Source of the DNA: Halobellus sp. LT62
GTDB lineage: Archaea > Halobacteriota > Halobacteria > Halobacteriales > Haloferacaceae
Direction: 5' to 3'
DNA: 64,000 nt
NCBI RefSeq assembly: GCF_037031285.1
Contig: NZ_JAYEZO010000001.1
Location: 1,488,001 to 1,552,000, forward strand
Part shown: positions 1 through 64,000 of the stretch, one piece after another
Numbering within the stretch: position 1 is the first letter of the stretch
Layout: the number at the start of each line of letters is the position of its first letter
Made by a program: the position numbers and the translations under genes
Notes under the pieces: model-generated
Databases searched by the model: none
Told to the model about the DNA's origin: nothing
What the model saw: only the letters and a program-made list of their open reading frames with translations

Positions 1-1
1 C

Positions 2-523
2 GACGAGGGGGAGTTCCGTCCGCTGGATTCGGTGACCGACGAGACGCGAAAGCGACTCATCCGCCTCACCTATCTGCAGGAGAAGCCCTGCGACGCGTGT
101 TACCTGCTCCACGGCGAAGCCGAGAAGCGCCGCTGCAATCAGGCGGAGATCGTCTACGGCGAGCCGATGGAGGAGGTACTCCTCTGCTCGGAGCACGAGG
201 CCGACTTCCTCTACTGGTTCCGCGAGGAAGACGGCTCCGAAGCCGCCGGGACCGAAACCTTTCGAGATCAGTTCCACGAGTGGTTCCTCGACGGCGACCG
301 CGCGCCCGACGGCTACGGCGGGCTCGAACACGTCGACACCGACCCCGACACGCTCCCGACGCCGCCGGACCCCGCCGAACTGAATCGACGACTCAACGAA
401 GAGTACGAGGGCGAGCGCAAGCGGATCGACCTCCGGACCGGGGAGATCACGACCGTCGACGACGAGGACGACTCGCCCTCGCTCGGTGACGTCGACCTCG
501 GCCGAGAGTATCCAACAAAGTAG
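2..523 (+). CDS. Conserved haloarchaeal hypothetical protein with Cys pairs, 5' end probably outside window
   Basis: The frame is open to the left edge, and the codons before the first candidate start (GTG at 32) read like natural protein (DEGEFRPLDS), so the gene probably begins outside the window. The visible part has a CDAC pair, a further Cys in RRCNQ and another in LLCSEHE, together compatible with a small metal site of zinc-finger type. The rest is acidic and mostly polar, with no membrane segment. Its TAG stop touches the ATG of the next gene (trmJ), so the two are almost certainly cotranscribed. I do not recognise a family and assign no function. If GTG 32 is the real start the protein has 163 residues. 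Confidence 0.7.
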   Translation, partial: DEGEFRPLDSVTDETRKRLIRLTYLQEKPCDACYLLHGEAEKRRCNQAEIVYGEPMEEVLLCSEHEADFLYWFREEDGSEAAGTETFRDQFHEWFLDGDRAPDGYGGLEHVDTDPDTLPTPPDPAELNRRLNEEYEGERKRIDLRTGEITTVDDEDDSPSLGDVDLGREYPTK

Positions 524-1345
524 ATGTCGGCCGCTGACTCGGACCCCTCTGACCCCGACGCGCGAAACCGAAAGCCGGTCGTCGTCGTCGTCGAACCCGA
601 GACGCCCGGAAATATCGGTACGATCGCTCGCGCGATGAAGAACTTCGGGCTCTCAGAACTGAAGCTCGTCGACCCGCCGGAACTCTCCAGAGACAGTGAC
701 GCGTACGGCTTCGCCGGACACGCTCGCGAGGACGTGCTACCGAACGCCGAGGAGGTGACGCTCGATGAAGTCGTCGACGACTACCATACGATCGGGACGA
801 CGGCGATCACCAACGAAGATAGTCGAAAACACGTCCGCTTTCCGTTCAAGACGCCGGTCGAGGTGCGCGAGAGCCTCGAAACGGTCGAAACGCGGACGGC
901 GCTGGTGTTCGGTCGCGAGGGGACAGGCCTCGACAACGAGGAACTCGAACGGCTCGACGAAGTGTGTTCGATCCCGGCGAGCGGCGAGTACCCGGTCTTG
1001 AACCTCGGACAGGCCGCGACGATCCTCTTTTACGAACTCCGACCGCTGACCGTTGAGGAGTACCAGCTTCCGGACGTCGAACGCGAGCGCGCCGCCGAGG
1101 CCGACATCGACCGCTTCTACGACTTCTTCGAGACGTTCCACCGCTCGATCGACGGCCGCGAGCACAAACGCGAGAAGACGTCGGTGATGATGCGTCGTCT
1201 CCTCGGGCGCGCACACCCCACCGAGCGCGAAATCACCACGCTCACCGGTATTTTCAGGCGCGCGAACGACCTGCTGGAGGATCGAACGTTCGGCGATCAC
1301 GTGGACGAAGAGCCCGAAGAAGTGCGCGAGAGTCCGAACGACTAG
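524..1345 (+). CDS. trmJ: TrmJ-type SPOUT RNA 2'-O-methyltransferase
   Basis: A 273-residue SPOUT (TrmH/TrmJ) methyltransferase, predicted to methylate the ribose 2'-OH of a tRNA nucleotide using S-adenosylmethionine. Seen: the N-terminal motif EPETPGNIGTIARAMKNFG, the central LVFGREGTGL and the C-terminal PVLNLGQAATILFYEL, which are the three SPOUT motifs that form the trefoil knot and bind SAM. After residue 180 a helical tail with MMRRLLGRAHPTEREI matches the C-terminal extension of TrmJ rather than other TrmH proteins. The length is normal for an archaeal TrmJ. ATG 524 follows the upstream stop directly. The exact tRNA position is inferred from the family (position 32). Confidence 0.9.
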   Translation: MSAADSDPSDPDARNRKPVVVVVEPETPGNIGTIARAMKNFGLSELKLVDPPELSRDSDAYGFAGHAREDVLPNAEEVTLDEVVDDYHTIGTTAITNEDSRKHVRFPFKTPVEVRESLETVETRTALVFGREGTGLDNEELERLDEVCSIPASGEYPVLNLGQAATILFYELRPLTVEEYQLPDVERERAAEADIDRFYDFFETFHRSIDGREHKREKTSVMMRRLLGRAHPTEREITTLTGIFRRANDLLEDRTFGDHVDEEPEEVRESPND

Positions 1346-1364
1346 TCGACAGGAAAGAACGCGG

Positions 1365-3299
1365 CTACTCGAACTCGAACCGTCCGCCGTCGCCGAACGC
1401 CACGTCGGACTCCGGGCTTTCACTCGGTCGCTGCGGCACCGATCCCGTCCCCGACGACGCGTCGCTCCCGTCGCTCACCTCGAATGCCCCGACGAGCGTC
1501 TGCAGTTCTTCGGCCTGTTCGGCGACGGACCTGACGTTCGAGCTCACCTGTGCGAGCGAGGAGGCCTGCTCTTCGGCGGCCGCGGAAACGCTCTGTGCCT
1601 CGCCCGCCGTCGTCTTGCTGATCTCGGCGACGGCTTCGACCCGCGAGACCGCCTGTTCCGCGCTGACGGCCTGATCGTCCGTCGCGTCGCTGATCTCGTG
1701 GATGCCGCTGTCGGTCTCGTCGACGTTCGCGGCGACCTGCGTGAACGCATCGACGGCGGCCTCGACGGCCTCGACACCGTCGCGCACGTGCTCTTCCGCC
1801 CGCTGTGCCTCCTCGACGGTCGTCGCGGTTTGCGCCTGCGTCTCGTCGATGAGTTGTTCGATCTCGTTCGCGGACTCTTGGGTCTCCTCGGCCAACTGCT
1901 TGATCTCGTCGGCGACGACGGCGAACCCGTCGCCGGTGACTCCCGACCCCGATGCACCGACGCGCGCGGCCTCGATGTTCGCGTTCAGCGCGAGCAGGTT
2001 CGTCTGCTCTGCGACGTCGCTGATGAGCTCGACGATCTCGCCGATCTCGTCCATCCGCTCGTCGAGTCGTTCGACGTGATCGACCGTCGAATCGATGGCG
2101 GACTGGCCGCTGCGCGCGTCCGTGATCGCGCTCTCGGCTGTCTCCTCGCCCTCGGCTGCGACCCGCGCCGTCTGGTGGGAGGTCTGTGCGACGGTCTCCG
2201 CCGAGGAGGCGACCTCTTCGATCGTCGCCGAGAGGTCCGTCATCTTCCCGTAGACCTCTTCGAGCATCTCCCGCTGTTCATCGGTGCCGCTCGAAATCTC
2301 TTGGATCGCCTCGCTCACCTCCTCGCTTGCCCGTTTGACTTCGCCGGTCCCGGCGTCGGCCTCCTCACTGGCGTCTGTCATCTCGCGGGTGAACGACTGG
2401 ATGTCTCGAACTGCAGTCTCCATCTCCTCGATCATCTCGTTGTACGCGGCGGCGATCTCGGCCATCGCCTCGCTCTCGCTCTCGGAGTCCAGTCGGACTG
2501 TCAGTTCGCCGTCGGCCGCGCGGGCCATCGCGGTACTGTAGTCGGCCGCTTTCGCTTCGAGGTGCTCGTTCAACTGCGCGGCCTCGCGCTCTCGGGCCTC
2601 GGCCTTCGCCTTCAACTCCTCCGCTTCCTCGGTCTCTGCGAGCCGCTTTCTTGCCTCCTCGCGGGAGCGTTCGATCGAGTACCAGTTCGTCATCAGCGCG
2701 GCGGCGAGCGCGAGTACGAACAGCGAGTGGATGCCCGCCCACACGAACGGGTTGTTGGCACCGGCGGCGTGGTTGTACACTTCGGCGGGGTTCAGCATTC
2801 CGAACACGCCGTGTTGGACCGCCACGTAAACGATTCCGACGAGGAAGGGGAGCCAGTCCTCGTACACGGCGACGACGCCCATCACGACGAAGAAGTGAAA
2901 GTGTGCTTCGATGTAGCCGCCGGAGAAGTACACCAAGATCGCAGACCCAGTCGCCAGTCCGACCGTCGCGAGCGTCGCCCGTTTGCGACGACCCAAGCGG
3001 GGCCAACTCGAAAGAAGTGCGAGCACGCCGAGAACGCCGGTCCGAAGCACGATCTGTGAGAGCTCCCGCCCGGGGATCGTCGCTCCCGTGAACGGGTCCG
3101 TTCCCTGGTACAGTCCCAGCGCGAACAGCAGCGGGATGTGTGCGACGAGCAGGAGGACGATGTTCCGATGCCGCCGCTTCCACCGCTCCTCGGGGATCGA
3201 GTACCCGCTCGGCGTATACCTGATGAGATCCCTGATCTTCCGTCGGACTTCGCTCTCTATACCGCGGACTCCCCCATCCGCGTTAGTCGCCCCAGCCAT
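1365..3299 (-). CDS. Membrane-bound methyl-accepting transducer (Htr family, possibly aerotaxis, HtrVIII-like)
   Basis: A 644-residue chemotaxis-type transducer. The first 215 residues hold about six hydrophobic segments, with a His-containing helix (EAHFHFFVVMG), then DWLPFLVGIVYVAVQHGVFG and a further IHSLF. A charged coiled coil and HAMP-like region follow (about 220-310), then a long cytoplasmic signalling domain with the hairpin EQTNLLALNANIEAAR (about 440-455) and EIKQLAEETQESANEIEQLI. Such transducers signal to CheA/CheW. Six N-terminal helices with conserved His and a length near 640 resemble the Halobacterium HtrVIII oxygen transducer, so an aerotaxis role is plausible but unproven. 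Oddity: between AARVGAS and DGFAVVADE about five extra residues (GSGVTG region) interrupt a normally invariant stretch. It is a single-gene unit converging on trmJ. Confidence 0.85.
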   Translation of the reverse strand: MAGATNADGGVRGIESEVRRKIRDLIRYTPSGYSIPEERWKRRHRNIVLLLVAHIPLLFALGLYQGTDPFTGATIPGRELSQIVLRTGVLGVLALLSSWPRLGRRKRATLATVGLATGSAILVYFSGGYIEAHFHFFVVMGVVAVYEDWLPFLVGIVYVAVQHGVFGMLNPAEVYNHAAGANNPFVWAGIHSLFVLALAAALMTNWYSIERSREEARKRLAETEEAEELKAKAEAREREAAQLNEHLEAKAADYSTAMARAADGELTVRLDSESESEAMAEIAAAYNEMIEEMETAVRDIQSFTREMTDASEEADAGTGEVKRASEEVSEAIQEISSGTDEQREMLEEVYGKMTDLSATIEEVASSAETVAQTSHQTARVAAEGEETAESAITDARSGQSAIDSTVDHVERLDERMDEIGEIVELISDVAEQTNLLALNANIEAARVGASGSGVTGDGFAVVADEIKQLAEETQESANEIEQLIDETQAQTATTVEEAQRAEEHVRDGVEAVEAAVDAFTQVAANVDETDSGIHEISDATDDQAVSAEQAVSRVEAVAEISKTTAGEAQSVSAAAEEQASSLAQVSSNVRSVAEQAEELQTLVGAFEVSDGSDASSGTGSVPQRPSESPESDVAFGDGGRFEFE

Positions 3300-3382
3300 A
3301 CCGTCCCGGCGGAGAGAGCGGATAAAACCGTTTGGTGCCAGCTATCACTCCGCGTAATCGGACGGACGCTGAGGTTCAACGA

Positions 3383-5251
3383 TCAGGTCCGCTTTTGGAT
3401 CTCTTCGCGGAGCACGTCGCTGACGATCTCGCCGTCAGCCTTCCCGCGGAGCGCACCCATCGCCTCGCCCATCAGGCCCGAGAAGGCGGCCATTCCCTCC
3501 GCTTCGACCTGTTCGGAATTGCGCTCGACGACCTCGACGACGGCCTCGCGAACGTCGTCCTCGGAGACTCCGGAGAGGCCGGCTTCTTCGACCGCCGCAG
3601 AGGCGCTCATCTCGGGGTTCTCCGCCAGCGTCGAGAGCACGTCGCCGACGCCCTCCTTGGCCAACTCGCCGTCCTCGACGAGGTGCATCACCGCGAGCAG
3701 CTGCTCGTCGGTCAGGTTCTCGACGGCGACGCCGTCGCGGCGGAGCTCAGTCAGCGTCGACTCCAACAGGCCCGCGGCGAACGTCGCGTCGATGCCGTCG
3801 TCGACCGCGCGCTCGAACAGCGGCATCCGACGACCGTACGCGACCTGCTCTGCGAGTCCGGCGTCGAGGTCGAACTCCGATTGGTACCGGTCGACCTTCT
3901 CGGTCAGGAGCTCCGGCGTCTCGACCTCCGAGGGGTCGAGTTCGACCGGCGGCACGTCGGTCTCGGGGTACATCCGCGCCGCGCCCGGGAGCGGGCGGAG
4001 GTACCGCGTCGTGCCGTCGTCGTTGGCACCGCGGGTCTCCTCGGGAACGCCCGCGAGCGCCGTCCGCGCGCGATCGGCGGCCGCCTCGATGGCCAACTCC
4101 GCGGTCTCCGTGTCGTCGGCGACGATGGCGACGGCGTCCCCGTCGTCCGCGTCCACCGTCTCGCGCAGCGCTTCGACCTCCGCCTCGGTCACGCCGTAGG
4201 CGGGCAGTTCGTCGGTGTGGAAGATGCCGCCCGCGCCGTGGCGCTTGGCGTGGTCGGACAGCTCGGTCCCGAGGCGGCGGTCGGGCTGGATCTCGCGGCC
4301 GACGAGACCGTCGAATCCGTACAGCGGGACGGCCATCACCGTCCCGCCCCCCGAGAGCGCGCCGTCGATGACGCCGGAATCGGTGCCCTCGAACACCTCG
4401 GAAACGTCGACCGCGTCGCCGACGCTCGCGTCGCGCTCGGCCAGCTCCTCGCGGATGTCGAGCAGTGCGACCTGCCGGCCGACCTCCCGTCGGACGATCT
4501 CGTCGATCTGATCGAGCGCCTGCACGCCCTTGATCTCGACGCGCGCGCCCTCGGCGATCGAGACGTTCACGTCTTGGCGGATCGTCCCCAGCCCGCGCTT
4601 GACCGCGCCCGTCGAGCGGAGGAGCATCCCGATCGTTTCGGCGGCTTCCCGCGCCTGTTCGGGCGAGTCGATGTCGGGGCGCGTACCGATCTCGACGAGC
4701 GGGACGCCGAGTCGGTCCAGCGAGAACGTGACGCCGTCGTCGCGCTCTTCGACCCGCTGGGCGGACTCCTCTTCGAGCATCAGGTCTTCGACGCCGACGG
4801 GGCCGTCGCTCGTCTCGATCTCGCCGTCCTGGGCGATGAGCGACGTCCGCTGGAACCCGGAGGTGTTCGAGCCGTCGATGACGAGCTTCCGCATCACGTG
4901 CGCCTGATCGACCGGTTCCATATCGAGCAGGTTCGCGATCTGCAGCACGACTTCGCGGGCTTCGGCGTCGAGTCGGTGCGGCGGCTCGTCGTCTTCCTCG
5001 ACGAGGCAGGTCGAATCGTACGCGAGGTACTCGAACTCGCGGTCGACGCGGCTCTCTTCGAGGGCGGCCTCGTCGAGCTCGCCGAGCTCGCTCTTCGTCG
5101 GGTGGAGATAGCGCGTGAACGAGCGCGTCGCCGACTCGGGGTCGCGGGCGTCGGTCGGACACTGACAGAACAGCTTCGTCGCAGTGTCGAGTTGCTGGTG
5201 GATTTCCAGCCCCGCGACGAGGCCGAGATCGTCGTAGTCGTAGGCGGTCAT
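3383..5251 (-). CDS. gatE: Glutamyl-tRNA(Gln) amidotransferase subunit E
   Basis: Subunit E of the archaeal GatDE complex, which converts Glu-tRNA(Gln) to Gln-tRNA(Gln) in the cytoplasm. GatE binds the tRNA and performs the kinase and transamidase steps, with ammonia supplied by GatD. Seen: the N-terminal GLEIHQQLDTATKLFCQC, typical of the GatB/GatE core, the SNTSGFQRTSLIA block, and the GatE-specific aspartyl-tRNA-synthetase-like insertion before a C-terminal YqeY-like helical tail (GLMGEAMGALRGKADG). The 622 residues are full family length, and no gatD is visible here. The ATG start lies about 30 bp after a T-rich TATA-like stretch (near 5275-5283). Confidence 0.96.
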   Translation of the reverse strand: MTAYDYDDLGLVAGLEIHQQLDTATKLFCQCPTDARDPESATRSFTRYLHPTKSELGELDEAALEESRVDREFEYLAYDSTCLVEEDDEPPHRLDAEAREVVLQIANLLDMEPVDQAHVMRKLVIDGSNTSGFQRTSLIAQDGEIETSDGPVGVEDLMLEEESAQRVEERDDGVTFSLDRLGVPLVEIGTRPDIDSPEQAREAAETIGMLLRSTGAVKRGLGTIRQDVNVSIAEGARVEIKGVQALDQIDEIVRREVGRQVALLDIREELAERDASVGDAVDVSEVFEGTDSGVIDGALSGGGTVMAVPLYGFDGLVGREIQPDRRLGTELSDHAKRHGAGGIFHTDELPAYGVTEAEVEALRETVDADDGDAVAIVADDTETAELAIEAAADRARTALAGVPEETRGANDDGTTRYLRPLPGAARMYPETDVPPVELDPSEVETPELLTEKVDRYQSEFDLDAGLAEQVAYGRRMPLFERAVDDGIDATFAAGLLESTLTELRRDGVAVENLTDEQLLAVMHLVEDGELAKEGVGDVLSTLAENPEMSASAAVEEAGLSGVSEDDVREAVVEVVERNSEQVEAEGMAAFSGLMGEAMGALRGKADGEIVSDVLREEIQKRT

Positions 5252-5346
5252 TATGAGAACGTGCGCCGCCCGGCGTAAAAAATGATTCAGTCCGCGTCGA
5301 CGGCGACGACTCGCGAGCGGCGGCCCAGAATTACAGCCGGTCCAGA

Positions 5347-5511
5347 CTACAGCCGCCGGAGCCCGTCGCCGATGCCGCTGGCCCCCTCACATTCGGGGCA
5401 GGCGTAGTGCCAGCCGTCGGTCGTCGCTTTGCCTTCGGGGAACGTCGCCCCGCAGTGCCGGCATTCGAGGAGGTCGCGACCCTGGTCGCGACTGTACTGA
5501 AGACCCTGCAT
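5347..5511 (-). CDS. Small zinc-ribbon microprotein (54 aa)
   Basis: A 54-residue protein with two Cys pairs, CRHC at 17-20 and CPEC at 38-41, spaced as in a small zinc ribbon (CPxCG-type haloarchaeal zinc-finger microproteins). Between the pairs is the aromatic GWHYA. The ATG at 5511 was chosen because the zinc-ribbon homology starts right after it; an in-frame extension upstream would add only basic, low-complexity residues typical of non-coding DNA. No partner or pathway is evident, and nucleic-acid or protein binding is only the usual guess for this class. It lies between gatE and a methyltransferase gene on the same strand. Confidence 0.7.
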   Translation of the reverse strand: MQGLQYSRDQGRDLLECRHCGATFPEGKATTDGWHYACPECEGASGIGDGLRRL

Positions 5512-5587
5512 ACGTCGGATTTCGACGGATCGAGCTATCAACGTATCGGTTCGCGAACGCAACCGATGGCTCCGCTCACGATAGCTC

Positions 5588-6274
5588 CTACGAGTACCCG
5601 GCGTGCAGTCGGATCGTACCGAACACGTAATCCCGAGAGACGACCCGATCCAGACAGTCCGCGAGCGCGCGGCGGCACGCCTCCGTGCGTTCGGCGAGTT
5701 GGCAGAGCGGATCGCCAACCTCGAAATCGAACAGCCGGGCGTTCATCCGGGCGAACGCGCGCAGGGCGGCGTTAGCGACGCGACCGCCGTGCGGGGCGAA
5801 GTTGGCGACGACCACGGCGTCCGCGAGTTCGCACCACCGACAGACGACCGCGTACGGGTCCGGAAACAGCGACGTGACGAACGTGGCGAGCACGCCGTCG
5901 GCCCGCGAGATCGGCGGCCGCGTCGCGTCGCCGCGAACGACTGAGACGTTCGTCCAGCCGCGTCGCTCGATGAGTCCCCGCGCCCGTTCGAGCATCGGCT
6001 CGGTGACGTCGACGCCGACGACCCGCCCGTCGGGGCCGACAGCCTCCCGAAGCGCGGGGAGGTTGACGCCGGGACCGCAACCGAAGTCGACGGCGGTGTC
6101 GCCCGGTTCGAGATCCAGCGCCGCGACGCAGCCGGCGCGGACGCCGCCGATCGACGCCGTCGCTCGCGCGAACCAGTCGTAGACCGGTGCCCACGAGCCG
6201 TACTCGCGCATAATCCGGCGGGCCGATTCGGGGTCGAACGAGGGGCGGTCCTCGCTTCCGTCGGACGGGTTCAC
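5588..6274 (-). CDS. Class I SAM-dependent methyltransferase
   Basis: A 228-residue Rossmann methyltransferase of the UbiE/Methyltransf_11 type. Seen: motif I VDFGCGPGVNLPALREA (about 66-82), an acidic residue after strand 2 (VVGVDVTEPMLERAR) and motif II/III regions VVRGDATRPP and ADGVLATFVTSLF. The N-terminus SARRIMREYGSWAPVYDWFA is typical of small-molecule methyltransferases. The GTG start at 6274 is supported by a 4-bp GTGA overlap with the stop of the upstream gene, meaning translational coupling. The C-terminal Cys-containing part (CRWCEL, CRRALADCLD) may shape the substrate site. The substrate is unknown; its coupled partner is a Cys-rich protein of unknown function, so the two probably act on the same compound. 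Confidence 0.8.
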   Translation of the reverse strand: MNPSDGSEDRPSFDPESARRIMREYGSWAPVYDWFARATASIGGVRAGCVAALDLEPGDTAVDFGCGPGVNLPALREAVGPDGRVVGVDVTEPMLERARGLIERRGWTNVSVVRGDATRPPISRADGVLATFVTSLFPDPYAVVCRWCELADAVVVANFAPHGGRVANAALRAFARMNARLFDFEVGDPLCQLAERTEACRRALADCLDRVVSRDYVFGTIRLHAGYS

Positions 6275-7038
6275 GGCCGCACCCCGACCTCCTCGGGCGA
6301 CGTCTTCGGCCACCACTGCCGGGGTCCGTCGTGGGCGACCGACGAGTAACACTGCTCGGAACCGGCGCAGCCACGCGGCCGCTGATAGTCGATGCCGCGC
6401 GTTTCCAAGTAGGTCACGTACCCGTCGTCGACGCGGTCGAGCTTCTCGTGACAGACCCACCGCTTCCCGCACGCACCGGCCGCGACGTTCCGGTACGGGC
6501 AGGTGAACGCGGTCCGCTCGGTCCCGTCCTCCGACTCGGTCGCGTCGATTCGCACGCCGACGGTCCGGTACGCCGCGCGCAACCGCCGGACCACCTGTTC
6601 GGGCGAGGACGCCCCGAGAAACAACACGTGCGCCAGTCCGTACCCGAAGTCGTGGAGGAGGCGTTCGAACGGGGACAGCGAGCCGCGAGAGTCAGCCAAC
6701 AGCGCCCGCAAGTCCGCGTACCACGTCGAGACCGCAGCCACCGAATCGAGCGTCTCGGCCGCGCTCGCGAGCGCGTCTCGCCGCTGCGTCAGCGGGGTCG
6801 CTCCCTCCGAGAGTCGGAACGACGGCACCGATTCGACGTGTTCGAGCACCGATTCGCGGAGGGCCTCACCGTCGGCGTACGCCGCCGACCGACGCTGTAG
6901 CTCTCGGTACCAAGAACCGGCTATCGCGCTGTACGTGCCGTCGAGAAGTTCGTCAGCGCGCTCGAACTGCTCGGATTCGGGCGGCGTCGGAAAGCGATCG
7001 ACGACGGCCAGCAGCTCCCGTGGCTTCGGACCCGTCAT
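6271..7038 (-). CDS. Haloarchaeal hypothetical protein with Cys-rich C-terminus
   Basis: A 255-residue soluble protein that I cannot place in a family. Residues 1-170 are helical and polar, with many Arg/Glu and Leu heptads. The C-terminal 80 residues hold five cysteines in a compact block (CPYRN, ACGK, WVCHEK and GCAGSEQC), suggesting a zinc or iron-sulfur site. The stop overlaps the GTG of the downstream methyltransferase by 4 bp, so both are made from one message. A role as an accessory or substrate-recognising subunit for that enzyme is inference only. An ATG start at 7038 gives a normal soluble N-terminus (MTGPKPRELLAVV). Confidence 0.7.
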   Translation of the reverse strand: MTGPKPRELLAVVDRFPTPPESEQFERADELLDGTYSAIAGSWYRELQRRSAAYADGEALRESVLEHVESVPSFRLSEGATPLTQRRDALASAAETLDSVAAVSTWYADLRALLADSRGSLSPFERLLHDFGYGLAHVLFLGASSPEQVVRRLRAAYRTVGVRIDATESEDGTERTAFTCPYRNVAAGACGKRWVCHEKLDRVDDGYVTYLETRGIDYQRPRGCAGSEQCYSSVAHDGPRQWWPKTSPEEVGVRP

Positions 7039-7101
7039 ACACCCGTATACGAACGCACGGGCAAAAGCGTACGTTCGGTATCAGTCGTCTTCGGTTCGGC
7101 C

Positions 7102-8511
7102 TCAGTCGTCGCCGAGGATGCCGCGGTGGGTCATCGACTCGGGGTCGAGCACCTCGTCGGCCTCTTCCTCGCTGAGGTATCCCTTCTCGACGACGACCTC
7201 TCGGACCGTCTTGTCCTCTTTGAGCGCCGTCTTCGCGACTTCGCTGGCCTTGTCGTAGCCGATTGTCGGGTTCAGCGCCGTCGCGAGCGCCATCGAGCGC
7301 TCGACCTGCTCTTCACAGACTTCCTCGTTCGCTTCGAGTTTCGCGACGAACCGCTCTGCGAACACCTCGCTGGCGTTCGAGAGCAACTCGGCTGACTGGA
7401 GGAAGTTGTGCGCGAGCACCGGTTTGTAGAGGTTCAGGTCGATCTGCCCCTCGGCCGCTCCCGCGGCGACCGCGGCGTCGTTTCCGACGACCTGTTTGTG
7501 GACCTGATTGACCGCCTCGGCGACGACGGGGTTGATCTTCCCGGGCATAATCGAACTACCGGGCTGGTTCTCGGGCTGTTCGATCTCGCCGAGGCCGCTC
7601 CGCGGTCCCGACGCCAGAAGTCGGAGGTCGTTGGCGATCTTGTTCAGCGAGCCTGCGACCGTCCGGAGCGCGCCGTGTGCCTCGCTCATCGCGTCGTGAG
7701 CGGCCTGCGCCTCGAAGTGGCTGTCGGCCGGGCGGAAGTCGAGGCCGGTCTCCGCGGCGATGTAGTCGGCGGCGCGCTCGGGGAACTCCGGATGGGTGTT
7801 GAGCCCGGTCCCCACCGCGGTCCCGCCGAGCGCCAGTTCGCCGAGGTGGTCGCTGACGTTTTCGGCGCGGGTGATCCCCTTCTCGACCTGCGTGCGGTAC
7901 GCGCCGAACTCCTGGCCGAGTCGAATCGGCGTCGCGTCCTGCAGGTGGGTCCGACCGGTCTTGACGACGCCGTCGAACTCCGCCTCTTTCGCCGCCAGCG
8001 ATTCGGCGAGCGTTTCGAGCGCCGGAATCAGGTCCTTCTGAACCGCTTCGAGCGCCGAAACGTGCATCGCGGTCGGAATCACGTCGTTCGAGGACTGCCC
8101 GAAGTTGACGTGGTCGTTCGGGTGGACGACGCGGTCTCCGATCGACTCGCCCATAATTTCGGCGGCGCGGTTGGCGATCACCTCGTTGGCGTTCATATTC
8201 GAGGACGTCCCGGAGCCCGTCTGGAAGACGTCGACGGGGAACTGCTCGTCGTGCTCGCCGGCGATGACTTCGTCTGCGGCCTCGACGATGGCGTCCGCGA
8301 CGTCGTCGTCGACGAGGCCCAAGTCGCTGTTCGCCTGTGCGGCCGCCTTCTTAACGACCCCGAGCGCCCGGACGAACCGGCGGCCGAACGCGATCCCCGA
8401 GATCGGGAAATTCTCGACCGCCCGTTGGGTCTGTGCGCCCCAGTAGGCGTCTCTCGGCACCTGCATCTCTCCGAGGCTGTCCCGCTCGATGCGGTACTCG
8501 TCGTCGGACAT
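7102..8511 (-). CDS. fumC: Class II fumarate hydratase
   Basis: Fumarase of the oxygen-stable class II type, reversibly hydrating fumarate to (S)-malate in the citric acid cycle. The 469 residues match the family length. Seen: the N-terminal MQVPRDAYWGAQTQRAV, the TGSGTSSNMNANEV substrate region, GRTHLQDATPI containing the catalytic-site His, and the superfamily signature GSSIMPGKINP whose Ser acts as catalytic base. The C-terminal MTHRGILGDD is also typical. The enzyme should be a cytoplasmic homotetramer. It is transcribed alone; a TATA-like TTTTACG lies about 30 bp upstream of the ATG. Aspartase and argininosuccinate lyase relatives are excluded by the fumarase-specific motifs. Confidence 0.96.
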   Translation of the reverse strand: MSDDEYRIERDSLGEMQVPRDAYWGAQTQRAVENFPISGIAFGRRFVRALGVVKKAAAQANSDLGLVDDDVADAIVEAADEVIAGEHDEQFPVDVFQTGSGTSSNMNANEVIANRAAEIMGESIGDRVVHPNDHVNFGQSSNDVIPTAMHVSALEAVQKDLIPALETLAESLAAKEAEFDGVVKTGRTHLQDATPIRLGQEFGAYRTQVEKGITRAENVSDHLGELALGGTAVGTGLNTHPEFPERAADYIAAETGLDFRPADSHFEAQAAHDAMSEAHGALRTVAGSLNKIANDLRLLASGPRSGLGEIEQPENQPGSSIMPGKINPVVAEAVNQVHKQVVGNDAAVAAGAAEGQIDLNLYKPVLAHNFLQSAELLSNASEVFAERFVAKLEANEEVCEEQVERSMALATALNPTIGYDKASEVAKTALKEDKTVREVVVEKGYLSEEEADEVLDPESMTHRGILGDD

Positions 8512-8603
8512 ATCCGAATCGACGAGCGGCCGGCGCGTAAAACCCGTCGGTTCGACGCTCGCCTTCGGGACGCCGAGAGACCCGTCAACGCGGAGCCAGA
8601 CGG

Positions 8604-8609
8604 TTTAAG
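8604..8609 (+). promoter_or_regulatory. TATA-like box for the RCK channel gene
   Basis: TTTAAG centred 28 bp before the GTG at 8635. This spacing predicts transcription starting at or next to the start codon, so the mRNA would be leaderless, and it supports the GTG as the true start. Confidence 0.5.
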
Positions 8610-8634
8610 CTACTGCGCCGACAGGCGTTGAAGC

Positions 8635-10269
8635 GTGAACACGTGGAAACGACGCGTCGTCGGATACGCCGGCTTTCTGGTCGGAGTGATGTTTCTCACG
8701 GCGCTCGGATACCAGTGGGGAATGCGGGCTTACGAGTCGGATCCGGTCTCGTTTCTGCATTCTCTGCAGGTCGTCGTCGAGATGTTCACGACGACCGGGT
8801 TCGGCGGCGACTCGCCGTGGGAGAGCCCGCAGATGAACGTCTTCATCATCGTGATGGACCTCGTCGGAATGGCACTCCTCTTCGGGGCGCTGCCGGTGTT
8901 GGCGACGCCGTTTCTGGAGGACGCCTTCTCGACGACGATTCCGACGGCCGTCGACGAGGCGCTCTCCGACCACGTCGTGATCTGCACGTACACGCCGCGA
9001 GTCGACGCTCTCACCGCCGAGCTCGACTCCTACGACGTGCCGTACGTGATCGTCGAACCCGATCGCGACACGGCCTCGGCGCTCTATGAGGACGGGCACC
9101 GCGTGATTCGGGCGAACCCCGAGTCGACGGAGGGCCTCTCGAACGCCCGTCTGTCCGACGCCCGGGCGCTCGTCGCTGACGGCGACGATCAGGTCGACGC
9201 GAGCATCGTTCTCGCCGCGAAGGAAGTAGCGGAGGACGTCTCGGTCCTCAGCGTCGTCGAGGAACCCGATCGGTCGAAGTATCATCGGCTAGCCGGGGCC
9301 GATCAGGTTCTGTCGCCGCGGTCGCTGCTCGGGGAGAGCCTCGCCGCGAAAGTGACGGCATCGCTCCGGGCGGAGATCGACGAGGCGATCGAGATCGGCG
9401 AGCACCTCGAACTCGCGGAAGTGCCGATCCATCACGGGAGTCGCCTCGCCGGGAACACGCTCGCAGAGAGCGGGATCAGAGAGAAGACCGGCGTCAACGT
9501 GATCGGCGCGTGGATCAACGGCGAGTTCAATGCGGTTCTCTCCCCCGAGGAATCCCTGCCCGCGGGAACCGTGCTGTTCGTCTCGGGGCGTCCAGCGCAG
9601 CTGGATGCGCTCGTTTCGATGACCCGAGCGGGCATCCGACACTTCGGGACGGGAGAGACGATCGTCATCGGCTACGGCGAGGTCGGCCGGACGGTCACCG
9701 CCGCACTCGACGACGCCGGTATCTCGCACACGGTGGTCGATCTGGTGGAGAAAGGCGGTGTCGACGTCGTCGGCGACGCGACCGAACCCGAGACGCTCGT
9801 CGAAGCGGGGATCGAAGACGCGCAAACGGTCGTGCTCGCGTTGTCCGACGACACCACGACCGAGTTCGCGACGCTCGTGATCCGCGATCTGGTCCCCCAA
9901 GCCGAAGTCGTCGCCCGCGTGAACGAGAGCGGGAGCATCCCGAAGACGTTCCGCGCCGGCGGCGACTACGTGCTCTCGCTGGCGACGGTCACGGGTCGGA
10001 TGATCGCATCGCGCGTGCTGGAGGGACGGGATGTGCTCTCCTTGGACCAGCAGGTCGAGGTCGTCCGAATGGAGGCACCAGCGATCGTCGGGCAGGCGGT
10101 CGGCGACGCCGACGTCCGAGCGAAAACCGGCGCGACGATCGTCGCCATCGAGCGGAACGGTGACGTCGTCACCGACGTCGGGCCGCAGACGGAGATATTC
10201 GTCGACGACAGCCTCGTCGTTGCCGGTACCGACGAGAGCGTCCGGGAGTTCGAGCGGTACTTCGGCTAG
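8635..10269 (+). CDS. Two-TM potassium-channel protein with tandem RCK (TrkA-N/TrkA-C) domains
   Basis: A 544-residue ion-channel protein. Residues 5-30 and 70-95 are membrane helices flanking a pore loop whose filter reads TTTGFGGD (residues 52-59), a variant of the K+ filter TVGYGD. Two cytoplasmic RCK units follow. The first (about 100-330) has a degenerate nucleotide motif (VVICTYTPRV); the second (about 335-540) starts with IVIGYGEVGRTV, a proper GxGxxG NAD-binding turn with acidic VVDLVEKGGV downstream. Each ends in a TrkA-C domain. Such proteins form tetrameric channels gated by ligands bound to the RCK ring. K+ is the inferred ion, important for a salt-in cytoplasm. The start is GTG, with a TATA box at the leaderless distance. 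Confidence 0.85.
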   Translation: MNTWKRRVVGYAGFLVGVMFLTALGYQWGMRAYESDPVSFLHSLQVVVEMFTTTGFGGDSPWESPQMNVFIIVMDLVGMALLFGALPVLATPFLEDAFSTTIPTAVDEALSDHVVICTYTPRVDALTAELDSYDVPYVIVEPDRDTASALYEDGHRVIRANPESTEGLSNARLSDARALVADGDDQVDASIVLAAKEVAEDVSVLSVVEEPDRSKYHRLAGADQVLSPRSLLGESLAAKVTASLRAEIDEAIEIGEHLELAEVPIHHGSRLAGNTLAESGIREKTGVNVIGAWINGEFNAVLSPEESLPAGTVLFVSGRPAQLDALVSMTRAGIRHFGTGETIVIGYGEVGRTVTAALDDAGISHTVVDLVEKGGVDVVGDATEPETLVEAGIEDAQTVVLALSDDTTTEFATLVIRDLVPQAEVVARVNESGSIPKTFRAGGDYVLSLATVTGRMIASRVLEGRDVLSLDQQVEVVRMEAPAIVGQAVGDADVRAKTGATIVAIERNGDVVTDVGPQTEIFVDDSLVVAGTDESVREFERYFG

Positions 10270-10317
10270 CGCCCTCGGAGACAGACGGTACAGAGGTTCC
10301 GTTCTCGATCGACGTCG

Positions 10318-10575
10318 CTACCGACCTTCGTACTCCTCGGGCGTGAACGTCTTCATTTCGAGCGCGTGGATCTCGGTCGTCATCGCGTCGCCGAGCGCGT
10401 CGTAGACCAGCTGGTGCTGTTGGACGAGCGTCTTTCCCTCGAACGCCGGCGAGACGACCACGGCGGCGAAGTGGGCGTCTTCGTGGTCTTCGTCGGGAAC
10501 GCGCGGGAGCGTGACCGTCGCCTCGGCGTCCGGAATTGCCTCCTCGATCCGTCGTTCGACCTCGTCAGTGTCCAT
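10318..10575 (-). CDS. bolA: BolA family protein
   Basis: An 85-residue BolA-like protein. The C-terminal part has the BolA signature: HFAAVVVSPAFEGKTLVQQH, with a loop His, followed by QLVYDALGDAMTTEIHAL. BolA proteins partner with monothiol glutaredoxins in iron-sulfur cluster handling or act in stress responses; no glutaredoxin lies nearby. The ATG at 10575 has a TATA-like TTTATT 26 bp upstream, so a leaderless message is likely and longer starts are not needed. The gene converges with the channel gene ending at 10269. Confidence 0.9.
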   Translation of the reverse strand: MDTDEVERRIEEAIPDAEATVTLPRVPDEDHEDAHFAAVVVSPAFEGKTLVQQHQLVYDALGDAMTTEIHALEMKTFTPEEYEGR

Positions 10576-10598
10576 ACCTAGTGTCGGTGACTCCGGGG

Positions 10599-10604
10599 AA
10601 TAAA
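10599..10604 (-). promoter_or_regulatory. TATA-like box for bolA
   Basis: TTTATT on the minus strand, centred about 26 bp before the bolA ATG, the usual position for a leaderless haloarchaeal gene. Confidence 0.45.
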
Positions 10605-10685
10605 GCTCACCGCTCTGGAACCGAGTCGAAAGGGCGAGCAGTCGACACACCGCCGGCGACTCGCGACGACGTTCCTCTCCGCCAT

Positions 10686-10762
10686 CGCTCGCGCTGTCGT
10701 CACCGCTTCCCGCGTCGACGTGCCGAGCAACCGCGAACGACGCGGGGCGAGCGTCAGATCAC
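10686..10762 (-). ncRNA. Candidate structured small RNA in the bolA upstream gap
   Basis: In the 283-bp gap between bolA and the next gene, two perfect stems are nested. The inner arms are 10709-10717 and 10738-10746 (CCCGCGTCG with its complement, 20-nt loop). The outer arms are 10686-10692 and 10747-10753 (CGCTCGC with its complement). On the distal side the stems abut; on the other a 16-nt bulge separates them. A strong box TATATAAA (10785-10792) lies about 27 bp from the predicted minus-strand start near 10762. No family (RNase P, SRP, C/D box) is recognised. High local GC makes chance pairing possible, and the element could be a long bolA leader instead of a separate RNA. Confidence 0.3.
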
Positions 10763-10784
10763 GGGGATGCTGGCCCCTCTTTCC

Positions 10785-10792
10785 TATATAAA
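10785..10792 (-). promoter_or_regulatory. Strong TATA box in the bolA upstream gap
   Basis: TATATAAA on the plus strand, TTTATATA on the minus strand. No plus-strand gene begins within 500 bp, and on the minus strand it would start a transcript through the nested stem and on toward bolA. Orientation is therefore inferred to be minus, because the sequence itself is nearly symmetrical. Confidence 0.4.
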
Positions 10793-10858
10793 CGCTCGTC
10801 CGCGCGTCCAGCGCTTCCCCTGCGTGCTTCGGAGACGCTCACGTCTACTCGGACGTGC

Positions 10859-11182
10859 TTACATCTGGTATCGACGCTCGTCGTCGCGCGAAGGGTACTG
10901 GTCTTGGCCGGTCATCTCCTCGAAGGTCATCCCTGACAGATACTCGTCGTAGGTAACGTCGTACCCCTGTCGGAGGTGGAAATCGAGCGTCCCGCGGTCG
11001 ACGGTCGTCTGGAACAGCAGGTGAACGGCGCGCCGCAGCAGTTCGTCGGTGTCATCGGTCCCGAACGCAGCCGCAAGCATCGCGAGTTCGTGGCGGGTTT
11101 CGCGATCGAGGGAGACTGACTGCTCCTCGTCGACGTCGCCGTAGGCCGCTTGTACGTCTTCCGTGAGTTCGTCGAGGCTCAT
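10859..11182 (-). CDS. Small acidic conserved haloarchaeal protein
   Basis: A 107-residue soluble, acidic protein of unknown function. The N-terminal half (VSLDRETRHELAMLAAAFG) reads like a short strand followed by helices, similar in style to ribbon-helix-helix antitoxin or regulator N-termini, then DELLRRAVHLLFQTTVDRG. The C-terminal third is polar, with YDEYLSGMTFEEMTG. There is no Cys or membrane segment. It is divergently oriented from mutY with 112 bp between starts. A DNA-binding role is only suggested by the first 40 residues. Confidence 0.65.
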   Translation of the reverse strand: MSLDELTEDVQAAYGDVDEEQSVSLDRETRHELAMLAAAFGTDDTDELLRRAVHLLFQTTVDRGTLDFHLRQGYDVTYDEYLSGMTFEEMTGQDQYPSRDDERRYQM

Positions 11183-11294
11183 ACCTCAGTGAATCGAGCG
11201 ACGGGGGCAAACGACTTTCGCCTCGGTATCGGGAGTGAACAGCACGCGAGCCGCGACCAGAATTCACAAATCCCAGCGGTCCCACGCTCCGGTA

Positions 11295-12242
11295 ATGACT
11301 GACGGCGAGGGGCTGGCGATCGACGGGGACAACGTGGACCTCGACGCCGACGACGTCGATGCTGTCCGCGAGGCCCTGATCTCGTGGTACGAGGACGACC
11401 ACCGCGCGTTCCCGTGGCGCGAGACCGACGACCCCTACGAGATCCTCGTCTCCGAGGTGATGAGCCAGCAGACGCAACTCGACCGCGTCGTCAGCGCGTG
11501 GCGGGACTTCCTCGATGAGTGGCCGACCGCCGGAGCCCTCGCCGCTGCCGAGCGCGCTGACGTCGTCGCGTTCTGGAGCGACCACTCGCTGGGGTACAAC
11601 AACCGCGCGAAGTACCTCCACGAGGCCGCCCGGCAGGTGAGAGAGGAGTACGACGACGAGTTCCCGCGCACGCCCGACGAACTCTCCGAGCTGATGGGCG
11701 TCGGGCCCTACACCGCGAATGCGGTCGCGTCGTTCGCGTTCAACAACGGGGACGCCGTCGTCGACACGAACGTCAAGCGGGTGCTGTACCGCGCGTTTGC
11801 AGAAATCCATAATGCGGACGATCCGGACTACGAATCCGTTGCGAACGCGCTTATGCCGGCCGGAGAGTCCCGAATCTGGAACAACGCGATTATGGAACTC
11901 GGCGGCGTCGCCTGTGGGAAGAAACCGCGCTGTGACGAGGCGGATTGCCCGTGGCGCGAGTGGTGTCACGCCTACCAGACTGGTGACTTCACCGCACCCG
12001 ACGTGCCCACCCAGCCGAGCTTCGAGGGGAGCAGGCGACAGTTCCGCGGACGGATTGTTCGACTCCTCGGCGAACACGACGAGATGGATCTCGACACGCT
12101 CGGCCATCGAATTCGCGTAGACTACACACCCGACGGTGAGCACGGCCGCGAGTGGCTTCGAGGTCTCCTTTCGGACCTCTCTGACGACGGTCTCGTCCAG
12201 ATCGAGGAACGGAACGGTCAGACAGTTACTCAACTCCGGTAG
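11295..12242 (+). CDS. mutY: A/G-specific adenine DNA glycosylase MutY, probably a hybrid of two alleles
   Basis: Removes adenine mispaired with 8-oxoguanine during base-excision repair. Seen: the catalytic Glu in SEVMSQQTQ (E54), the helix-hairpin-helix LMGVGPYTANAVAS (about 134-147), the catalytic Asp in VVDTNV (about 157) and four Cys for a [4Fe-4S] cluster (C207, C213, C218, C224; spacing x5-x4-x5). Instead of the bacterial MutT-like C-terminal domain, the last 85 residues look like a small winged helix (RIVRLLGEHDEMDLDTLGHR). ATG 11295 was chosen over earlier codons for domain fit. Residues from about 165 on differ in base composition from the front half, and a near-duplicate 3' half lies at 15340-15792. 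This gene is thus probably the product of recombination after an insertion, yet appears intact. Confidence 0.92.
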   Translation: MTDGEGLAIDGDNVDLDADDVDAVREALISWYEDDHRAFPWRETDDPYEILVSEVMSQQTQLDRVVSAWRDFLDEWPTAGALAAAERADVVAFWSDHSLGYNNRAKYLHEAARQVREEYDDEFPRTPDELSELMGVGPYTANAVASFAFNNGDAVVDTNVKRVLYRAFAEIHNADDPDYESVANALMPAGESRIWNNAIMELGGVACGKKPRCDEADCPWREWCHAYQTGDFTAPDVPTQPSFEGSRRQFRGRIVRLLGEHDEMDLDTLGHRIRVDYTPDGEHGREWLRGLLSDLSDDGLVQIEERNGQTVTQLR

Positions 12243-12395
12243 TCTGATCGAACCCAATGATAGCGGTCCTGAGGCGGCTAATACGAGCCCGTTTCAGCGG
12301 CCTGTCTACCGGAGTCCAAATCTGCCGAGAATCGAGGAGGGACAAAGTACATCTCCTGAGGCGATTCTCGGAAGATTATTCGTACTTACACGCAT

Positions 12396-12405
12396 AGTAC
12401 GTACT
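12396..12405. promoter_or_regulatory. Perfect palindrome before the histidine kinase gene
   Basis: AGTACGTACT, a perfect 10-bp palindrome ending 6 bp before the ATG at 12412 and flanked by two further GTACT or GTACTT half-sites. It sits where a leaderless transcript would begin, so it could be an operator or simply a start-site feature. Confidence 0.3.
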
Positions 12406-12411
12406 ACTCAA

Positions 12412-13413
12412 ATGCCGGACCCCCCGACACAGATATCTCCCGGACAAGAGGCTATGGAGGCGCTTATTCAGAACTTTCCGAACGGTGTTCTCGTTCTCTT
12501 CGACGACGACTTGCGGTATCGTGTCGTCGGCCCCGAGGTCCTCCCGTTCTCGAAAATGGAGGCGACCGAACTCTTGGGTCAGTCCATTCACGACCTGTTT
12601 CCCGAACGCACCGCTAACCGTCTCGAACCAGAATTACGTGCGACTATTCGAGGCGAACCACGCTCTTTCGACATTGAGTACGACGACCGCGTTCACCACA
12701 TCGAGACCAAACCCGCGGAGATCGACGGCGACACGTACGGTGTCCTCGCCACGCAGGACGTGACGCAGGAACGTGAAACTGCAACCGCGCTAGAACGACA
12801 GAACGAGCGCCTCGATCAGTTTGCGAGTATGATCTCACACGATATGCAGAATCCCCTCTCTATCGCTACCGGCCACTTGGAACTGTATCAAGAAACCGGT
12901 GACCCAGCGCATCTGACAAAGGTTGAAGAGACACTCACACGCCTCGACGACCTCACACAGGACCTCCTGACGCTCGCCCAGTCGAACGACGTTCCAGGTC
13001 CGTCTGAGACAGCGAGTCTCGACACAGTCGCACAGAGCGCGTGGGAAATGGTCGATACCCGTGACGCGACCTTGGAGGTTTCCGACCTCCAGATACGAAC
13101 TGATCGCGGACAGCTACAGGCGCTCTTTGAGAATCTGTTCCGGAACGCAATTGGTCACGGCGGCGACGACGTCACGATTAGAATCGGCCCCATCGAGGAC
13201 GGATTCTACGTCGAAGACACGGGAACAGGCATCCCCAAGGAGAAGCGCGAGGATGTCTTTGAGCACGGCTTTTCGACCGGATATGGTGGGAACGGTGTCG
13301 GTCTTACCATCGTCACTCGTATCGCCAAGCGCCACGACTGGTCGATTGAACTGACCGAAGAACAGTCCGGCGGCGCACGCTTCGAGTTTATCGACGTTGA
13401 AATTGTTGACTGA
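12412..13413 (+). CDS. PAS-domain sensor histidine kinase
   Basis: A 333-residue soluble sensor kinase. Residues 10-115 form a PAS domain (FPNGVLVLFDDDLRYRVVGP to YGVLATQDVTQERE). A HisKA dimerisation helix follows, with the phospho-accepting His143 in MISHDMQNPLS, then a HATPase_c domain with the N box ENLFRNAIGHG, the G1 box VEDTGTGIP and the G2 box GGNGVGLTIV. No membrane segment is seen, so the signal is cytoplasmic. Its stop lies only 3 bp from the stop of the convergent receiver/PAS gene, a natural partner. Codon use is less GC-rich than the flanking genes, and the pair sits between two mutY fragments, pointing to horizontal gain. Confidence 0.9.
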   Translation: MPDPPTQISPGQEAMEALIQNFPNGVLVLFDDDLRYRVVGPEVLPFSKMEATELLGQSIHDLFPERTANRLEPELRATIRGEPRSFDIEYDDRVHHIETKPAEIDGDTYGVLATQDVTQERETATALERQNERLDQFASMISHDMQNPLSIATGHLELYQETGDPAHLTKVEETLTRLDDLTQDLLTLAQSNDVPGPSETASLDTVAQSAWEMVDTRDATLEVSDLQIRTDRGQLQALFENLFRNAIGHGGDDVTIRIGPIEDGFYVEDTGTGIPKEKREDVFEHGFSTGYGGNGVGLTIVTRIAKRHDWSIELTEEQSGGARFEFIDVEIVD

Positions 13414-13416
13414 CCG

Positions 13417-14916
13417 CTACGCGGGTGTCGTCGGTGCATCGACCGGTGCGAGCACGACACCGAATCCACGAAGTGTTCCTGCCGCCGTGTAACTTGCGAC
13501 GATGGTCGTTGTGGCTGTGAACGTACTCTCATCGTCTCGCGTCCACTCCAGTTCTGCTGTGACTTCTCCGTCAGTCCGGGCAGATTCGATAAGTTCCTCT
13601 GCACGCTGTCCACCGGCCGTGTCTGGGGAGAGGAAAGCACCGAGATGTGTTCCGAGACAGTCCTCGACCGAATACCCGAGCACGTCTTCAGCTCTGTCGT
13701 TCCACCGGGTCACGTAGCCCTCATGGTCGAGGGTATAGAACGTGCTCGTAGCTGCTTCCTCAAAGAGGTAGTAGAACTCCCCGTGTTGCTTCGATGCTGC
13801 TCTCCGCTCTCGGGTGATGTCTTGGGCCGTGCACACGATGCTCCCACTCTCAGTCTGTGCCAAACGGTGATCAGTAATACGCCGATCTCCGTGCTTGGTG
13901 AGACGAACGGTTTCACCGCTCCAGTACCCAGTCTCTGCGACATCTGGAAGGATACGGTGTTCGAGCCGTTCCGCTTCCTCGTTGTGATAGAGCTGTTTCC
14001 ACGACCGACCGACGAGCTCTGACCGCTCGTACTCAAAGAGCGTGGCGAACGCAGGGTTCACGTATGAGAACGTGCCATCAGGTTCAACGAGGCTGATCCC
14101 TTCAGTCGCAGTTTCGATGACGTGGAGCCCGTGGTCCTCCTTGTACTCCGTGATGTCTTGTACATAGCCAACGATCCTGACGACGGACCCGTCGTCACCA
14201 AAGATCGGTTTACTCTGTCCGCGCACCCACTGAAGCCCCTGCTCCGGATTCATCACACGGTACTCGATCTCGTCAGGGGCCCCATTCGCCAACTTCTCCA
14301 TCGACTCTCTCGCCATTTTGCGGTCGTTCTCGTGGATGTGTTCGAGGAACACCTCAGGGGACTCATCGAGTGCTTCGACCGGGATCCCCCAGATATCCTC
14401 GAATGCGGAGTTGATGAAGAGTAATTCGCTCCAATCCCCAGTAAAACTGTACAGGACGTTTTCCGAGTTCTCTGCGAGTTCTGCGAACCGCTGTTTTGTC
14501 TCTCGGATCGAGTCCTGTGCGTTGTAGCTGGCGACGGTGTTTTTGATTCGGTTAGCGAGAATCGCATACTGACCGGATCCTGTTTCCTTCTGGAGGTAGT
14601 CAGTTACTCCAGCAGAGATCGCATCACTCGCAACTTCTTCGCTCCCCTTCCCTGTGTACAGAATGAACGGGATTCGAGGATGTGTTTCGCGGAGTGTAGT
14701 GAGAAAGTCAAGTCCAGATTGTCCAGGCATATCGTAATCTGAGACAACACAGTGATACTCACGTACTGAAAACATCTCTTGGGCTTCACTCACGCTCGTC
14801 GCTGATTCGACGACAAAGCGGTCGTCTTCCCGACGAAGATAAATTGCGGTGAGTTCCGCTAGCTCCGGCTCATCATCGACGTGGAGAACACGAATTTTGG
14901 GCGGAAGAGAGTCCAT
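13417..14916 (-). CDS. Response-regulator receiver protein with three PAS domains
   Basis: A 499-residue protein: receiver domain at 1-125 (acid pair D14/D15, phospho-acceptor D60 in VVSDYDMPG, Lys in LYTGKGS), then three PAS domains (about 145-265, 270-385 and 390-495) with the PAS-C tail GYVQDITEYKE. It has neither a DNA-binding output domain nor kinase boxes, so it probably relays by protein contact, as do many haloarchaeal receiver-PAS proteins. The ATG at 14916 (MDSLPPKIRVLHVDDE) is preferred because the receiver begins at once; an upstream GTG or ATG would add an unrelated Cys-containing tail. It converges with the sensor kinase gene and is its likely phosphorylation partner. Its composition is less GC-rich than its surroundings. 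Confidence 0.88.
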   Translation of the reverse strand: MDSLPPKIRVLHVDDEPELAELTAIYLRREDDRFVVESATSVSEAQEMFSVREYHCVVSDYDMPGQSGLDFLTTLRETHPRIPFILYTGKGSEEVASDAISAGVTDYLQKETGSGQYAILANRIKNTVASYNAQDSIRETKQRFAELAENSENVLYSFTGDWSELLFINSAFEDIWGIPVEALDESPEVFLEHIHENDRKMARESMEKLANGAPDEIEYRVMNPEQGLQWVRGQSKPIFGDDGSVVRIVGYVQDITEYKEDHGLHVIETATEGISLVEPDGTFSYVNPAFATLFEYERSELVGRSWKQLYHNEEAERLEHRILPDVAETGYWSGETVRLTKHGDRRITDHRLAQTESGSIVCTAQDITRERRAASKQHGEFYYLFEEAATSTFYTLDHEGYVTRWNDRAEDVLGYSVEDCLGTHLGAFLSPDTAGGQRAEELIESARTDGEVTAELEWTRDDESTFTATTTIVASYTAAGTLRGFGVVLAPVDAPTTPA

Positions 14917-14983
14917 TGTGCACTTACAAGTAAATGTAGCTTCATAACTCCGCAGGATTTCCACCCTGAAACACAGCGAATGA

Positions 14984-15048
14984 CTAGCGCGGTTTGAAGA
15001 AAACCATAATGCAGGCGATCCAGACTACGAAACCGTTGCGAACGCGCC
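14984..15048 (+). repeat. Short remnant of mutY (direct repeat of 11786-11851)
   Basis: About 60 bp matching the middle of the intact mutY at 11786-11851. Over the best-aligned 44 bp, starting at the CATAATGC shared by both copies, I count five mismatches. The translation HNAGDPDYETVANA corresponds to HNADDPDYESVANA in MutY, in frame. The remnant resembles the 5' end of the mutY 3' half at 11800 and not the headless copy at 15340. Together, 11786 and 14984 bracket the mutY 3' end plus the two-component pair as a direct repeat. Confidence 0.8.
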
Positions 15049-15055
15049 CACCATT

Positions 15056-15262
15056 GTGCGGAAGAATAGCATCGAGAGCTTCTTGCAGAGTACGACGTCG
15101 ATTTTACTTTCAGAAGCGTACGCGCACTATGGGGATGTGCACACCGAACTTTGTACGGACTTCCTCACTAAATCCGTCACCCGTGCTGAACACGACGAAC
15201 TCGTCAGTACCGAAGGTATCGGAAAAACGGAGTTCGTCTCGTTCCTCGAAAAGGCAGAATAA
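15056..15262 (+). CDS. Small ORF fused in frame to the mutY remnant, function unknown
   Basis: Sixty-eight codons from a GTG; the frame is continuous with the mutY remnant just upstream. The protein is mainly helical and polar, and its end STEGIGKTEFVSFLEKAE recalls a single helix-hairpin-helix (GIG) motif. Composition is less GC-rich than the flanking genes, like the two-component pair. It could be the tail of a gene truncated by the rearrangement rather than an independent gene; nothing in the sequence settles this. Confidence 0.35.
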   Translation: MRKNSIESFLQSTTSILLSEAYAHYGDVHTELCTDFLTKSVTRAEHDELVSTEGIGKTEFVSFLEKAE

Positions 15263-15309
15263 CCGCGTCAGTCCTGAAGGTCCGCGACAGTACGCCCAAG
15301 CTCCCGGGC

Positions 15310-15792
15310 ATGTTCGCTCTCACTTACATCATACCGCTCTTCTATCGGGCCTTCGACGTCGAAGACGACGATTCGGAATTCGAGCGCGTGGCTGCGGAAC
15401 TGATGCCCGCAGGCGAGTCTCGCGTCTGGAACAACGCCATAATGGAACTCGGCGGCGTCGCTTGCGGGAAGACCCCCCGGTGCGACGAGGCGGGCTGCCC
15501 GTGGCGACGGTGGTGTCACGCCTACCAGATCGGTGACTTCACCGCGCCCGACGTTCCGACCCAACCGAGTTTCGAGGGGAGCCGCCGGCAGTTCCGCGGG
15601 CGGATCGTTCGACTCCTCGGCGAACACGACGAAATGGATCTGGACACGCTCGGCCACCGAATCCGCGTGGACTACACTCCCGACGGTGAGCACGGGCGAG
15701 AGTGGCTTCGAGACCTACTTTCAGATCTCGCTGATGACGGCCTCGTCCGAGTCGAGGAACGGGGTGATCAAACGGTCGCTCGACTCCGATAG
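15310..15792 (+). pseudogene. Headless 3' half of a second mutY
   Basis: From about 15340 (YRAF) to the stop, the translation matches the last 145 residues of the intact MutY. Over the final 130 residues I count 13 differences. It keeps the four cluster cysteines (CGKTPRC, GCPWRRWC) and the winged-helix tail but lacks the catalytic Glu, the helix-hairpin-helix and the catalytic Asp, so it cannot be a glycosylase. The 30 bp upstream, including an ATG at 15310, are unrelated to mutY. Its GC-rich, Asp/Glu-rich junction (DVEDDDSEFERV) looks more like the resident genome than the corresponding part of the intact gene. I infer this is the original 3' end, displaced by the insertion. Confidence 0.88.
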
Positions 15793-15995
15793 TCCGAGTC
15801 AGGTCCGCTGAACCGCTTCTCGGAGGAATCAACGGCGGGTTCTATCGTATCCATTGCAACTGAGTGCGCGTGTGCTCCCGGGCGTTGGGTGCCGTAGATA
15901 CTGCTCTCCTACGCCGGCTCTGACTTCGGTTTCCAATCAACAGTTAACCCCGTGAATCGCCACTGTTTTCGGGATACTGCTTATCAATAGGTTGT

Positions 15996-17135
15996 ATGCG
16001 AAGTTACACCGTAATGGAGATATGGGGAATCCCGATTCGGATAAATACGTCGCTGTTGATCTTCCTCCCGATCCTCGCGTGGTTGATCGGAAGCGGTCAA
16101 CAGATCGAGCTGTACGCGGGATTTATCGAAGGTCTCACCGGTGTCGGATTCGATATCGATCGCCTTCGAGCTGGCGCTACTCCATGGATCATCGGCGTCG
16201 CCGCAGCTGTTGGGCTGTTCGTGAGTGTGACGCTCCACGAACTCGGTCACTCGTGGGTTGCGCTCCGATACGACATCGAAATCGAGTCCATCACCCTGTG
16301 GATTTTGGGTGGAATTGCGTCGCTGAAAACCCTTCCGAAGGAATGGAACCGTGAATTCTGGATCGCTATCGCCGGGCCAATTGCGAGCGTTCTCGTCGCT
16401 GTAGTCTGCTATGCGGGCGTCTTGATCACCCCGCGATCGTTGCAAGTGACCCGTTTTGTCGTCGGCTGGCTCGCAATTACCAACGTTTCACTGACGGTCT
16501 TCAACTTGCTTCCGGCGTTCCCGATGGACGGTGGTCGCATCTTCCGGGCGATCCTCGCTCGGTCCCGCCCGTACGGAACTGCGACTCGGATCGCCGCTCG
16601 GGTTGGCGTCGCTTTCGCGTTCCTGTTCGCTATTGTCGGCGTTCTCAACTTTCAGATCATTCTCCTGCTTCTGGCACTGTTCATTTACGGCGCTGCGACG
16701 ACCGAATCGCGGACGGTTCTCCTCGACGAACTGCTCGAAGGCATCGCTGTCGGCGACATTATGACGCGCGATCCCGCCTCTATCTCGGCCGGCACGACGG
16801 TCGACGAACTCGGAGAGCAGATGCTCCGTGACCGCCAGACGACTCACCTCGTCACCGATGCCGCCGGTTCGGTGGTCGGTACCGTCACGCTCGAGGACCT
16901 GAGGAAGGTCGGTCGTGGCGACCGAGCGACGACGCGAGTCGAGGAGATTATGGAGGAGATCCCGCGGGTCGAGGCTGGTGACGACGCCTTCGATACGCTA
17001 GCGATGCTGAACCAGTCCGGCGGCTTCGAAGCCCTCGTCTACGAAGAAGGTTCGCTCGTGGGTGTTCTCTCCGAAGCCGACTTCGCTCACGCGATGACGA
17101 TTCGCCGCGGCTTCCGGTCGACTCTCGCCACCTAA
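15996..17135 (+). CDS. Site-2 protease family (M50) intramembrane metalloprotease with CBS pair
   Basis: A 379-residue polytopic membrane protein of the rhomboid-unrelated S2P/SpoIVFB group, which cleaves membrane-bound substrates within the bilayer. Seen: the zinc site HELGH (81-85), the third ligand Asp in NLLPAFPMDGGR (about D178), about six hydrophobic segments over residues 12-230, and a C-terminal pair of CBS domains (about 245-375, beginning VGDIMTRDPASI) that usually sense adenine nucleotides. The ATG at 15996 has a TATA-like CTTATCAA about 12 bp upstream, closer than the usual 26 bp, so the start might be slightly downstream or the promoter elsewhere. The protease target is unknown. 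The gene begins directly beyond the mutY scar. Confidence 0.93.
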   Translation: MRSYTVMEIWGIPIRINTSLLIFLPILAWLIGSGQQIELYAGFIEGLTGVGFDIDRLRAGATPWIIGVAAAVGLFVSVTLHELGHSWVALRYDIEIESITLWILGGIASLKTLPKEWNREFWIAIAGPIASVLVAVVCYAGVLITPRSLQVTRFVVGWLAITNVSLTVFNLLPAFPMDGGRIFRAILARSRPYGTATRIAARVGVAFAFLFAIVGVLNFQIILLLLALFIYGAATTESRTVLLDELLEGIAVGDIMTRDPASISAGTTVDELGEQMLRDRQTTHLVTDAAGSVVGTVTLEDLRKVGRGDRATTRVEEIMEEIPRVEAGDDAFDTLAMLNQSGGFEALVYEEGSLVGVLSEADFAHAMTIRRGFRSTLAT

Positions 17136-17156
17136 TCGAGTCTTCTCGTCGGATTA

Positions 17157-17312
17157 GTGATTCCGGCGACCCTGTTGACCGAAACGACGCCGCGGCTGGT
17201 GTTCGCGGTCTGTCTCGCGACGTCGCTGTGCATCTTCCCACTGCTCCGACGGAGATCTGCCGGGACGCTTGGCGAGCAGACTCTACAACGGACGCCCGAA
17301 TCGAGGCGGTGA
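17157..17312 (+). other. Possible gene remnant in the 325-bp gap (51-codon membrane-like ORF)
   Basis: The gap 17136-17460 has no convincing full gene. In it a GTG-started 51-codon frame continues in the same phase as the M50 gene past its TAA stop and encodes a hydrophobic stretch (LVFAVCLATSLCIFPLL) followed by basic residues (RRR), with GC-rich third positions. This could be the former C-terminus of another membrane protein, a lost extension of the protease or a real microprotein. I see nothing else in the gap apart from AT-richer DNA at 17340-17460. Confidence 0.25.
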
Positions 17313-17460
17313 ATTCCCTCGTCAAGCCCCGAGGGACTCGCCTTGTATATTGATAGATCGGAAGACTGCGTGCTCTCGAATGGCTACCGTCTCTGTTGGA
17401 TCTCGATTCTAAGCGCCAGCGACGTTCTTGCGGTCCTGTGTGCGATCGATCTACTCGTTT

Positions 17461-17751
17461 TTACCTCCCGAGCCAATCGTTGTCGCTGACCCCGTATCCG
17501 TTTTCTTGACAGTACTGCCGGGCGCGCTGACGGACTGTTCGTGAACTCGGACGCTGCCGGGTCGCCTGAATCCGCTCGATGATCCAGTCGGTCACGACGG
17601 CGATTCCCTCGTCGTTGTCGTCCGGTGTGACGTCTTCCAGAGCGCGGAACGTCTTTTCGTAGACCTCATATTGCTGCTCCCGGTCGTCATCCCGTACGTT
17701 TGCCTCGGATTCGGCCTCCGCGATGCGGTCGATAGCAGTGTCGATGGACAT
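17461..17751 (-). CDS. Conserved small haloarchaeal protein
   Basis: A 96-residue soluble protein rich in Asp and Glu at the front (IDRIAEAESEANVRDDDREQ) and in Arg near the end (TRQRPSSRTVRQRARQYC). The C-terminal segment RQRARQYCQENGYGVSDNDW looks like a short helix-turn-helix or a nucleic-acid-contact tail. No family is recognised. The ATG at 17751 (MSIDTAIDRIAEAES) is preferred to an earlier one that would add only MLRWS. It is 91 bp downstream of the lipid reductase gene on the same strand. Confidence 0.6.
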   Translation of the reverse strand: MSIDTAIDRIAEAESEANVRDDDREQQYEVYEKTFRALEDVTPDDNDEGIAVVTDWIIERIQATRQRPSSRTVRQRARQYCQENGYGVSDNDWLGR

Positions 17752-17842
17752 ACTCCACCGTAGCACTCCCTCGGTAGTAAAGCACCGGTCATCGGAATAC
17801 CTCGATCGTCCCCGAGAGCGAGAGCCGTCGGCGTCCGACTGC

Positions 17843-19216
17843 TCAGTACTTCGGATCCGCGCCGGTGACCGCGTAGATGTCGTCCATCAGGTCGTCGCGC
17901 TGGTCCTTCCAGACTTCGAGCGCCTCGGGTCGGCCCGGATAGCGGGCGTAGTGATCCATCAGTTCGTCCGCGAGGCTCTTCGTCTTGTAGAAATTGAGGA
18001 TCTGTCCCCAGTAACCGAAGGAGTCTTTCGCGGTCTTCGCGACCAGCGCCGGACCGAACGAGGTGGTACCGGAGTACAGCGCCTCCGCGAGCTTCTCGCC
18101 CGGAAGCGAGGCCAGAAGTCCCATCAGGTCGTCGACGTCGACGGCGGTCGAGAGGACGTTGTACACGTCGAGTCCGGCGTAGCGCCCGCCGAAGTGGTCC
18201 ATCACGCGCTCGTTGTAGTGCCACAGCGCGTCCTCGCTGACGTCGCCGTCGCCGATGGCGCGGATGACCTGCTGGCCCGCGTAGGTCCCCGCGTAGGCGG
18301 CTCCGGCGATGCCGCCGCCGGTGGTAGGGTTGACGTGGCCGGCGGCGTCGCCGACCGCGACGAAGCCGTCCGCGACCGCCGAGTCGTAGGGACGCCGGGT
18401 CGGCAGCGCCGCGCCGAGTTTGTCGGTGACTGTCGCACCCTCGAACTCGGGTCGGTTCCGAAGGTCTCTCTTCAGGTCCTCGACGAGCTTCATCGGTTCC
18501 TCGTTCATCTGGAAGCCGAGGCCGGCGTTGATCGTCGTCTCGGTCCGCGGGAAGTACCAGAGGTATCCGGCCGCTCGCTCGGTCGGTTTGAAGACCAGCG
18601 CGTCGTCCCACTCGACGGGCTCTGGGACTTCGACGATCTCTCTGTACGCCGAACAGAACTGCGAGTAGGAGACGTTCGTATCGAACGTGGCGTTCGAGAA
18701 ATCGGTCTTATCCTGCAGGATCGAGAGCGAACCCGCGCCGTCGACGACGACGTCGGCATCGAACGCGACGACCTCGCCGTTCGTCTTCGCGCGGACGCCG
18801 GTGACGGTGCCGTCGTCGTCCTGCACGACGTCCTGAACGACGGTGTCGTAGTGGAACTCGGTGCCAGCCCGCTCGGCTCCCTCGATGATCAGGCGACCGT
18901 ACTCCCAGCGGTCGATGACTGCCAGCTCGCCCGGCACGGGAATTTCGAGGACCGTGTCCTCTTGGGGGATCTCGAATCGGCCGTGGTCGACGCCCGTGTT
19001 CGTGAACGCGCCCTCGATCTGCGATTTCGGGATCGCTTCGGGGAAGGCGTCAGCCCCCTTCAGCGCGTCACCGCAGGCGATGTGGCCCGCCTCTTCGGCG
19101 GACTTCCGTTCGACGATGGCGACGTCGAGGCCCTCGCGGGCGACGGTGGCCGCCGCGTAGCAGCCGGCCGTCCCCGCCCCGACGACGACGACGTCGTACT
19201 CGTGGGAGGTACTCAT
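17843..19216 (-). CDS. Geranylgeranyl reductase family FAD enzyme (archaeal lipid saturation)
   Basis: A 457-residue flavoprotein of the digeranylgeranylglycerophospholipid reductase family, which saturates the isoprenoid chains of archaeal ether lipids. Seen: the N-terminal dinucleotide fold YDVVVVGAGTAGCYAA, the GD motif GFVAVGDAAGHVNPTTGGG (about 300-318) that holds the FAD ribityl and pyrophosphate, and the Cys in HIACGDALKG typical of archaeal members. The length fits the family. The ATG is preceded by a GATAAAG element 30-40 bp upstream. It is probably membrane-associated through its lipid substrate, although I see no transmembrane helix. Reduction of other prenyl groups such as menaquinone cannot be excluded. 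Confidence 0.88.
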   Translation of the reverse strand: MSTSHEYDVVVVGAGTAGCYAAATVAREGLDVAIVERKSAEEAGHIACGDALKGADAFPEAIPKSQIEGAFTNTGVDHGRFEIPQEDTVLEIPVPGELAVIDRWEYGRLIIEGAERAGTEFHYDTVVQDVVQDDDGTVTGVRAKTNGEVVAFDADVVVDGAGSLSILQDKTDFSNATFDTNVSYSQFCSAYREIVEVPEPVEWDDALVFKPTERAAGYLWYFPRTETTINAGLGFQMNEEPMKLVEDLKRDLRNRPEFEGATVTDKLGAALPTRRPYDSAVADGFVAVGDAAGHVNPTTGGGIAGAAYAGTYAGQQVIRAIGDGDVSEDALWHYNERVMDHFGGRYAGLDVYNVLSTAVDVDDLMGLLASLPGEKLAEALYSGTTSFGPALVAKTAKDSFGYWGQILNFYKTKSLADELMDHYARYPGRPEALEVWKDQRDDLMDDIYAVTGADPKY

Positions 19217-19308
19217 CGTTCCGTCTCTCGCGTGCGTCCGGAAAACTCTTTATCCCTCGGTCGGGGACGCCGGAATCGGTGCAGACAGAGACCGTCCCGC
19301 AGTCCGGC

Positions 19309-20391
19309 TCACCCCTCGCCGGATTCGTAGTGCTCGCCCGCGGCCTCGGGAATCCGCGTGCGGCCGACGAGCGCGAGGACGATGATCACGACGACGAACG
19401 GCGTGATACGGATGAGCTGACGGGGAACGCCGATGCCCTGCAACTGGAGGAACGTCTGCATCGCGTCGAGCCCCGCGAAGAGCAGCGTCGAGAGGAACGC
19501 GCCGATCGGGTTGTAGTTGCCGAACAGGTACGCGACGATGGCGATGAATCCCTTCCCGTTGACCATCGTCGGCCCGTTACCGGTGAACTGCCCGAGATCG
19601 AGCGAGAGCGCGGCCCCGCCCATCCCCGAGAGTACACCGGAGATGAGCACCGCAGCGTATCTGACGCGCGTGACGCTCACGCCCGCCGTGTCCAGCGCCT
19701 TCGGGTTCTCACCGCTGGCGCGGACCCAGCGACCGAACGTGGTTCGCTCGAAGACGTACCACGAGAGGCCGACGGCCAGAAACAGCAGGTACACGGAGGG
19801 CGACGCCGAGAACAGCGCGCCGAAGAACGGGATGTCCGCGAGCACCGGCACCGAGATCGACCCGGGCGTCGCGACCGTCGGCGTGTTGGGGCCGCCGTAG
19901 ATGACCTGCGAGGCGAACGGCGCGAGCCCGAGCGCGATGAGCCAGACGGCGAGCCCCGCGATGATCTGATCCGCGCGGAACTCGATCGTGACGACCGCGA
20001 AGAGCAGCGCTAAGAGCGCGCTGGCGACGATACCGCCGCCGAACCCGATCCAGACGCCTCCGGTGACGTCGGTGACGTAGATCGCGGTGAACGCCGAGAT
20101 GATGAGAAGCCCTTCGAGGCCGATGTTGATCACACCGGACTTCTCCGAGAAGATGCCGCCCAAGGCGGCGAAAGCGATCGGGACCGAGAGCCGAAGCGCC
20201 GCCGAAAGCGTGTTCCGGCTGGTGAGTACGTCGGCGAAGGTTCCGACGATCGAGTCCGGGAACAGCCACCCGCCGACGAGAAGCAGCGCGAGCGCGACGA
20301 GCGTGATGCCCGCGATGAGTACCCGCGACGAATAGCGCTCTAACAGCCCCTCGTCTGGACCGGCGACTGAATCGGCCGTGGTCTCACTCAT
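19309..20391 (-). CDS. ABC transporter permease, BMP/nucleoside-sugar type, second subunit
   Basis: A 360-residue inner-membrane permease of the BPD_transp_2 (RbsC/YufQ-like) family, with eight to ten hydrophobic segments. The run LGGIFSEKSGVINIGLEGL is the cytoplasmic coupling-loop signature of this family. Its first 8 bp of coding sequence overlap the end of the partner permease gene, so it is the last gene of a four-gene operon: lipoprotein, ATPase, permease, permease. The imported substrate is unknown; in this family it is a nucleoside, a purine derivative or a simple sugar. Confidence 0.92.
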   Translation of the reverse strand: MSETTADSVAGPDEGLLERYSSRVLIAGITLVALALLLVGGWLFPDSIVGTFADVLTSRNTLSAALRLSVPIAFAALGGIFSEKSGVINIGLEGLLIISAFTAIYVTDVTGGVWIGFGGGIVASALLALLFAVVTIEFRADQIIAGLAVWLIALGLAPFASQVIYGGPNTPTVATPGSISVPVLADIPFFGALFSASPSVYLLFLAVGLSWYVFERTTFGRWVRASGENPKALDTAGVSVTRVRYAAVLISGVLSGMGGAALSLDLGQFTGNGPTMVNGKGFIAIVAYLFGNYNPIGAFLSTLLFAGLDAMQTFLQLQGIGVPRQLIRITPFVVVIIVLALVGRTRIPEAAGEHYESGEG

Positions 20392-21616
20392 CTTCCTCGC
20401 CCCCCGGCCGACCGCCGTCGGTGGCGACGACCCTATCTCCCGCGTCGGTCACCCGCTTGCCGATCAGCCGGAAGAACTCCGGCATCGCGACGAAGAGGAT
20501 GATGAGCCCGCGGAGGACCCCGACGAGCTGCGGCGGGACGTCGGTCGCGAACTGCACGACCGTCGTGCCGCTCTTGAGGACGCCGAAGAGCAGCGCTGCG
20601 ACACCGACACCGAGCGGGTTGTTCCCCGCGAGGATCGAGACGGTGATCCCGTCGAACCCGTAGTCGGGAACGCCCGTCTGGAACGTCCCGAGGATCATCA
20701 TCACGTACATCGCGCCGGCGATCCCGCCGAGCGCGCCCGAGAGCGTGAGGCTCGCGACGATCGTTCGCCCCGCGTCGACGCCGCCGTACTCCGCGGCGTC
20801 GGGCTGAATCCCGCTCGTGCGGACGTCGTACCCGAACGCCGTGTATTCGAGGATGTAGTACAGCCCGACGACCGCGACGATGCCGAAGGCGAGCGCGATA
20901 AGCGAGAAGTCCTGCTGTCCACCGAAGAGCACGGTCGGGAACTGCGCGTACTCCGGCAGCGGGACCGTCTGGTTCGCCGGGCTGTTCGGGTCCTTGAAGA
21001 CGCCGCTGACGAGATACAGCGCGACCCCGGTCGCGATGAAGTTGAGCATAATCGTCGTGATGACCTCGTTGGCCTCGGCGTAGGCCTTGAGCAGGCCGGG
21101 GATCGCGCCGTACAGCCCGCCGAACACCGCGCCGACGAGAATTCCGAACGGGATCAGAAGCACCGTGCCGACGACCCCGGAGACGAGCGGCGACACCCAG
21201 AGGACGCCGAGCGCGGTCGCCAGCGCGCCGACGACCATCTGTCCCTGTGTTCCGATGTTGAAGATGCCCGCGCGGAACGCCAAGGCGACCGAGAGACCCG
21301 TAAAGAGCAGCAGCGTCGTCTCACGGAGAGTCACGGAGAACTGTCCGTCCGGCGACCAGCCGCCGCTCTGCGGATTGCCGAGCGCGCCCAAGAACAGCCG
21401 ATCGAAGACGAGGACGGGGTCATAACAGAACCCCGTGCCGAAGTAATAGACCGCCTCGTTGGCCGTACACGTCGTCATCCGCCCGGCGATGAGCACGAGG
21501 ACCGCTCCGACGAGAATCGAGAGCACGAGCGCCGCGGTGCTGATCAGAATCCGTTCGGTCGCCGACGCGGTCGCGAGCCGTTCGAGGACGTCGCGGGCGC
21601 GGTCGCGAACGGTCAC
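20384..21616 (-). CDS. ABC transporter permease, BMP/nucleoside-sugar type, first subunit
   Basis: A 410-residue permease of the same family (YufP-like), starting with GTG in a 4-bp GTGA overlap with the ATPase stop. Seen: a membrane segment near residues 25-50, a loop with several Cys and Gly, then LSVALAFRAGIFNIGTQGQM, the family signature that contacts the ATPase. The hydrophilic extension of about 25 residues at the N-terminus and the charged C-terminus (GGRPGGEEDE) are normal. It forms the channel as a heterodimer with the other permease. Confidence 0.92.
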   Translation of the reverse strand: MTVRDRARDVLERLATASATERILISTAALVLSILVGAVLVLIAGRMTTCTANEAVYYFGTGFCYDPVLVFDRLFLGALGNPQSGGWSPDGQFSVTLRETTLLLFTGLSVALAFRAGIFNIGTQGQMVVGALATALGVLWVSPLVSGVVGTVLLIPFGILVGAVFGGLYGAIPGLLKAYAEANEVITTIMLNFIATGVALYLVSGVFKDPNSPANQTVPLPEYAQFPTVLFGGQQDFSLIALAFGIVAVVGLYYILEYTAFGYDVRTSGIQPDAAEYGGVDAGRTIVASLTLSGALGGIAGAMYVMMILGTFQTGVPDYGFDGITVSILAGNNPLGVGVAALLFGVLKSGTTVVQFATDVPPQLVGVLRGLIILFVAMPEFFRLIGKRVTDAGDRVVATDGGRPGGEEDE

Positions 21617-23196
21617 GCGCGTTCACCTCCGGCGGACGCCTCGACGTCCTGTTCCGTCTCGGTCGTCGCCGGATCCGCCGGTTCGGGGCGTTCGCCGGCC
21701 ATCAACAGGCCGAGTTCCTCTTCGGTCGTCGCCGACGGGTCGACGACGTCCATAAACTCGCCCTCGTACATCACGGCGAGCCGATCGGACAGCCCCTGCA
21801 CCTCTTCGAGTTTCGAGGAGACGAGCAGGATCGCGACGCCCTCCTTCCGGAGTTCCAACAGGCGCTCGTGGATGAATTCGATCGAGCCGACGTCGACGCC
21901 GCGGGTCGGGTGCGCCGCGACGACGAGTTTCGGGTCGCGCTCGAACTCGCGGCCGACGATGAACTTCTGCTGATTGCCGCCCGAGAGCGATTCCGAAATC
22001 GAATCGGCGTTCGGGGGGCGGACGTCGTACTCGTCGATGATCTCCTCGGCGTGTTCTCGCGTGTGGGGCCAGTCGATCCGACCGTTCGGGCCGAACTCGG
22101 CGGTGTGTTGGCTCCCGAGGAGCGCGTTCTCGACGAGGTCGAAGTCCATCACGAGACCGCGGTCCTGTCTGTCCTCGGGGATGTACGCCATTCCGGCGTC
22201 GATCCGGCTCCGCCGCGAGTCGTCGGTGACGTCCCGGCCGAGGAACTCGATCCGGCCGCCGTCCGGGCTCTCGAGGCCTGTCAGGGCTTCGATGAGCTCC
22301 GATTGCCCGTTGCCGTCGACGCCCGCGATGCCGAACACTTCTCCCGCTCTCACCTCGAAACCGACGCCGTCGACGGCGCGAACTCCGCGCTCGTCCTCGA
22401 CGACGATGTCGGAGGCGGCGGCGACGACGTCACCCGTTTCAGCCGGCGGCTTGTCGACGTCTAAGAGCACCTCGCGGCCGACCATCAGTTCCGCGAGGCC
22501 CTCGCGTGTCGTCTCGTCGGCGACGACGGTGCCGACGTTGCGGCCGTCGCGGAGCACCGTGATCTCGTCGGCCGCGCGCATCGCCTCGCCGAGCTTGTGC
22601 GTGATGAAGATGATCGTCTTGCCCTGCGCGGTCAGCTCTTCGAGCACCTCGAACAGCTCTTCGACCTCTTGGGGCGTCAGCACGGCCGTCGGTTCGTCCA
22701 AAATGAGGATATCCGCACCGCGGTAGAGCGCCTTCAGGATCTCGACGCGCTGTTGTTCGCCGACGGAGACGTCCTCGATCCGGGCGTCGGGGTCGACGTC
22801 GAACCCGTAGCGTTCCGAGAGGTCGACGACGGCCGCTCTGGCGGCCTCTCGATCGATCGCGAGTCCGCCCCACTTTTTCGGCTCGTTGCCGAGCGTGATG
22901 TTCTCGGTGACCGTCATCGGATCGACCAGCATAAAGTGCTGGTGGATCATCCCGATCCCGGCGTCGATCGCGTCGCGTGGCGAATCGAACGATCGCTCCG
23001 CGTCATCGACGAGCACGCGGCCAGCAGTCGGATCGTAGAAACCGTAGAGAACGTTCATCAGCGTCGTCTTTCCCGCACCGTTCTCACCGAGGAGAGCGTG
23101 TACAGTCCCGCGCTCGACGGCGAGGTCCACGTCGTCGTTGGCGACGACACCCGGGAACCGTTTGGTGATCCCGTCGAGGTGGACGGCTGTATCCAT
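21613..23196 (-). CDS. ABC transporter ATPase with two nucleotide-binding domains (RbsA/YufO-like)
   Basis: A 527-residue duplicated ATPase powering the importer. The first half has a canonical Walker A (GENGAGKTTL), a signature VSVGEQQRVEI and a Walker B ILILDEPTAVL. The second half has a degenerate Walker A, GVDGNGQSE, as usual in this family, the signature LSGGNQQKFIVGRE and VVAAHPTRGVD. The C-terminal 40 residues are an acidic tail (AGERPEPADPATTETEQD). It is upstream of the two permeases and overlaps the first by 4 bp. The 168 bp between it and the lipoprotein gene contain no gene and could hold a processing site or an internal promoter. Confidence 0.93.
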   Translation of the reverse strand: MDTAVHLDGITKRFPGVVANDDVDLAVERGTVHALLGENGAGKTTLMNVLYGFYDPTAGRVLVDDAERSFDSPRDAIDAGIGMIHQHFMLVDPMTVTENITLGNEPKKWGGLAIDREAARAAVVDLSERYGFDVDPDARIEDVSVGEQQRVEILKALYRGADILILDEPTAVLTPQEVEELFEVLEELTAQGKTIIFITHKLGEAMRAADEITVLRDGRNVGTVVADETTREGLAELMVGREVLLDVDKPPAETGDVVAAASDIVVEDERGVRAVDGVGFEVRAGEVFGIAGVDGNGQSELIEALTGLESPDGGRIEFLGRDVTDDSRRSRIDAGMAYIPEDRQDRGLVMDFDLVENALLGSQHTAEFGPNGRIDWPHTREHAEEIIDEYDVRPPNADSISESLSGGNQQKFIVGREFERDPKLVVAAHPTRGVDVGSIEFIHERLLELRKEGVAILLVSSKLEEVQGLSDRLAVMYEGEFMDVVDPSATTEEELGLLMAGERPEPADPATTETEQDVEASAGGERA

Positions 23197-23364
23197 AGAT
23201 CTGTCTCTCCCTTCGTCGGGGGACCAACGAATAGGTTTGGATATTACGCCGTCAGACCGCTCGAAAATACCGGACGTGGCAACTGTGTGTGACGTGCGTC
23301 GCGAAAATATGTGGCGGATCTCGCCCTCACGAACAGTCAGCGCTCCGATCTGCCGCCGACTACC

Positions 23365-24501
23365 TTACTCGGGCGAGTCGGGAACGTCGATGTCGCCCGC
23401 GATGATGTCCTCGCGTGCGGTCGCGACTTCCTCGGTGACGTCGTCGGGGATCTCCGAACCGAGCTCGTCGCCCCAAACGAGTTCGACCCCGTTCTGTTCG
23501 AGTCCGAGGGTGATGATGTCACCGCCCTCGAAGTTACCCTCGACGACCGACTCGATGGAGTTGTAGACGGCCGTGTCGACGCGTTTGGACATACTCGCGA
23601 GGATGACGTCGCTGTAGGAGGGCTTCGTGACCGACTGGTCGCGGTCGACGCCGATCGCGAACTTGCCCTGCTCTTGGGCGGCTTGGAAGACGCCCGTGCC
23701 GGTGTTTCCGGCCGCGTGGTAGACGATGTCAGCGCCGCTGTTGTACATCGCCGTGGCGGCCTCTTTCCCCGCCGCGGGGTCGTTGAAGCTTCCCGTGTAG
23801 TTCGTACTGACGTCGACGTCGTCGCTGCCGGCCTGTGCGCCCGCGACGAACCCGGCCTCGAACTTCTGGATCAGATCGGACTCGACGCCGCCGACGAACC
23901 CGAGGTTCGTCGAGTCGCCCTCGGTCGACCCGGCACCGGCCGAGAAGTCCCGCGTCGTGAGCAGGCTGGCCATCAGGCCGGCGAGGTACGACCCCTCGTG
24001 CTCGGCGAACACGTAGTTGTCGACGTTCGAGGCTTCGACGACGGAGTCGACGAGCATGAAGTCCTGATCGGGGTAGGACTCGGCGTTTTCCGTCAGCGCG
24101 TCCGTCTGCAGGAAGCCGATGCAGCAGACGAGATCGTAGTTCGGATCCGTCGACTGCGCGAACTGCTGCTGGAACGAACTGAACTGCGAGACCTCGTCGG
24201 GCTGAGCCTCGTTGAAGGAGATGTCGAGCTCTTCTTCGGCCTGCAGCGCACCCTGCTGGGCTTGGTCGTTGAACGACCCGTCGCCGAGGCCGCCCGTCGC
24301 GTAGACCATCCCGATGTTGGCCGCCGGGCCGCTTTCCCCCTCGGTCGTCGTCTGCTCTGTCTCGGAGCCGCCGGAGTCGCTGTCGCCGCCGGAATCTCCG
24401 GAGCTGTCGCCGCCGTCGCCACCGGAGGGCCCCCCACTGCAGCCCGCCAATCCGGCAATTCCCGCCACACCAGTCGCCTTCACGAATGTACGTCTATCCA
24501 T
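23365..24501 (-). CDS. BMP-family substrate-binding lipoprotein, Tat-exported
   Basis: A 378-residue extracellular receptor for the ABC importer. The N-terminus DRRTFVKATGVAGIAGLAGC has the twin-arginine motif and a lipobox ending in Cys (residue 21), so it is folded before export and lipid-anchored, normal in haloarchaea. A Gly/Ser/Asp-rich linker of about 40 residues follows, then a Bmp (PnrA-like) domain with ANIGMVYATGGLGDGSFND and the later GADIVYHAAGNTGTGVF. PnrA-like proteins bind purine nucleosides, but here the ligand is only inferred. The ATG at 24501 is favoured because the Tat motif starts there. It is the first gene of the operon. Confidence 0.92.
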   Translation of the reverse strand: MDRRTFVKATGVAGIAGLAGCSGGPSGGDGGDSSGDSGGDSDSGGSETEQTTTEGESGPAANIGMVYATGGLGDGSFNDQAQQGALQAEEELDISFNEAQPDEVSQFSSFQQQFAQSTDPNYDLVCCIGFLQTDALTENAESYPDQDFMLVDSVVEASNVDNYVFAEHEGSYLAGLMASLLTTRDFSAGAGSTEGDSTNLGFVGGVESDLIQKFEAGFVAGAQAGSDDVDVSTNYTGSFNDPAAGKEAATAMYNSGADIVYHAAGNTGTGVFQAAQEQGKFAIGVDRDQSVTKPSYSDVILASMSKRVDTAVYNSIESVVEGNFEGGDIITLGLEQNGVELVWGDELGSEIPDDVTEEVATAREDIIAGDIDVPDSPE

Positions 24502-24662
24502 AGCTGTGGACACCTATAGAACACCTGGTAGTGAGATGTGCATAAAATCGTCGCTTTGGGCTGTGCACCCGCGATCCTCGACTGAAAAAAGTGGACAGGT
24601 ATTCGATAGCGTGTCGCAAACTTGGTCACGCTGGAGACACGGCGACCACGTCGATGGCCTCG

Positions 24663-26057
24663 TCAGTGCTCTGCGTCCTCGACGGCCGCTTCGACGACCT
24701 CCGAGACGTCGGCGACGAACGCGTCGACGTCGTCGGCCTCGGCGTACACGCGGACGTACGGTTCCGTCCCGGAGGGTCGAACGAGCGTCCACGACCCGCC
24801 CTCGAACTCCAGTCGGACGCCGTACTCGGTGTCGACGCTCGCCTCCGGATAGGCCTCCGGAAGCGACGTTTCCAGCCGCGTCATCACGTCAGGCTTCCGA
24901 CCGTCCGGGCAGTCGACGCTCACTTTCCGGTACGGGCGTTCGGTGACCGGCTCTCGAAGCCCGTCGAGTCCCTCCGCTGCGACGAGTCGCGTCAGCACGG
25001 CCGCCGAGGCGATACCGTCGATCCAGCCGCCGTGTGCGGGGTGGATGTGTTTCCACGGCTCCGCGGCGAAGACCACGTCGCCGCCGCTCGCTCGGGCCGA
25101 GGCGATTCCCTCGTGCAGCGCCCCGAGGCGAACGCGCTCGACGCGCCCGCCCGCGTCGCGAACGCGCTCGTCGATCCGACCCGAGGCGTTCGGCGTCGTC
25201 ACGACCACCGGATCGTCCGCCTCGGACGCGCGCACGAAGTGTGAGGCCAGGATTGCGACGACGGTGTCCTCGTGGACGACATCGCCGTCGGCGTCGACGA
25301 TCACGATCCGGTCGGCGTCGCCGTCGTGACCGATCCCGAAGTCGAAGGCTCCGTCCGCGACGAAGGCCCGCAGATCCGAGAGCGACTCGGGCGTCGGTTT
25401 CGACTCCCGGCCGGGGAAGTGGCCGTCGACTTGGCCGTTGAGGGTGACCACGCGCGCACCGAGTTCGCGGAGCGTCTGCGGCGTGCCGAGCGCGCCCATT
25501 CCGTTCCCCAAGTCGACCGCGACGTCCAGTCCCGTCGCGTCCGCGCCGAACGATTCGGCGTAGTCGACGACGGCCGCGCGGTACGGCGAGAGGACATCGA
25601 GCGACTCCGACCCGCCCCACTCGTCCCACTCGGTCGGTCGCTGTCCGGCGTCGACGCGGGTTTCGACGCCCCGCTCTCGCTCGCGGTCGTACTCCTCGCC
25701 GTCGACGAACACCTTGATCCCGTTGTCGGTCGGCGGGTTGTGCGAGGCCGTCAGCATCACGCCGAATCGCCCCTGCGAGGCGAACGCCAGCGCGGGGGTC
25801 GGTACCGCGCCGACGCGCCGAACGTCCGCGCCCGCCGACTCGACGCCCGCCTCCACGGCCGCCGCGAGCGCCGGTCCGGTCGTTCGCCCGTCGCGACCGA
25901 CCACGACCGCCGCGTCGGGGTCACTGTCCACCGTGCCTTCCGTTCCCGCCGCTTCGACCGCGTCAGTGGCGACCGCGCGCCCGACAGAGAGGGCGAGCTC
26001 CGGCGTCACCCGCTCTCGCGCGGAGCCGCGAATCCCGGCGGTCCCGAAGAGTTCCAT
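24663..26057 (-). CDS. Phosphohexomutase (phosphoglucosamine/phosphomannomutase family)
   Basis: A 464-residue alpha-D-phosphohexomutase that moves phosphate between C6 and C1 of hexose phosphates. Seen: the catalytic phosphoserine loop TASHNPP (Ser105), the Mg-binding loop DGDADR (about 245-250), the sugar-binding loop FAAEPWKHIHP (normally GEeSGH, here changed to EPWKH) and the phosphate-binding RPSGTEPYVRVY. The altered sugar loop makes the substrate uncertain: glucosamine-6-P, mannose-6-P or glucose-6-P are the family choices. Being just upstream of the BMP importer, it may process the imported sugar or a sugar released from an imported nucleoside. Confidence 0.88.
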   Translation of the reverse strand: MELFGTAGIRGSARERVTPELALSVGRAVATDAVEAAGTEGTVDSDPDAAVVVGRDGRTTGPALAAAVEAGVESAGADVRRVGAVPTPALAFASQGRFGVMLTASHNPPTDNGIKVFVDGEEYDRERERGVETRVDAGQRPTEWDEWGGSESLDVLSPYRAAVVDYAESFGADATGLDVAVDLGNGMGALGTPQTLRELGARVVTLNGQVDGHFPGRESKPTPESLSDLRAFVADGAFDFGIGHDGDADRIVIVDADGDVVHEDTVVAILASHFVRASEADDPVVVTTPNASGRIDERVRDAGGRVERVRLGALHEGIASARASGGDVVFAAEPWKHIHPAHGGWIDGIASAAVLTRLVAAEGLDGLREPVTERPYRKVSVDCPDGRKPDVMTRLETSLPEAYPEASVDTEYGVRLEFEGGSWTLVRPSGTEPYVRVYAEADDVDAFVADVSEVVEAAVEDAEH

Positions 26058-26134
26058 ACTCTCTCTCCCCCCGCGATCACCTATAAACTCACGCTTGCGC
26101 GCCGCCCCGAATGATTCTGCGACGCCGCCGCGAC

Positions 26135-27052
26135 TCAGGTCCGCGACGCCTTCGGGAGCGTGATCCGCGCGATGGATCCCCGCGGTTCGTTGTCCACGAA
26201 CCGGATCTCGCCGCCGGATTCGACGACGGCCGCTCGCGCGACCCAGAGGCCGATCCCTTGGGAGTGAAACAGCGGCTTTTCTTCCCCCTTTTCGACGACC
26301 TCACGTTCGATTTCCGGAACGCCGGGGCCGTTGTCGGCGATATCGAGGTCGACTGTTTCGTCGACATCAGAACGGATCGACACCCAGACTTTCGGTTGCG
26401 CCGAGTCGTTGTGCTTGACGGCGTTCTCGAACAGTTCGTCGATGCCGTACGCGAGGCGGTTGTGCGCTCGAACGGGGCATTTTTCCGGCAGATCAGCGTC
26501 GACGACGACGTCCGGATGATCGGCTTCGAAGGCTCTGATCCGCTCTCGAAGGAGCGAGGACAGATCGATCGTGTTGACTGAACCGACACCGTCGAGAACG
26601 ATATCTCGGAGTAGGTGGGATTTCTCGCTCAGTCGGACTAACTCGTCGACGTGCGTCTCGATCGCCTCGGCGGATCGGTCGTCTTCGATGCCCTCGCGCT
26701 CCCGCAGCAGTCCCAAGTTCCCGTTGATGACGTTACACGAGTTCCGGAGGTTGTGCCGGAGAATCCGGTGGAGGATCGAAATTTGCTGGAGCGCCCGCTC
26801 TAACTGGCTGTTCTGCTCGGCCAATTCGGCCTCTCGTCGGGAGATGAGAAAGTACATCAACGCCGACGAGGCGGCGACGAACGCCCACCCTTTCCCGGTC
26901 TGCAACTGCGTGTACAGACCGGGATCAGAGACCATCGACGCCAACAGGCGGTCCGAAAAAGCGATCCATCCACCGCTCACGACGGCGTAGATCAGCGTGA
27001 TCCCGAGTGCCGGCAACGCCCCGACGGTTGACGAGTCGTCGGCACGGGACAT
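26135..27052 (-). CDS. Membrane sensor histidine kinase with short sensor region
   Basis: A 305-residue kinase with two transmembrane helices at about 15-35 and 55-72 and a short external loop, so the sensor is small. The dimerisation helix has LHRILRHNLRNSCNVINGNL, an RHNLRN variant of the H-box common in haloarchaea, followed by HATPase_c with ELFENAVKHND (N box), IADNGPGVP (G1) and SQGIGLWVARAAV (G2). No receiver is adjacent, so the partner is unknown. The ATG at 27052 is preferred over an earlier start, which would add a doubtful extra 19 residues. Confidence 0.88.
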   Translation of the reverse strand: MSRADDSSTVGALPALGITLIYAVVSGGWIAFSDRLLASMVSDPGLYTQLQTGKGWAFVAASSALMYFLISRREAELAEQNSQLERALQQISILHRILRHNLRNSCNVINGNLGLLREREGIEDDRSAEAIETHVDELVRLSEKSHLLRDIVLDGVGSVNTIDLSSLLRERIRAFEADHPDVVVDADLPEKCPVRAHNRLAYGIDELFENAVKHNDSAQPKVWVSIRSDVDETVDLDIADNGPGVPEIEREVVEKGEEKPLFHSQGIGLWVARAAVVESGGEIRFVDNEPRGSIARITLPKASRT

Positions 27053-27190
27053 AGTCAGCAATGGTCGCAGCGGGTAATAAAACCAAGTCGTGAGTTGGAT
27101 CTCCGACAAGAATGAAGACGAGAGTGAGAGAGCCGACGTCGCCGGAAACGGAGTGCCGACGTCGCTACCGAAAGCGGAGTGCCGAGGTGG

Positions 27191-28006
27191 TTACCGGAAG
27201 CGGTAGATCGCGAGCGCGCCGATAGCGACGATTCCGAGAAGGCCAGCGGGACCGTACAGAGTCGAGAAGCGGTCCGTCGAGAGCTCGTTCCCCCCGCTCT
27301 CTAGTTCCTCGGGGATCGCTTCGGCGGGGCCGTCGCCGCTGCCGGTGGAGGCATCGGAATCGTCGTCACCGCTCGATTCACTGCTCCCACCTGTGGACGA
27401 CTCGTCGGCGGCGTCACCGCTATCGTCGGCACCACTGTCGTCCTCGCTGTCATCGACGGGTTCCTCGACCGAATTCGAATCCGAGGAGTCCGAATCGTTC
27501 GACGACGATGCGTCATCGACCGTGAGCGTCGGTCGCTCGGCGTCCGCTACTGTGTAGGCGGCACCGTCTTCATCGCCCAACGCGCGCATATTCACGTCGA
27601 TCGCCGTCTCCCCGGCCGATTCGCCGCGGACGACGAGCGTCAGAACCGTGACGCGCCCCGTGTCGTCGGTGTCCACGAGTGCGGCGCTGACGTCGACGCC
27701 GTCGTCGCGTTCGGTGACGTTGTCGAGGCCGGGATCGCCGTGGATCGTCACGTCCTCGATGGACGCCACGTCCGGGTTCGAGAGCGTGACGGTCGCGTTG
27801 ATCGCGCCGACGCCATCGTCGGCGTTCTCGACGATCACGTCGACCTCAGTGGTCGCTCCCGAATCGAGGGTGTCGGCTTCCGGAGAGACGCCGAGATCGG
27901 TCGTGTCGGCGGCGGCCGCGACGCTGACCGCCCCGGCAAGGATCACGACGAGCGCAAGCGCGCACGCCGCGAATCGATTTCGACGTCGGGTCGTAGCCGC
28001 GGCCAT
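27191..28006 (-). CDS. Secreted cohesin-like domain protein with C-terminal membrane anchor
   Basis: A 271-residue cell-surface protein. An N-terminal signal peptide (FAACALALVVILAGAVSV) leads to one cohesin-like beta-sandwich (about 35-170) with VIVENADDGVGA and ALVDTDDTGRVTV. A 70-residue linker of Ser/Asp/Glu repeats follows, and the last 25 residues form a transmembrane helix (GPAGLLGIVAIGALAIYRF) that fixes it in the membrane with the cohesin outside. The cohesin-like domain is clearly paralogous to that of the protein upstream: both carry VxVENADxGVGA and DTDDTGxVTV. Only 6 bp separate the two genes. By analogy with cellulosomes it would be an anchoring scaffold that binds a dockerin, but binding is not shown. 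Confidence 0.85.
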   Translation of the reverse strand: MAAATTRRRNRFAACALALVVILAGAVSVAAAADTTDLGVSPEADTLDSGATTEVDVIVENADDGVGAINATVTLSNPDVASIEDVTIHGDPGLDNVTERDDGVDVSAALVDTDDTGRVTVLTLVVRGESAGETAIDVNMRALGDEDGAAYTVADAERPTLTVDDASSSNDSDSSDSNSVEEPVDDSEDDSGADDSGDAADESSTGGSSESSGDDDSDASTGSGDGPAEAIPEELESGGNELSTDRFSTLYGPAGLLGIVAIGALAIYRFR

Positions 28007-28012
28007 CGTCGA

Positions 28013-30004
28013 TCAGGCGACCTCCTCGTAGTAGAGCGTCTGCACGTCGAGAATGTCGAACTCGCCGTCGCCGTTGAAGTCGAAGGCGTCGGACGAGTCT
28101 TGGACGACGCCGCTGTCCCGCTCGGCGAACAGGAGCTGGACGTCCAGTTCGTCGACGGTGCCGTCACCGTTCACGTCCTCGTAGACGCCGTCGTTGTCGG
28201 GGTCCTGCGCGGGTTGTTCGGACGCGCCGACCACGAGCTCGGAGACACTGAGCGACGCGCCGTTGGTCTCCGTGACCTCGTACGGCTCGCCGGACTCGGT
28301 GCCGAGACTGGAGACATCGAGCGCGAGGTCGGTCGCGCCGTCGGACTCGCCGTCGACGGTCACGGTCGCGACGGTCACGGAGCCGGTGTCGTCGGTATCG
28401 AGCAGCGCCACGTCGGCGCTCGCCGAACTCCCGTCGCCCGCGACTTGGACGTCCGAGAGCGGGCCGTCGGCCGACATCTCGGAGATCGTCGCGGTCGACG
28501 TGTCGTCGACCGAGACGCCGAGGCTGTACGCGCCGACGCCGCCGTCGGCGTTCTCGACGACCACGTCGAACGTCGTCGAGCCGTTCACCGCGACGAGTTC
28601 GTCATCGGGTGACAGCGACACCGCCGTCGACAGTCCGGGTTCGGGCTCCGAGGGCTCACTGACCGTCACGGTCTCGGTGACCGTGTCGGTCGCGCCGTCG
28701 TCGTCGGTGACGGTCAGTTCGACCGTGTAGTCACCTGCCGAGTCGTACGCGTTCGTGGCTGTCTCACCGGTAGCCGTTTCACCGTCGCCGAAGTCCCACT
28801 CGTAGCTCGCGATCGAGCCGTCGGAATCCGTCGACGCCGAGGCGTCGAACGTCACCGTCTCACCCGTTTCCGGGTCCGCGGGTGACGAACTGAACGCCGC
28901 CGTGGGATCCTGATTCTCCGGGGGCTGCTCGGTCACGGCGAGCGTGCCGGTCGCGCTGTCGTCGTCGGTCGAGAGCGTCACGTCGTGATCGCCCACCGAG
29001 AGACCGCTGGTATCGACGTCGAAGCTCACCTGCTGGCTCGCGTCGCCGTCGAGCGTGACGGACTGACTGTCGACTTCGCTGCCGTCGACGTCGAGCGCGA
29101 CCGTTTGCGTGCCGGACTCGTCGCCGACGTTCTCGACTGTCGCGGTCACTTCGGCGTCGCTCCCCTGCTCGACCGGCGACTCGATATCGAGTGCCGAGAG
29201 CTGGAAGCTCGCCGGATCAGGCTGCGGCGGCGCGCTCACGGAGACGGTCTGCGTCGTCGTGTCGGTCGCGCCGTCGTCGTCGGTGACGGTCAGTTCGACC
29301 GTGTAGTCACCTGCCGAGTCGTATTCGTGTGTCGGCGACTCACCGCTGTCGGTCTCGCCGTCGCCGAAGTCCCACGCGTAGGAGGCGATCGAGCCGTCCG
29401 CGTCACTGGATCCGGACGCGTCGAAGGAGACCGTCTCACCCGCTTCGGGCGAGGACGGACTCGCGGTGAAGGACGCCGAGGGATCCTCATTCTGGTCAGG
29501 ATCTTCGACGGTGATGGTCGTCTCTGTTGAAGCTATCTCGTCGTCCTCGTTCGCGACGGCGTCATCGTCGGTCGGGTCCACGCCGGATCCCGTCGCCGAG
29601 ATCGCGTACTCGCCGGGGGCCGCGTCTTCCGGCACCTGTAGCTCGGTCGTGACCTCGTAGGTCCCCGAACTGAGCCACAGGACCGACGGGGAGTTCGACG
29701 GAAGAGCGTTGCCAGTATTGTCCTGCGGACTCGCAGTTCCACCGTCCGAGTCAGTCACCGTGCCTTCCCAACCGTCCGGGAACTCCAACTCGACGAGCGG
29801 ACCGTTAACGTCCTCCGTTGTCAGCGTCGTCGTGATGGTCACCGTATCGCCGGAATTGACCGTCGTGTTGTCTGCTGTCTGCTCGATCGAGACACTCGGA
29901 TCGGCCGCCACCGTCCCAACTGGTCCGAAGACCGAGAGGACGATCGTGAGCGCGACGAGCGCCGCGATCGACTGTCTGAGATATCCGTGTACTGTGTCGT
30001 TCAT
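28013..30004 (-). CDS. Secreted PKD/CARDB/cohesin-like protein ending in a dockerin
   Basis: A 663-residue secreted modular protein: signal peptide (1-32), an N-terminal Ig-like sheet (about 35-150), a PKD domain (about 162-255, SYAWDFGDGETDSGESPTHE), a CARDB-type sheet (about 260-355), a second PKD (about 365-460), a cohesin-like domain (about 465-595) and a dockerin (about 600-660). The dockerin has two calcium loops, DVNGDGTVDELDV and DFNGDGEFDILDV, each with the D-x-N-G-D-G-x-x-D-x-x-D pattern. It therefore combines a docking module and a cohesin-like receptor, like an adaptor scaffoldin. The start ATG is followed directly by VHGYLRQSIAALVALT, an export signal. No catalytic domain is recognised. 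Confidence 0.88.
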   Translation of the reverse strand: MNDTVHGYLRQSIAALVALTIVLSVFGPVGTVAADPSVSIEQTADNTTVNSGDTVTITTTLTTEDVNGPLVELEFPDGWEGTVTDSDGGTASPQDNTGNALPSNSPSVLWLSSGTYEVTTELQVPEDAAPGEYAISATGSGVDPTDDDAVANEDDEIASTETTITVEDPDQNEDPSASFTASPSSPEAGETVSFDASGSSDADGSIASYAWDFGDGETDSGESPTHEYDSAGDYTVELTVTDDDGATDTTTQTVSVSAPPQPDPASFQLSALDIESPVEQGSDAEVTATVENVGDESGTQTVALDVDGSEVDSQSVTLDGDASQQVSFDVDTSGLSVGDHDVTLSTDDDSATGTLAVTEQPPENQDPTAAFSSSPADPETGETVTFDASASTDSDGSIASYEWDFGDGETATGETATNAYDSAGDYTVELTVTDDDGATDTVTETVTVSEPSEPEPGLSTAVSLSPDDELVAVNGSTTFDVVVENADGGVGAYSLGVSVDDTSTATISEMSADGPLSDVQVAGDGSSASADVALLDTDDTGSVTVATVTVDGESDGATDLALDVSSLGTESGEPYEVTETNGASLSVSELVVGASEQPAQDPDNDGVYEDVNGDGTVDELDVQLLFAERDSGVVQDSSDAFDFNGDGEFDILDVQTLYYEEVA

Positions 30005-30199
30005 CGTTTAGTTTCGTGTGCTTAGGTTTCGTTGTCGCCGTGGGGTCGGTCGTCGTTCGATACGGTGGCCGCGTCGCAGAGTGTGTCCGTCGTCGTCGCG
30101 AACGGCGTCGACCGCGTCGCTAGCGGCGTCGACCACCGGGGTCGACAGCGTGTGAGCGGCGACGGGACGCGCGGCTGATTCAGTCATCGGTCGTCGCCC

Positions 30200-33100
30200 C
30201 TACTGGGAGCCGTCCTCCGATTCGATGATCTCGATGGCTCTGATCTCCGCATTCTCGGCCTCTCCTTTCTCGAAGTCGATCGTGATCGTGCCGTCGCCGT
30301 TCTCGGTCGCCGTGAACTCCTCCATCGTCCCCGTCGCGTGACCGGCGTCGGCCACGGGGTCGTACTGCGTCAGCACTTGATCGTCCTCGATGGAGACGTT
30401 GAACTGCCGGTCGCCGGGTTCTGAGGCCCCGGAGAACGAGTTGGCGAAGTAGAGCCGAACGTCGACCGTCGCGCCGGAGTCGACGTCGAACTCCCACGTG
30501 GAGTTCCCGTACCGCTCGCAGTTCCAGACCCCGTCGGGCGTCGATTCGGGCACGGTTCCGTCCGGCGAGACCGCGTCGCCGCCGCAGTAGTTATCGGCGC
30601 TGGAACTCGCGACCGACACGAGGTACGTCGAACTCGTGTCGGCGACGCCAGTCCAGTCGGGGCCGTCGTCAGTCGCGGAGACGGTCGTGCTCTCACCGGC
30701 GTTCACGCGGTGGAGGACCTGCGCGGGTTGCGGATCGTCGCCGTCGCCGGCACTCTCGTCGTACTTCAATACCACCGCGTTCGACGTTTCGCCGGTGTTT
30801 CCGCTCTCGTCCTGCTCGGCCGCGACGAAGTAGTTGAAGCCGCCCTCAGCGCCGCTGGACGACGTGTTGGTGAGAGTGACGTCGACCGTCGCCTCGCCGT
30901 TCGAGTCGAGCTGGACCGTCTGGTAGTCGACGTTTTCGGCCGTATTCGCCTCGTAGGCTTCGAGATCGTACCCGTCTGCCTGGTTAGCGAGTTCGAGTTG
31001 TCCCTCCACGTGGAGGAGTTCCACGGTCGCGCCGGGCTGTCCGGAGACCGTGACTGTCTGGCTGGCCTCGGAGACCGTCGCTGCGCTGTGGCGCGCGTCG
31101 AGATCGCCGTCGTCGAGTGAGACGTCTTGGGCTCCGAGGGTCGGCGCAGTCGGGACGCTCTCAGTCGCAGCGGCCTGTGAGCCGCCGCTGCTTCCGTCAC
31201 CGAACAGACTCGTGGTCTGTGTGGACCCGTCGGCGTACTCGACGGTCACGGTCGCGCCCGCGAGTTCCAGTCCGGAGACGGAGCCGGCTGCCCCGGTCCC
31301 GTCCGCGTTCTTGATACTCGTCGGGTCGATGTCCGTCGAGAACGCGAACGTCTCGCCGCTCTCGAAGTCGGCGAAGTCGATGACCAGTTCGTCGTACCCG
31401 TCGTCGCCGTCTTGGTCGTTATGCGGCGCGGCGAACGACCCCGATGGGTCGACCGCGCTCTCGCCGCTGTCCGGCGTGAAGCCCTTCGCACCCGCGTCGC
31501 CCGCGGTTCCCTGCGGGTCGAAGACCACGTCGGGGAACGCCGCGGAACTCAGATCGTAGGTGACGGAGGTGATCTCCTGATCGCCGGTGTTGGTGATCTC
31601 GAAGGAGCCGCCGTTGAACGTGCTCGCGTCGATGCCGCTGTTCTCGTTGACCGCGAAGTCTGCAGAGGCGGTGGCGTCACCGGAGCCACCGTCCGCGTCC
31701 GCCTCAGAGACCTCGATCGCGCTGATCTTCGCGTTGTCGTAGGTCGCCGCGAAGTCGAGGTTCAGTTCGCCGTCGGTGATCTCGGCCGTGAACGTCTCCT
31801 CGGTCGCCGTCAGCGGACCGACCTCGGCGAAGAGGTCGTAGTTCGTGAGTACCTGCTCGTCTTCGACGCTCACGTTGAACAGCCGGTCGTTCTCGTTCGT
31901 GCCGTCGTCCGGCCCGGTCGAGTCGGGCGAATCGCTGTCGGCGACGCCTTGGTAAATCTCGGCGAAGTGGAGAGTGACCTCGTACTCGCCGTCATCGAGC
32001 GGGACGTCGTAACTCAGCGGTTCGGAGTCGGGCGCGCCGCCGTAGCGCTCCGTCTGGTACAACGCGTCGTCCGTCGTCCCGTCGATCGGCTCCGTCGTGC
32101 TGTAGGTGCTGCCGCCGTCGAAGTTGGTGTCGGCTTGGTAGACGGTACCGTCCGAAGCCGTGTACTCGTCGCCGCCGCCGTTCACCGCGAAGACGACGTC
32201 ACCCGGCTGATCGGGCTCGCCGTCGCCGTCACCGGCGCTCTCGTCGTACTTCAGGACGACCGCGTTCGAGTCGAGACCGGTGTCGGAACCGGGCTCTCCC
32301 TGGGTCGCCACGAAGTAGTTGTAGCCGCCGACTTCGGTCGAGTTGAGAAGCGTGACGGGCACGTCGGCCTCGCCGTTCGAGTCGAGCGTGACCGTCTCGT
32401 AGTTCACCTGCTCGATCTTGTTGGCCTCGTAGGCCTCGATGTCGTAGCCGGGCGTGCCGTCGTACTCGGGGACGTTGCTCAGTTCGAGTTCGGCCTCGAA
32501 GTGCAGCAGCGTGGCAGTCTCGCCGGGTTCGCCCGTGACGGTCACGGTCTGGTCGGCCTCGCCAACGGTGGCCGCGCTGTGGTGGTCGCGGAGCGCGCCG
32601 TCGTCGAGGTCGACGTTCTGCACGTCGATGCTCGGTGCCGCTGGGACCGACTCGTCGAGCGTCGCTTGGACGCCGCCCGCGCTGCCATCACCGAACAGCT
32701 GGGTCTCTTGGACCCCTCCGTCGGCGTATTCGGCGCTCACCGTCGAGCGGACGAGTTCGAGACCGGAGATCGGGCCGGCCTCTTGGGAGCCGATGGTCGC
32801 GGCCTTGATGCTCGTCGGATCGTTGTCCGCCGAGAACGACACCGACTCACCGGGGTCGAAGTCGTCGAACTCGACGGTCATCACGTCGTAGCCGTCGGAG
32901 CCGTTCACGCCGTTGTGCGGCTGGCTGAACACGTCATCGTCGTCGACGCTGACGACGCCGACGCCGTCACCCGACTCCGAGTCGATGTTCAGTCCCTTCG
33001 CGGCCTGGTCGCCGGCGGTCCCGTCGGGGTCGAACACCACGTCGGGCATCGCCGACGACGAGAGGTCGAAGGTGACAGACGTTATCTGCTGGTCGCCGGT

Positions 33101-36100
33101 GTTCGTTACCTCGAAGGAGCCACCGCCGTAGGTGGACGCTTCGACGCCCGAATCGGGCGTGATCTCGACGGACGCCGAGCCGGTCGTCTCGTTGCCGCCG
33201 TCACCATCTTGCTCGACGACTGCTTCGGTCGCCCACATATTGACGAGCGTCTGGATCTCGGAGTTGCCGATGGTCTGTTCGCCGGTGTTCGGCACGTCGC
33301 TTCCGGTGGCCCACCAGTTGGTCGCCTGCTGGATCTCGGAGTTCTCGATCAGCGAGTCGTTCTCGCCGCCCATCGCCACCGATTGGGTGATAGTCAGATC
33401 GCCGTCGGTCGGTTCACCCGGACCGTCGTCCGTCGGCTGGACCGTCACGTCGACCGTGTCGGTGTCGCTGTCCTGCCCGTCGGAGACGCTGACTTGGAAG
33501 GTGAACGTCGTTTCCGACTCGACGTCGGGCGCGGTGAACGACACCTGCTCGCCGTCGCTCATATCGAGCAGCCCGTCGGGGGTTCCGGCGGTCTGCGTCC
33601 ACGTGTAACCGAGCGCGCTATCGTCGCCGTCGGGATCGGTCGATCCCGAGGCGTCGAGCGTGACCTGTTGGCCCGCGTCGACAGTGACGTCAGCGCCCGC
33701 GTCGGCCTCCGGCGGCTGGTTCTCCGGCGCGTTCACGTACTCGACGTCGAGGTTCGTCCACGTGGCGTCGAACGTCGAACCGGCTTGGTAGGACGTCGAG
33801 ATGACGCCCACCGCGGTACCGGTGTCCGAACTGTTGAGCCACGATTCGGGGATCGTCGTCGAGCCGACGAACGTCTGCTCGCCGTCCTCGGGCGTGTAGT
33901 ACGCCTCGACGGTGTTGTTGCTCGGGTACACCGTCATTTGGAGGTCGGTGTCGCTGTCGGAGCCCGCGACGGCCGGATCGTCCGGCTGTTCGACGTTCTG
34001 GAAGTTCCCGTCGGTCTCGCCGGCGAACTGGATGCCGCCGCTGCCGCCGTTCGCGGCGGTGATGAGTTTCAGGTAGTTGTCCTGATCGCCGTTGCCGATG
34101 TGGATCCCCGCACCCTGGTAGTTCGTGGGATCTTCGGGGAGACCGTTCACCGTCGTCGAGACCGTGAACGGCTCCTCGGGCGCGTCGAATCCGCGCTGGA
34201 ACGCGTACTGCTGGTCGTTGTTCGTCGCGTCACCGGTCGGCACGTCTTCGACCGTGAGGACCTGCGCCGCGCCGCCGACCGTCAGCTGGTCGGGATCGTA
34301 GAGGTCCTGATAATCGGTCTCACCGTTCGTCATCAGGCCGGTCCAGCCCTGACCGTTCTCGCCGAACAGTTGCGTCTCCGAGAAGTCCATCTGGATCGGC
34401 AGGGTCGTCGACGTACCGTCGTCGGGATCCACGGCGAAGTGATCGCTCGTGTCGGGCTGTCCGTCGTTGTCGTCGTCGGGATCGTTCAGGTTCGATGTGC
34501 CGTCGTCGTCGAAGTCGGGGGGCGTCGAGGCGGCCGAGCACGGATCCGTGCCGGCATCGATCTCGTCGGCGTTGTCGTAGCCGTCGCCGTCCTCGTCGAG
34601 CGACGCGTCGTCGGCACCGGTACACACCGGATCGGTTCCGTCGCTGTCGTAGTCGTTCGGCTCGAACACGGTGAGATCACCGCGGGCGGTCCAGACGGTT
34701 CCCGGGAAGGGACCGTCGTCGCCCTGTGCGGCGATTCCCAGCGCGCTGAGGTCGCTGAAGAAGTTGCTCTCCTGATCGGTGACGCTCGTTCCGCCGGCGT
34801 CGAGTTGGACGCGCTCGACCGAACTGGAGCCGACGACGACGAGCAAGTCGCCCTGCATCGAACCGCCGAAGTTCGAGGCGGTGTACTCGTCCATTCCGCC
34901 GGTCCAGCCGAACGTGTCACCGAGGGAGTTGTCCTCGGAGGGGTCTTGGTAGTCGCACTCGATCGGGTTCACTTCCGAGGCGGGAACGGGGCTGTTCGAC
35001 TCGTTGATGTCGAAGATGACGTTCCCGTCGGCGTCGTAGATGTCAGCACCGGTCGGGTTCGCCCGGATCGGCGCGGGGTGACCGCCGTAGGAGTCCTCGG
35101 TCGCGAGGTGGAGCTGGTCACCGGAGCCGCCGCCGGGATCGTTCGGCTCGTTCGTACAGATTCCGCTCGGCCCCTCGTTGACGGGCTGGCCGCCCCAGCC
35201 GCCGTTGGGACCGTTGTCGATGACATAGAGCTGATCGCCTTCGGAGAGCACGAGGTCGTAGGGGTTCCGGTATCCGGTCGAGTAGACCTGCACCGGACCG
35301 TCCTCGACCCACTTGGCCTGGTTGATGCCGTCGTTGCCGCCGAAGGGCAGGTCGTCACCCTCCGTGCCGTCGTCGTTCTGGATCGTCGGGATCGCATACA
35401 GGAAGTCGAGGCTCGGATAGCTGCTGTCGTAGTCCTGCAGATCCTTCGCTTGGTAGTTCTGCTCGATCTGTGCCAGATCGATTTCGAGGACGGCCGCCGA
35501 CAGCGCGTACTCGGCCGTGTGGCCGAAGTTGTTACTCGGCGCTCCCTGGTTGGTGTGACCGCCCTGTGCGACGTACAGCGTCTCGCCGTCGTCGGCCAGA
35601 TCGAGTCCGTTCGTCGCGTGGTTCTCCTCCGAGCGCGGCAGCCCGAGCACCATCACGTCGTGCTCGACGCCGTTGAGGGTGTCTCCGCTACCCCAGTCGA
35701 ACGTAAGCCGGGAGATCGACCCCGAGTTAGTGTCGGTGTCGTCGTCGTCTTCTCCGACGTCGATTGTCGGGTCGCTGGAGGAGACGTACACGACCGGCTC
35801 CGCCGCCGTCCCGCCGACCGTCAGGCCGGTGATCTGGCGGTTAGTCTCGCCGGGGACGTAGGTCCCGAAGTCGTCGTGGTTCGGAATATCTTGGATAAGG
35901 TCGATCGACTCCTGCGATTCGACGCTGTAGTCGTTCTCGCCCTCGCGGGTAACGTTCAGCGCGTACACCATTCCGCTCTGCTGGGCGACGTAGAGCCGGT
36001 CGTCCGGACCGAATTCAAGCGCCGTCAGCGCGCCCTCACCGAAGCCCTGCAGGCTGCTCTTGCCGAAACCGACTTCCGCCGTGCTCGTTCCCGCTCCGGA

Positions 36101-37066
36101 GAGATCGACGCTCAGCGGGGAGTTGCTCCCCGAGTGATCGACTTCGAGCGTTCCCGATGCCGACTCGGCGTCCTCGGGCGCGAACGTCACGGGGACGTCC
36201 GCGGACTCGCCGGGGACGAGCGTCGTCTGCGACGCCGATCCCGCGGAGAACGCGCTGTCCCCGGAGACCGAGACGTCGTCGATCGTGATGTCGGCGTCGC
36301 CGTCGCCGCCGAGGTTCGTCAGCGTGACCGACTCTGTTTCGGTGTCGTCGACGAGCACGCTACCGAAGTCGACGGCGGACGGGCCGCCGAGCGTGTCGGG
36401 CTCGGGCTCGGACTCGACGATCTCGATCGCGCTGATCTTCGCGTTGTCCTCGACGTTCGTGAGATCGATGTCGATCTCGCCGTCGTCGGGCGTGACGGTG
36501 GAAGACTTCAGCACGCCGACGTCGTGACCGACGTCAGCGTGGATGTCGTAGCCGTCGAGCACCTGCTCGCCATCGACGGTGGCGTCGAAGACCCGCTCAC
36601 CGTCGGCGGTCTGGTAGATCTCCGCGAAGTAGAGGCGGACCTCGTACGTCTGGCCGCTCTCGACGCCGTCGGAGAACGTCCACTCCTGTTCGCCGTACAC
36701 TTCCGACTGGAACGCGCTTTCGGGCGTGTCAGCCGGAACTGAGGCGTCCAGCGAGATCGAGTCGCCGGTGTTGAACGTGGAGGTGCTACCGGAGTGGTAC
36801 TGCTCCCACTCGCCCGTCCAGTCGGGGCCGCTGTCCGCCGCGACGGTGTCGCCTCCCGCGTTTACGCGGGCGATCACCGCCCCTGCCGCGGTTGTGTCGT
36901 CTACTTGGGCCGCGGTCAGCGTCCCGTCGTTGATGTCTGTCGCGCGCACGTCGCCGTCGTGTGTGCCGGTCGCGGCCGACGCACCGGCGAGTCCCGCCAT
37001 CGGCGACGTGATCATAAATATCGCCGCCAAGAGGACTAACGCGCGCCTCGTCGTACTATTCGTCAT
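30200..37066 (-). CDS. Giant secreted mosaic protein: malectin-like, HYDIN-like, sugar-dehydrogenase propeller, LamG and PKD modules
   Basis: A 2288-residue extracellular protein. Order by residue: signal peptide 1-32; malectin-like 1 (64-217); HYDIN/ASPM-like sheet (225-325); glucose/sorbosone-dehydrogenase-type beta-propeller (335-800, GEGALTALEFGPDDRLYVA and ENHATNGLDLADDGETLYVA); thrombospondin-3-like Asp-rich calcium loops (805-880); LamG/DUF1080-like jelly roll (890-1113); PKD/REJ (1117-1212); a duplicated NSEIQxxxNxWAT helix pair (1235-1282); module R1 (1299-1610); malectin-like 2 (1625-1787); module R2 (1802-2105); malectin-like 3 (2115-2285). R1 and R2 are tandem-type duplicates (SGVEASTYGGGSFEVTNTGD against SGIDASTFNGGSFEITNTGD). 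Malectin and LamG parts bind glycans and the propeller may oxidise a sugar using PQQ or a metal, so a polysaccharide-active or adhesive surface role is inferred. No C-terminal anchor is present. Confidence 0.9.
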   Translation of the reverse strand: MTNSTTRRALVLLAAIFMITSPMAGLAGASAATGTHDGDVRATDINDGTLTAAQVDDTTAAGAVIARVNAGGDTVAADSGPDWTGEWEQYHSGSTSTFNTGDSISLDASVPADTPESAFQSEVYGEQEWTFSDGVESGQTYEVRLYFAEIYQTADGERVFDATVDGEQVLDGYDIHADVGHDVGVLKSSTVTPDDGEIDIDLTNVEDNAKISAIEIVESEPEPDTLGGPSAVDFGSVLVDDTETESVTLTNLGGDGDADITIDDVSVSGDSAFSAGSASQTTLVPGESADVPVTFAPEDAESASGTLEVDHSGSNSPLSVDLSGAGTSTAEVGFGKSSLQGFGEGALTALEFGPDDRLYVAQQSGMVYALNVTREGENDYSVESQESIDLIQDIPNHDDFGTYVPGETNRQITGLTVGGTAAEPVVYVSSSDPTIDVGEDDDDTDTNSGSISRLTFDWGSGDTLNGVEHDVMVLGLPRSEENHATNGLDLADDGETLYVAQGGHTNQGAPSNNFGHTAEYALSAAVLEIDLAQIEQNYQAKDLQDYDSSYPSLDFLYAIPTIQNDDGTEGDDLPFGGNDGINQAKWVEDGPVQVYSTGYRNPYDLVLSEGDQLYVIDNGPNGGWGGQPVNEGPSGICTNEPNDPGGGSGDQLHLATEDSYGGHPAPIRANPTGADIYDADGNVIFDINESNSPVPASEVNPIECDYQDPSEDNSLGDTFGWTGGMDEYTASNFGGSMQGDLLVVVGSSSVERVQLDAGGTSVTDQESNFFSDLSALGIAAQGDDGPFPGTVWTARGDLTVFEPNDYDSDGTDPVCTGADDASLDEDGDGYDNADEIDAGTDPCSAASTPPDFDDDGTSNLNDPDDDNDGQPDTSDHFAVDPDDGTSTTLPIQMDFSETQLFGENGQGWTGLMTNGETDYQDLYDPDQLTVGGAAQVLTVEDVPTGDATNNDQQYAFQRGFDAPEEPFTVSTTVNGLPEDPTNYQGAGIHIGNGDQDNYLKLITAANGGSGGIQFAGETDGNFQNVEQPDDPAVAGSDSDTDLQMTVYPSNNTVEAYYTPEDGEQTFVGSTTIPESWLNSSDTGTAVGVISTSYQAGSTFDATWTNLDVEYVNAPENQPPEADAGADVTVDAGQQVTLDASGSTDPDGDDSALGYTWTQTAGTPDGLLDMSDGEQVSFTAPDVESETTFTFQVSVSDGQDSDTDTVDVTVQPTDDGPGEPTDGDLTITQSVAMGGENDSLIENSEIQQATNWWATGSDVPNTGEQTIGNSEIQTLVNMWATEAVVEQDGDGGNETTGSASVEITPDSGVEASTYGGGSFEVTNTGDQQITSVTFDLSSSAMPDVVFDPDGTAGDQAAKGLNIDSESGDGVGVVSVDDDDVFSQPHNGVNGSDGYDVMTVEFDDFDPGESVSFSADNDPTSIKAATIGSQEAGPISGLELVRSTVSAEYADGGVQETQLFGDGSAGGVQATLDESVPAAPSIDVQNVDLDDGALRDHHSAATVGEADQTVTVTGEPGETATLLHFEAELELSNVPEYDGTPGYDIEAYEANKIEQVNYETVTLDSNGEADVPVTLLNSTEVGGYNYFVATQGEPGSDTGLDSNAVVLKYDESAGDGDGEPDQPGDVVFAVNGGGDEYTASDGTVYQADTNFDGGSTYSTTEPIDGTTDDALYQTERYGGAPDSEPLSYDVPLDDGEYEVTLHFAEIYQGVADSDSPDSTGPDDGTNENDRLFNVSVEDEQVLTNYDLFAEVGPLTATEETFTAEITDGELNLDFAATYDNAKISAIEVSEADADGGSGDATASADFAVNENSGIDASTFNGGSFEITNTGDQEITSVTYDLSSAAFPDVVFDPQGTAGDAGAKGFTPDSGESAVDPSGSFAAPHNDQDGDDGYDELVIDFADFESGETFAFSTDIDPTSIKNADGTGAAGSVSGLELAGATVTVEYADGSTQTTSLFGDGSSGGSQAAATESVPTAPTLGAQDVSLDDGDLDARHSAATVSEASQTVTVSGQPGATVELLHVEGQLELANQADGYDLEAYEANTAENVDYQTVQLDSNGEATVDVTLTNTSSSGAEGGFNYFVAAEQDESGNTGETSNAVVLKYDESAGDGDDPQPAQVLHRVNAGESTTVSATDDGPDWTGVADTSSTYLVSVASSSADNYCGGDAVSPDGTVPESTPDGVWNCERYGNSTWEFDVDSGATVDVRLYFANSFSGASEPGDRQFNVSIEDDQVLTQYDPVADAGHATGTMEEFTATENGDGTITIDFEKGEAENAEIRAIEIIESEDGSQ

Positions 37067-37392
37067 CTCGATACTCTCTCGAAGGGTGTCCGTCTGGATT
37101 GGCCATACATATCATCCCGGCGACAGTTGTGGGCGGCCGGGTCAGGCAGAACTACCCCGATAACGACCGTGAGTATTAGTCCGATACGGCCCGAAAACGG
37201 GTTATTCAAGGCCTGTAGTCGTTGTATAACCGACTCATCGAATTCTATGGAGAACCACAGTAGACCACGTAGATCGCGTCATCGGCCACGAATGTCGTCT
37301 CGAGGAGAGTTCAGCGGAACCGACTCAAACAAAGAGAAGGTCAGGGAAGGAGGCAAGCGTGACAGGTCAGGAGAAAGTGCAGATGAGACGAC
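37067..37392. other. Gap of 326 bp upstream of the giant gene
   Basis: No gene is seen. Near 37103-37115 the minus strand reads GATGATATGTATGG, a TATA-like candidate about 35-45 bp before the giant gene's ATG, which would leave a short leader. An inverted repeat GGTTAT/ATAACC lies at 37200-37205 and 37226-37231 (20-nt spacer), possibly an operator or the terminator of the DUF7344-type gene, whose stop is at 37393. Nothing else is recognised. Confidence 0.4.
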
Positions 37393-37938
37393 TCAAATGG
37401 CGAAATCAGAGACGAACCAGTAGCACGCGAACGTCGCACAGAGAGCCACGCCAGTCGCCAAGATGACGCTCGACGGGCTCGATCCGGGGTACAGCGCGAT
37501 CGCCCCCGTCGTACAGAACCCGGAGGCGAGGGCGGCCGACCAGACCTGCGTCCGGTGCGTGACGTCGACGGTCCGTCGGACCGCCCCGTCGCCGAGGTGC
37601 GCCTCCAGCATCTTCGCGCGCTCGGTGAGGCTGAGTCCGACCCACTGGCGGTCGGCCGAAACGAACCCCGCATCGGCGAGCTTCGGCAGGTGATTCTGGT
37701 GCAGCGACGTGTAGACGCTCTTCCGCTGGCGATGTGAGACCGTGTCGGGATCGATTTCGTTTTCGTGCGCGGCGATGCGCGTCGACAGCATCCCGATGTC
37801 GATCGGCGTCTCGGACTCGCGCAACACGCGGATAACGAGCCGACGGCGGCGGTTGCTCAGCGCGTCGAAAACGACGTCTGTCACGGCGACCCGATCGCCG
37901 GTTTTCCCACCCGGTTCGCTGCGCTCTCCGATAGCCAT
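37393..37938 (-). CDS. DUF7344-type winged-helix protein with C-terminal membrane segments
   Basis: A 181-residue haloarchaeal regulator-like protein. Residues 20-110 form a winged helix-turn-helix (VFDALSNRRRRLVIRVLRES to HQNHLPKLADAGFV), the arrangement of the DUF7344 family. Two hydrophobic segments near the end (SAALASGFCTTGAIALYPG and SVILATGVALCATFACYWFV) anchor it in the membrane. It may thus be a membrane-tethered transcription regulator, with the surface-protein operon just downstream on the same strand an obvious candidate target (inference). The ATG at 37938 begins MAIGERSEPG. Confidence 0.75.
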   Translation of the reverse strand: MAIGERSEPGGKTGDRVAVTDVVFDALSNRRRRLVIRVLRESETPIDIGMLSTRIAAHENEIDPDTVSHRQRKSVYTSLHQNHLPKLADAGFVSADRQWVGLSLTERAKMLEAHLGDGAVRRTVDVTHRTQVWSAALASGFCTTGAIALYPGSSPSSVILATGVALCATFACYWFVSDFAI

Positions 37939-38148
37939 CTCGAAAGTATCTCACGGTAGCTGCGCACATTGTAAGTACCAACATACGGCAATCGAAGGCA
38001 AGTAGACACAAAGCTAACCATCTCGGTGCGAACGGCAGACCCGTGCGTCTATTGACTCATTAAACCGAGGTCTGCCGCCCAGCGGCCCCCTCTGACGGGC
38101 CGTCGGAGGCGACACGCTCTTTCGATCGACGGACGTAGCGTCGGATCG

Positions 38149-38430
38149 ATGAGCGACGATCGAATCCGAGCGCACGTGTACGTCAGCGGAACGGTGCAGG
38201 GAGTCTACTACCGGGCGTCGACCCGGGACGCGGCCCGCGAGCGCGACGTCGACGGCTGGGTTCGCAACCTCGACGACGGGCGCGTCGAGGCGGTATTCGA
38301 GGGGCCGGAGTCGCCCGTCGAGGAGATGATCGAGTGGTGTGAGACCGGCAGCACGGCGGCCTCGGTCGACGACGTCGACGTGACGTACGAAGATCCGGAG
38401 GGGGTGTCCGGCTTCGACGTCCGGTGGTGA
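38149..38430 (+). CDS. acyP: Acylphosphatase
   Basis: A 93-residue acylphosphatase, hydrolysing acyl phosphates such as acetyl phosphate or 1,3-bisphosphoglycerate. Seen: AHVYVSGTVQGVYYRASTRD, with the phosphate-binding loop VQGVYYR and its catalytic Arg, and GWVRNLDDGRVEAVFEG, with the catalytic Asn. The length is that of the family. It is a single-gene unit facing the TrmB regulator gene (stops 57 bp apart). The ATG at 38149 follows a GC-rich leader without a clear TATA box. Confidence 0.95.
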   Translation: MSDDRIRAHVYVSGTVQGVYYRASTRDAARERDVDGWVRNLDDGRVEAVFEGPESPVEEMIEWCETGSTAASVDDVDVTYEDPEGVSGFDVRW

Positions 38431-38487
38431 GGCGGGACGCGAGGTGAAAACGGACGGCCGCGGGACCGACGTCGCGCGTCGGAAGCG

Positions 38488-39285
38488 CTACCCCCAGCCG
38501 ACGTCGGTGTCGCGGACGAGCGAGTCGATGCTGCCGGCGATCGCACGCGAGAGAATCCGCGCCATCGCCGTGTCGGCCGACCAGATCGCGGTCTCCTCGG
38601 CCGACTCTGTCGGAGGCACCGCAGAGAGCAGGACGGCCCGGTCGTCGACGAGGAGCACGCGGCCGGTGTAATCCATCGGCTGCGACTCCTGCGGCGCGTC
38701 GACGTCGACGCCGTCGATGGACGCGAACCGCTCTCTGACGTGCGGGTCCTCGCTGATGACAGTGATCGAAACGCCCTCGTCGCGCCGCTCTCTGACGGCG
38801 GCGACGACATTGTCGGAGACGAATTCCGGAGCGGACGCCGCGAACAGCAGCGTGTCGGTCGCCTGCCGCGTGAGTTCGACCACGCGGCCGTTGATCGGTT
38901 CGCGCCCGCGGACGGTCCACACGTCGTCTCGGGTCTCCTGTTCGGTGCGGGCTCGCCGCTGCGCTTCGAGGAAGGAGAAGGCCCGGTCGGCCTCCGCTTG
39001 CAGTTCCTCAGCGAGCCGTCTGCGGGCGGTGTCGAGCCCGGTCGGGCGGTACCGCTTCGGCGTCGACTGCTGGAGTTCGACGAGCCCGCGGTCGAGGAGT
39101 TCGTCGGCCGCGCCGTACACCTGCGAGCGGGGGACGTCCGTCTCGTCGTGGATCTGCTTCGCCGTTCCCACGCCGAGTCGGTGCAGCGCGACGAAGACCC
39201 GCGCGGCGTAGTTCGAGAGGCCCAGCCGTTCGAGCGAGTCGACCGCGTCGTGTTCGGAGGGGGCGTCCGCGTCGTCGAGGCTCAT
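38488..39285 (-). CDS. TrmB family transcriptional regulator
   Basis: A 265-residue TrmB-type regulator. The N-terminal winged helix (about 15-85) has LGLSNYAARVFVALHRLGVGT and DVPRSQVYGAADELLDRGL, then a coiled linker with Gln/Arg/Glu and an effector domain (about 110-265) that resembles phospholipase-D-like or sugar-binding folds. TrmB proteins usually control sugar or metabolic genes. Here it is translationally coupled to the RND transporter gene by a 4-bp ATGA overlap and closes the operon, so autogenous control of the surface-protein/transporter operon is likely (inference). The ATG at 39285 fits the overlap. Confidence 0.87.
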   Translation of the reverse strand: MSLDDADAPSEHDAVDSLERLGLSNYAARVFVALHRLGVGTAKQIHDETDVPRSQVYGAADELLDRGLVELQQSTPKRYRPTGLDTARRRLAEELQAEADRAFSFLEAQRRARTEQETRDDVWTVRGREPINGRVVELTRQATDTLLFAASAPEFVSDNVVAAVRERRDEGVSITVISEDPHVRERFASIDGVDVDAPQESQPMDYTGRVLLVDDRAVLLSAVPPTESAEETAIWSADTAMARILSRAIAGSIDSLVRDTDVGWG

Positions 39286-41849
39286 AGCCGCCCCCCGTCG
39301 CTCGGTTGTCCCTGTGGACGCGGCGTCGATCCGGAGACGTCGGCGTCGGCCGCGGAGCGCGCGTCGCCGCGTTCGCCGATCGGAACCGTCGGGTCCCCGT
39401 TGACGAGGCGGTCCCACACAACGAGCGCCGAGGGGAGCACCAGCAGCGAGGCGAGGAACGAGTAGGTGATCGAGATCGCCGTCAACACCCCGAACTGCCC
39501 GAGGACCGACAGGACCGCGAGGACCAAGACCCCGATCCCGAACGCCGTCGTCGCCATACTGCCGAGGAGCGCGCCGCCGGTCCCGACGACAGTGCGCCGC
39601 AGCGCCGGCATCAGCGCGCGTTCGCGCCGCTCGTCGACGAACCGGTGGACGACGTGGACCGAGTAGTCGATCCCGAGGCCGATCGTCAACGAGAGGATCG
39701 TCGCCGTGAACGCGTTAAAGGAGATGCCGAGCACGCGCATCGTGCCGGCGACGGAGGCGACCGCGACGACGATCGGCGCGAGGTTCGCGATGCCGAGCGA
39801 CGGCAGTCCCTCGAGTACCCAGTAGATCGCCACGAGGAACACGACCGTCGCGCCCAACGCGAGCGCGAGGCTCGTGATCGCCGACTCGAAGATGAGATCC
39901 GACACCTCTTGGAACACGACGGTATTGCCCGTCGGCGTCGCCTCATAGCGGAATCGGTCCGCGACCTCGTCGGCCGCCGCCGTCGCTTCGCTGTCGGACG
40001 CGTCCGCGGACACCGTGTAGACGACCCGAGCGCTCCGATGGTCATCCGCGAGGTACTGCGACGCCCGGTCGCCGGCGGACGACGCCGCCAGTTCGCTGTA
40101 GATCGTCCCGAGGTTGTCGTCGGGCACCCCGTTGTCGTTTCTGTCGTTCCGCTCGACCAACGCGGCGAACTCGGGGTCCTGCGCCGCGTGATCTTGAATG
40201 ACCGTCACGATGCTCGTCGACTCGGCGCGTCGGCTCCCGTCGGTGACGAACTCCGAGGGCGGGTCCTCGCCCGCGCGATGGATCCGTTCGAGGGCGTCGT
40301 CCTCTCCCATCCGCCCCTCGACGTATATGGTGACTGACCCCCCCTGCGTGCTGGTGAACCTGTCTTCGAGGAAGTTCAGCGTCCCGACGACGCCGTAGTC
40401 GCTCGGCGCGAACGGTTCGGGCAGCGACTTCAGAAGCGGCGAGACCTCCTCCGGCGGGAGGAAGTCCTCCTGTGTGAACGAGGTGTCGACGCCGGTGGCG
40501 TATCCAGCCGCACCGGCGCTGAACAGCAACGCGACGACCAGCACGGCGACCGGGGCGTACCGCGCGAGTGTCACCCCGACGGAGAGCGCCTTCCCGAGGA
40601 GCGACCCCTCCTCGCCCAGCGGTCGTTGGCTGAACGTGGGGATCGGCCAGTCCTCGCGTCGGCGGTCCATCCAGACCTTCGCCGCGGGCAGGAAGATCCC
40701 GAAGATCAGGAAGGTGAAGACGATTCCGACGCCCGCGACGATACCGAAATCGCGGATCGGCGGGAGATCGGAGGCGAGATTCGAGAGGAAGCCGATGACG
40801 GTCGTCCCGGTGACGATGAAGAAGGCGACGAGGAGTTGGTCGGTCGTGAGCCGCATCGCCGACTCGACATCGAGCCCGGTCGCTCTGTCCTCGCGATAGC
40901 GGTTGATCGCGTGGATCCCGAAGTCGATGCCGACCGCCAAAAGCAGCGGCGGCACCGAGATCATGATCTGATTGAACGGAATCCCCGCGAGACCGAGGAA
41001 GCCGAACGTCCAGATGACGGCCATCCCGAGGGAGGTGACGCCCAACAGGAGGTCCAACAGATCCCGATAGGCGATCACGAGAAAGCCGACGATCAGGAGG
41101 ACCGCCGCGGGCGTCACGATGAGCAGCGAGTCGGTGACGACGGTGCCGAACTCGTCGGCGATGACGCCGCTCCCGAAGACGGTGATGTCGGCGTCGAGTT
41201 CCGCGTCGATAATCCGCTGTGCGTCGTTCTGGATCGAGGTCAGCGGGCTCTCTCCCGACTGGCCGACGGACCCGCCGCCCGCGCCGCCGGGGAGGTCGTG
41301 TTGCACGACGCCGATCGTCGCGGAGGCCGAGGCCGACCGTCGATTGAAGTCGTTGCTCAGCGTTCCGGTGAAGCCGGCGTTGTCGGCGTTCTCTCGAACC
41401 GCGCGACTGATCTCTGTCCGCGTGGCGCGTTCCAGCGTCGTGATCTGACTGTCGATCGTCGTCGCCTCGGGATCGATGCTCCGCGCGACGATCGCAGCCG
41501 ACGACGACGTGCTCGAGACGTACATATCGTCACGCTCTTCGAGCGCCCGTTGGGCTCTGAGCATCGCGATCAACGAGTCCTTCGAGAGGACGTTTCGGTC
41601 CCGCTGGACCAACTGGGTACTCCCGGGACTTTCACCGAACGGCGACTCGAAGTCGTTCTCGATCCGTTCGAGCGCGTTCGCCGCCGGGATGTCCTCGGCG
41701 AACTGTTGGGTCCCCGCCTCCGTCGAGACGCTGCCGAGTCCGCCGGCGAATACGAGCGTGACGAGCAGGAACGCCAGCATCACTTTCTTCGGACGGTTGA
41801 CGATGTTGTCGTCCGCCCAGTCGACGAATCGCTGGAAGTCCAGTCGCAT
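39282..41849 (-). CDS. RND-superfamily (MMPL/HAE3) transporter
   Basis: An 855-residue efflux-type membrane protein with the typical layout: TM1 (about 22-42), a large extracellular domain, five TM helices (about 230-385), a second extracellular domain, and a repeat of the TM block (about 670-835). The repeated elements carry PPLLLAVGIDFGIHAINRY and LTIGLGIDYSVHVVHRFVDE, the central TM4/TM10 motifs with Asp residues for proton coupling. The transported molecule is unknown; archaeal HAE3 members are often linked to lipids or hopanoid-like compounds. It is 3 bp after the surface-protein gene and overlaps the TrmB gene by 4 bp, forming one operon. Confidence 0.93.
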   Translation of the reverse strand: MRLDFQRFVDWADDNIVNRPKKVMLAFLLVTLVFAGGLGSVSTEAGTQQFAEDIPAANALERIENDFESPFGESPGSTQLVQRDRNVLSKDSLIAMLRAQRALEERDDMYVSSTSSSAAIVARSIDPEATTIDSQITTLERATRTEISRAVRENADNAGFTGTLSNDFNRRSASASATIGVVQHDLPGGAGGGSVGQSGESPLTSIQNDAQRIIDAELDADITVFGSGVIADEFGTVVTDSLLIVTPAAVLLIVGFLVIAYRDLLDLLLGVTSLGMAVIWTFGFLGLAGIPFNQIMISVPPLLLAVGIDFGIHAINRYREDRATGLDVESAMRLTTDQLLVAFFIVTGTTVIGFLSNLASDLPPIRDFGIVAGVGIVFTFLIFGIFLPAAKVWMDRRREDWPIPTFSQRPLGEEGSLLGKALSVGVTLARYAPVAVLVVALLFSAGAAGYATGVDTSFTQEDFLPPEEVSPLLKSLPEPFAPSDYGVVGTLNFLEDRFTSTQGGSVTIYVEGRMGEDDALERIHRAGEDPPSEFVTDGSRRAESTSIVTVIQDHAAQDPEFAALVERNDRNDNGVPDDNLGTIYSELAASSAGDRASQYLADDHRSARVVYTVSADASDSEATAAADEVADRFRYEATPTGNTVVFQEVSDLIFESAITSLALALGATVVFLVAIYWVLEGLPSLGIANLAPIVVAVASVAGTMRVLGISFNAFTATILSLTIGLGIDYSVHVVHRFVDERRERALMPALRRTVVGTGGALLGSMATTAFGIGVLVLAVLSVLGQFGVLTAISITYSFLASLLVLPSALVVWDRLVNGDPTVPIGERGDARSAADADVSGSTPRPQGQPSDGGRL

Positions 41850-41852
41850 CGA

Positions 41853-43391
41853 TCAGTCCCGTCGTCGGTAGTAGACGAATCCACCGACCGCGACGACGAG
41901 GGCGACCGCGACGATCGGGACGACCGGCGGCCCGCCCGAGGTGCGCTCGGTGACGTCGACGGGAACCTGATAGGTGTTGGAGATGATGGTATCGCCGCCA
42001 TCGTCGTCGTACTGGAAGTCCATCTTCACCGGGTAGGTCTTCGCCGTCGCGCTACCGCCAGCGCCGAGTTGGAAGACGATCTCTCTGGACTCGCCGGGTT
42101 CGAGGCGGTCGATGAAGGCCTCGTCGTCGGACGTCGAGAGGGGAGCGTCGGCGTAGATCTTCGCGGAGACGTCGGAGACCGCGTAGTCGCGGGTGTTCGT
42201 GACGGTGACGCTGAACTCGTCGCCCGAGCCGGCCTCGAACGTCGCGTTCACGGGGGCGACGTCGAATTCGGGTGACTCCGGGGCGACGTCGACACGGGTG
42301 GGGATCGCGTCGGACTCACGCTGTCTGTCGTCTTGATCGTAGTAGACGACGCTGAGATCGAACTGTCGCAGGCCGGCGCTCCCCGCCGTCGTCACCTCGG
42401 TATCGAACGAGAAGTCCGCGGACTCGCCGGGCGCGAGCGAGCCGACGGCGACCGACGTCTCGATCGGCGTCACGGTCGGACCGGGATCGGCGAAGTTGAC
42501 GACGGCGGCGTCCGCCGGCATCGGCCCGGTGTTCGTGACCGTGCCGCTCAGCGTCCGGGTCTCACCGACGCGAAGCGAACTCTCGACGTTCGACACCGAG
42601 AACGTCATCTCGGGGAGGGCCCGCAGCGGCACCGTCAGCGAGGGGGTCGAACCGGTCGTCCCGTCCGGCTTCTCGTAGTCTATCTGCGCGTCGAGCGAGT
42701 AGTTGCCCGCGGTCGCGCTGTCGCCGAGCGTCGTCTCGAACTCGAAGGTCCGGTTCTCACCCTGTTCCCACGTGTCGACGAACCGCGTGCTTGACTCGCT
42801 GGACCCGAGTCGCACGTCGGGAGTCGACGTCGAGAGCGCCAGCGTCGAATCGCGTGCGAGGGAGTCGCCGACGTTCCGCATCGTCACGTCGAGCGTTCCC
42901 TGCCCGTTCACGGTCGCGGTCGAGTCGGTGTCGACGACGGAGAACCGGGGGCCCGATTCGATGCGAACGGGGAGGTGGATGGTCGTTCGCCGTTCGACGG
43001 TGTTCGACGCCCCGTTGTCGAACTCGTACGTGAGTCGCAACGGGATCCGATACGTTCCGCTATCGATGTCCGATGGGACGTTCAGTCGCAGCGAGCGGTC
43101 CGCGGGGACGCCGTCAGCGAGGGACTGAAGGTACAGTTCGTTGGTCTCGACGTCGATCGGTCCCGCGTTACCGGGGCGGACGCGGACGTTTGTGGCGGTT
43201 CGAACTTCGTCGTCGGGCCCGTCCGGGTCGTTCACCAACTGGAAGGCGAGTTCGTTGACACCACCCGGTTGGAGGGTCGCGTCCGGCGTGACCGTGCGAA
43301 TGTCCGGATTGGAGGTCGTGTATCCGGCGACTGGGATCGCGCTCACGAGGAGCGATGCGGCGAGGAAGGCGATGACGAATTTGCGTTTCAT
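41853..43391 (-). CDS. Secreted COG1361/NEW3-type beta-sandwich protein with C-terminal anchor
   Basis: A 512-residue exported protein: signal peptide (KFVIAFLAASLLVSAIPVAG), four Ig-like CARDB/NEW3-type sheets (roughly 40-140, 145-245, 250-345 and 350-475) with GTLDVTMRNVGDSLA and TLSGTVTNTGPMP, then a membrane helix near the end (VVPIVAVALVVAVGGFVYY) and basic RRRD. It is the extracellular partner of the RND transporter that follows after 3 bp; such proteins often accompany archaeal RND pumps. The ATG at 43391 (MKRKF) is chosen because the signal peptide begins there. A TATA box lies on the minus strand at 43471-43480. Confidence 0.87.
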   Translation of the reverse strand: MKRKFVIAFLAASLLVSAIPVAGYTTSNPDIRTVTPDATLQPGGVNELAFQLVNDPDGPDDEVRTATNVRVRPGNAGPIDVETNELYLQSLADGVPADRSLRLNVPSDIDSGTYRIPLRLTYEFDNGASNTVERRTTIHLPVRIESGPRFSVVDTDSTATVNGQGTLDVTMRNVGDSLARDSTLALSTSTPDVRLGSSESSTRFVDTWEQGENRTFEFETTLGDSATAGNYSLDAQIDYEKPDGTTGSTPSLTVPLRALPEMTFSVSNVESSLRVGETRTLSGTVTNTGPMPADAAVVNFADPGPTVTPIETSVAVGSLAPGESADFSFDTEVTTAGSAGLRQFDLSVVYYDQDDRQRESDAIPTRVDVAPESPEFDVAPVNATFEAGSGDEFSVTVTNTRDYAVSDVSAKIYADAPLSTSDDEAFIDRLEPGESREIVFQLGAGGSATAKTYPVKMDFQYDDDGGDTIISNTYQVPVDVTERTSGGPPVVPIVAVALVVAVGGFVYYRRRD

Positions 43392-43470
43392 TGAGGGACC
43401 TCGTTGTCGACGCCGACCGCGCTCGGTCGGCGACTGAATCGCGTTCGATACCCCGACCGTCGGACCGGCC

Positions 43471-43498
43471 CTATATAACGTATTGTAAATTTCTACAA
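43471..43498 (-). promoter_or_regulatory. Promoter with inverted repeat for the surface-protein/RND/TrmB operon
   Basis: On the minus strand TTATATAG (43471-43478 region) forms a TATA box about 80 bp upstream of the ATG, implying a leader of about 55 nt. Directly upstream of it, TTGTA and TACAA form an inverted repeat (43483-43487 and 43494-43498, 6-nt spacer), overlapping the B-recognition position. This placement suits repression or activation by the operon's TrmB protein. Confidence 0.4.
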
Positions 43499-43546
43499 AC
43501 AGAATCGGGGTTTCCGCGAAGTGCCAGCACACCGACCACTCACCAC

Positions 43547-43562
43547 GTTACATGACTGTAAC
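43547..43562. promoter_or_regulatory. Inverted repeat GTTAC-6-GTAAC between divergent operons
   Basis: GTTAC at 43547-43551 and GTAAC at 43558-43562 with a 6-bp spacer, 27 bp before the DoxX TATA-like ATATAC (43589-43594) and about 65 bp from the TATA box of the divergent operon. It could serve either gene. Confidence 0.35.
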
Positions 43563-43621
43563 CCGGTATCAACGATGTCCAGAAAACGATATACCAGTTC
43601 GCTCCGTCACCAACTAACGAG

Positions 43622-44065
43622 ATGATACCAGATATCTCCACGACTGTACTGCAGCTGGACACCGGTTCGGCCGGAATCGCGTTCCTCCTCGGACGCGTGC
43701 TGTTCGGCGTCGTACTGGCGTTTATGGGGCTGAATCACTTTATGAACACCGAGGGAATGGCGGGCTACGCGGAGTCGAAGGGGATCCCGGCCGGCCGGGC
43801 GTCGGTCCTCTTCAGCGGCGGAATGTTGCTCTTCGGCGGGCTCGGAATCGCCCTCGGGGTCTATCCGGCGCTGGCCGCCGGAGCGATCGCGCTGTTCTTC
43901 GTCGTCTCGACGCCGACGATGCACGACTTCTGGGCCGCACCCGAAGAGCAACAGCAATCGGAGATGACGAACTTCCTGAAGAACGTCGCGCTCCTCGGTG
44001 GTGCGCTGGTCTTCCTCGCGCTCTCGGGAAGTGCGTGGCCGTACGCGATCGGAATCGGACTGTGA
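43622..44065 (+). CDS. DoxX family membrane protein
   Basis: A 147-residue membrane protein with four hydrophobic segments: IAFLLGRVLFGVVLAFMGL, VLFSGGMLLFGGLGIALGV, LAAGAIALFFVVSTPT and LLGGALVFLALSGSAWPYA. FMGLNHFMNTEGMAGYAESKG is the DoxX signature. DoxX-like proteins are electron-transfer or quinone-linked membrane proteins in some systems, and the exact role here is unknown. ATG 43622 has an ATATAC element (43589-43594) 31 bp upstream, so the message is probably leaderless or nearly so. It may be cotranscribed with the mevalonate decarboxylase, but that gene has its own TATA box. Confidence 0.85.
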   Translation: MIPDISTTVLQLDTGSAGIAFLLGRVLFGVVLAFMGLNHFMNTEGMAGYAESKGIPAGRASVLFSGGMLLFGGLGIALGVYPALAAGAIALFFVVSTPTMHDFWAAPEEQQQSEMTNFLKNVALLGGALVFLALSGSAWPYAIGIGL

Positions 44066-44112
44066 ACTGACCGATCGACGGGACGCCGACCGCAGCCCGA
44101 TGTATCGGGACG

Positions 44113-44118
44113 TTTAAC
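44113..44118 (+). promoter_or_regulatory. TATA-like box for the mevalonate-pathway decarboxylase gene
   Basis: TTTAAC centred 27 bp before ATG 44143, the leaderless arrangement, supporting that start. Confidence 0.45.
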
Positions 44119-44142
44119 CCGGCGTCTCTCACGCATAGGGGT

Positions 44143-45117
44143 ATGAAGGCGACCGCGAAAGCGCACCCGATCCAGGGACTGATCAAGTACCACGGGATGC
44201 GCGATGAGGAACTTCGCCTCCCGTACCACGACAGTATCAGCGTCTGCACAGCGCCGAGCCACACGAAAACGACCGTCGAGTTCCGATCCGACGCCGACGA
44301 GGACGTCTATCTGATCGGCGACGAGCGCGTCGACGGGCGCGGCGCAGAGCGCATCGAGGCCGTCGTCGACCACGTCCGCGAACTGGCGGGATTCGACCAC
44401 GCCGTTCGGCTCGAATCGGAGAACTCCTTTCCATCGAACATCGGCTTCGGCTCCTCGTCGTCCGGTTTCGCCGCGGCGGCGATGGCTCTCGCCGAAGCGG
44501 CCGATCTCGGGCTGTCGCGACCGGACGTCTCGACGGTCGCTCGACGCGGCTCCTCGTCGGCCGCCCGCGCGGTGACGGGCGCGTTCTCGCATCTGTACTC
44601 TGGGATGAACGACGAGGACTGCCGATCGAAGCGCATCGAGACCGATCTCGAAGAGGACCTCCGGATCGTCGCCGCGCACGTCCCCGCCTACAAGGAGACC
44701 GAGGAGGCGCATCGCGAGGCCGCCGAGAGCCATATGTTCCAAGCCCGGATGGCGCACGTTCACCAGCAGATCGACGCGATGCGGGACGCGCTTTACGACG
44801 CCGACTTCGACCGCGCCTTCGAGTTGGCCGAGCACGATTCGCTGTCGCTGACGGCGACGACGATGACCGGCCCCGCGGGTTGGGTCTACTGGCAACCGGA
44901 GACGATCGCAGTGTTCAACGCCGTCCGGAAACTCCGCGAGGAGGAGGGCGTCCCGGTGTACTTCTCGACGGATACCGGCGCGAGCGTCTACGTGAACACG
45001 ACCGCCGCGCACGTTGACGCAGTCGAATCCGCTGTCGCCGATGTCGGCGTCGACACCGACGTCTGGGAAGTCGGCGGACCCGCGGAGATTCTCCCCGAAT
45101 CCGAGGCGCTGTTCTAA
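44143..45117 (+). CDS. mvaD: Phosphomevalonate/diphosphomevalonate decarboxylase (GHMP kinase superfamily)
   Basis: A 324-residue mevalonate-pathway decarboxylase producing isopentenyl phosphate or isopentenyl diphosphate for archaeal lipids and carotenoids. Seen: the N-terminal HPIQGLIKYHGMRDEELRLP (decarboxylase family, with the Lys of the IKYxG motif), the GHMP ATP loop SNIGFGSSSSGFAAAA, and the catalytic RRGSSSAARAVTGAFSHL. Haloarchaeal members of this family were shown in Haloferax to act on mevalonate 5-phosphate (established knowledge), so phosphomevalonate is the preferred substrate here, although the sequence alone cannot distinguish it. Cytoplasmic. The symbol mvaD follows the wider family. 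Confidence 0.88.
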   Translation: MKATAKAHPIQGLIKYHGMRDEELRLPYHDSISVCTAPSHTKTTVEFRSDADEDVYLIGDERVDGRGAERIEAVVDHVRELAGFDHAVRLESENSFPSNIGFGSSSSGFAAAAMALAEAADLGLSRPDVSTVARRGSSSAARAVTGAFSHLYSGMNDEDCRSKRIETDLEEDLRIVAAHVPAYKETEEAHREAAESHMFQARMAHVHQQIDAMRDALYDADFDRAFELAEHDSLSLTATTMTGPAGWVYWQPETIAVFNAVRKLREEEGVPVYFSTDTGASVYVNTTAAHVDAVESAVADVGVDTDVWEVGGPAEILPESEALF

Positions 45118-45467
45118 CCGTCACCCCGAGCGTCCGGCGTTCCCGTTCGCGATCCGGACTTCCCGTCTGAATTTGTCGCGTTATTAGTGACTGTTAGCGG
45201 GTGTTTCGGTCGAAATGACAGCGTGTTACTTTCCAAATAGCAGTTCTTGGACGTTCTAGTATGCGTATTTTGTCTTATTTTCTCTATATTATAAGATAGT
45301 ATATATACATTGTAAATAGATGTTTATCCGATCCGTTGCTGGGTGAGGGACAAGTACCGATAACATCAGTACATATGTTATTTCGGGAAGGAGGCCCGTT
45401 ACGGAGGTGACAGTCGAGACGTCCCACGTCACACAACGATTATGTGGGTCCCCGGCACAGAAAGGGT
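45118..45467. other. AT-rich gap of 350 bp
   Basis: No gene is recognised. From about 45230 to 45340 the DNA becomes strikingly AT-rich, with repeated TATAT runs and an inverted repeat TCTTAT/ATAAGA (45273-45278 and 45291-45296, 12-nt spacer). A promoter element GATTATG at 45438-45444 near the right end serves the DUF3237 gene. The AT-rich stretch could be a binding platform or an old integration scar; nothing more specific can be said. Confidence 0.4.
45438..45444 (+). promoter_or_regulatory. TATA-like box for the DUF3237 gene
   Basis: GATTATG about 27 bp before ATG 45468, predicting a leaderless message and arguing against the earlier in-frame start at 45444. Confidence 0.4.
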
Positions 45468-45956
45468 ATGGCAGATGACAACTGGCAGACGGACGATCCG
45501 AACCTCGAACTGGGTCTCGAACGCGTGATGGAAGTGGAAGCCGAAGTCGAGGCTCCGATCGAAATCGGGGAGACCGGCAACGGCCAACGGCGGATCATCC
45601 CGATCATCGGGGGAACCGTGTCGGGCCGAATCGAGGGAACGGTCATCGACGCTGGTGCGGATTACCAGCTCTATCGGGATGACCGGCCGACCGAACTCGT
45701 CGCGAAGTACTCCATCGAGACGACCGACGGAGACCGCATCTACGTCGAAAACGAGGGAATGCGACACGCGGGCCCCGAGGCGAGTCGACGTCTCCGAGAC
45801 GGGGAGCCCGTCGACCCCGAGGAGGTGTATTTCTGCTCGGTGCCACAGTTCGAGACGGCCGCCGAGGACCTCAAGTGGCTGGAGGAGAGCGTTTTCGTCG
45901 CCACGGGAACCCGGCAACCCAAGGGCGTAAAACTGGCCGTATACCGGGTCGCGTAA
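45468..45956 (+). CDS. DUF3237 family protein
   Basis: A 162-residue cytoplasmic protein of the DUF3237 family, a lipocalin-like beta-barrel often found beside aromatic or hydroxy-acid catabolic genes. Seen: IPIIGGTVSGRIEGTVIDAGADY, the family's first conserved block; IETTDGDRIYVENEG; and the ending FVATGTRQPKGVKLAVYRV. No catalytic residue is known. It lies upstream of an IclR regulator gene and opposite a D-2-hydroxyacid dehydrogenase, so involvement in the same pathway is inferred. The start at 45468 is supported by the TATA position. Confidence 0.9.
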   Translation: MADDNWQTDDPNLELGLERVMEVEAEVEAPIEIGETGNGQRRIIPIIGGTVSGRIEGTVIDAGADYQLYRDDRPTELVAKYSIETTDGDRIYVENEGMRHAGPEASRRLRDGEPVDPEEVYFCSVPQFETAAEDLKWLEESVFVATGTRQPKGVKLAVYRVA

Positions 45957-46012
45957 CCCCCAGCCGGCCTCACGTTCTGAACGCAGCTCACAACAAGGCT
46001 GAACGGGAGTTC

Positions 46013-46019
46013 GTTTACA
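46013..46019 (+). promoter_or_regulatory. TATA-like box for the first IclR gene
   Basis: GTTTACA centred about 26 bp before GTG 46041. The spacing favours that GTG over the ATG at 46062 as the translation start. Confidence 0.4.
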
Positions 46020-46040
46020 CCGAACAGAAAGACTAAGCGA

Positions 46041-46832
46041 GTGAACGATCCTGTGTCTCATATGGAACAGACCCCCACGGAACCGAAAACGCCGGTGAAA
46101 ACCGCCCAGACCACGTTCCGAATCCTCGAAACGCTCAAATCGCTCGACGGTGCGACAGTCACCGAACTAGCGAGCCATCTCGACATCCCGAAGAGCAGCG
46201 CCCACAACTACCTCCGAACGCTCGAACACGAGGGGTACGTCGTCGAGTCCGGCGGCGAGTACGAGGTCGGCCTTCGGTTTCTCGACCTCGGCGGATACGC
46301 GAGGTCGCGCGAGCGTCTATACACGGTCGCGACGCCCGAACTGAAGCGACTCGCCGAGACGACCGGCGAGTACGCCAATCTCCTCGTCGAAGAGCACGGT
46401 CTCGGCGTGTTCCTCGCCCGCGATCGCGGCGAGCACGCCGTCAGTCTCGACTCCTACACCGGACAGTCGGTCAGGCTCCACACCACGGCGCTCGGAAAGA
46501 CGATTCTCGCGTACTTGCCGCGTGAGCGCGTCGAGTCGATCATCGACAGACACGGGCTCCCGGCGAAAACCGAACGAACGATCACCGACCGCGAGACCCT
46601 CTTCGAGGCGCTCGCCGAGATCCGACAGCGCGAGTGCGCACACGACAGAGAAGAGCGGATCAAGGGGCTCAACTGCGTCGCCGTGCCGGTCCTGAGCGGC
46701 GAGTCGATCACCGGGGCGCTGAGCGTCTCGGGGCCCGTCAGTCGGATGGACGAAGACCGAATCGAAGACGAAATCCTCCCGGAGCTTCGGCGAGCGGCGA
46801 ACATCATCGAACTCAACCAGACCCACTCGTAG
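46041..46832 (+). CDS. IclR family transcriptional regulator
   Basis: A 263-residue IclR-type repressor or activator. N-terminal winged helix (about 20-80) with TFRILETLKSLDGATVTELA and IPKSSAHNYLRTLEHEGYVV; IclR effector domain (about 95-255) with SVRLHTTALGKTILAYLP, GLNCVAVPVLSGESITGALS and SVSGPVSRM. Such proteins sense small carboxylates or aromatics. GTG 46041 is preferred because a TATA-like box is 26 bp upstream; the ATG at 46062 remains possible. Downstream, opposite strand, is the D-2-hydroxyacid dehydrogenase and the 2-oxoacid dehydrogenase operon, candidate targets. Confidence 0.92.
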   Translation: MNDPVSHMEQTPTEPKTPVKTAQTTFRILETLKSLDGATVTELASHLDIPKSSAHNYLRTLEHEGYVVESGGEYEVGLRFLDLGGYARSRERLYTVATPELKRLAETTGEYANLLVEEHGLGVFLARDRGEHAVSLDSYTGQSVRLHTTALGKTILAYLPRERVESIIDRHGLPAKTERTITDRETLFEALAEIRQRECAHDREERIKGLNCVAVPVLSGESITGALSVSGPVSRMDEDRIEDEILPELRRAANIIELNQTHS

Positions 46833-47084
46833 CGTGTCGAGAAACCGATCGAATCGGAGACGTATCTTTTTCGTCTATTACGAACAGCGTGACTCTCTGT
46901 TGTGTGAGCCACGGAAAAGGACTGGATTAGGGCGCTAGACGACGTTCAAGATGAAAAATGATGGCGTTTTCGTTCGGCAGAAACGAACTGTTGGTATTCA
47001 GTAGGAAACTGAGTATATTACATTCGCTTTTCAAATACGTTCATTCCCGAAAAACGAACGGAGTCCCAACCGTACCACGACCGA

Positions 47085-48032
47085 TCAGACGACTCGGTTC
47101 CACGGCGTGCCGCCGTGCGTCAGTCGGTCGACGTTCGTCGCGACCAGTTCGGCGATGCGGTCACCGTAGGTGTCCGCCTGCGCCGCCGCGTGCGGCGTGA
47201 CGACGACGTTGTCCATCTCCCAAAACGGCGCGTCCTCGGGGAGCGGTTCGTCCCAAAAGACGTCCAATGCGGCCCCGGCGATCTCGTCGGTCTCTAGCGC
47301 CTCGACGAGGTCGTCCTCGACGACGATTTCGCCTCGGCTGACGTTGATCAGGTAGGCGTCCTCGCGCATCGCCTCGAACACCGATTGATCGACGAGTCCG
47401 CGGGTCGCGTCGTTCAGCGGCGTCGTGAGCACGACGAACCGCGCGTCGTCGACGGCATCCTCGATCTGTGCGGGGTCGTACACCCGTCCGAGACCCAGTC
47501 CGGAAACGGGGCGGATGTCGACGCCGTCGACGTCCATTCCCAACACGCCGAGGCGTGTCGCCGCACTCCCACCGAGTTCGCCCAAGCCGACGACGCAGGC
47601 TGAAGACTGGCCCACCTCGAAGGGGCGCTCCCACGAGAGCCGCCCCCACTCGCGGTCGTGCTGTCGATCGCGGAACCGGTGCAGCCCCTTCGCCAGCGTC
47701 AGCACGAATCCGGTGACGGTCTCGGCGACGAGGTCGCCCGCGACGCCGGTGCTGTTGGTCATCACCACGTCGCGGTCGCGGTAGGCGTCCAGCGGGAAAT
47801 CTTCGTACCCCGATCGGATGTTGTGCACCCACTCGACGCCGTCGAGGAACTCGTCGTGGTGAAACAGCGTCACGACGCCGTCGTATTCGGCGGCCTCGTC
47901 GGTCGAACACACCTCGAACGCGCAGTCGAGGTCCTCGCATTCGGCGAGCAGCGCTCGAAGGTGTTCCGGTGGGACCGGGTGCGTGCCCCACTCGTGAATC
48001 CCCACGCGTCGGATCGATCGCTCCTGTGTCAT
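47085..48032 (-). CDS. D-isomer-specific 2-hydroxyacid dehydrogenase
   Basis: A 315-residue NAD(P)-dependent dehydrogenase reducing 2-oxoacids to D-2-hydroxyacids or the reverse. Seen: SACVVGLGELGGSAATRLG (GxGxxG fold, about 147-165), the NSTGVAGDLVAE region with the catalytic-core Arg nearby, NVSRGEIVVEDDLVEAL and the catalytic His in VVVTPHAAAQADTYGDR, with the Glu in FWDEPLPEDAPFWEM. The substrate is unknown: glycerate, lactate, phosphoglycerate-like or aromatic 2-oxoacids are possible. It is the last gene, 76 bp after the E3 gene, of the dehydrogenase cluster. ATG 48032 is preferred to the upstream in-frame GTG at 48041. Confidence 0.9.
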   Translation of the reverse strand: MTQERSIRRVGIHEWGTHPVPPEHLRALLAECEDLDCAFEVCSTDEAAEYDGVVTLFHHDEFLDGVEWVHNIRSGYEDFPLDAYRDRDVVMTNSTGVAGDLVAETVTGFVLTLAKGLHRFRDRQHDREWGRLSWERPFEVGQSSACVVGLGELGGSAATRLGVLGMDVDGVDIRPVSGLGLGRVYDPAQIEDAVDDARFVVLTTPLNDATRGLVDQSVFEAMREDAYLINVSRGEIVVEDDLVEALETDEIAGAALDVFWDEPLPEDAPFWEMDNVVVTPHAAAQADTYGDRIAELVATNVDRLTHGGTPWNRVV

Positions 48033-48108
48033 AGTCGACACACAGCGCGGGGGAAAATAGATCCTTGGGTCGGGTCGGTACCCGCTCCGGAGGACGGGCG
48101 GCCGCAGT

Positions 48109-49533
48109 TCAGCGGTTCAGCGTGTGGATCGCCTGTCCCTGCGCGTTCTCGGCGGCTTCCATCACGGCCTCCGCGAGCGTGGGGTGGGTGTGGATCGTGC
48201 CCGCGACGTCTTCGAGTGTGGCGCTCATCTCGACGGCGAGCGCGACTTCGGCGACGAGTTCGGAGGCGTTCGGACAGACGAGTTGGCCGCCGAGGACGAT
48301 TTCGCTCTCCTCGTCGGCGACGATCCGGACGAACCCCTCCGATTCGCCCATCGAGAGCGCGCGACCGCTGGCGCGCAGCGGCATCTCGCCGACGACCGGG
48401 TCGAAGCCGCTCTCCTCGGCATCCGCTTCGGTCATCCCGACGGTTGCGATCTCGGGGTCGGTGAACACCGCGGCGGGGATCGCCTGCTTGTCGAACGCAG
48501 CGGGTTCGCCCGCGGCGACCTCGGCGGCGACGATTCCCTCCGCGCTGGCCTTGTGCGCGAGCATCGGTTCGCCCGCCACGTCGCCGACGGCGAAGACGTT
48601 CTCCACGTCGGTCCGCACGCGGTCGTCGGTCGCGAGAAAGCCGTTCTCGTCGGGTTCGAGCCCGATGTTCTCCAGTTCGAGCGTGTCCGTGACGGGCCGG
48701 CGACCGACCGCGACGAGCACCGCGTCGCCCTCGTACTCGGATTCCTCGCCGTCTTCGGTCTCCGTCGAGACGACGATTCCCCCTCCCGATTCCTCCCATC
48801 CGGTCGCCCCCTCGCCGAAGTGGAACTCGATCCCGAGGTCCTCCGCGCGCGAGCGGACGGTCCGCTGGACGTCGGACTCGTAGTTCGGCAGCACGTCGTC
48901 GAGCATTTCGACGATCGTCACGTCGGTCCCGAGCTTCGCGAGCATCGTCGACAACTCCATTCCGATGTAACCCGCGCCCACCACGACGAGGCTGTCCGGC
49001 ACCGACTCCATATTCAGGAGGTCTTCGGAGGAGAGCACCGGCTCATCGGCGAAGTCGAACCCGGGGATCTGGATGGGTCGCGAGCCCGTCGCGACGATCG
49101 CGTGCTCGAACTCGACGGTCTCCATTCCCTGTCCCTCGCCGCCGTGGGCGATGCGTGCGGTGTGCTCGTCTTCGAACGCGGCGGTCCCCTCCAAGAGGGA
49201 GACGCCGTTGGCCTTACACAGCTTCTCGACGCCGCCGGTCAACTGGTCGACGACGCCCGATTTCCACTGCTGCATCTGACTCATATCGACGGCCGGATCC
49301 GCGTGGATGCCCAGCTCCTCGGCGTTGGACGCGTCGTGGACGACGTCCGCCCCGTGGATGAACGCCTTCGAGGGGATACAGCCCCGATTGAGACAGGCTC
49401 CGCCGAACGCGTCTTTCTCGACGAGCGTCGTGTCCAGTCCCTTCTGTGCGCCGCGAATCGCTGCCACGTAGCCGCCCGGCCCCGCGCCGATCACCAGCAG
49501 ATCCGTCGCCGTGGCGATGTCGCCCATTACCAT
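48109..49533 (-). CDS. lpdA: Dihydrolipoyl dehydrogenase (E3)
   Basis: A 474-residue FAD enzyme that reoxidises lipoyl groups of E2, transferring electrons to NAD+. Seen: the N-terminal FAD fold DLLVIGAGPGGYVAAIRG, the redox disulfide GGACLNRGCIPSK (C47 and C52), the NAD-binding GAGYIGMELS and the C-terminal His-Glu-type dimer motif HTHPTLAEAVMEAA. It is the fourth gene of an E1alpha-E1beta-E2-E3 operon. ATG 49533 (MVMGDIAT) fits the start of the FAD fold; the next Met is 6 bp further. Confidence 0.95.
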   Translation of the reverse strand: MVMGDIATATDLLVIGAGPGGYVAAIRGAQKGLDTTLVEKDAFGGACLNRGCIPSKAFIHGADVVHDASNAEELGIHADPAVDMSQMQQWKSGVVDQLTGGVEKLCKANGVSLLEGTAAFEDEHTARIAHGGEGQGMETVEFEHAIVATGSRPIQIPGFDFADEPVLSSEDLLNMESVPDSLVVVGAGYIGMELSTMLAKLGTDVTIVEMLDDVLPNYESDVQRTVRSRAEDLGIEFHFGEGATGWEESGGGIVVSTETEDGEESEYEGDAVLVAVGRRPVTDTLELENIGLEPDENGFLATDDRVRTDVENVFAVGDVAGEPMLAHKASAEGIVAAEVAAGEPAAFDKQAIPAAVFTDPEIATVGMTEADAEESGFDPVVGEMPLRASGRALSMGESEGFVRIVADEESEIVLGGQLVCPNASELVAEVALAVEMSATLEDVAGTIHTHPTLAEAVMEAAENAQGQAIHTLNR

Positions 49534-49593
49534 ACCGAGCCCCTCACGCTCCCGGTTCAAAAAGTCATCCGTCCGCGTCTGTCCGTCTCGCGC

Positions 49594-51258
49594 TTACTCC
49601 AAGAGCAGGCGCGTCGGCTCGACGAGCAGTTCCTTCACGCGGTTGGAGAACCGCGCGGCGTCCGCGCCGTCGACGAGGCGGTGATCCACCGACATCGAAA
49701 AGCGCATCGTCTTGCGGGCGACGACCTCGCCCTCGACGACCCACGGGCGCTCCTTGATCGGCCCCATCGCGAAGATGGCCGCCTCGGGGTGGTTGATGAT
49801 CGGCGAGGAGAACTCGCCGCCGATCACGCCGATGTTCGTGATCGTGAACGTGCCGCCCTGCATCTCCTCGGGTTTGATTTTCCGATTCCGGGCCCGCTCT
49901 GCGAGGTCCTGAATATCGTCTGCGAGTTCCTTGAGCCCCTTCTGGTCGGCGTTCTTGACGACCGGGACCATCAGCCCCGCGTCGGTCGCGACCGCGATCC
50001 CGATGTTGTACTCGTCGTGCAGAACGATCTCCTCGCTTTCCTCGTCGAGACTGGAGTTGAGATACGGGTACTCTTTCAGCGCCGTCGTGATCGCCTTCAC
50101 GACGAGCGGGAGATAGGTGAGCTTCACGCCGTCGTCCTCGGCGATTTCGGCGAGGTCACGCCGGAGATCGACCAGCTCGGTCGCGTCGAACTCGTCGTGA
50201 TGGGAGACGTGCGGCGCGGTGTACTTCGATCGGGCCATCTGCTCGCCGATCGTCCGCCGGACGCCGCGATACGGGACGCGCTCGCCGGGGCGGTCTTCGA
50301 GGTCGCCGTCGCCCGCCGCGGCCGCAGTCTCCGGCTCGCCGCCAGTCGAGGCGGCGTCCGCGGTCGACGCGTCGACAGCCGACCTGGAGGACGCTTCCAC
50401 CGCCGACGCACTCGTCGCTGCAGCGTCGCGATCGGCGAACGCTCGGACGTCCTCGGGCGTCACGAACGGCTCGCCCTCGCGCTCCTCGCTCGCGGGGACC
50501 GCGTCGATGTCGACGCCGAGTTCCTCGGCGAGTCGACGCGTCGCGGGCATCGCGAGCGTGCGGTCTCGTTCGGCGGTGCCGTTCTGGGCCGCGGCCGTCG
50601 GCGCGGAGCCTGCCGGTTCCGCATCCGGTGCGGCGGACGCCGCGGCGTCGGGTTCCGCCGTGGGTCCGGTAGCCGTCGCCGACGCCTCCGAAGTCTCTGA
50701 AGCCCCCGAAGCCGCAGCGTCGCTCTCGGCGTACGCCTCGACATCGCCTTCAGTCACGCGCCCGCCGGGACCCGTCCCATCGACGGCGCTGATGTCGACG
50801 CCCAGTTCGCGCGCGAGTTTTCGGGTGCTCGGCGCGGCGAACACGCGACCCGACGCAACGGCGGTTTCTCCGTCGGTTTCGGCGCTCGAGTCGGCCTCCG
50901 CGGTCGCGTCCACGGGTTCGTCGCCCGCTGCGGACTGTTCGTCGCCCGCGGCGTCGGCCGCCGCGTCCGACTCGTCCGCGGTAGTCGCCGAAGCGGATTC
51001 CGCACCCGCCCCGTCGTCGGCGACCTCGAACGTCACGATGACCTCGTCGACGGGGACGATCGTGCCCTCCTCGTAGTGAAGCTTCGCGATGGTCCCCTCC
51101 TGCGGGCTCGGAATCTCCACGAGCGCCTTGTCGGTTTCGACCTCCGCGATGACCTGATCTTCGACGACCGACTCTCCCTCCTCGACGAGCCACGAGACGA
51201 GTTCGCCCTCGGCGATCCCCTCGCCGAGGTCCGGCAACTCGAACGTTCGTTCTACCAT
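49594..51258 (-). CDS. 2-oxoacid dehydrogenase E2 acyltransferase with two peripheral-subunit-binding domains
   Basis: A 554-residue dihydrolipoyl acyltransferase, the core of a 2-oxoacid dehydrogenase complex. One lipoyl domain (1-80, lipoyl Lys44 in ETDKALVEI), then an Ala/Ser/Asp-rich linker, a peripheral-subunit-binding domain (about 140-176, APSTRKLARELGVD with GTGPGGRVTEGDV), a second linker, a second such domain (about 235-275, MPATRRLAEELGVDIDAVP, but without the GTGPGGR element), a third linker and the catalytic domain (about 330-554) with active-site His526 in SVDHRLVDGADA. Two binding domains with one lipoyl domain are uncommon. The acyl substrate is unknown; haloarchaeal complexes often act on branched-chain or other 2-oxoacids. 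Confidence 0.92.
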   Translation of the reverse strand: MVERTFELPDLGEGIAEGELVSWLVEEGESVVEDQVIAEVETDKALVEIPSPQEGTIAKLHYEEGTIVPVDEVIVTFEVADDGAGAESASATTADESDAAADAAGDEQSAAGDEPVDATAEADSSAETDGETAVASGRVFAAPSTRKLARELGVDISAVDGTGPGGRVTEGDVEAYAESDAAASGASETSEASATATGPTAEPDAAASAAPDAEPAGSAPTAAAQNGTAERDRTLAMPATRRLAEELGVDIDAVPASEEREGEPFVTPEDVRAFADRDAAATSASAVEASSRSAVDASTADAASTGGEPETAAAAGDGDLEDRPGERVPYRGVRRTIGEQMARSKYTAPHVSHHDEFDATELVDLRRDLAEIAEDDGVKLTYLPLVVKAITTALKEYPYLNSSLDEESEEIVLHDEYNIGIAVATDAGLMVPVVKNADQKGLKELADDIQDLAERARNRKIKPEEMQGGTFTITNIGVIGGEFSSPIINHPEAAIFAMGPIKERPWVVEGEVVARKTMRFSMSVDHRLVDGADAARFSNRVKELLVEPTRLLLE

Positions 51259-51357
51259 ACCGATCGGTCGACGCACAACCCTTTCAGTATTTCCCTGCGC
51301 GTCGCGCGCGAAACGTCGACGGTGGCAGACAGACAGAGCTGGAACACGGCGAGTGCG

Positions 51358-52329
51358 CTACTCCGCGAGCGCCGCCTCGATGCCGTCGAGGACCCGCGGC
51401 GGGTGCGGGAAGTAGAAGTCCTCCATCGAGAGCAGCGGAACGGGAGTGTCGAACCCGGTCACGCGCTCGACCGGCGACTCGAGGTACATCAGCGCCTCGT
51501 CGTTGATGCGGGCGACGATCTCGCTTCCGACGCCCAAGGTCCGGGGGCCCTCGTGGACGACGACGCAGCGGCCCGTCTTCTTCACCGATTCGACAATCGT
51601 CTCGGTGTCCATCGGCGAGATCGTGCGCAGGTCGATCACCTCGGCGTCGATGTCGCCCTCGTCGACGGCTTCCAGCGTCGGCGGCATCATCGACCCCCAA
51701 GCGACGACCGTCACGTCCTCGCCCTCGCGACGGACGGCGGCCTCACCGATCGGCACCTCGTGTTCGCCCTCGGGGACCTCCGCTCTGATCGAGCGGTAGA
51801 TCCGCTTCGGTTCCATAAACAGCACCGGGTCGGGATCGCGGATCGCGGCCGTCAGCAGCCCCTTGGTGTCCGCGGGCGTGCTCGGGATGACGACTTTCAG
51901 TCCGGGGATATGACCGTACGCGCCCTCTAGGCTCTCGGAGTGGTGTTCGAGCGCCCGGACGCCCGCGCCGTAGGGCATCCGAACGACCATCGGCGCGCTC
52001 AGCTCGCCGCGGGTGCGCCAGCGGATGCGACTCGCGTTCGTGACAAGCTGGTCGAACGCCGGCGGCAGAAAGCCGGAGAACTGGATTTCGGCGACCGGAC
52101 GGTAGCCGTACATCGCCATCCCGGCCGCGCCGCCGACGATCGCGATTTCCGACAGCGGCGTGTCGACCACGCGTTTGTTCCCGAACTCCTCCAGCAGGTC
52201 GTCGGTCGCGCGGAAGACGCCGCCGCTCTCGGCGACGTCCTCTCCGAAGACGACGACGCGGTCGTCTCGTTCCATCTCCCCGTGCAGTGCGTCGTTGACC
52301 GCCTGTACGATAGTTGCCTGCATTGTCAT
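51358..52329 (-). CDS. 2-oxoacid dehydrogenase E1 beta subunit (first set)
   Basis: A 323-residue transketolase-like beta subunit that, with E1alpha, decarboxylates a 2-oxoacid using thiamine diphosphate. Seen: RVVVFGEDVAESGGVFRATD with the catalytic-site Glu, VVDTPLSEIAIVGGAAGMA, and the transketolase C-terminal fold starting EVIDLRTISPMDTETI. The start ATG at 52329 overlaps the E1alpha stop by 4 bp (ATGA), which guarantees coupled, equimolar translation. E2 follows 99 bp downstream. Confidence 0.94.
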   Translation of the reverse strand: MTMQATIVQAVNDALHGEMERDDRVVVFGEDVAESGGVFRATDDLLEEFGNKRVVDTPLSEIAIVGGAAGMAMYGYRPVAEIQFSGFLPPAFDQLVTNASRIRWRTRGELSAPMVVRMPYGAGVRALEHHSESLEGAYGHIPGLKVVIPSTPADTKGLLTAAIRDPDPVLFMEPKRIYRSIRAEVPEGEHEVPIGEAAVRREGEDVTVVAWGSMMPPTLEAVDEGDIDAEVIDLRTISPMDTETIVESVKKTGRCVVVHEGPRTLGVGSEIVARINDEALMYLESPVERVTGFDTPVPLLSMEDFYFPHPPRVLDGIEAALAE

Positions 52330-53495
52330 CCCTTGGGCCGCTGTTCGATGAAGTCGTACATCTCGGGGCGTCGTTCGAGGAGATCCTCGAACTCGTCCAG
52401 TTGACGCACCAGTTCCGGCGGCAGTTCGTCGTAGACGTACTCGAACATCTCCGCGACGGCGCGCTCTTCCATCGCGTTCGCGGCCGCCAGCGCCTCGTCG
52501 AACTCGGTTTCGATCTCGTCGACGATGGCGTCGTGGTCGATCTCCGCCCACAGCCCCTCGGACTTCAGGAACTCGCGGTAGCGTTCGATCGGATCGTGCG
52601 ACTCCCAGTGGTCGACCTCCTCGTCGGCGCGGTAGCGGGTCGGGTCGTCGCTCGTCGTGTGCGCGTCGAGGCGGTACGTGACCGATTCGACGAAGACGGG
52701 CTCTCCCTGAAGGACCTTCTCGCGGGCGCTCGAAACGGCGTCGTAGACGGCGAGGACGTCTTGGCCGTCGACGCGGATCGCGTCGATGCCGTACGCCAGC
52801 GCCTTCTGGGCGATGGTGTTCGCGCCGGACTGCTTCTCGTAGGGCATCGAGATGGCGTACTGGTTGTTCTGACAGTAAAACAGCGCCGGGAGGCCGACGG
52901 AGCTCGCGAGGTTGATCCCCTCGTGTGCCGCGCCGGTGCTTGTCGCCCCGTCGCCGAGGTAGGCGGTCGCGATGGCGTCGGCGTCGTCGAGGTGCATTCC
53001 CCACGCGATTCCCGAGACGAGCGGGAGGTGCGAGCCGATCGAGATCGCGATCTGGGCGTTGACCTTCGCGAAGGCCTCTTGGCCCTCCTCGATACCGCGC
53101 CAAAAGAGGATCATATCCTCCATCGACGCGCCGCGCATAAACATCGGCGTCCACGCGCGGCCGACGTACAGCCAGTCGTCCGGCGTGAGCGTGAACGCGC
53201 TGCCGATGATGCTGGCTTCCTGGCCGCGGGTGGAGCCGAACGTGCCGAGTTCGCCCCGTCGCTGGATGTTCACCATCCGCCGGGAGAACACCCGATCGGT
53301 CACCATCCACCGGTACAGGTCCAAAAGCTCCTCGTCGTCGAGGTCCGGGATCGCCTCGTCGTCGTACGACCCGTCGGGCGCGACGATCTGGTGGGTGGGG
53401 ACCTCCAAGTCGGCTTGGGAAAGGTACCGCACTTCACCACCGCCGTCGTCGCCGGTCGCTGGAGATACTCGTATGTCTGATGCTCTATCGCTCAT
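52326..53495 (-). CDS. 2-oxoacid dehydrogenase E1 alpha subunit (first set)
   Basis: A 389-residue thiamine-diphosphate-binding alpha subunit. Seen: the GDG-N cofactor motif LGDGATSTGAAHEGINLASS ending with the Mg ligand in CQNNQYAIS, the phosphorylation-loop-like region TYRLDAHTTSDDPTRYR and the N-terminal extension common in haloarchaea. The acidic front (MSDRASDIRVSPATGDDGGG) precedes the domain. It is the first gene of the operon, divergent from the universal stress gene with 192 bp between. The substrate of the complex cannot be deduced; acetoin-, branched-chain- and pyruvate-type E1 share these motifs. Confidence 0.93.
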   Translation of the reverse strand: MSDRASDIRVSPATGDDGGGEVRYLSQADLEVPTHQIVAPDGSYDDEAIPDLDDEELLDLYRWMVTDRVFSRRMVNIQRRGELGTFGSTRGQEASIIGSAFTLTPDDWLYVGRAWTPMFMRGASMEDMILFWRGIEEGQEAFAKVNAQIAISIGSHLPLVSGIAWGMHLDDADAIATAYLGDGATSTGAAHEGINLASSVGLPALFYCQNNQYAISMPYEKQSGANTIAQKALAYGIDAIRVDGQDVLAVYDAVSSAREKVLQGEPVFVESVTYRLDAHTTSDDPTRYRADEEVDHWESHDPIERYREFLKSEGLWAEIDHDAIVDEIETEFDEALAAANAMEERAVAEMFEYVYDELPPELVRQLDEFEDLLERRPEMYDFIEQRPKG

Positions 53496-53658
53496 TCGAC
53501 GACGCGTTCTTGTGCGGGCCCGGTAATAAAATCGCGGGTACGGGGGCCGTTCGTCGGTCCGACACAGTATCTCGATAGTCCGATACGTCGCCTCGAGACA
53601 GGGCTCGCAGCCGCACCGAGGGCCAGCATTCACCGGGGCGGAACGATCGCCACCACGA

Positions 53659-53665
53659 TTTATTA
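53659..53665 (+). promoter_or_regulatory. TATA box for the universal stress protein gene
   Basis: TTTATTA centred 26 bp before ATG 53688, a clear leaderless arrangement. Confidence 0.5.
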
Positions 53666-53687
53666 GCTCGCGCTTTGAGTACCGCGT

Positions 53688-54194
53688 ATGACGGTACTGA
53701 CCGCGGTCGACGGTGAATCGATTCCGAGTGAGGCAGTCGCGCGGGGCGAAGAGCTGGCGACGGCCCTAGGCGTCGAGCACGTCGTCTTACACGTGATGCC
53801 ACAGAACGCCTTCGACCAGTTCCGTTCGTCGACGAGCGGCTCCTCGGGACGGTCGGTAACGACACCGGCCTCCTACGGCGGAAGCAATCAGGGTCCGCGT
53901 GAGAGCGTCCAAGGCGACGAGTACACGGTCGAAGACGGCGAGCGACACGCGACCGGAGTCGCACGCGACGTCGTTCGCGGAACGCTCGACGAGCCGGGAG
54001 AGACGGTCATCAAAGGCCGCGTGGGCGAACCGGTCGAAGAGATCCTCGCCGAAGCGGAGCGACGCGACGCCCAGTACCTCGTCATCGGCGGCCGCAAACG
54101 ATCGCCCGCCGGAAAGGCGCTGTTCGGCAGTAAGACGCAGTCGATTCTGCTCGAAGCCGAAATTCCTGTCGTGACTGTGATGTCCGACGAGTAG
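53688..54194 (+). CDS. Universal stress protein (UspA family)
   Basis: A 168-residue UspA-like protein. Residues 1-50 give the first strand and helix (TVLTAVDGESIPSEAVARGE), then a 45-residue Ser/Gly/Gln-rich insertion not needed for the fold, and the second half has the ATP-type loop VIGGRKRSPAGKALFGSKTQ, matching G-2x-G-9x-G(S/T). It may bind ATP. The length is slightly above the norm because of the insertion. Divergent from the E1alpha operon, it has its own promoter. Confidence 0.9.
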   Translation: MTVLTAVDGESIPSEAVARGEELATALGVEHVVLHVMPQNAFDQFRSSTSGSSGRSVTTPASYGGSNQGPRESVQGDEYTVEDGERHATGVARDVVRGTLDEPGETVIKGRVGEPVEEILAEAERRDAQYLVIGGRKRSPAGKALFGSKTQSILLEAEIPVVTVMSDE

Positions 54195-54310
54195 TCGAAC
54201 AGCGTACGCGACGGCGGCACTCCGATCGTTTTCGAGGCCCGTTGATCGGGACGCTCTCCTTGTGGAGATACGTGTGCCCCCGTGAAGAACCATCTCGGTT
54301 GGGGGGTGAT

Positions 54311-54318
54311 TTTATATA
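54311..54318 (+). promoter_or_regulatory. TATA box for the substrate-binding lipoprotein gene
   Basis: TTTATATA centred about 28 bp before ATG 54343, predicting a leaderless mRNA and favouring ATG 54343 over the adjacent TTG. Confidence 0.5.
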
Positions 54319-54342
54319 CTCTCGAATATATCCTTTTCGTTG

Positions 54343-55377
54343 ATGGCATTTGATAGCATACGGCGTCGATCGTTTCTGAAAGCGGGTGCGGCCGCTGGAA
54401 CGGTTGGACTGACGGGACTTGCCGGTTGTTCGAGTATCTCGGGAATCACCGGCGGCGGGACACCGGAACTCGGGCTCGCGTTTACCGTTCCGGTCGAGAA
54501 CTTCGGGTCGCTGTTCGCGATCGAAGAGCTCCAAGATCAGGTGACGAACCTCGGATCGGAGTACGAACTCAGCGTCAGCCGGAACGAGAGCACGCCAGAC
54601 TCGCTGAACGCGATGGCCGCCGGCGAGGTCGATATGGCGCTCCTAACGACGGTGAGTTACGCGTCAGCTGTCCGTCAAGAGGCCGTTCCGGGCAACATCT
54701 CGATGATCTCGACGGACTTCTGGGACGCCCACCCCGAGTGGTACGGGTTCACTATCTTCTCCGGTCCGGACTCGGGTATCACCGAAATCGCCGATTTGGA
54801 GGGGACGAACGTCGGCGTCAACGCACAAGGAACCGGAACTCACGCGGTGTTAGAAAAGGGGATGCGACAAGAGGACCTCGAGTTCGGCTCGGACGCCGAA
54901 ATCGTCGAACTGCCGTTTCCGACGTTCATCGAGGCGATCAACGACGGTCGAATCGACGCGGGGATCTTCCCCGCGCTGTTCGCGGTCGGAGCCCGCGCTG
55001 AGGGCTTCAACGAGGTTTACACCAGTCAGGATCTCTGGGACGAGGCGTATCCGTTCGCCTACACCGTCGCCTCGAACAACTCCCTCGACGAGAACGGCGA
55101 CGCGATCGCCGCGTGGGGCGAAGACCTCGACGAGCTAGTCGAGTACTGCTACGACAACCGGAGCGAGGTCGTCTCCCTCGCAGCGGAGCACTTCGAGCTT
55201 CCCGAACAGGTCGTCGACGGGTTCTTCCTCACGAACAACGACTACTACCGCCAAGACATCACGATCGATATGGACCGGCTCCAGTTCGCGATCGACGAAC
55301 TGGTCGAACTCGGGTTCGTCGAGGAGAGCTTCGACGTCGAGGAGTACGCGACCAACGACTACGTCCCGTCGAACTGA
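54343..55377 (+). CDS. Tat-exported substrate-binding lipoprotein (NMT1/phosphonate-type), no transporter nearby
   Basis: A 344-residue extracellular receptor. The N-terminus RRRSFLKAGAAAGTVGLTG with lipobox LAGC (Cys about 29) gives Tat export and lipid anchoring. The rest is a two-lobed periplasmic-binding fold of the PhnD/NMT1/TauA type: SLNAMAAGEVDMALLTTVSY, GTNVGVNAQGTGTHAVLEKG and DGRIDAGIFPALFAVGA. Ligands in this group are nitrogen- or sulfur-containing small molecules, phosphonates, or substrates of TRAP-TAXI systems. No permease or ATPase gene is adjacent, so its transporter must be elsewhere, or it may act as a sensor. It lies before the dehydrogenase on the opposite strand. Confidence 0.82.
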   Translation: MAFDSIRRRSFLKAGAAAGTVGLTGLAGCSSISGITGGGTPELGLAFTVPVENFGSLFAIEELQDQVTNLGSEYELSVSRNESTPDSLNAMAAGEVDMALLTTVSYASAVRQEAVPGNISMISTDFWDAHPEWYGFTIFSGPDSGITEIADLEGTNVGVNAQGTGTHAVLEKGMRQEDLEFGSDAEIVELPFPTFIEAINDGRIDAGIFPALFAVGARAEGFNEVYTSQDLWDEAYPFAYTVASNNSLDENGDAIAAWGEDLDELVEYCYDNRSEVVSLAAEHFELPEQVVDGFFLTNNDYYRQDITIDMDRLQFAIDELVELGFVEESFDVEEYATNDYVPSN

Positions 55378-55400
55378 TCGACCCGTCTCCCGCGTGACGA

Positions 55401-56411
55401 TCAGCCGTCGTATCCTCTCGCGCCGATGCGCTGGAGGTCCGCGCGAATGGCTTCGGCCGCCACCGATAGCTCGTCGGCCTCGACGGGGGCAAGTTCCCAC
55501 TCGTGGATCTCGCTGACGCCGCCGTCGTCGAGGTCGACCGGCACGCTGAGCGCGAGGTCCTCGAAGCTGTACTCGCCCGCGAGCGGCGTCGACAGGCAGA
55601 ACGGTTCGCCGAGGCGGCCGCGAGGGTCGTCGCCGTCGGTCGTGCTACCGGCGATGACGGCGCGGACGACGCGGGAGATCCCAGCGCTCGTGACCCACCG
55701 GGACGTCTCGGCGACGCCGCGCTCCTTCGCGATCTCGAAGGGGATGTCGCGGACGTACTCTAAGAGCGCCTCGCGGTCGAGGTCGTCGGTCGCGACGGGC
55801 TCGCCGTCGACGCGCGTTCGCGAGAGGACCGGCACGACGTTCTCCCCGTGCTCGCCCATCATCGGACAGGAGACGTCGTTCTGGGGGACGCCGAGTTCGG
55901 CTCCGATCGCGTCGGCCATCCGCGCCGTCTCCGAGAGCGAGTAGCCGAGGAAACAGCGCCGCGGCCACTCCAACAGCGAGTAGAACTGGTAGACGAGCCG
56001 GTCGATGGGGTTCGTGACGACGAGCAGCGGCGTGGGATCCAGCGGTCGGAGGTCCTCGGCGACCGACTCGACGATCGAGAGGTTGCGATCCAGTTCGGCG
56101 TCCCGTGCCCCGCGGTCGGTCGCGTCCTCCGGCTGCGGCGCGGCCGCGTTGAACACGATGAAGTCGGGATCGAGTTCGGCGAGCTCGTCGGGCGTCGCCG
56201 CCCGAATCGTCCCGACGTCCTCTCCCGAAAGCGTCGAGCCCGGCGCGTTCGAGAAGTGGTAGGTCGCGTGGGTGATGTCTTTGGCGTGCGCCCACGCGGC
56301 CCCCTCGTTGATGTCGACGAGCGAGACGTCCACGGTCGGGGCCACGCCCGCGAGCGTGTGGGCCACAGTCGTTGCGATGGTGCTCGCACCACCGATGATC
56401 GCGACGTGCAT
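55401..56411 (-). CDS. Divergent malate/lactate dehydrogenase family protein
   Basis: A 336-residue NAD-dependent 2-hydroxyacid dehydrogenase relative. Seen: the Rossmann start VAIIGGASTIATTVA (last Gly of GxGxxG replaced by Ala), ENVVPVLSR after the catalytic His loop MGEHG, NPIDR and GYSLSETARM. Compared with malate dehydrogenase, the substrate Arg of the PRQPG-type loop is missing (here AAPQPEDATDR) and the catalytic Asp that pairs with the His appears to be Glu (SETAR). His and the following Arg remain. It is thus probably active on another 2-hydroxyacid. The ATG at 56411 starts MHVAIIGG. It ends facing the lipoprotein gene and is followed by a Rieske gene cluster upstream. Confidence 0.78.
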   Translation of the reverse strand: MHVAIIGGASTIATTVAHTLAGVAPTVDVSLVDINEGAAWAHAKDITHATYHFSNAPGSTLSGEDVGTIRAATPDELAELDPDFIVFNAAAPQPEDATDRGARDAELDRNLSIVESVAEDLRPLDPTPLLVVTNPIDRLVYQFYSLLEWPRRCFLGYSLSETARMADAIGAELGVPQNDVSCPMMGEHGENVVPVLSRTRVDGEPVATDDLDREALLEYVRDIPFEIAKERGVAETSRWVTSAGISRVVRAVIAGSTTDGDDPRGRLGEPFCLSTPLAGEYSFEDLALSVPVDLDDGGVSEIHEWELAPVEADELSVAAEAIRADLQRIGARGYDG

Positions 56412-56550
56412 AGCGGCACGTCGACGCTCGGATACAAGTAGGTTGTCCAACGAAACGATTGCCGGTCGATGCTGAGTCGGTCGCGGTCCGATCCGTCGGC
56501 GATCCACGACGACGATTTCTCAGTCGCTGCCGTCAGTCGATGACGGTCTC

Positions 56551-56928
56551 TCAGTCGCCGCCGTCGACGTAGACGATTCCGTCCTCGACGACGACGTCGT
56601 AGGTGGGGACTCTGATCCGGTCGTCGCCGATGTGCTTGCCCGTCTCCAAATCGAAGGACCACCCGTGCCACGGACAGGAGACGATGCAGTTGTCGCTGTA
56701 GTACTGGTCGACGCGCTCGCCCGTCCCGGTGAACTCGCCGACGAGTTCGCGCTGGACGTTCCCCTGACAGACGGGGCCGCCGTCGTGGGGACACTGGTTC
56801 CGCAGGGCGTAGAACTCGCCATCGGCTTTGATCACGCCGACTTCCGCGGGGCCGACCTCGACGATGGCGTGGTCGCCGTCTTCGAACTCCGATTCGGGGC
56901 CGACTTCGACGAGTCCGTCGGCGCTCAT
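56551..56928 (-). CDS. Rieske [2Fe-2S] ferredoxin-like protein
   Basis: A 125-residue small Rieske protein. Cluster ligands: Cys and His in CPHDGG (about 46-48) and Cys/His in CPWHGWSFD (about 86-89). The strands around DGEFYALRNQ and ETGKHIGDDRIRVPTYDVVV match the ferredoxin component of aromatic-ring dioxygenases and similar electron carriers. It has no N-terminal anchor, so it is soluble. The ATG overlaps the stop of the amidohydrolase gene by 4 bp (ATGA), so both are made together. No oxygenase or reductase gene is visible in the cluster. Confidence 0.9.
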   Translation of the reverse strand: MSADGLVEVGPESEFEDGDHAIVEVGPAEVGVIKADGEFYALRNQCPHDGGPVCQGNVQRELVGEFTGTGERVDQYYSDNCIVSCPWHGWSFDLETGKHIGDDRIRVPTYDVVVEDGIVYVDGGD

Positions 56929-58013
56929 ACCCCGAACACCTCCTCGGCGTTGCCGGAGAGAATCGCGCGCCGATCGTCGTCGTCGAGCATCGGGAGGTCG
57001 TTGATGACCGAGGGGCTGTCGAAGTCCCAGTGCGGATAGTCAGACGCGTACAGCAGCCGGTCCGTGCCGATCATATCGAAGCAGAGTTCCAAGAGGTCGT
57101 TGCGCGCCGAAATTTCGAGCGGTTGCGTACCGAAGTAGAAGTCGGTGATGTACTCGCTCGGACGCGTGTCGAGCAGCGGTGCCTCCTCGGGCCGTTTGAG
57201 ATACTCCTCGTCGAGACGGCTGACGAGGCCGGGAATGTAGGTGACGCCCGATTCCATAAAGACGATGTCGAGGTCGGGGTACTTCTCGGGGACGCCCTGA
57301 CAGGCGACGCTGACGATCTGCGACATATTCGACTCTAAGAATCCCAGTGTGTGGGTCTCGATCATCTCCTGATAGCCCGCGCGGACGTACTCGTCGAGGC
57401 CGGACCCGCCCGTGTGGTAGACGACGGGGAAGTCCATCTGCTCGCAGCGCTCGTAGATCGGGTCGTATTTTCTATTACCCAACGGCGGACTCGCCCCCGC
57501 CGTGACGAAACACGCGCCCACGAACGTCTCCTCGTCCTCCACCCGTTCGAGCACTTCGAGGGAAGCGTCGATGTCGCCGTACGGAATCGGCGCGAGGCCG
57601 TAGATGCCCTCGTCGGGATCGAGCACCTCCTCGAGCATGTACTCGATATATCCCCGAGTGAAGGCCTGTATCCGCTCGTCGTCCGCGTTGATACCACCGG
57701 TGGCGAGGATGAGATGCGAAATCTGGAGGGAGACGTCGATATCGAGAAAGTCCATTCCTTCCCGCACCCGTTCGGGATCTTCGGGTTCGTCCGGGTAGTT
57801 CGAGTGCTCTCGGAGGACTTTCCCGTAGTTTTGCCTGTCGCCCGTCGACGTCGGGAAAAAGGAACTGAGCGCCTGCGTCACGCCTGTTTCCTCCCAAAAA
57901 CTGTCTTTGTACTTCGTGCGCCACGGTTCGGGCATGTACTCCGCGACTTCCGTGAACGAGTCTTGGTAGTGCCAGTCACAGTCGATGACCCGCTCTTCGG
58001 CAGCGTCGATCAT
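56925..58013 (-). CDS. Amidohydrolase family 2 (ACMSD/decarboxylase-like) metalloenzyme
   Basis: A 362-residue TIM-barrel amidohydrolase_2 enzyme, the group that includes aminocarboxymuconate semialdehyde decarboxylase and 2,3-dihydroxybenzoate-type decarboxylases. Seen: the N-terminal metal motif DCDWHYQDS (D-x-H), a His in VVYHTGGSGLDEY and the Asp/His near YASDYPHWDF. A decarboxylation of an aromatic acid or a ring-cleavage product is the family expectation. The coupled Rieske protein suggests an oxidative step in the same pathway. The ATG at 58013 is preferred to a GTG 9 bp upstream. Confidence 0.87.
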   Translation of the reverse strand: MIDAAEERVIDCDWHYQDSFTEVAEYMPEPWRTKYKDSFWEETGVTQALSSFFPTSTGDRQNYGKVLREHSNYPDEPEDPERVREGMDFLDIDVSLQISHLILATGGINADDERIQAFTRGYIEYMLEEVLDPDEGIYGLAPIPYGDIDASLEVLERVEDEETFVGACFVTAGASPPLGNRKYDPIYERCEQMDFPVVYHTGGSGLDEYVRAGYQEMIETHTLGFLESNMSQIVSVACQGVPEKYPDLDIVFMESGVTYIPGLVSRLDEEYLKRPEEAPLLDTRPSEYITDFYFGTQPLEISARNDLLELCFDMIGTDRLLYASDYPHWDFDSPSVINDLPMLDDDDRRAILSGNAEEVFGV

Positions 58014-58235
58014 CGATACCACTCTACCGGGAACGCGGCTTTGTGCGGTGGCTCCGGCACGAACTGCGCTCTCGATGTCTCCGCACTGAGTCCCGTAATC
58101 TCTCTCATCTCGTATGAACGTACACTGATGAATTCATTTAGCCTTTTACCCGGTCTGAGAGGGTGAGACGCCGAACACGGCTTACCCACTAGGAGACCGC
58201 ACGACTGCATTGACGGGTTCGACCCAATCGTTCGG

Positions 58236-58258
58236 TATATTTATTATCAGCCCGATAA
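58236..58258 (+). promoter_or_regulatory. TATA box with inverted repeat before the second E1 operon
   Basis: TATATTTA (58236-58243) is followed at once by TTATC-AGCCC-GATAA (58244-58258), an inverted repeat with 5-bp arms between TATA box and predicted start site. A similar sequence, TTATCCCGATTAG, lies after the operon at 60521-60533. A repressor binding here would block initiation. Confidence 0.4.
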
Positions 58259-58284
58259 GTCAACGGATACGGACCGAACGACGT

Positions 58285-59433
58285 ATGACTAAAAACACTT
58301 CACAGGGGGCTGATGATCTCGACGCCCCGTGGATAACGCAGGATGATCTTCCTGTCAAGAAATATCAGATAATTGATGAAAACGGCGAGTACGATCCGGA
58401 AGACGTCCCCGATCTCACCACCGAGGAGTTCGTCGACCTCTACCGGTGGATGCTCGTCGAGAAGCGGTACGCCGAGCGAATGATCAACCTCCAGCGACGC
58501 GGCGAGATGGGGACCGTCGGGTCGAGCCGAGGCCACGAAGCGAGTATCGTCGGCAGCGGGTACGCGCTCAACGACGAGGACTACCTGCTGGCGATGGGCC
58601 GCGAGACGAGCGCGATGCTGATGAAAGGCGTCTCGCTGCGTGACATTCTGCTCTTCTGGCGCGGCATCGACGACGCCCAGAAGTTCCTCGCGCAGCGAAA
58701 CTGTATGATCGGGATCTCGGTCGGCGGGTATCTCCCGGTCGTCACCGGTATCGGGTGGGGGATGAACATCACCGACACCGACGCGGTCGTCACGGCGCAC
58801 TTCGGCGACGGGGCGACGAGCACCGGCGCGTTCCACGAGGCGGTGAACTTCGCGGGAGTGCTCAATTGCCCGGCGATCTTCTACTGTCAGAACAACCAGT
58901 GGGCGATCTCGACGCCGTTCGAGAAGCAGACGAACGCCAACTCGATCGCCCAACGGGCCGTCGGCTACGGCCTTCACGGCATTCGCGTCGACGGCAACGA
59001 CGTCCTCGCGACCTACCACGCGATGAACGAGGCGAGAGAACTCGCGCTGAGTGGTAATCCGGTCGTCTTCGAGGGCCTCACCTACCGTCGCGAGGGACAC
59101 TCCACGAGCGACGATCCCACGCAGTACCGCGATCGCGACGAGGTCGAACCGTGGCTGGAGCGGGATCCGATCGAGCGCTACGAGGCGTTCCTCAAATCCG
59201 AGGGCCTGTGGGACGAGGTCGACGAAGAGGCGATGGTCGCCCAAGTCGACGAGGAGTTCGACGCGGCGATCGAAGCGGCGAACGCGTACGGACCGCGGGA
59301 CATCGAGGAGCTGTTCGTCTACCTCTACGAGGAGATGCCGCCCGAACTCGAAGACCAACTGCGGGAACTCGAACGCAGCCTCAGCGAACTGGACGAGCTA
59401 GAAGAGTACATCGAGCGGCGACCGAAGGGGTGA
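58285..59433 (+). CDS. 2-oxoacid dehydrogenase E1 alpha subunit (second set)
   Basis: A 382-residue paralogue of the first E1alpha. Thiamine motif GDGATSTGAFHEAVNFAGVL ending in CQNNQWAIS; substrate region YRREGHSTSDDPTQYRDRDE. The two E1alpha proteins share most of these motifs but differ in N-terminus and pocket (for example NMTIS/IGISVGGYLPVV against AISIGSHLPLV), so probably use different 2-oxoacids. No E2 or E3 lies here, so this pair may dock on the E2/E3 of the cluster 5 kb away. ATG 58285 follows a TATA box and operator by 40-50 bp. Its start is divergent from the amidohydrolase gene. Confidence 0.92.
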   Translation: MTKNTSQGADDLDAPWITQDDLPVKKYQIIDENGEYDPEDVPDLTTEEFVDLYRWMLVEKRYAERMINLQRRGEMGTVGSSRGHEASIVGSGYALNDEDYLLAMGRETSAMLMKGVSLRDILLFWRGIDDAQKFLAQRNCMIGISVGGYLPVVTGIGWGMNITDTDAVVTAHFGDGATSTGAFHEAVNFAGVLNCPAIFYCQNNQWAISTPFEKQTNANSIAQRAVGYGLHGIRVDGNDVLATYHAMNEARELALSGNPVVFEGLTYRREGHSTSDDPTQYRDRDEVEPWLERDPIERYEAFLKSEGLWDEVDEEAMVAQVDEEFDAAIEAANAYGPRDIEELFVYLYEEMPPELEDQLRELERSLSELDELEEYIERRPKG

Positions 59434-59438
59434 TATCT

Positions 59439-60401
59439 ATGCCTGAAACTATCATCAACGCCATCAATATGGCGCTGACGGAGGAGATGGATCGCGACGA
59501 GCGCGTCGTGGTCTTCGGCGAGGACGTCGCCGAGACCGGCGGTGTGTTCAGGGCGACTGAGGGATTGAAAGACAAATTCGGCGGAACGCGAGTGGTGGAC
59601 ACGCCGCTCTCGGAGATCGCGATCGCCGGGGGCGCGGTCGGGCTGGCGGTGTTCGGGCTCCGTCCGGTCGCGGAGATCCAGTTCTCGGGCTTTCTCCCGC
59701 CGGCGTTCGACCAACTCGTGACGCACGCCAGCCGGATGCGCTGGCGGACCCGCGGCGAGTGGAGCGCCCCCCTCGTCGTCCGGACGCCCTACGGGGCTGG
59801 AATCCGCGCACTCGAACACCATTCGGAGAGCCTCGAAGGGGCGTACGCGCACGTTCCCGGGCTGAAAGTGGTGATTCCGAGCACGCCGTACGATACGAAG
59901 GGGCTGCTCAAGGCGTCGATTCGCGACCCTGATCCGGTGCTGTTTATGGAGCCGAAACACGTCTACCGGTCGATCCGCGAAGACGTCCCCGACGACGATT
60001 ACGAGGTTCCGATCGGGGAGGCGGCCGTTCGTCAGGAGGGCGAGGACGTCACCGTGATCTCGTGGGGTGCGATGATGCACAAAACGCTCGAAGCCGTCGA
60101 GAAGATCGACGTCGACGCCGAGGTGATCGACCTGCGGACGATCTCGCCGATGGATCGCGAGACGCTCGTCGAGTCGGTGAAAAAGACCGGCCGGTGCGTC
60201 ATCGTCCACGAAGCGCCCAAGTCGGGTGGCTGGGCCAGCGAGATCATCGCGACGATCAACGACGAGGTGTTGATGTACCTCGAAGCGCCGATCGAGCGCG
60301 TGACCGGCTTCGACATTCCGGTACCACTGCTCTCGATGGAGGATTACTACATCCCTCACCCGCCGCGCATCGCGGAAGCGATCGAACGAGTCGCCGAATA
60401 A
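59439..60401 (+). CDS. 2-oxoacid dehydrogenase E1 beta subunit (second set)
   Basis: A 320-residue E1beta with the same layout as the first copy: VVVFGEDVAETGGVFRATEG, TPLSEIAIAGGAVGLAVFG and EVIDLRTISPMDRETL. It follows E1alpha after 5 bp (stop TGA, then ATG 59439), so the two form an operon. It is the last gene before a 593-bp AT-rich gap. The substrate is presumably that of its alpha partner. Confidence 0.93.
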   Translation: MPETIINAINMALTEEMDRDERVVVFGEDVAETGGVFRATEGLKDKFGGTRVVDTPLSEIAIAGGAVGLAVFGLRPVAEIQFSGFLPPAFDQLVTHASRMRWRTRGEWSAPLVVRTPYGAGIRALEHHSESLEGAYAHVPGLKVVIPSTPYDTKGLLKASIRDPDPVLFMEPKHVYRSIREDVPDDDYEVPIGEAAVRQEGEDVTVISWGAMMHKTLEAVEKIDVDAEVIDLRTISPMDRETLVESVKKTGRCVIVHEAPKSGGWASEIIATINDEVLMYLEAPIERVTGFDIPVPLLSMEDYYIPHPPRIAEAIERVAE

Positions 60402-60994
60402 CGGCCGCAAACGCCGTCTCGAAATTCGTCGTGTTCGCGTTCTCGCTATCGACGGCGGCTCACGATAGTACGCGTGGCGAGTGAGTGCGCGGGCGTCGAA
60501 GGCAGCCGTCTATATGTATATTATCCCGATTAGTATGAAAAATACCTCGAGATTTGAGAAATAATCTCAAATATCACAATACAGATATCGGATATTTTGT
60601 ATACTAATATAGAATGTCTAAGTAATAACGCGAAAAATTCTTTTTATGGTTGTGTTCTCCGATCAGAAACATTCCTTAGTGTATCTGTATCTAGATATAT
60701 AAAAAATTTATATATATTTAGATATTATCATTATACTGGCAGATGCTCGCCCCGACCGATCCGTAACTATCCCGAATTACATTTGAAGATAGCAAATACC
60801 TTGATCGGCGTATTTTTCGCATATATTCCTGACATCTCGTAGCTGCCACCGAATCAGTTGTTTACATCACTATTTTTTGGCTTATACCGGTGGGTGTGCT
60901 TCCGCTATCCTGTCTACTCCCGCCAATTCATTACACTCGTACTCTTGTAATACCCTTCGCGGACTGCCAGATCGTCCTATTTGACTCCATCAAA
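60402..60994. other. AT-rich gap of 593 bp with several palindromes
   Basis: No gene is convincing. From 60500 to 60850 the DNA is far richer in A and T than anything else in the window except 45230-45340. It contains an exact inverted repeat ATTTGAGA/TCTCAAAT (60552-60559 and 60565-60572, 5-nt loop), and an exact TATATAAA/TTTATATA repeat (60696-60703 and 60707-60714, 3-nt loop). The first could be a hairpin after the E1beta operon; the rest may be a regulatory or integration-related platform. An 81-codon open frame at 60597-60842 is not accepted as a gene. Confidence 0.45.
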
Positions 60995-61786
60995 TCACTG
61001 TATACTTTCGCCGGTGTGGATCTCGATTTCGACGTTGTTCGCGGATCTGATGACCGATTCGATGAGTTCCTCTTCGAGGCGGACGTCTCGCCAGTTGTTG
61101 GCCGGGCCCGAGATGCTGATCGCGCCGGCGACGTCGCCGTTGTCGTGGAGCACCGGCGCTCCGATACCTTTGTTCCCGTGAACGACTTCCTCCTCGTTGA
61201 CCGCGTACCGCTGCTCTTGGATCCGGTCTAGTTCCTCGTAGAGTGACTGCTTGGTCGTCACCGTGTGCGACGTGTACGCGGGGAGACCTACCCGCTCGAC
61301 GATTTCGTCGACTTCCTCGCGGGGCATGTACGCGAGAATCACCTTCCCCGCCGCCGTCGAGTGCATGTGGTCCTGCGGTTGGTTCCGTTTCTCGATGTGG
61401 ATCTGCTTTCCGACGGCGTCCTTCCCGAAGGTCTCGTGGAGCAACAGGAGCTTCCCGTCGTATTCCGTCGCGAGGTGGGCAACGGCGTCGTGTTCGTGCG
61501 CCAATTTGTCGACTTCGTCCTTGCCCGCCCGGTACAGCGGCGTCTGGTATCGAACCCGCTCGCTGAACGGAATGAACTCCATTCCGAGCGTGTACTGCTC
61601 GCCTTTCTGCTGAACGAACCCCCTGTGCCTGAGTGTCGTGAGGTGCGTGTGTACTGTTCCGGGTGAGAGACCGACGTGCGAAGCGATCTCCGAGACGCTA
61701 CAGCGGCCGGTCTCTGCGATGTAATCGAGGATCTGAAGCGTCTTATCGACCGATTTGATCCGACGGCCGGATTTTTCGGATGGCAT
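60995..61786 (-). CDS. IclR family transcriptional regulator (second)
   Basis: A 263-residue IclR regulator: helix-turn-helix at about 15-75 (TLQILDYIAETGRCSVSEIA, LSPGTVHTHLTTLRHRGF), effector domain about 95-255 (HMHSTAAGKVILAYMP, GNKGIGAPVLHDNGDVAGAI and SISGPANNW). It is divergent from the GMC oxidoreductase, with a palindrome at 61812-61825 upstream of both. ATG 61786 (MPSEKSG) is used because the homology starts soon after; an earlier in-frame start would add a very hydrophobic, unlikely N-terminus. The effector is unknown. Confidence 0.92.
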   Translation of the reverse strand: MPSEKSGRRIKSVDKTLQILDYIAETGRCSVSEIASHVGLSPGTVHTHLTTLRHRGFVQQKGEQYTLGMEFIPFSERVRYQTPLYRAGKDEVDKLAHEHDAVAHLATEYDGKLLLLHETFGKDAVGKQIHIEKRNQPQDHMHSTAAGKVILAYMPREEVDEIVERVGLPAYTSHTVTTKQSLYEELDRIQEQRYAVNEEEVVHGNKGIGAPVLHDNGDVAGAISISGPANNWRDVRLEEELIESVIRSANNVEIEIHTGESIQ

Positions 61787-61811
61787 GTCTACCTGTGACG
61801 GTTGTAACACA

Positions 61812-61825
61812 ATAACAATTGTCAT
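61812..61825. promoter_or_regulatory. Palindromic operator between the IclR and GMC oxidoreductase genes
   Basis: ATAACAATTGTCAT, a 14-bp near-perfect palindrome (one mismatched pair) centred on CAATTG. It sits 26-39 bp before the IclR start codon, where its TATA box should be, so binding would block initiation (autorepression) and could control the divergent oxidoreductase gene. Confidence 0.5.
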
Positions 61826-61954
61826 TATCAAAAACACACGCGAGCGTCGTCGATAGCGTCCCACTCGATACGGCCCGCTTCCACCGGCCGACCGCCGAAG
61901 ACGCCGGTATCCAAAAATTATTAGGGATATTTCGGCAATGAACGACTACCCGTT

Positions 61955-63487
61955 ATGTACGACTACATCATCGTCGGTGGCGGCAGCGCGGGCTGTGTCT
62001 TGGCCCACCGACTGACCGAGGACGAGTCCGTCGACGTCCTTCTGCTCGAGTCAGGCACGCCCGAGGAGGACCGCGATATGGTGAAAGATCCGACGCGCGT
62101 CTGGGACCTGCTCGGCTCCGACCTCGACTGGAGCTTCGCGACCGAACCGCAACCGGATATGAACGGCCGGTCCATCGACTGGCCGCGTGGGAAGGCCCTT
62201 GGTGGGTCGAGCGTGATCAACGGGATGGCGTACGTCCGCGGGCATCCCTACGACTACGACAACTGGGCCGATCAGGGGAACGACGGCTGGAGCTACGACG
62301 AGATGCTCCCGTACTTCAAGAAGTCCGAGACACTGGCGGCCGATGGCGACGACGCCTACCACGGCACTGACGGCCCGCTAACCGTCTCGCGGGGCTCCGA
62401 CCCTACCGAACTCGATCGGCTGTTCGTCGACGCGGCCGAGGCGGTCGGCCTCGACGTGAATATGGATTTCAACGGGGAACAGCAGGCGGGCGTCGGCTAC
62501 TACCACTCGACGATCGACGACGGGCACCGACACAGTGCGGCGGCGGCATTCATCAAGCCGATTCTGGATCGGCCGAACCTCACCGTGGAGACGGCCGCAC
62601 ACGTCACACAGCTCTCTTTCGAGAGCGACACCGCGACCGGTGTCGTCTACAAACAGGGGTGGTCACGGCACGAGGCGTCCGTCCGGGACGGCGGCGAGGT
62701 CGTCGTCTCCGCCGGCGCGATCCAGACGCCACAGCTCCTGATGCTCTCGGGTATCGGTCCGGCCGACCATCTCGACGAACACGGTATTGACGCCAAAGTC
62801 GACCTCCCCGGCGTCGGCCGCAACCTGCAGGATCACCTCCGCGTTCCCGTGGTCTTCGACACCACCGAGTCCGTTCCACAACCCGCGGGAGCCTCCGATA
62901 AGGGGACTCGGTACGATCGCGTGAGCGTCGGCGCGTTCGCCCGCTCGGATCCGGACCGTCCGGCACCGGACATACAGTTCGGAATCTCTCCCGGGCTCTC
63001 GCCGGAACAGCCCGAACGCGGCTATTCGGTGATGGCTCTCCCGCTCCGTCCCACGAGTCGCGGCCGCGTGACGTTACAGTCCGACGATCCGTGGGATCAC
63101 CCGAAGATCGACCCCGCGTATCTCTCGACTGAGAAGGATGTCGACGACTTCGTCGACTGTATTCGGTGGGCGCGAAAGATCGGCCGCTCCGACGTCCTCT
63201 CGGAACTCCGCGACGTCGAGGTCGCGCCCGGCCCCGACGCCGAGAGGGACGAGGAGATCGCCGAATACGCCCGTAACAACGCGGTCAGCGGCTACCACCC
63301 CGTCTGTACGGCGAAGATGGGAAACGACAATCGCTCGGTCGTCGACGACGATCTGCGCGTCCACGGCCTCAACAACCTCCGCGTGATCGATGCGTCGGTG
63401 ATGCCGCAGATCACGAGCGGCAACACCAACGCGCCGACGATCGCCATCGCGGAGAAGGGTGCGGATCTGCTGAAAGCGTCGCAGTAG
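61955..63487 (+). CDS. GMC family FAD-dependent alcohol oxidoreductase
   Basis: A 510-residue flavoenzyme of the choline dehydrogenase/GMC group, oxidising an alcohol to an aldehyde or acid. Seen: the FAD-binding start YDYIIVGGGSAGCVLAHRL, GKALGGSSVINGMAYVRG, the GMC block VVVSAGAIQTPQLLMLSGIG and the active-site His in SGYHPVCTAKMG, followed by ITSGNTNAPTIAIAEKGAD with its Asn. The substrate is unknown and could be an aromatic or aliphatic alcohol. It is divergent from the second IclR gene, its likely regulator. A TATA-like element AAATTATTA lies at about 61914-61922, some 35 bp upstream of the start. Confidence 0.93.
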   Translation: MYDYIIVGGGSAGCVLAHRLTEDESVDVLLLESGTPEEDRDMVKDPTRVWDLLGSDLDWSFATEPQPDMNGRSIDWPRGKALGGSSVINGMAYVRGHPYDYDNWADQGNDGWSYDEMLPYFKKSETLAADGDDAYHGTDGPLTVSRGSDPTELDRLFVDAAEAVGLDVNMDFNGEQQAGVGYYHSTIDDGHRHSAAAAFIKPILDRPNLTVETAAHVTQLSFESDTATGVVYKQGWSRHEASVRDGGEVVVSAGAIQTPQLLMLSGIGPADHLDEHGIDAKVDLPGVGRNLQDHLRVPVVFDTTESVPQPAGASDKGTRYDRVSVGAFARSDPDRPAPDIQFGISPGLSPEQPERGYSVMALPLRPTSRGRVTLQSDDPWDHPKIDPAYLSTEKDVDDFVDCIRWARKIGRSDVLSELRDVEVAPGPDAERDEEIAEYARNNAVSGYHPVCTAKMGNDNRSVVDDDLRVHGLNNLRVIDASVMPQITSGNTNAPTIAIAEKGADLLKASQ

Positions 63488-63541
63488 GTACGTCTTCTTC
63501 TGTCGTTCCCCGTGGCGACGGCGTATGACCACGGAATCTGA

Positions 63542-64000
63542 CTACTCGCCGTCGTGCTTGATGAGTTTCGTCTTGTACTCGCCGGCCGGTAGGTCGTCGA
63601 TATCGGTGACTGTCGGGTCGACGCGCGCCTTCAGCTGCTCGCGGACCTCGGTGACGACTTCGTCGGCGGCGTCCGCCGCCGATCGATCGGAAGCGGGCTC
63701 CAGCGCGATCTCGATCGGGATCGGCTCCTCGAAGTTCACCTTGTCCGCTTCGGGGAGGACGACGCGGAGCCGCGGCGCGACGCCGTCGACGTCGGAGATT
63801 ACGTCGCGGATCGCTGACGGGAAGACGTTCATTCCCTTGTAGATGAGCATGTCGTCTGCACGGCCGACGACTTGGATCTTCGGCGCGGTCCGGCCACAGT
63901 CGCAGTCGGTGCCCGTGACGGTGACGTAATCTCCGGAGCGGAACCGCAGCAGCGGCGTCGCCTCGCGGCGCAGGTGCGTGTACACGAGCTCTCCCTCCGC
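63542..64000 (-). CDS. Phenylacetate-CoA-ligase-type AMP-forming enzyme, C-terminal part only
   Basis: At least 150 residues of the C-terminus, open to the right edge of the window (EGELVYTHLRREATPLLRF). Seen: the family segment RFRSGDYVTV, CDCGRTAPKIQVVGRADDM, MLIYKGMNVFPSAIRDVI and the C-terminal domain ending near LPAGEYKTKLI with the catalytic Lys-type residue in the tail. The Cys-x-Cys before GRTAP is a common zinc-like feature of this family. It activates an aromatic or similar acid to its CoA thioester. Its place next to a GMC oxidoreductase and, 6 kb away, an amidohydrolase and a Rieske protein fits an aromatic-acid pathway (inference). Confidence 0.9.
   Translation of the reverse strand, partial: AEGELVYTHLRREATPLLRFRSGDYVTVTGTDCDCGRTAPKIQVVGRADDMLIYKGMNVFPSAIRDVISDVDGVAPRLRVVLPEADKVNFEEPIPIEIALEPASDRSAADAADEVVTEVREQLKARVDPTVTDIDDLPAGEYKTKLIKHDGE

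Follow-up and report, generated by a model that had tools for sequence, protein, structure and literature searches.

The window analysed here, a stretch of 64,000 nucleotides from Halobellus sp. LT62, carries one complete mutY gene and, downstream of it on the same strand, a second mutY 3' half that lacks its head, an arrangement that raises the question of how two rear halves of a core repair gene came to lie on either side of other genes. The two copies proved to be as a preliminary description of this locus had given them (an intact gene, with a headless 3' half 3.1 kb further on), and they do flank a two-component gene pair as that account proposed; its inventory was nonetheless incomplete, in that a third mutY fragment (14992-15047) and the remnant of a cassette gene had been missed. 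The features of the locus, in window coordinates, are the following.

11295-12242, plus strand: full-length hybrid mutY, with a resident 5' half (about residues 1-165) and a probable element-type 3' half (from sequence and trees)
11787-11798, plus strand: crossover core, codons Y-R-A-F (TACCGCGCGTTT), at the left junction (putative attL)
11790-11837, plus strand: 48-nt element signature, carried with no more than 3 mismatches by 14 of 392 genomes
11799-11813, plus strand: putative right arm of the attachment site, within the reading frame (GCAGAAATCCATAAT, codons A-E-I-H-N)
12412-13413, plus strand: cargo, a PAS_4-HisKA-HATPase_c histidine kinase
13417-14916, minus strand: cargo, a response-regulator receiver followed by PAS domains
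14992-15047, plus strand: third mutY fragment, element type, with its start at the core; perhaps what is left of another attachment site
15048-15262, plus strand: 3' end (~75 codons) of a cassette gene for 282 aa that is intact in other genomes, weakly Doc-like (the G320 gene matches DOC_P1 weakly)
15268-15345, minus strand: small convergent ORF, truncated by the right junction; candidate antitoxin on inspection by eye
15340-15792, plus strand: headless 3' half of mutY, probably the displaced resident half (from sequence comparison and tree)
15343-15354, plus strand: crossover core at the right junction (putative attR; TATCGGGCCTTC)

The intact gene encodes 315 amino acids and the headless copy 150; the two are separated by 3,097 bp, share 83% identity over 300 nt (blast E 5.5e-121), and differ, on comparison by eye, at 13 positions in about the last 130 residues of their proteins. 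Judged from the comparisons set out below, the intact gene is a hybrid, in which a resident 5' half gives way to an element-type 3' half at residue 165 (codons Y-R-A-F). Upstream of that break lies the motif DTNVKRV (residue 157 on), which by analogy with Escherichia coli MutY contains the catalytic aspartate, and downstream of it lie four clustered cysteines (207, 213, 218 and 224), the presumed ligands of a [4Fe-4S] cluster, all four of which are present in both window copies. The window mutY frame is open and full length, and no internal stop was found in the best mutY match of any of the 17 other genomes that carry a second piece.

Between the two copies, the third mutY piece matches positions 11795-11850 at 89% identity (E 2e-14) and is joined to the truncated cassette gene; because this fragment stands beside the tail of a Fic/Doc-like gene, the 3.1-kb insert looks both compound and decayed. 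The Pfam list for the product of 13417-14916 contains neither a kinase nor a DNA-binding domain. Matches to kinase and receiver domains, many but weak, turn up across the family. None of the 10 matches listed, out of 14 to PF00589 in the genome of the window, falls within the window, and a search of that genome at E <= 1e-60 found no integrase of the clade described below.

A comparison with six genomes of the same genus, in which ~15 kb was read around mutY, found mutY in all six, preceded by the small gene that stands upstream of it in the window and followed further down by the window's reductase-like and permease genes (and in five of them by the kef-like gene); a second mutY piece and the two-component genes were absent from the span read in all six, so that none of these relatives shows both copies in the same order there, which was one of two checks that the preliminary description had suggested. 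The other, separate trees for the front and rear halves, was conducted on a non-random sample of 68 genes (best matches, together with genomes of interest), and the two halves differed: the fronts rejected a single clade for 13 element-type genes from seven genera (delta lnL 155, p 1.6e-5), and the rears did not (p 0.77), these tests and the retest described next omitting six genes (G008, G010, G012, G034, G096 and G025) that are element-type under a looser pattern. The headless window copy grouped with genes of the same genus, and the rear of the intact gene grouped with those of other genera. These results bear out the earlier proposals that foreign DNA with its own mutY 3' end recombined into mutY and that the resident 3' end was pushed downstream. 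The change of composition reported at the join was likewise recovered, third-position GC over codons 3-11 past the crossover being 0.50 in the 13 element-type genes versus 0.90 in 49 native-type genes.

About 30 signature residues define the element-type label itself. With those residues removed, the rear halves no longer formed a single clade (12 changes versus 16.8 when shuffled), and holding them to one was 39.5 lnL worse (p 0.085); the rear-half signal peaks near the crossover, and the sequence further on is mosaic, with a tail that is host-like in places. The treatment of the whole rear half as one clade was given up on these grounds, and the claim is limited to a conflict between fronts and rears and to a probable foreign origin of the rear near the crossover.

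A survey of the order found a second mutY 3' piece in 18 of 392 genomes, including that of the window. In 15 of the 18 this piece follows mutY on one contig and in the same orientation, 0.7-57 kb away; the match begins at residues 154-175 in 14 genomes, at residue 186 in one and at residues 233-271 in three. The simple arrangement of an element-type rear and a resident headless copy does not fit every case, because mutY itself has a native-type linker in seven of the 18 (five of the 15 same-contig cases: G259, G024, G386, G389 and G397). A truncated element-type fragment in G137 lies 182 kb from mutY, and the piece in G293 adjoins a transposase-like ORF (identified by eye) on a 22.6-kb contig; neither was counted as the end of a mutY element. 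The two parts in G247 are on separate contigs, and an element is presumed there.

The junctions of these islands share a common core. The pattern YCGNGCNTTY is present at both window junctions and at 13 of 14 right junctions (the exception, G247, has one base missing), and sequence identity is higher in the 60 nt past the core than in the 60 nt ahead of it in all six genome pairs compared. The 14 genomes that bear the 48-nt signature span seven genera, and a reversed control, at the same <=3 mismatches across the 392 genomes, gave none; a second mutY piece was not found in four of these carriers (G359, G350, G177 and G374). The architecture of an integrative element, as first recognized, is retained, but with the crossover in mid-gene and not, as had been supposed, at the 3' end of the target.

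The statement that no integrase is visible holds within the window and fails in other genomes, where related tyrosine integrases lie in five long elements (one of them 111 kb), 0.1-4.2 kb from the displaced half. They stand by the headless copy, on the same strand, in G028, G025, G305 (Halogeometricum limi), G247 (Halovenus rubra) and Salinibaculum litoreum, in the last of which mutY is 111 kb distant. The G305 enzyme matches PF00589 (38.5 bits) and PF02899 (an N-terminal SAM-like domain; 23.3 bits), both above cut-off, and fails assignment as XerA, XerC or XerD at the curated NCBIfam cut-offs (47.8 versus 220, 44.5 versus 335 and 38.5 versus 330 bits, respectively). A further member of the clade (64%) lies away from mutY in G241. 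Viral contigs contained no relative of the headless mutY or of the integrase; the headless protein matched three plasmid records and one phage record, the best plasmid match being a full-length glycosylase gene, and no free or circular form was recognized in the viral, phage and plasmid collections.

In six of the 14 islands scored, namely the five integrase-bearing elements and G096, the putative att arms are inverted repeats of each other set 21 nt apart, and the right one lies inside the mutY frame. One register, fixed post hoc after inspection of the junctions, was best in all six, and in it 70 of 96 arm positions pair, as compared to a mean of 29.1 and a maximum of 46 in 20,000 shuffles. 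The dyad is poor in the window (3 of 16 pairs) and in seven other short islands (4-8), and covariation of the arms between elements did not emerge, 76 of 720 partner permutations equalling or beating the arms' own partners. Native mutY sequences are also variable where the right arm overlaps the reading frame.

The reading favored here, with a probability of roughly 0.88, is that the segment is what decay has left of an integrative element, or of two in tandem, that inserted site-specifically at a fixed att site halfway along mutY. An exchange at the Y-R-A-F codons would create a complete hybrid gene at the left junction and a displaced half at the right; in the sequences, the element-type last ~150 codons, from the shared core onward, are joined to resident fronts in several genera, with a displaced resident 3' half further down. 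The reaction would be catalyzed by the tyrosine integrase whose gene lies close to the right junction in the five long elements, and its att site would have inverted-repeat arms, 21 nt apart, on either side of the core; the resulting ~450-bp direct repeat might later allow homologous recombination to convert the tails or to delete the island. The window would then have lost its integrase and kept the two-component pair, the truncated third stretch of mutY and the terminal part of the Fic/Doc-like gene.

The alternative that survives best, and that has an appreciable though lesser chance of being correct, is that the small islands, including that of the window, are not decayed elements, but non-autonomous cassettes, each a mutY 3' half together with toxin-antitoxin genes or different cargo, on which the mutY integrase would act in trans. 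Several short islands carry AbiE, PIN-domain or Doc-like genes, and two genomes of different families (G326 and G331) both contain a 1,866-bp AbiE island at 93% identity, their mutY genes being 89% identical in the rear half versus 77% in the front, all of which speaks for such units. Against them, a good left arm is missing from the short islands scored, except G096, which makes present mobility doubtful, and AbiE is also found within the 57-kb G028 element (93% over 1,739 bp), from which the short islands could derive by deletion. A broader form of the idea, in which the mutY 3' half serves as a mobile attachment site, and in which short units of that half and an operon, toxin-antitoxin or other, have no integrase, depend for movement on the mutY-specific enzyme acting in trans, stack as tandem arrays and repeatedly replace half of a host repair enzyme, is rather unlikely; stacking at the site is suggested by the third mutY fragment of the window.

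It is improbable that homologous recombination with imported DNA (that is, ordinary allelic exchange, with the sharp left edge a product of coincidence or selection) accounts for the locus: the mosaic tails of the rear halves and the integrase-less island common to two families would suit it, but islands that differ greatly in length have their breakpoint at one set of codons, identity climbs at the core in every pair compared, and the long elements come with a specific integrase clade and att dyad. Still less probable is a tandem duplication of the 3' part of mutY, followed by divergence and by the arrival of the two-component genes in the space between the two, with no mobile element that carries a mutY end of its own; while only a partial copy is present, no integrase lies in the window, and the copies in G386 are alike (branch lengths 0), such a duplication is opposed by the grouping of the window's rear half with other genera and of its headless copy with its own genus, by the conflict of front and rear trees, and by the recurrence of one breakpoint in many genomes with unrelated cargo. 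An assembly artefact, in favor of which nothing was found, is hardly credible, in view of the like architecture in many independent assemblies (including the S. litoreum chromosome, recorded complete) and the 17% difference between the window copies over 300 nt.

Integration that regenerates its target gene is exemplified by phage 21 and e14 in icd. Islands of this type in tRNA, tmRNA or protein genes are described in the consulted sections of the Islander report (PMC4383910), and those in dusA and trmE in the corresponding sections of two others (PMC4482086, PMC8409611). The mutY islands resemble them in having a tyrosine integrase, a split target that the element restores, and a displaced fragment that marks the far end; they differ in that the target is mutY, that the crossover lies mid-gene, with ~150 codons (including the Cys cluster) supplied by the element, and that one putative att arm overlaps protein code. 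In the consulted sections on ICEEa1 of Elizabethkingia anophelis (PMC5458099), an integrative element with a tyrosine recombinase is likewise inserted in mutY (at position 841), with inverted repeats at the site and an excision predicted to restore the gene; that insertion shortens MutY by 57 aa, with a presumed rise in the mutation rate, whereas in the present case mutY keeps its full length and insertions at the site turn up in more than one family. Archaeal integrases that target protein genes appear in the consulted sections of PMC8371274, namely in an HMG-CoA reductase gene (virus BJ1), a metal efflux gene (Msmi-Pro1) and an AsnC gene (NitGar-E6), which, like the present elements, have an att site in a coding gene and a recombination event predicted from sequence, with mutY as the target distinguishing the elements described here. 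The main text of that report does not mention mutY, and the consulted sections of PMC8371274, PMC4619438, PMC4234485, PMC8694125 and PMC5458099 describe no archaeal mutY island. Gene-regenerating integration is thus already known, and a precedent for this mutY target and this integrase clade was not found in the literature searched, which comprised papers outside subscription.

A family of haloarchaeal mobile elements appears, then, to insert in the middle of mutY and to rebuild the gene with its own second half, the window containing a worn case in which the displaced half is retained. The family would provide a recurrent archaeal integration site outside tRNA genes, whose matching integrase clade and putative att site make it testable and perhaps usable as an integration tool. 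It also presents a core repair enzyme that mobile DNA has turned into a chimera in several genera and whose code overlaps a putative integrase-binding arm, and the mutY site is a place to seek toxin-antitoxin and defence-like cargo, the islands together holding AbiE, PIN-domain, Doc-like cassette, Hma-like and HerA-like genes.

The preliminary description of an intact mutY followed downstream by a headless copy (a second mutY 3' half that lacks the front) was borne out, the two being 83% identical in DNA over 300 nucleotides. A domain search identified two genes between them, and sequence comparison revealed a third mutY fragment that had been overlooked:

11295-12242: intact mutY (frame read)
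12412-13413, + strand: PAS-HisKA-HATPase kinase, between the mutY copies
13417-14916, - strand: receiver-PAS protein, between the mutY copies
14992-15047: third mutY fragment
15340-15792: headless mutY 3' copy

In the receiver-PAS protein the receiver precedes the PAS domains, and no output domain was recognised by the domain search. The insertion proposed earlier agrees with the mutY region of six same-genus genomes, where the stretch read contains no second mutY piece, kinase or receiver gene. In all six the window's upstream small gene adjoins mutY, and counterparts of the window's reductase-like and permease genes lie 1.2-9.3 kb downstream; a kef-like gene was found in five. At loci L169 (G007) and L170 (G009), about 9 kb separate mutY from the conserved reductase-like gene, again with no second mutY piece.

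The third fragment matches four element-type genes (those with the linker class attributed to the element), the window's own mutY included, at 48 of 54 positions, and the window's headless half more poorly (33 of 54). It is fused to a segment (15048-15262) that is an 84-87% match to the end of a 282-residue gene, whole in genomes G033 and G012, which judging by eye from its first residues also occurs in the islands of G320, G403 and G096; the G403 and G320 islands are 91% alike, and that of G096 75%. The G320 protein matches the Doc-type family TIGR01550 weakly, at 21.4 bits against a cut-off of 38.65. A small convergent ORF adjoining the segment, seen by eye, is cut at the window's right junction. 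At loci L155, L156, L157 and L159 the Doc-like gene, whole in L155 and L156 and with its matching end present in all four, is accompanied by a convergent ORF that by eye spans about 34 codons; the pair is a candidate toxin-antitoxin cassette. The cassette also occurs away from mutY, in G012.

Among 392 genomes of the order, 18 (the window's genome, G000, included) contain more than one match to the headless protein. Fifteen of these have the second piece downstream of mutY, sharing its strand and contig, at distances of 3.1 kb (G000), 57 kb (G028), 15 kb (G025), 25 kb (G305), 2.5 kb (G320), 4.2 kb (G389), 1.2 kb (G403), 1.9 kb (G331), 3.9 kb (G096), 1.9 kb (G326), 0.8 kb (G386), 3.2 kb (G259), 0.8 kb (G397), 0.7 kb (G024) and 1.8 kb (G254, where the piece runs off the contig end). 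G293 and G247 have it on a different contig; the second piece of G137 is an element-type fragment, 182 kb from mutY. That fragment (locus L089, about 9210-9473) is a truncated 3' end with no left arm seen, and the G137 mutY itself is native-type. Fourteen of the 18 matches to the second piece start at residues 154-175 and one at 186; the other three begin further in, at 233, 236 and 271.

Alignment of the junctions places the crossover at codons Y-R-A-F (the core). In element-type cases the left junction reads resident front, core, and then GCAGAAATCCATAATGCGGACGATCC or a variant (residues AEIHNADDPDYETVANALMP), while the usual order at the right junction is island end, core, and then GACGT (native residues DVPDDD); in G331, exceptionally, the right copy is element-type as well. 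The core pattern YCGNGCNTTY is present at 13 of 14 right junctions. The mutY linker is element-type in 11 of the 18 genomes and native-type, despite the second piece, in seven (G259, G024, G293, G386, G389, G137 and G397); four others (G359, G350, G177 and G374) carry the 48-nucleotide element-type signature, yet match the headless protein only once. Both departures could be explained by conversion between halves, deletion or loss. The G374 rear is element-like in its first 72 nucleotides and native-like in the remainder. At locus L080 (G386; 3559-4443 and 5246-5611) both 3' halves are native-type with branch lengths of 0, as if one had converted to the other. The same-genus mutY genes of G008, G010 and G012 (L024, L025 and L026) have a different unusual linker (KQVRQADDPPYE...), and in the front-half tree they group together with long branches; no second mutY copy was found in them.

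That the two halves of mutY have different histories, as the hybrid reading of the gene had supposed, was supported by trees of a non-random sample of 68 full genes. In the front-half tree the 19 element-type genes, from 10 genera, are scattered (15 changes, against 16.7 when shuffled), and a single clade of the 13 core element-type genes is rejected (delta lnL 155, p 1.6e-5), whereas the rear half does not reject that same clade (p 0.77). Conversely, a clade of genus g13 is rejected by the rear half (p 0.0075) but not by the front (p 0.74). When 14 second pieces, headless or otherwise, were added to the rear tree, a branch with SH-aLRT 91 set apart all 19 element-type rears, together with the second pieces H331, H137 and H293; the window's headless copy joined G003 and G007, both of its genus, and the headless copies of G028 and G320 likewise grouped with their own genus. 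Because the signature residues define the element-type label, the rear half was retested with them removed: the signal was weaker (12 changes against 16.8; the held clade 39.5 lnL worse, p 0.085), and genus g13 was still rejected (p 0.0006). Over the first 72 nucleotides, each of 14 element-type genes used as queries had three element-type sequences as its nearest rows (89-97%), the nearest row of one query being its own genome's element-type second piece; beyond that point the nearest rows were mixed. Identity increases across the core in six of six genome pairs, and peaks in the next 120 nucleotides in four. The mosaic rear and the rise in identity are consistent with integration that may have been followed by homologous recombination.

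A family search and a clade search located related tyrosine integrases in G305 (Halogeometricum limi), G025, G247 (Halovenus rubra) and G028. They are encoded on the same strand as the headless copy, 0.1-4.2 kb from it, and are 65-83% identical to the G305 protein. In Salinibaculum litoreum a clade integrase (68%) precedes a headless copy and mutY lies on the same strand at a distance of 111 kb, bringing the integrase-bearing mutY elements to five. A sixth clade member (64%; L142 of G241, 10065-11174) is not near mutY. No mutY piece was found beside more distant integrases (38-58%) in the loci examined, where 1.5-kb flanks also miss the G025 and G247 pieces. The G305 integrase contains PF00589 and SAM-like domains, both over cut-off, and scores far under the cut-offs for XerA, XerC or XerD. 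The earlier statement that no integrase is visible in the window holds among the best 10 of the 14 PF00589 matches of G000, and the clade search found no member in that genome. Gene-regenerating integration is a known kind of event; the mutY target and integrase clade of these elements were not found in those portions of the literature that were searched, and ICEEa1, a published mutY insertion, differs in that it is reported to truncate mutY.

The cargo genes are listed below; for the short islands, one member of each kind (and both PIN genes) was run against Pfam or NCBIfam. Several large cargo proteins gave no family match:

Short islands of G326 and G331: AbiEi/AbiEii
Short islands of G386 and G024: PIN-domain genes
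Short islands of G320, G403 and G096: Doc-like gene
Short island of G320: AlbA_2-domain gene
Element of G305: HerA-like and weakly PglZ-like genes
Element of G028: Hma-like genes and AbiE

The AbiE islands of G326 and G331, from families f1 and f4, share 93% identity along 1,866 bp, as compared to 89% for the mutY rear, 77% for the front, and 79% for as much of the second piece as matched. This sharing is the best sign, and a hint, that the short units themselves travel; alternatively, the short islands could be products of decay from longer elements.

Finally, a putative attachment site was sought in 14 islands by setting the DNA that follows the left core against the island end that precedes the right core. 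In G096 and the five elements with an integrase, the two stretches form ATTTC - 21 nt - GAAAT as part of longer arms that match imperfectly and pair at 70 of 96 positions (shuffled mean 29.1, maximum 46 in 20,000); the same register is best in six of six. Each arm's own partner barely beats swapped ones, and 76 of 720 permutations are as good or better, so that covariation does not establish the dyad. In the window and seven short islands (G386, G259, G331, G326, G320, G403 and G389) only 3-8 of 16 arm positions pair; mutY is native-type in three of these. The right arm sits inside the mutY frame, at codons A-E-I-H-N. Over codons 3-11, 13 element-type genes have a third-position GC of 0.50 and 49 native-type genes one of 0.90, and agreement at the third base falls from 0.90 in codons 3-16 to 0.80 in codons 20-59, which suggests that the codons under the right arm may be conserved as DNA for the integrase.

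Follow-up and report, generated by a model that had tools for sequence, protein, structure and literature searches.

Three neighboring genes in a 64,000-nucleotide stretch of DNA from the haloarchaeon Halobellus sp. LT62 (the window) form a unit that is conserved across haloarchaeal genera. On balance, we think that their products, here called P1, P2 and P3, may well make up a non-cellulosomal surface display assembly of the cohesin/dockerin type, in which the cohesin of P1 would take the dockerin of P2, and the N-terminal domain of P2 (P2N) would hold a duplicated loop-helix module (DL) of P3.

In the assembly that we propose, P1 would sit in the membrane with its cohesin held out on an acidic stalk, and the presumably calcium-dependent dockerin at the C-terminus of P2 would plug into this cohesin. 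The other end of P2 would capture P3, most likely through binding of DL by P2N, as comparative evidence indicates. P3 would thereby be displayed at the cell surface, where its propeller and malectin domains suggest binding or oxidation of sugars or glycans. The cohesin of P2 itself may be free for the dockerin of a second P2, giving chains or branches, or for no partner at all.

Gene order and domain content

All three genes lie on the minus strand and are transcribed in the order P3 (37066-30200), P2 (30004-28013) and P1 (28006-27191), with 195 bp between P3 and P2 and only 6 bp between P2 and P1, P2 being upstream. Inspection of the open reading frames confirmed the coordinates, strand and 6-bp gap that a first-pass annotation of this DNA had assigned to P1 and P2. 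Other carriers of the P3-P2-P1 cassette belong to Halobellus, Halorubrum, Halorussus and additional genera; in one case the cassette lies on a plasmid. Of the relatives that have a name, Halobellus species are the nearest.

Features of the P1, P2 and P3 genes and proteins (coordinates are positions in the window)
Feature	Coordinates	Strand	Evidence
P1, putative anchored cohesin protein, 271 aa	27191-28006	-	ORF; cohesin homology to P2; conserved neighbor of P2 in relatives
P1 signal peptide region, aa 1-32	27911-28006	-	hydrophobic stretch aa 15-33
P1 cohesin-like domain, aa 33-168	27503-27910	-	BLASTP to P2 cohesin 9e-14; COH profile 1e-48 (profile includes P1 itself)
P1 acidic S/T-rich linker, aa 166-240	27287-27511	-	composition
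P1 C-terminal transmembrane helix (predicted), aa ~250-268	27203-27259	-	hydropathy 1.8 over 19 residues
P2, putative adaptor, P2N-PKD-CARDB-PKD-cohesin-dockerin, 663 aa	28013-30004	-	ORF, Pfam
P2N, NEW3-like domain, aa 31-170, candidate DL receptor	29495-29914	-	Pfam NPCBM_assoc; copy number and co-occurrence with DL
PKD 1, P2 aa 172-255	29240-29491	-	Pfam PKD_4
CARDB, P2 aa 275-350	28955-29182	-	Pfam, 29.3 bits vs cut-off 22.7
PKD 2, P2 aa 363-449	28658-28918	-	Pfam; boundaries from family comparison
P2 cohesin-like domain, aa 457-592	28229-28636	-	AlphaFold/Foldseek; hhalign
P2 type I dockerin, aa 598-663	28016-28213	-	Pfam Dockerin_1, 30.9 bits vs cut-off 22.9
Dockerin Ca loop 1, DVNGDGTVDELD, P2 aa 610-621	28142-28177	-	EF-hand-type loop pattern
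Dockerin Ca loop 2, DFNGDGEFDILD, P2 aa 642-653	28046-28081	-	EF-hand-type loop pattern
P3, giant secreted protein with malectin, beta-propeller (GSDH-like), PKD, DL and repeated domains, 2288 aa	30200-37066	-	ORF, Pfam
P3 GSDH-like propeller region, aa 331-810	34637-36076	-	PF07995 in homologues
DL, duplicated loop-helix module, P3 aa 1219-1290, candidate P2N ligand	33197-33412	-	family alignment A5; AlphaFold
P3 malectin domain, aa 1623-1790 (P3 has three malectin stretches)	31697-32200	-	Pfam Malectin 9e-63

P1 looks like a membrane anchor. Its candidate surface-attachment features are a predicted signal peptide and a predicted C-terminal membrane helix, which is followed by RFR, and its linker is 33% D/E and 31% S/T. 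Composition, hydropathy and BLASTP comparison with P2 bear out the earlier description of P1 as a cohesin-like domain on a long acidic linker, with a transmembrane stretch at the C-terminus. The earlier reading of P2 as a protein with PKD, CARDB and cohesin-like domains and a dockerin with two perfect calcium loops was likewise upheld by Pfam and by AlphaFold/Foldseek; P2N and DL had been overlooked.

P2 begins with a signal peptide followed by P2N. Searched as a domain alone, P2N matched Pfam PF10633 (NPCBM_assoc) at 25.9 bits, above the cut-off of 24.4, with 24 residues aligned, and all 29 members of the P2N family matched PF10633 at E values up to 0.1. Its beta-sandwich fold is a widespread one, and P2N domains also lie inside DL proteins, both of which weigh against the proposed assembly. 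At the other end of P2, the dockerin is, as judged from its sequence, a genuine type I dockerin. None of 20,000 shuffles of P2 gave two such calcium loops in the tail, and each loop is followed by a helix in an AlphaFold model of the P2 C-terminus (residues 165-173 and 197-208 of the model).

Assignment of the cohesin-like domains was less direct. Pfam PF00963 gave no match in the window's proteins, P1 and P2 included, in the domain families or in the host genome, so that the cohesin identity rests on comparisons of fold and profile. By these comparisons, the P1 and P2 domains are divergent cohesins. The two are mutually homologous, and the profile of their family aligned to 29 Pfam-positive haloarchaeal cohesins with an hhalign score of 96% (P 2e-9, 125 columns), compared with at most 12% for the PKD, CARDB and malectin control families, which were taken from the same proteins, and 73% for P2N. 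For the model of the P2 C-terminus (aa 455-663), which is moderately confident (pLDDT 75; 47-75 among the five models), the best 39 PDB matches in Foldseek were all cohesins, with E values down to 8e-9, and the match at rank 2 was the non-cellulosomal cohesin 2xdh of Archaeoglobus fulgidus (E 9e-9). The prediction for P2 is therefore a cohesin fold rather than the plain Ig/CARDB sheet that the first-pass annotation had named as the contrary outcome; the fold was modeled for P2, and P1 is assigned by its homology to P2. Searching PDB sequences with P1, either singly or as its family profile, gave nothing useful, and a search with the profile of the P2 C-terminus returned mainly dockerins and other EF-hand proteins and no cohesin. 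P2N, which scored 6% against the local cohesins as opposed to its 73% against the Pfam-positive ones, might at most be a distant cohesin.

Candidate partners of the P2 dockerin

In a genome-wide search of the host, P2 carried the single dockerin, and the two cohesins that were found are those of P1 and P2. The first-pass annotation had suggested looking for other dockerin proteins; that of P2 was the sole one found, and it was the only Pfam dockerin in nine genomes (the host and eight others). The candidate partners are therefore the P1 cohesin and a second P2, and a cellulosome whose enzymes bear dockerins is excluded for the host genome. Minimal pairs, in which one dockerin protein adjoins one cohesin protein, were found, for example at L190 and L178. 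In L190, from an Aenigmatarchaeota MAG, the cohesin protein terminates with a membrane helix, and pairs such as this favor the P1 anchor as the partner of the P2 dockerin.

The other candidate partner leads to a different architecture, in which P2 self-polymerizes, each dockerin entering the cohesin of the next P2 and the last entering the cohesin of P1, with P3 joining in some other way or not at all. In our survey sample of 292 Halobacteria genomes, a P2-like cohesin-dockerin tandem, or part of one, was present in 131, often with several such proteins per locus (L172, L173), and in the host genome the only dockerin available to the P2 cohesin is P2's own. Moreover, the P2 cohesin and dockerin are the best-conserved parts of P1 and P2: relative to the two nearest congeners, identity is 84-86% for the cohesin-dockerin tandem and 88-89% for the P2 dockerin, and 72-73% for the P1 cohesin. 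However, polymerization leaves unexplained both the conservation of the P1 and P3 genes and the exchange of N-terminal receptor modules together with the P3 tail that is described below. We consider such chains possible, though rather unlikely as the whole explanation; they are compatible with the anchored display assembly and could be added to it.

Module exchange and the probable coupling of P3

The first-pass annotation had coupled the anchored pair to the giant protein. The gene linkage is real, but P3 here has no canonical dockerin and the P2 dockerin is not used for this coupling; the DL/P2N pair is the more likely means. At five loci of relatives (L064, L154, L177, L195 and L202), the giant or malectin protein does end in a canonical dockerin, and at all five P2 starts with an additional cohesin instead of P2N. 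This N-terminal cohesin is absent from P2 at all 19 other loci. At those 19, which include L150, P3 or other giant proteins bear DL, and P2 nearly always has P2N. The loci are related, and the counts are not independent events. Of the five, the four placed in a tree form one clade (support 100/100). At L154, a giant protein with DL occurs alongside a malectin protein that ends in a dockerin, and in genome G117 (L150) two genes encode P3 in separate halves: the propeller half ends in a dockerin, and the DL half, the second, starts with a cohesin.

Such exchanges would be expected of modules that connect the proteins. They suggest that P3 docks at the N-terminus of P2, which would make P2N the DL receptor, and the exchange of parts between species suggests that the proteins join on the cell surface through two kinds of docking module.

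The distribution of DL and P2N lends this assignment independent support. Two P2N domains are present in P2 in all four operons that encode more than one DL protein and in no others; in the 16 operons with a single DL protein, P2 has one P2N or lacks it. The four operons may share one origin with transfer. Among the 292 genomes, DL is present in 28 and P2N in 30, and 21 have both (P 2e-19). Outside the cassette genomes, five genomes share the two (P 1e-4). Adjoining genes for a DL protein and for a P2N protein with a C-terminal membrane helix (P2N-TM) were found apart from the cassette at L161, L203, L204, L206 and L208; those of L161, L203, L204 and L208 resemble a single orthologous pair and represent one or two events rather than four. 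Two genomes with P2N-TM/DL pairs, G168 and G252, have no detected cohesin or dockerin. Against the assignment, DL proteins occur at L156, L163, L209 and L211 with no P2N gene nearby. Taken together, DL of P3 probably binds P2N.

Tentatively, and with more reserve than for the display assembly itself, we suggest that DL and P2N represent a second, previously unrecognized plug-and-socket pair in haloarchaea, outside the cohesin/dockerin family, which replaces the dockerin/cohesin pair of the sister loci, so that one adaptor would carry two orthogonal, exchangeable docking systems. If this pair is real, it would be a new high-salt docking module, useful for protein display and for understanding the retention of large proteins on the haloarchaeal cell surface.

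The AlphaFold model of DL (pLDDT 89) consists of two loop-helix units. Since DL does not significantly resemble dockerins in profile or fold, its docking role is putative. Compared with dockerins by hhalign, it gave an E value of 0.38, with no Pfam dockerin match, and a Foldseek search with its fold gave no match to known structures below E 5. Could DL nevertheless be a degenerate dockerin that binds the P2 cohesin, with P2N merely a spacer? Its duplicated loop-helix and its position, often at the C-terminus of secreted proteins, are dockerin-like, and by elimination such a role would supply the P2 cohesin with a partner that it otherwise lacks in the host genome. Besides the profile and fold comparisons, two observations argue against this: in G011, a genome that yielded no DL, the P2 cohesin has changed very little, which weakens the case for this cohesin as the DL receptor, and DL is present in G252 and G168, genomes with no detected cohesins. 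We therefore judge a degenerate dockerin to be unlikely and retain P2N as the probable receptor.

DL also ends a trypsin-like protease and a calcineurin-like phosphoesterase, and another DL-ended protein looks like a polysaccharide deacetylase. As for P3, PF07995 (GSDH) was detected in 16 of 17 P3 homologues (best 5e-7), and the host P3 scored 0.0012, below the cut-off. P3 was also considered as a glycoside hydrolase and rejected; Pfam found no glycoside hydrolase domain in P1, P2 or P3, and the propeller is weakly GSDH-like.

The proteins could also be built of ordinary adhesion modules, with a dockerin that binds calcium or a substrate and no cohesin. Type I dockerins are found on haloarchaeal enzymes, namely Natronoglomus GH26 mannanases (PMC10963439) and a GAG lyase (PMC13260240), and those of the Natronoglomus enzymes were read as substrate-binding (PMC10963439). 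PKD, CARDB, NEW3 and malectin are, moreover, adhesion or glycan-binding folds. What makes this reading improbable is the predicted cohesin fold of the P2 domain, the proximity of cohesin and dockerin genes throughout the loci, and the joint exchange of the extra cohesin and the extra dockerin. The haloarchaeal enzymes and P2 are alike in bearing a type I dockerin on a secreted protein. For the enzymes, substrate binding was proposed and no cohesin was mentioned, whereas here the dockerin belongs to an adaptor encoded beside an anchored cohesin.

Comparison with cellulosomes and other archaeal systems

The first-pass annotation had called the system cellulosome-style. It does follow the layout of a bacterial cellulosome, with a putative anchor, an adaptor with a dockerin and a cohesin, and docking modules, and it uses the same two folds. 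In the strict sense, however, the term does not apply, as genome-wide counts of dockerins and cohesins gave no multi-cohesin scaffoldin and no dockerin-bearing enzyme or glycoside hydrolase in the host. It is thus highly improbable that the proteins form a true cellulosome, one that would bring polysaccharide-degrading enzymes to the haloarchaeal cell, even with anchor, adaptor and docking module all present and malectin domains in P3, given that the only dockerin in the genome is P2's own, that the three proteins are devoid of glycoside hydrolase domains, and that each cohesin protein has a single cohesin.

That cohesins and dockerins occur in archaea, as the first-pass annotation had noted, is correct: they are known from A. 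fulgidus and ANME, and Pfam cohesins were detected in 117 of the 292 Halobacteria genomes. Its wording of "a new kind of assembly" was for the same reason too broad, since both cohesin proteins and cohesin/dockerin proteins are known in A. fulgidus and ANME. The A. fulgidus non-cellulosomal proteins are attributed to Bayer 1999 and Voronov-Goldman 2011 in the passages of PMC9012536 and PMC9705933 that cite them, and archaeal cohesin/dockerin pairs are said to bind strongly (PMC9012536). In ANME, proteins that combine a dockerin with cohesins have been proposed to organize surface proteins without cellulose degradation (PMC9012536, PMC5244752). Dockerins are numerous in ANME, and a single protein there may have as many as five cohesins, whereas here there is one dockerin and the cohesins are single. 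With A. fulgidus, the likeness is in the archaeal cohesin fold (2xdh), and the difference is that the proteins described here are acidic, high-salt proteins. The cohesin protein and the cohesin-plus-dockerin protein of A. fulgidus are encoded by neighboring genes. To our knowledge, that species has neither a three-gene cassette with a giant malectin/propeller protein nor DL/P2N modules.

The openly accessible literature that was searched yielded no description of a haloarchaeal cohesin/dockerin assembly. As far as we searched, then, archaeal cohesin/dockerin pairs are known, and the conserved cassette with an exchangeable second docking pair is undescribed. What role cohesins and dockerins play where no cellulosome is involved has been described as unknown (PMC5244752). 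With one dockerin, two cohesins and three neighboring genes, the cassette comes close to the smallest possible system of this kind, and the haloarchaea that carry it include culturable species, which makes the question directly testable.

Archaeal clusters of cohesins and dockerins

One 1258-aa protein of the L081 cluster carries eight Pfam cohesins in tandem and a C-terminal membrane helix, and appears to be a haloarchaeal scaffoldin that would gather proteases. Alongside further cohesin proteins, this cluster encodes four subtilases with a dockerin at the C-terminal end, all of which also carry cohesins according to the local cohesin profile. Genome G235 gave 14 cohesin matches and 15 dockerin matches.

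Loci and their positions
Locus	Position	Feature
L081	G086:C1:469000-488900	~20 kb cluster of cohesin and dockerin proteins
L150	G117:C2:580000-599000	giant protein as two genes
L190	32-6013	dockerin protein adjoining cohesin protein (Candidatus Aenigmatarchaeota MAG)
L207 (G064)	2291-3256	protein with two P2N (NEW3-like) domains and C-terminal tail YDTDENNEIGTTEALAGISAWQHGSLNTQNALAIIAAWQ
L149	3370-6138	anchor homologue with repeat end
L150	2163-5345	anchor homologue with repeat end
L067	8362-11799	anchor homologue with repeat end

Split, minimal and possibly intermediate forms

In L150, one half of the giant protein ends in a dockerin and the other starts with a cohesin; this is a natural experiment, with a docking pair seemingly in place of a peptide bond. 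The L190 proteins (dockerin, 1793 aa; cohesin, 199 aa, with a strong membrane helix at its end) are a predicted minimal dockerin/cohesin pair in a DPANN-type archaeon. The L207 tail, which possibly connects DL, the duplicated loop-helix module of the giant secreted protein, with dockerins, has one complete EF-hand loop and a helix pair resembling DL.

Possible modes of surface attachment and possible other cargo

C-terminal repeats such as TRDEIAQAKYGYDFDELSDETSREVEELYNRQPFADG replace the membrane helix in the three anchor homologues, perhaps as an alternative cell-surface attachment. Cohesin-dockerin-like matches were also obtained on plasmids NZ_CP054708.1 and NZ_CP042240.1 (hits H3 and H5). 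Such matches on a plasmid-borne 5'-nucleotidase in Halarchaeum and a plasmid-borne alkaline phosphatase PhoX in Salarchaeum suggest phosphatases as a further type of cargo.

Follow-up and report, generated by a model that had tools for sequence, protein, structure and literature searches.

A three-gene cluster in Halobellus sp. LT62 encodes a secreted giant, P0001, which we read as a glycan-binding sugar oxidase that would be tethered to the cell surface, at a probability of roughly 0.7 and with both tethering and catalysis predicted. P0001 is most likely held through a segment of its own, DOCL, that binds the V domain of the neighboring adaptor P0002, with a cohesin and a dockerin forming the next link to the membrane. 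V, which is NEW3-like, and DOCL, a two-repeat and calcium-free segment, probably constitute a previously unrecognized, type-switchable docking pair across Halobacteria, one that would be interchangeable with cohesin-dockerin and through which secreted giants and enzymes would be attached to membrane-anchored scaffolds. The analyzed window is the whole 64,000-nucleotide stretch of contig, and sequence identity points to Halobellus captivus and H. rufus as the named neighbors. Features are collected in Table 1.

Table 1. Positions of the cluster features in the window and of DOCL/V units at other loci (locus identifiers precede their positions).
Feature	Residues (aa)	Positions	Strand	Remarks
Giant P0001	2288 aa	30200..37066	-	Secreted, signal peptide; ATG start
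Malectin 1	84-220	36407..36817	-	Pfam
HYDIN/choice-of-anchor-D type Ig domain	221-328 (Pfam match 230-324)	36083..36406	-	
GSDH-type propeller	329-805	34652..36082	-	AlphaFold2 model, structure matches, hhalign
H483 codon	483	35618..35620	-	Aligns with catalytic-motif His of GSDH
R600-N601 codons	600-601	35264..35269	-	G-x-R-N motif of GSDH
TSP3-like Asp-rich calcium loops	815-890	34397..34624	-	3fby and 1yo8 matches; invariant Asp
ConA/LamG-like sandwich	890-1118	33713..34399	-	Model and structure matches
PKD domain, K319L-like	1119-1215 (Pfam match 1123-1209)	33422..33712	-	
DOCL, two-repeat docking-like segment	1221-1287	33206..33406	-	
X-Y module copy 1	1290-1612	32231..33199	-	Sequence duplication
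Malectin 2	1620-1790	31697..32209	-	
X-Y module copy 2	1795-2115	30722..31684	-	
Malectin 3	2120-2288	30203..30709	-	Pfam
Adaptor P0002	663 aa	28013..30004	-	Signal peptide, V, PKD, CARDB, PKD, cohesin, C-terminal dockerin
V domain of P0002	33-170	29495..29908	-	NEW3-like; predicted DOCL receptor
Cohesin of P0002	457-596	28217..28636	-	Model
Type I dockerin of P0002	601-663	28016..28204	-	Pfam and alignment
Anchor P0003	271 aa	27191..28006	-	Signal peptide, cohesin, acidic linker, C-terminal membrane helix
Cohesin of P0003	33-171	27494..27910	-	Homology, profile match
Two-gene DOCL/V unit		L200:5459-7139		First protein ends in DOCL
Two-gene DOCL/V unit		L202:4389-6033		First protein ends in DOCL
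Two-gene DOCL/V unit		L206:5742-8182		First protein ends in DOCL
Two-gene DOCL/V unit		L210:3851-6636		First protein ends in DOCL

The reading frame of P0001 is intact, with 2303 codons from stop to stop and no internal stop, and its domains run from the signal peptide through MAL1, HYDIN-Ig, propeller, TSP3-like loops, ConA-like sandwich, PKD, DOCL, X-Y, MAL2, and X-Y to MAL3. All parts of the mosaic listed in the preliminary description (three malectins, HYDIN, propeller, calcium loops, LamG-like, and PKD) were found by Pfam and modeling; the profile search that it proposed matched Malectin three times as well as HYDIN and PKD, with the propeller below the Pfam cut-off. The Malectin (PF11721) matches (9.4e-63, 211.5 bits against a cut-off of 23, each copy above the cut-off) are the only three in the genome. 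By structure comparison, the calcium loops matched thrombospondin/COMP repeats (3fby, 1yo8) and the LamG-like part matched ConA-like sandwiches (3mep, 3o12); propeller, loops, and sandwich form one conserved unit. We also found a duplicated module of ~320 aa, X-Y, that was missing from the earlier list; it matched no Pfam family, and in haloarchaeal giants, it always sits between malectins. P0001 is rich in acidic residues (12.5% D, 7.3% E) and poor in lysine (0.7% K), the strong acidity expected for a haloarchaeal protein. As had been claimed, P0001 has no C-terminal anchor: the signal peptide is its sole hydrophobic stretch, and malectin 3 forms the C-terminus. Antisense to the gene lies a 1776-aa frame (window:31412-36742, forward strand), a GC-rich mirror frame with no coding evidence.

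The P0001 propeller scored 18.2 bits against the GSDH profile PF07995, below its cut-off of 25, though 26 of the 27 haloarchaeal homologues match that profile (best 1.7e-7). Because phmmer searches of the PDB with the propeller gave no match and profile searches gave only a weak one to 2ism, a structure model was needed. An AlphaFold2 single-chain model of aa 329-1118, built with 66 aligned relatives, reached pLDDT 90.0 and pTM 0.88. Its best propeller match was archaeal 3a9g (Z 28.1, 300 residues aligned), followed at Z 22-28 by 7cgz, 2ism (Z 26.8), PQQ-bound 3das (Z 26.1), AA12, and sGDH; generic propellers (NHL) matched at Z about 22. The model thus predicts the six-bladed quinoprotein sugar-dehydrogenase fold. 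The propeller shares this fold and the aligned His and Arg-Asn motifs with the PQQ-dependent soluble aldose sugar dehydrogenases (3a9g, 2ism, 3das, 2g8s; PF07995) and AA12, from which it differs in its great divergence (about 16-20% identity), its larger size, its score under the Pfam cut-off, and its place within a giant.

Aligned by hhalign with genuine haloarchaeal GSDHs (probability 88%, E 3e-6, 326 columns), the propeller has the catalytic-motif His and the Arg-Asn pair in register. We assessed the PQQ site on these residues, and P0001 carries them. None of the 67 sequences, drawn from archaea, Bacteroidota, Planctomycetes, Acidimicrobiia, Nitrospina, and other groups, departs from H483, R600, and N601, and R410, R478, E481, H663, and R668 are likewise invariant. 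The preliminary description had named missing propeller active-site residues as grounds for abandoning its proposal; since these three positions are both invariant and in register with GSDH, the residues are there. Its coupling of a glycan-binding protein to a sugar-dehydrogenase-type propeller outside the cell accordingly stands at the level of sequence and fold. A PqqC profile search gave no match, nor did its control.

Whether such a propeller is still an enzyme can be argued from the same data. It could have lost catalysis, or never had it, and serve as a glycan- or protein-binding platform, making P0001 a tethered adhesin or matrix protein; we consider this possible but clearly the less likely reading. 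The subthreshold Pfam score, the NYGWP motif of GSDH that reads YGGHP in P0001, and the lack of any encoded redox partner in the three-gene cluster would all suit it, as would the match at Z 20.4 to HHIP propellers, which are non-enzymatic and related in fold. However, active families score better (Z 25-28), a scaffold would not need buried polar H483 and R600-N601 to stay invariant across archaeal and bacterial sequences, and the alternative giant that occupies the same chromosomal site in other Halobellus genomes carries canonical GSDH domains. We therefore retain the sugar oxidase as the preferred reading.

The preliminary description had placed P0001 beside a cohesin/dockerin pair, and this neighborhood proved real. 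The P0002 dockerin has two DxNxDG-loop repeats and scores 30.9 bits against Dockerin_1 (cut-off 22.9), which identifies it as type I. The P0002 cohesin was modeled at pLDDT 93, and nearly all of the top 50 structure matches of this model are cohesins, the best being 1g1k (Z 14.3) and archaeal 2xdh (Z 13.5). At E 0.01, the Pfam Cohesin profile matches one of 47 sequences and misses the P0002 domain, although the modeled fold is that of a cohesin. P0003, previously unnoticed, brings a second cohesin and a C-terminal membrane helix; this cohesin is 36% identical to that of P0002 and is assigned its fold by homology alone. Gaps of 195 bases between P0001 and P0002 and 6 bases between P0002 and P0003 make a single transcript plausible. 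The genome holds one DOCL, one V (above 1e-3), one dockerin, and two cohesins, all within these three genes. The P0002 cohesin could accept the dockerin of another P0002, giving chain growth, or compete with P0003.

We infer that DOCL binds V, that the dockerin of P0002 pairs with the cohesin of P0003, that P0001 sits at the surface, and that it oxidizes sugar; these steps would work together as follows. The three malectin domains of P0001 would hold glycan, and the GSDH-type propeller would oxidize sugar ends or side groups brought within its reach, with electrons going to an acceptor. The internal DOCL would plug into the N-terminal V of P0002, and the C-terminal calcium dockerin of P0002 would plug into the P0003 cohesin. 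With the C-terminal helix of P0003 sitting in the membrane, P0001 would be held outside the cell.

V scores 26.0 bits against NEW3/NPCBM_assoc (PF10633; cut-off 24.4), and all 20 V domains match this family; V belongs to a common Ig-like class, and weak V matches may be unrelated. A divergent cohesin was considered for V and found unsupported (hhalign 2.6%). In haloarchaeal giants, DOCL lies between the PKD domain (or an extra malectin) and an X-Y module. Its repeats have the dockerin-helix spacing I-x-x-x-E-I-Q-x-x-I, but as a recognizable calcium dockerin DOCL fails: Pfam gave no dockerin match, hhalign against the dockerins of these loci gave a probability of 0.4%, and the loop aspartates are missing, most clearly in repeat 2. 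PDB profile matches of DOCL to gp120 and Pfam matches to DUF3717 (up to 4e-5) were judged to be chance. The docking-like segment that the preliminary description had supposed to hold P0001 does exist in the sequence; it is internal, and the best-supported partner is the V of P0002 rather than a cohesin, with the cohesin/dockerin pair as a second link.

DOCL might nonetheless, as a degenerate dockerin, attach straight to a cohesin, that of P0002 or that of P0003, leaving V a passive Ig spacer. The helix spacing would fit this, as would the position of DOCL where the split Halogranum giants described below have a canonical dockerin, and both cohesins otherwise have no client besides the P0002 dockerin. 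We regard it as improbable, given the failed profile comparison and, above all, the company that DOCL keeps across genomes and the partner with which it varies.

All 21 loci with DOCL also have V, if L212 is taken to continue the broken contig L048; six other loci have neither. In a class-wide scan of 391 genomes for DOCL and V at E <= 1e-8, V occurred in 35 of 36 DOCL genomes against 25 of 355 others (Fisher p 1.6e-32, kinship being ignored in these counts). V lies within 15 kb of 42 of 50 DOCL sites, against 1.6% by chance; of the eight remaining sites, one sits where a contig breaks off and three have weaker V matches close by. In six units from other genera (L200, L202-L204, L206, and L210), a short DOCL protein adjoins a V protein that ends in a membrane helix of its own. 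At L200-L204, L206, and L210, DOCL and V occur together in the absence of any cohesin, V itself lying on a membrane-anchored protein, which speaks against a degenerate dockerin.

We then compared distances over 18 mutually related loci. The DOCL and V distances correlate at 0.54, and a partial Mantel test conditioned on the propeller leaves this at 0.54 (p 0.0005, an approximate permutation value), whereas DOCL and cohesin correlate at 0.06 (partial -0.02). DOCL variation thus tracks V and not cohesin, contrary to what direct cohesin binding would predict. V does not track its own chain either, correlating at 0.10 with the cohesin of the same protein; the propeller-V correlation is 0.14. Near-identical loci differ sharply in these two modules. 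Between L043 and L045, propeller, cohesin, and dockerin are 95, 94, and 89% identical, and DOCL and V 60 and 32%; the corresponding values are 98, 84, and 95% with 44 and 41% for L046 and L047, and 89, 86, and 87% with 63 and 45% for the window and L034. The window and L051 share a V type (81%) and alone have N, not D or another residue, after "IE" and at the matching site of repeat 2. A shared V type together with shared DOCL residues is what a specific DOCL-V contact predicts.

Such covariation could also arise without contact, through linked cassette exchange or phage or grazer pressure, with P0001 free or held by its malectins on S-layer glycans. Module exchange is indeed common, as seen in L043 and L045, which also diverge in Malectin 1 and in the malectin that precedes DOCL, and malectins alone could hold P0001 to cell-surface glycan. 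Yet the exchanged stretches are not contiguous: in L043/L045 and L046/L047, the roughly 1000 residues separating DOCL from V are mostly 80-100% identical, which means that the exchange was not of one block. The same DOCL and V types also recur together on different backgrounds (L045, L047, and L049), V is independent of its chain as shown above, and adaptors that bear V on one terminus and, on the opposite one, DOCL or a dockerin (L198, L199, and L059) fit only a chain. We judge covariation without contact to be rather improbable and keep DOCL-V docking as the preferred reading. As a separate observation, the malectin exchange between the near-identical giants of L043 and L045 (aa 41-240 and 1241-1400) suggests, on sequence grounds, shuffled glycan specificity.

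A genome scan returned 436 relatives, mostly bacterial. Within the family, the distribution of the propeller protein is patchy (27 of 170 genomes; 6 of 18 in the genus Halobellus), and a midpoint-rooted tree left some haloarchaeal propellers outside a single clade. The cluster recurs in 24 of the 27 haloarchaeal loci, with outer flanks that differ outside Halobellus; in these 24, a P0002-like adaptor follows the giant, and further cohesin genes follow where the contig allows. In the remaining loci (L052, L056, and L058), the giants have neither DOCL nor dockerin and the cluster is absent too. Where the adaptor starts with a cohesin that replaces V (L053-L055), the giant lacks DOCL and ends in a canonical dockerin instead, which again argues against DOCL as a cohesin ligand. 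In Halogranum (L040 and L041), the giant is split into two genes exactly at the DOCL site; a canonical dockerin closes the N-half, and a cohesin followed by DOCL opens the C-half. The order at L059 (giant-DOCL, V-...-dockerin, cohesin-cohesin-dockerin, cohesin) reads as a putative longer docking chain.

Two Halobellus genomes with no P0001-type giant (L198:3-10709 and L199:2-10333) carry an unrelated 3.5-kaa giant at the same chromosomal site, adjoining the same phosphosugar-mutase-like gene as the P0001 cluster. This giant has two canonical GSDH domains, seven malectins, X-Y modules, and DOCL; downstream lie a DOCL protein with LamG and NPCBM, adaptors of the forms V-V-DOCL and V-V-cohesin-dockerin, and a cohesin anchor. 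Here, the cargo is replaced on a shared, putative docking cluster.

Several further proteins deserve mention. A Halogranum metallophosphoesterase that carries CBM96 and has DOCL at its C-terminus (L208:3785-5887), encoded far from any V gene, is a candidate in-trans DOCL client. At L213 and L214, weaker V proteins with a membrane helix sit beside proteins ending in short paired helices (VLEIIQAYNENN and ELNQLLNSYLSG), tails that look like further docking types. Two-cohesin CARDB proteins of Halogranum (L040:97-5240 and L041:2553-5735) have a duplicated C-terminal module (YTLDEIAHAKY...YDAQF) of no recognized family, also found in L043-L045 and L211.

Bacterial giants of the malectin/choice-of-anchor-D/GSDH type provide the closest comparison. 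Those of Pontibacter (L112), Sphingobacteriales (L099), and Aeoliella (L096) are homologous to P0001 in the propeller-TSP3-ConA core (identity of about 43-50% over 790 aa), and the bacterial giants examined have malectins and HYDIN domains, as does P0001. Two Bacteroidota giants end in a T9SS sorting tail, whereas haloarchaeal giants have DOCL or a dockerin plus a cohesin cluster instead. The domain mosaic itself is therefore not new and is widespread in bacteria; the haloarchaeal particularity would be the replacement of the sorting tail. Archaeal cohesins and dockerins are already known from Archaeoglobus fulgidus (2xdh) and ANME archaea (PMC9012536). P0002 and P0003 have in common with these systems, and with bacterial cellulosomes, the cohesin fold, a canonical dockerin, and a two-tier adaptor-anchor logic; they differ in that the genome has a single client and DOCL-V is at the predicted client step. 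A cellulosome, in which a scaffold carries several polysaccharide-degrading enzymes via dockerins, is not what we found: the P0001-P0003 cluster encodes no glycoside hydrolase, and the genome-wide complement is one DOCL, one dockerin, and two cohesins. In the literature searched, which covered few subscription journals, no docking role is recorded for NEW3/NPCBM_assoc and haloarchaeal cohesin/dockerin or malectin proteins are not described; an earlier report is possible.

How haloarchaea keep anchor-less secreted proteins on the cell is largely an open question, and this locus offers a testable wiring diagram in which each module is assigned a predicted partner, in one genome without competing parts. 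If V and DOCL bind, they would be a second docking system beside cohesin-dockerin, one functioning in near-saturated salt, and the natural type-switch pairs would reveal the residues that set specificity. A search with the DOCL profile could then turn up further clients, such as the Halogranum metallophosphoesterase. A sugar-oxidizing propeller, rather than a hydrolase, would in that case stand at the end of an archaeal scaffold.
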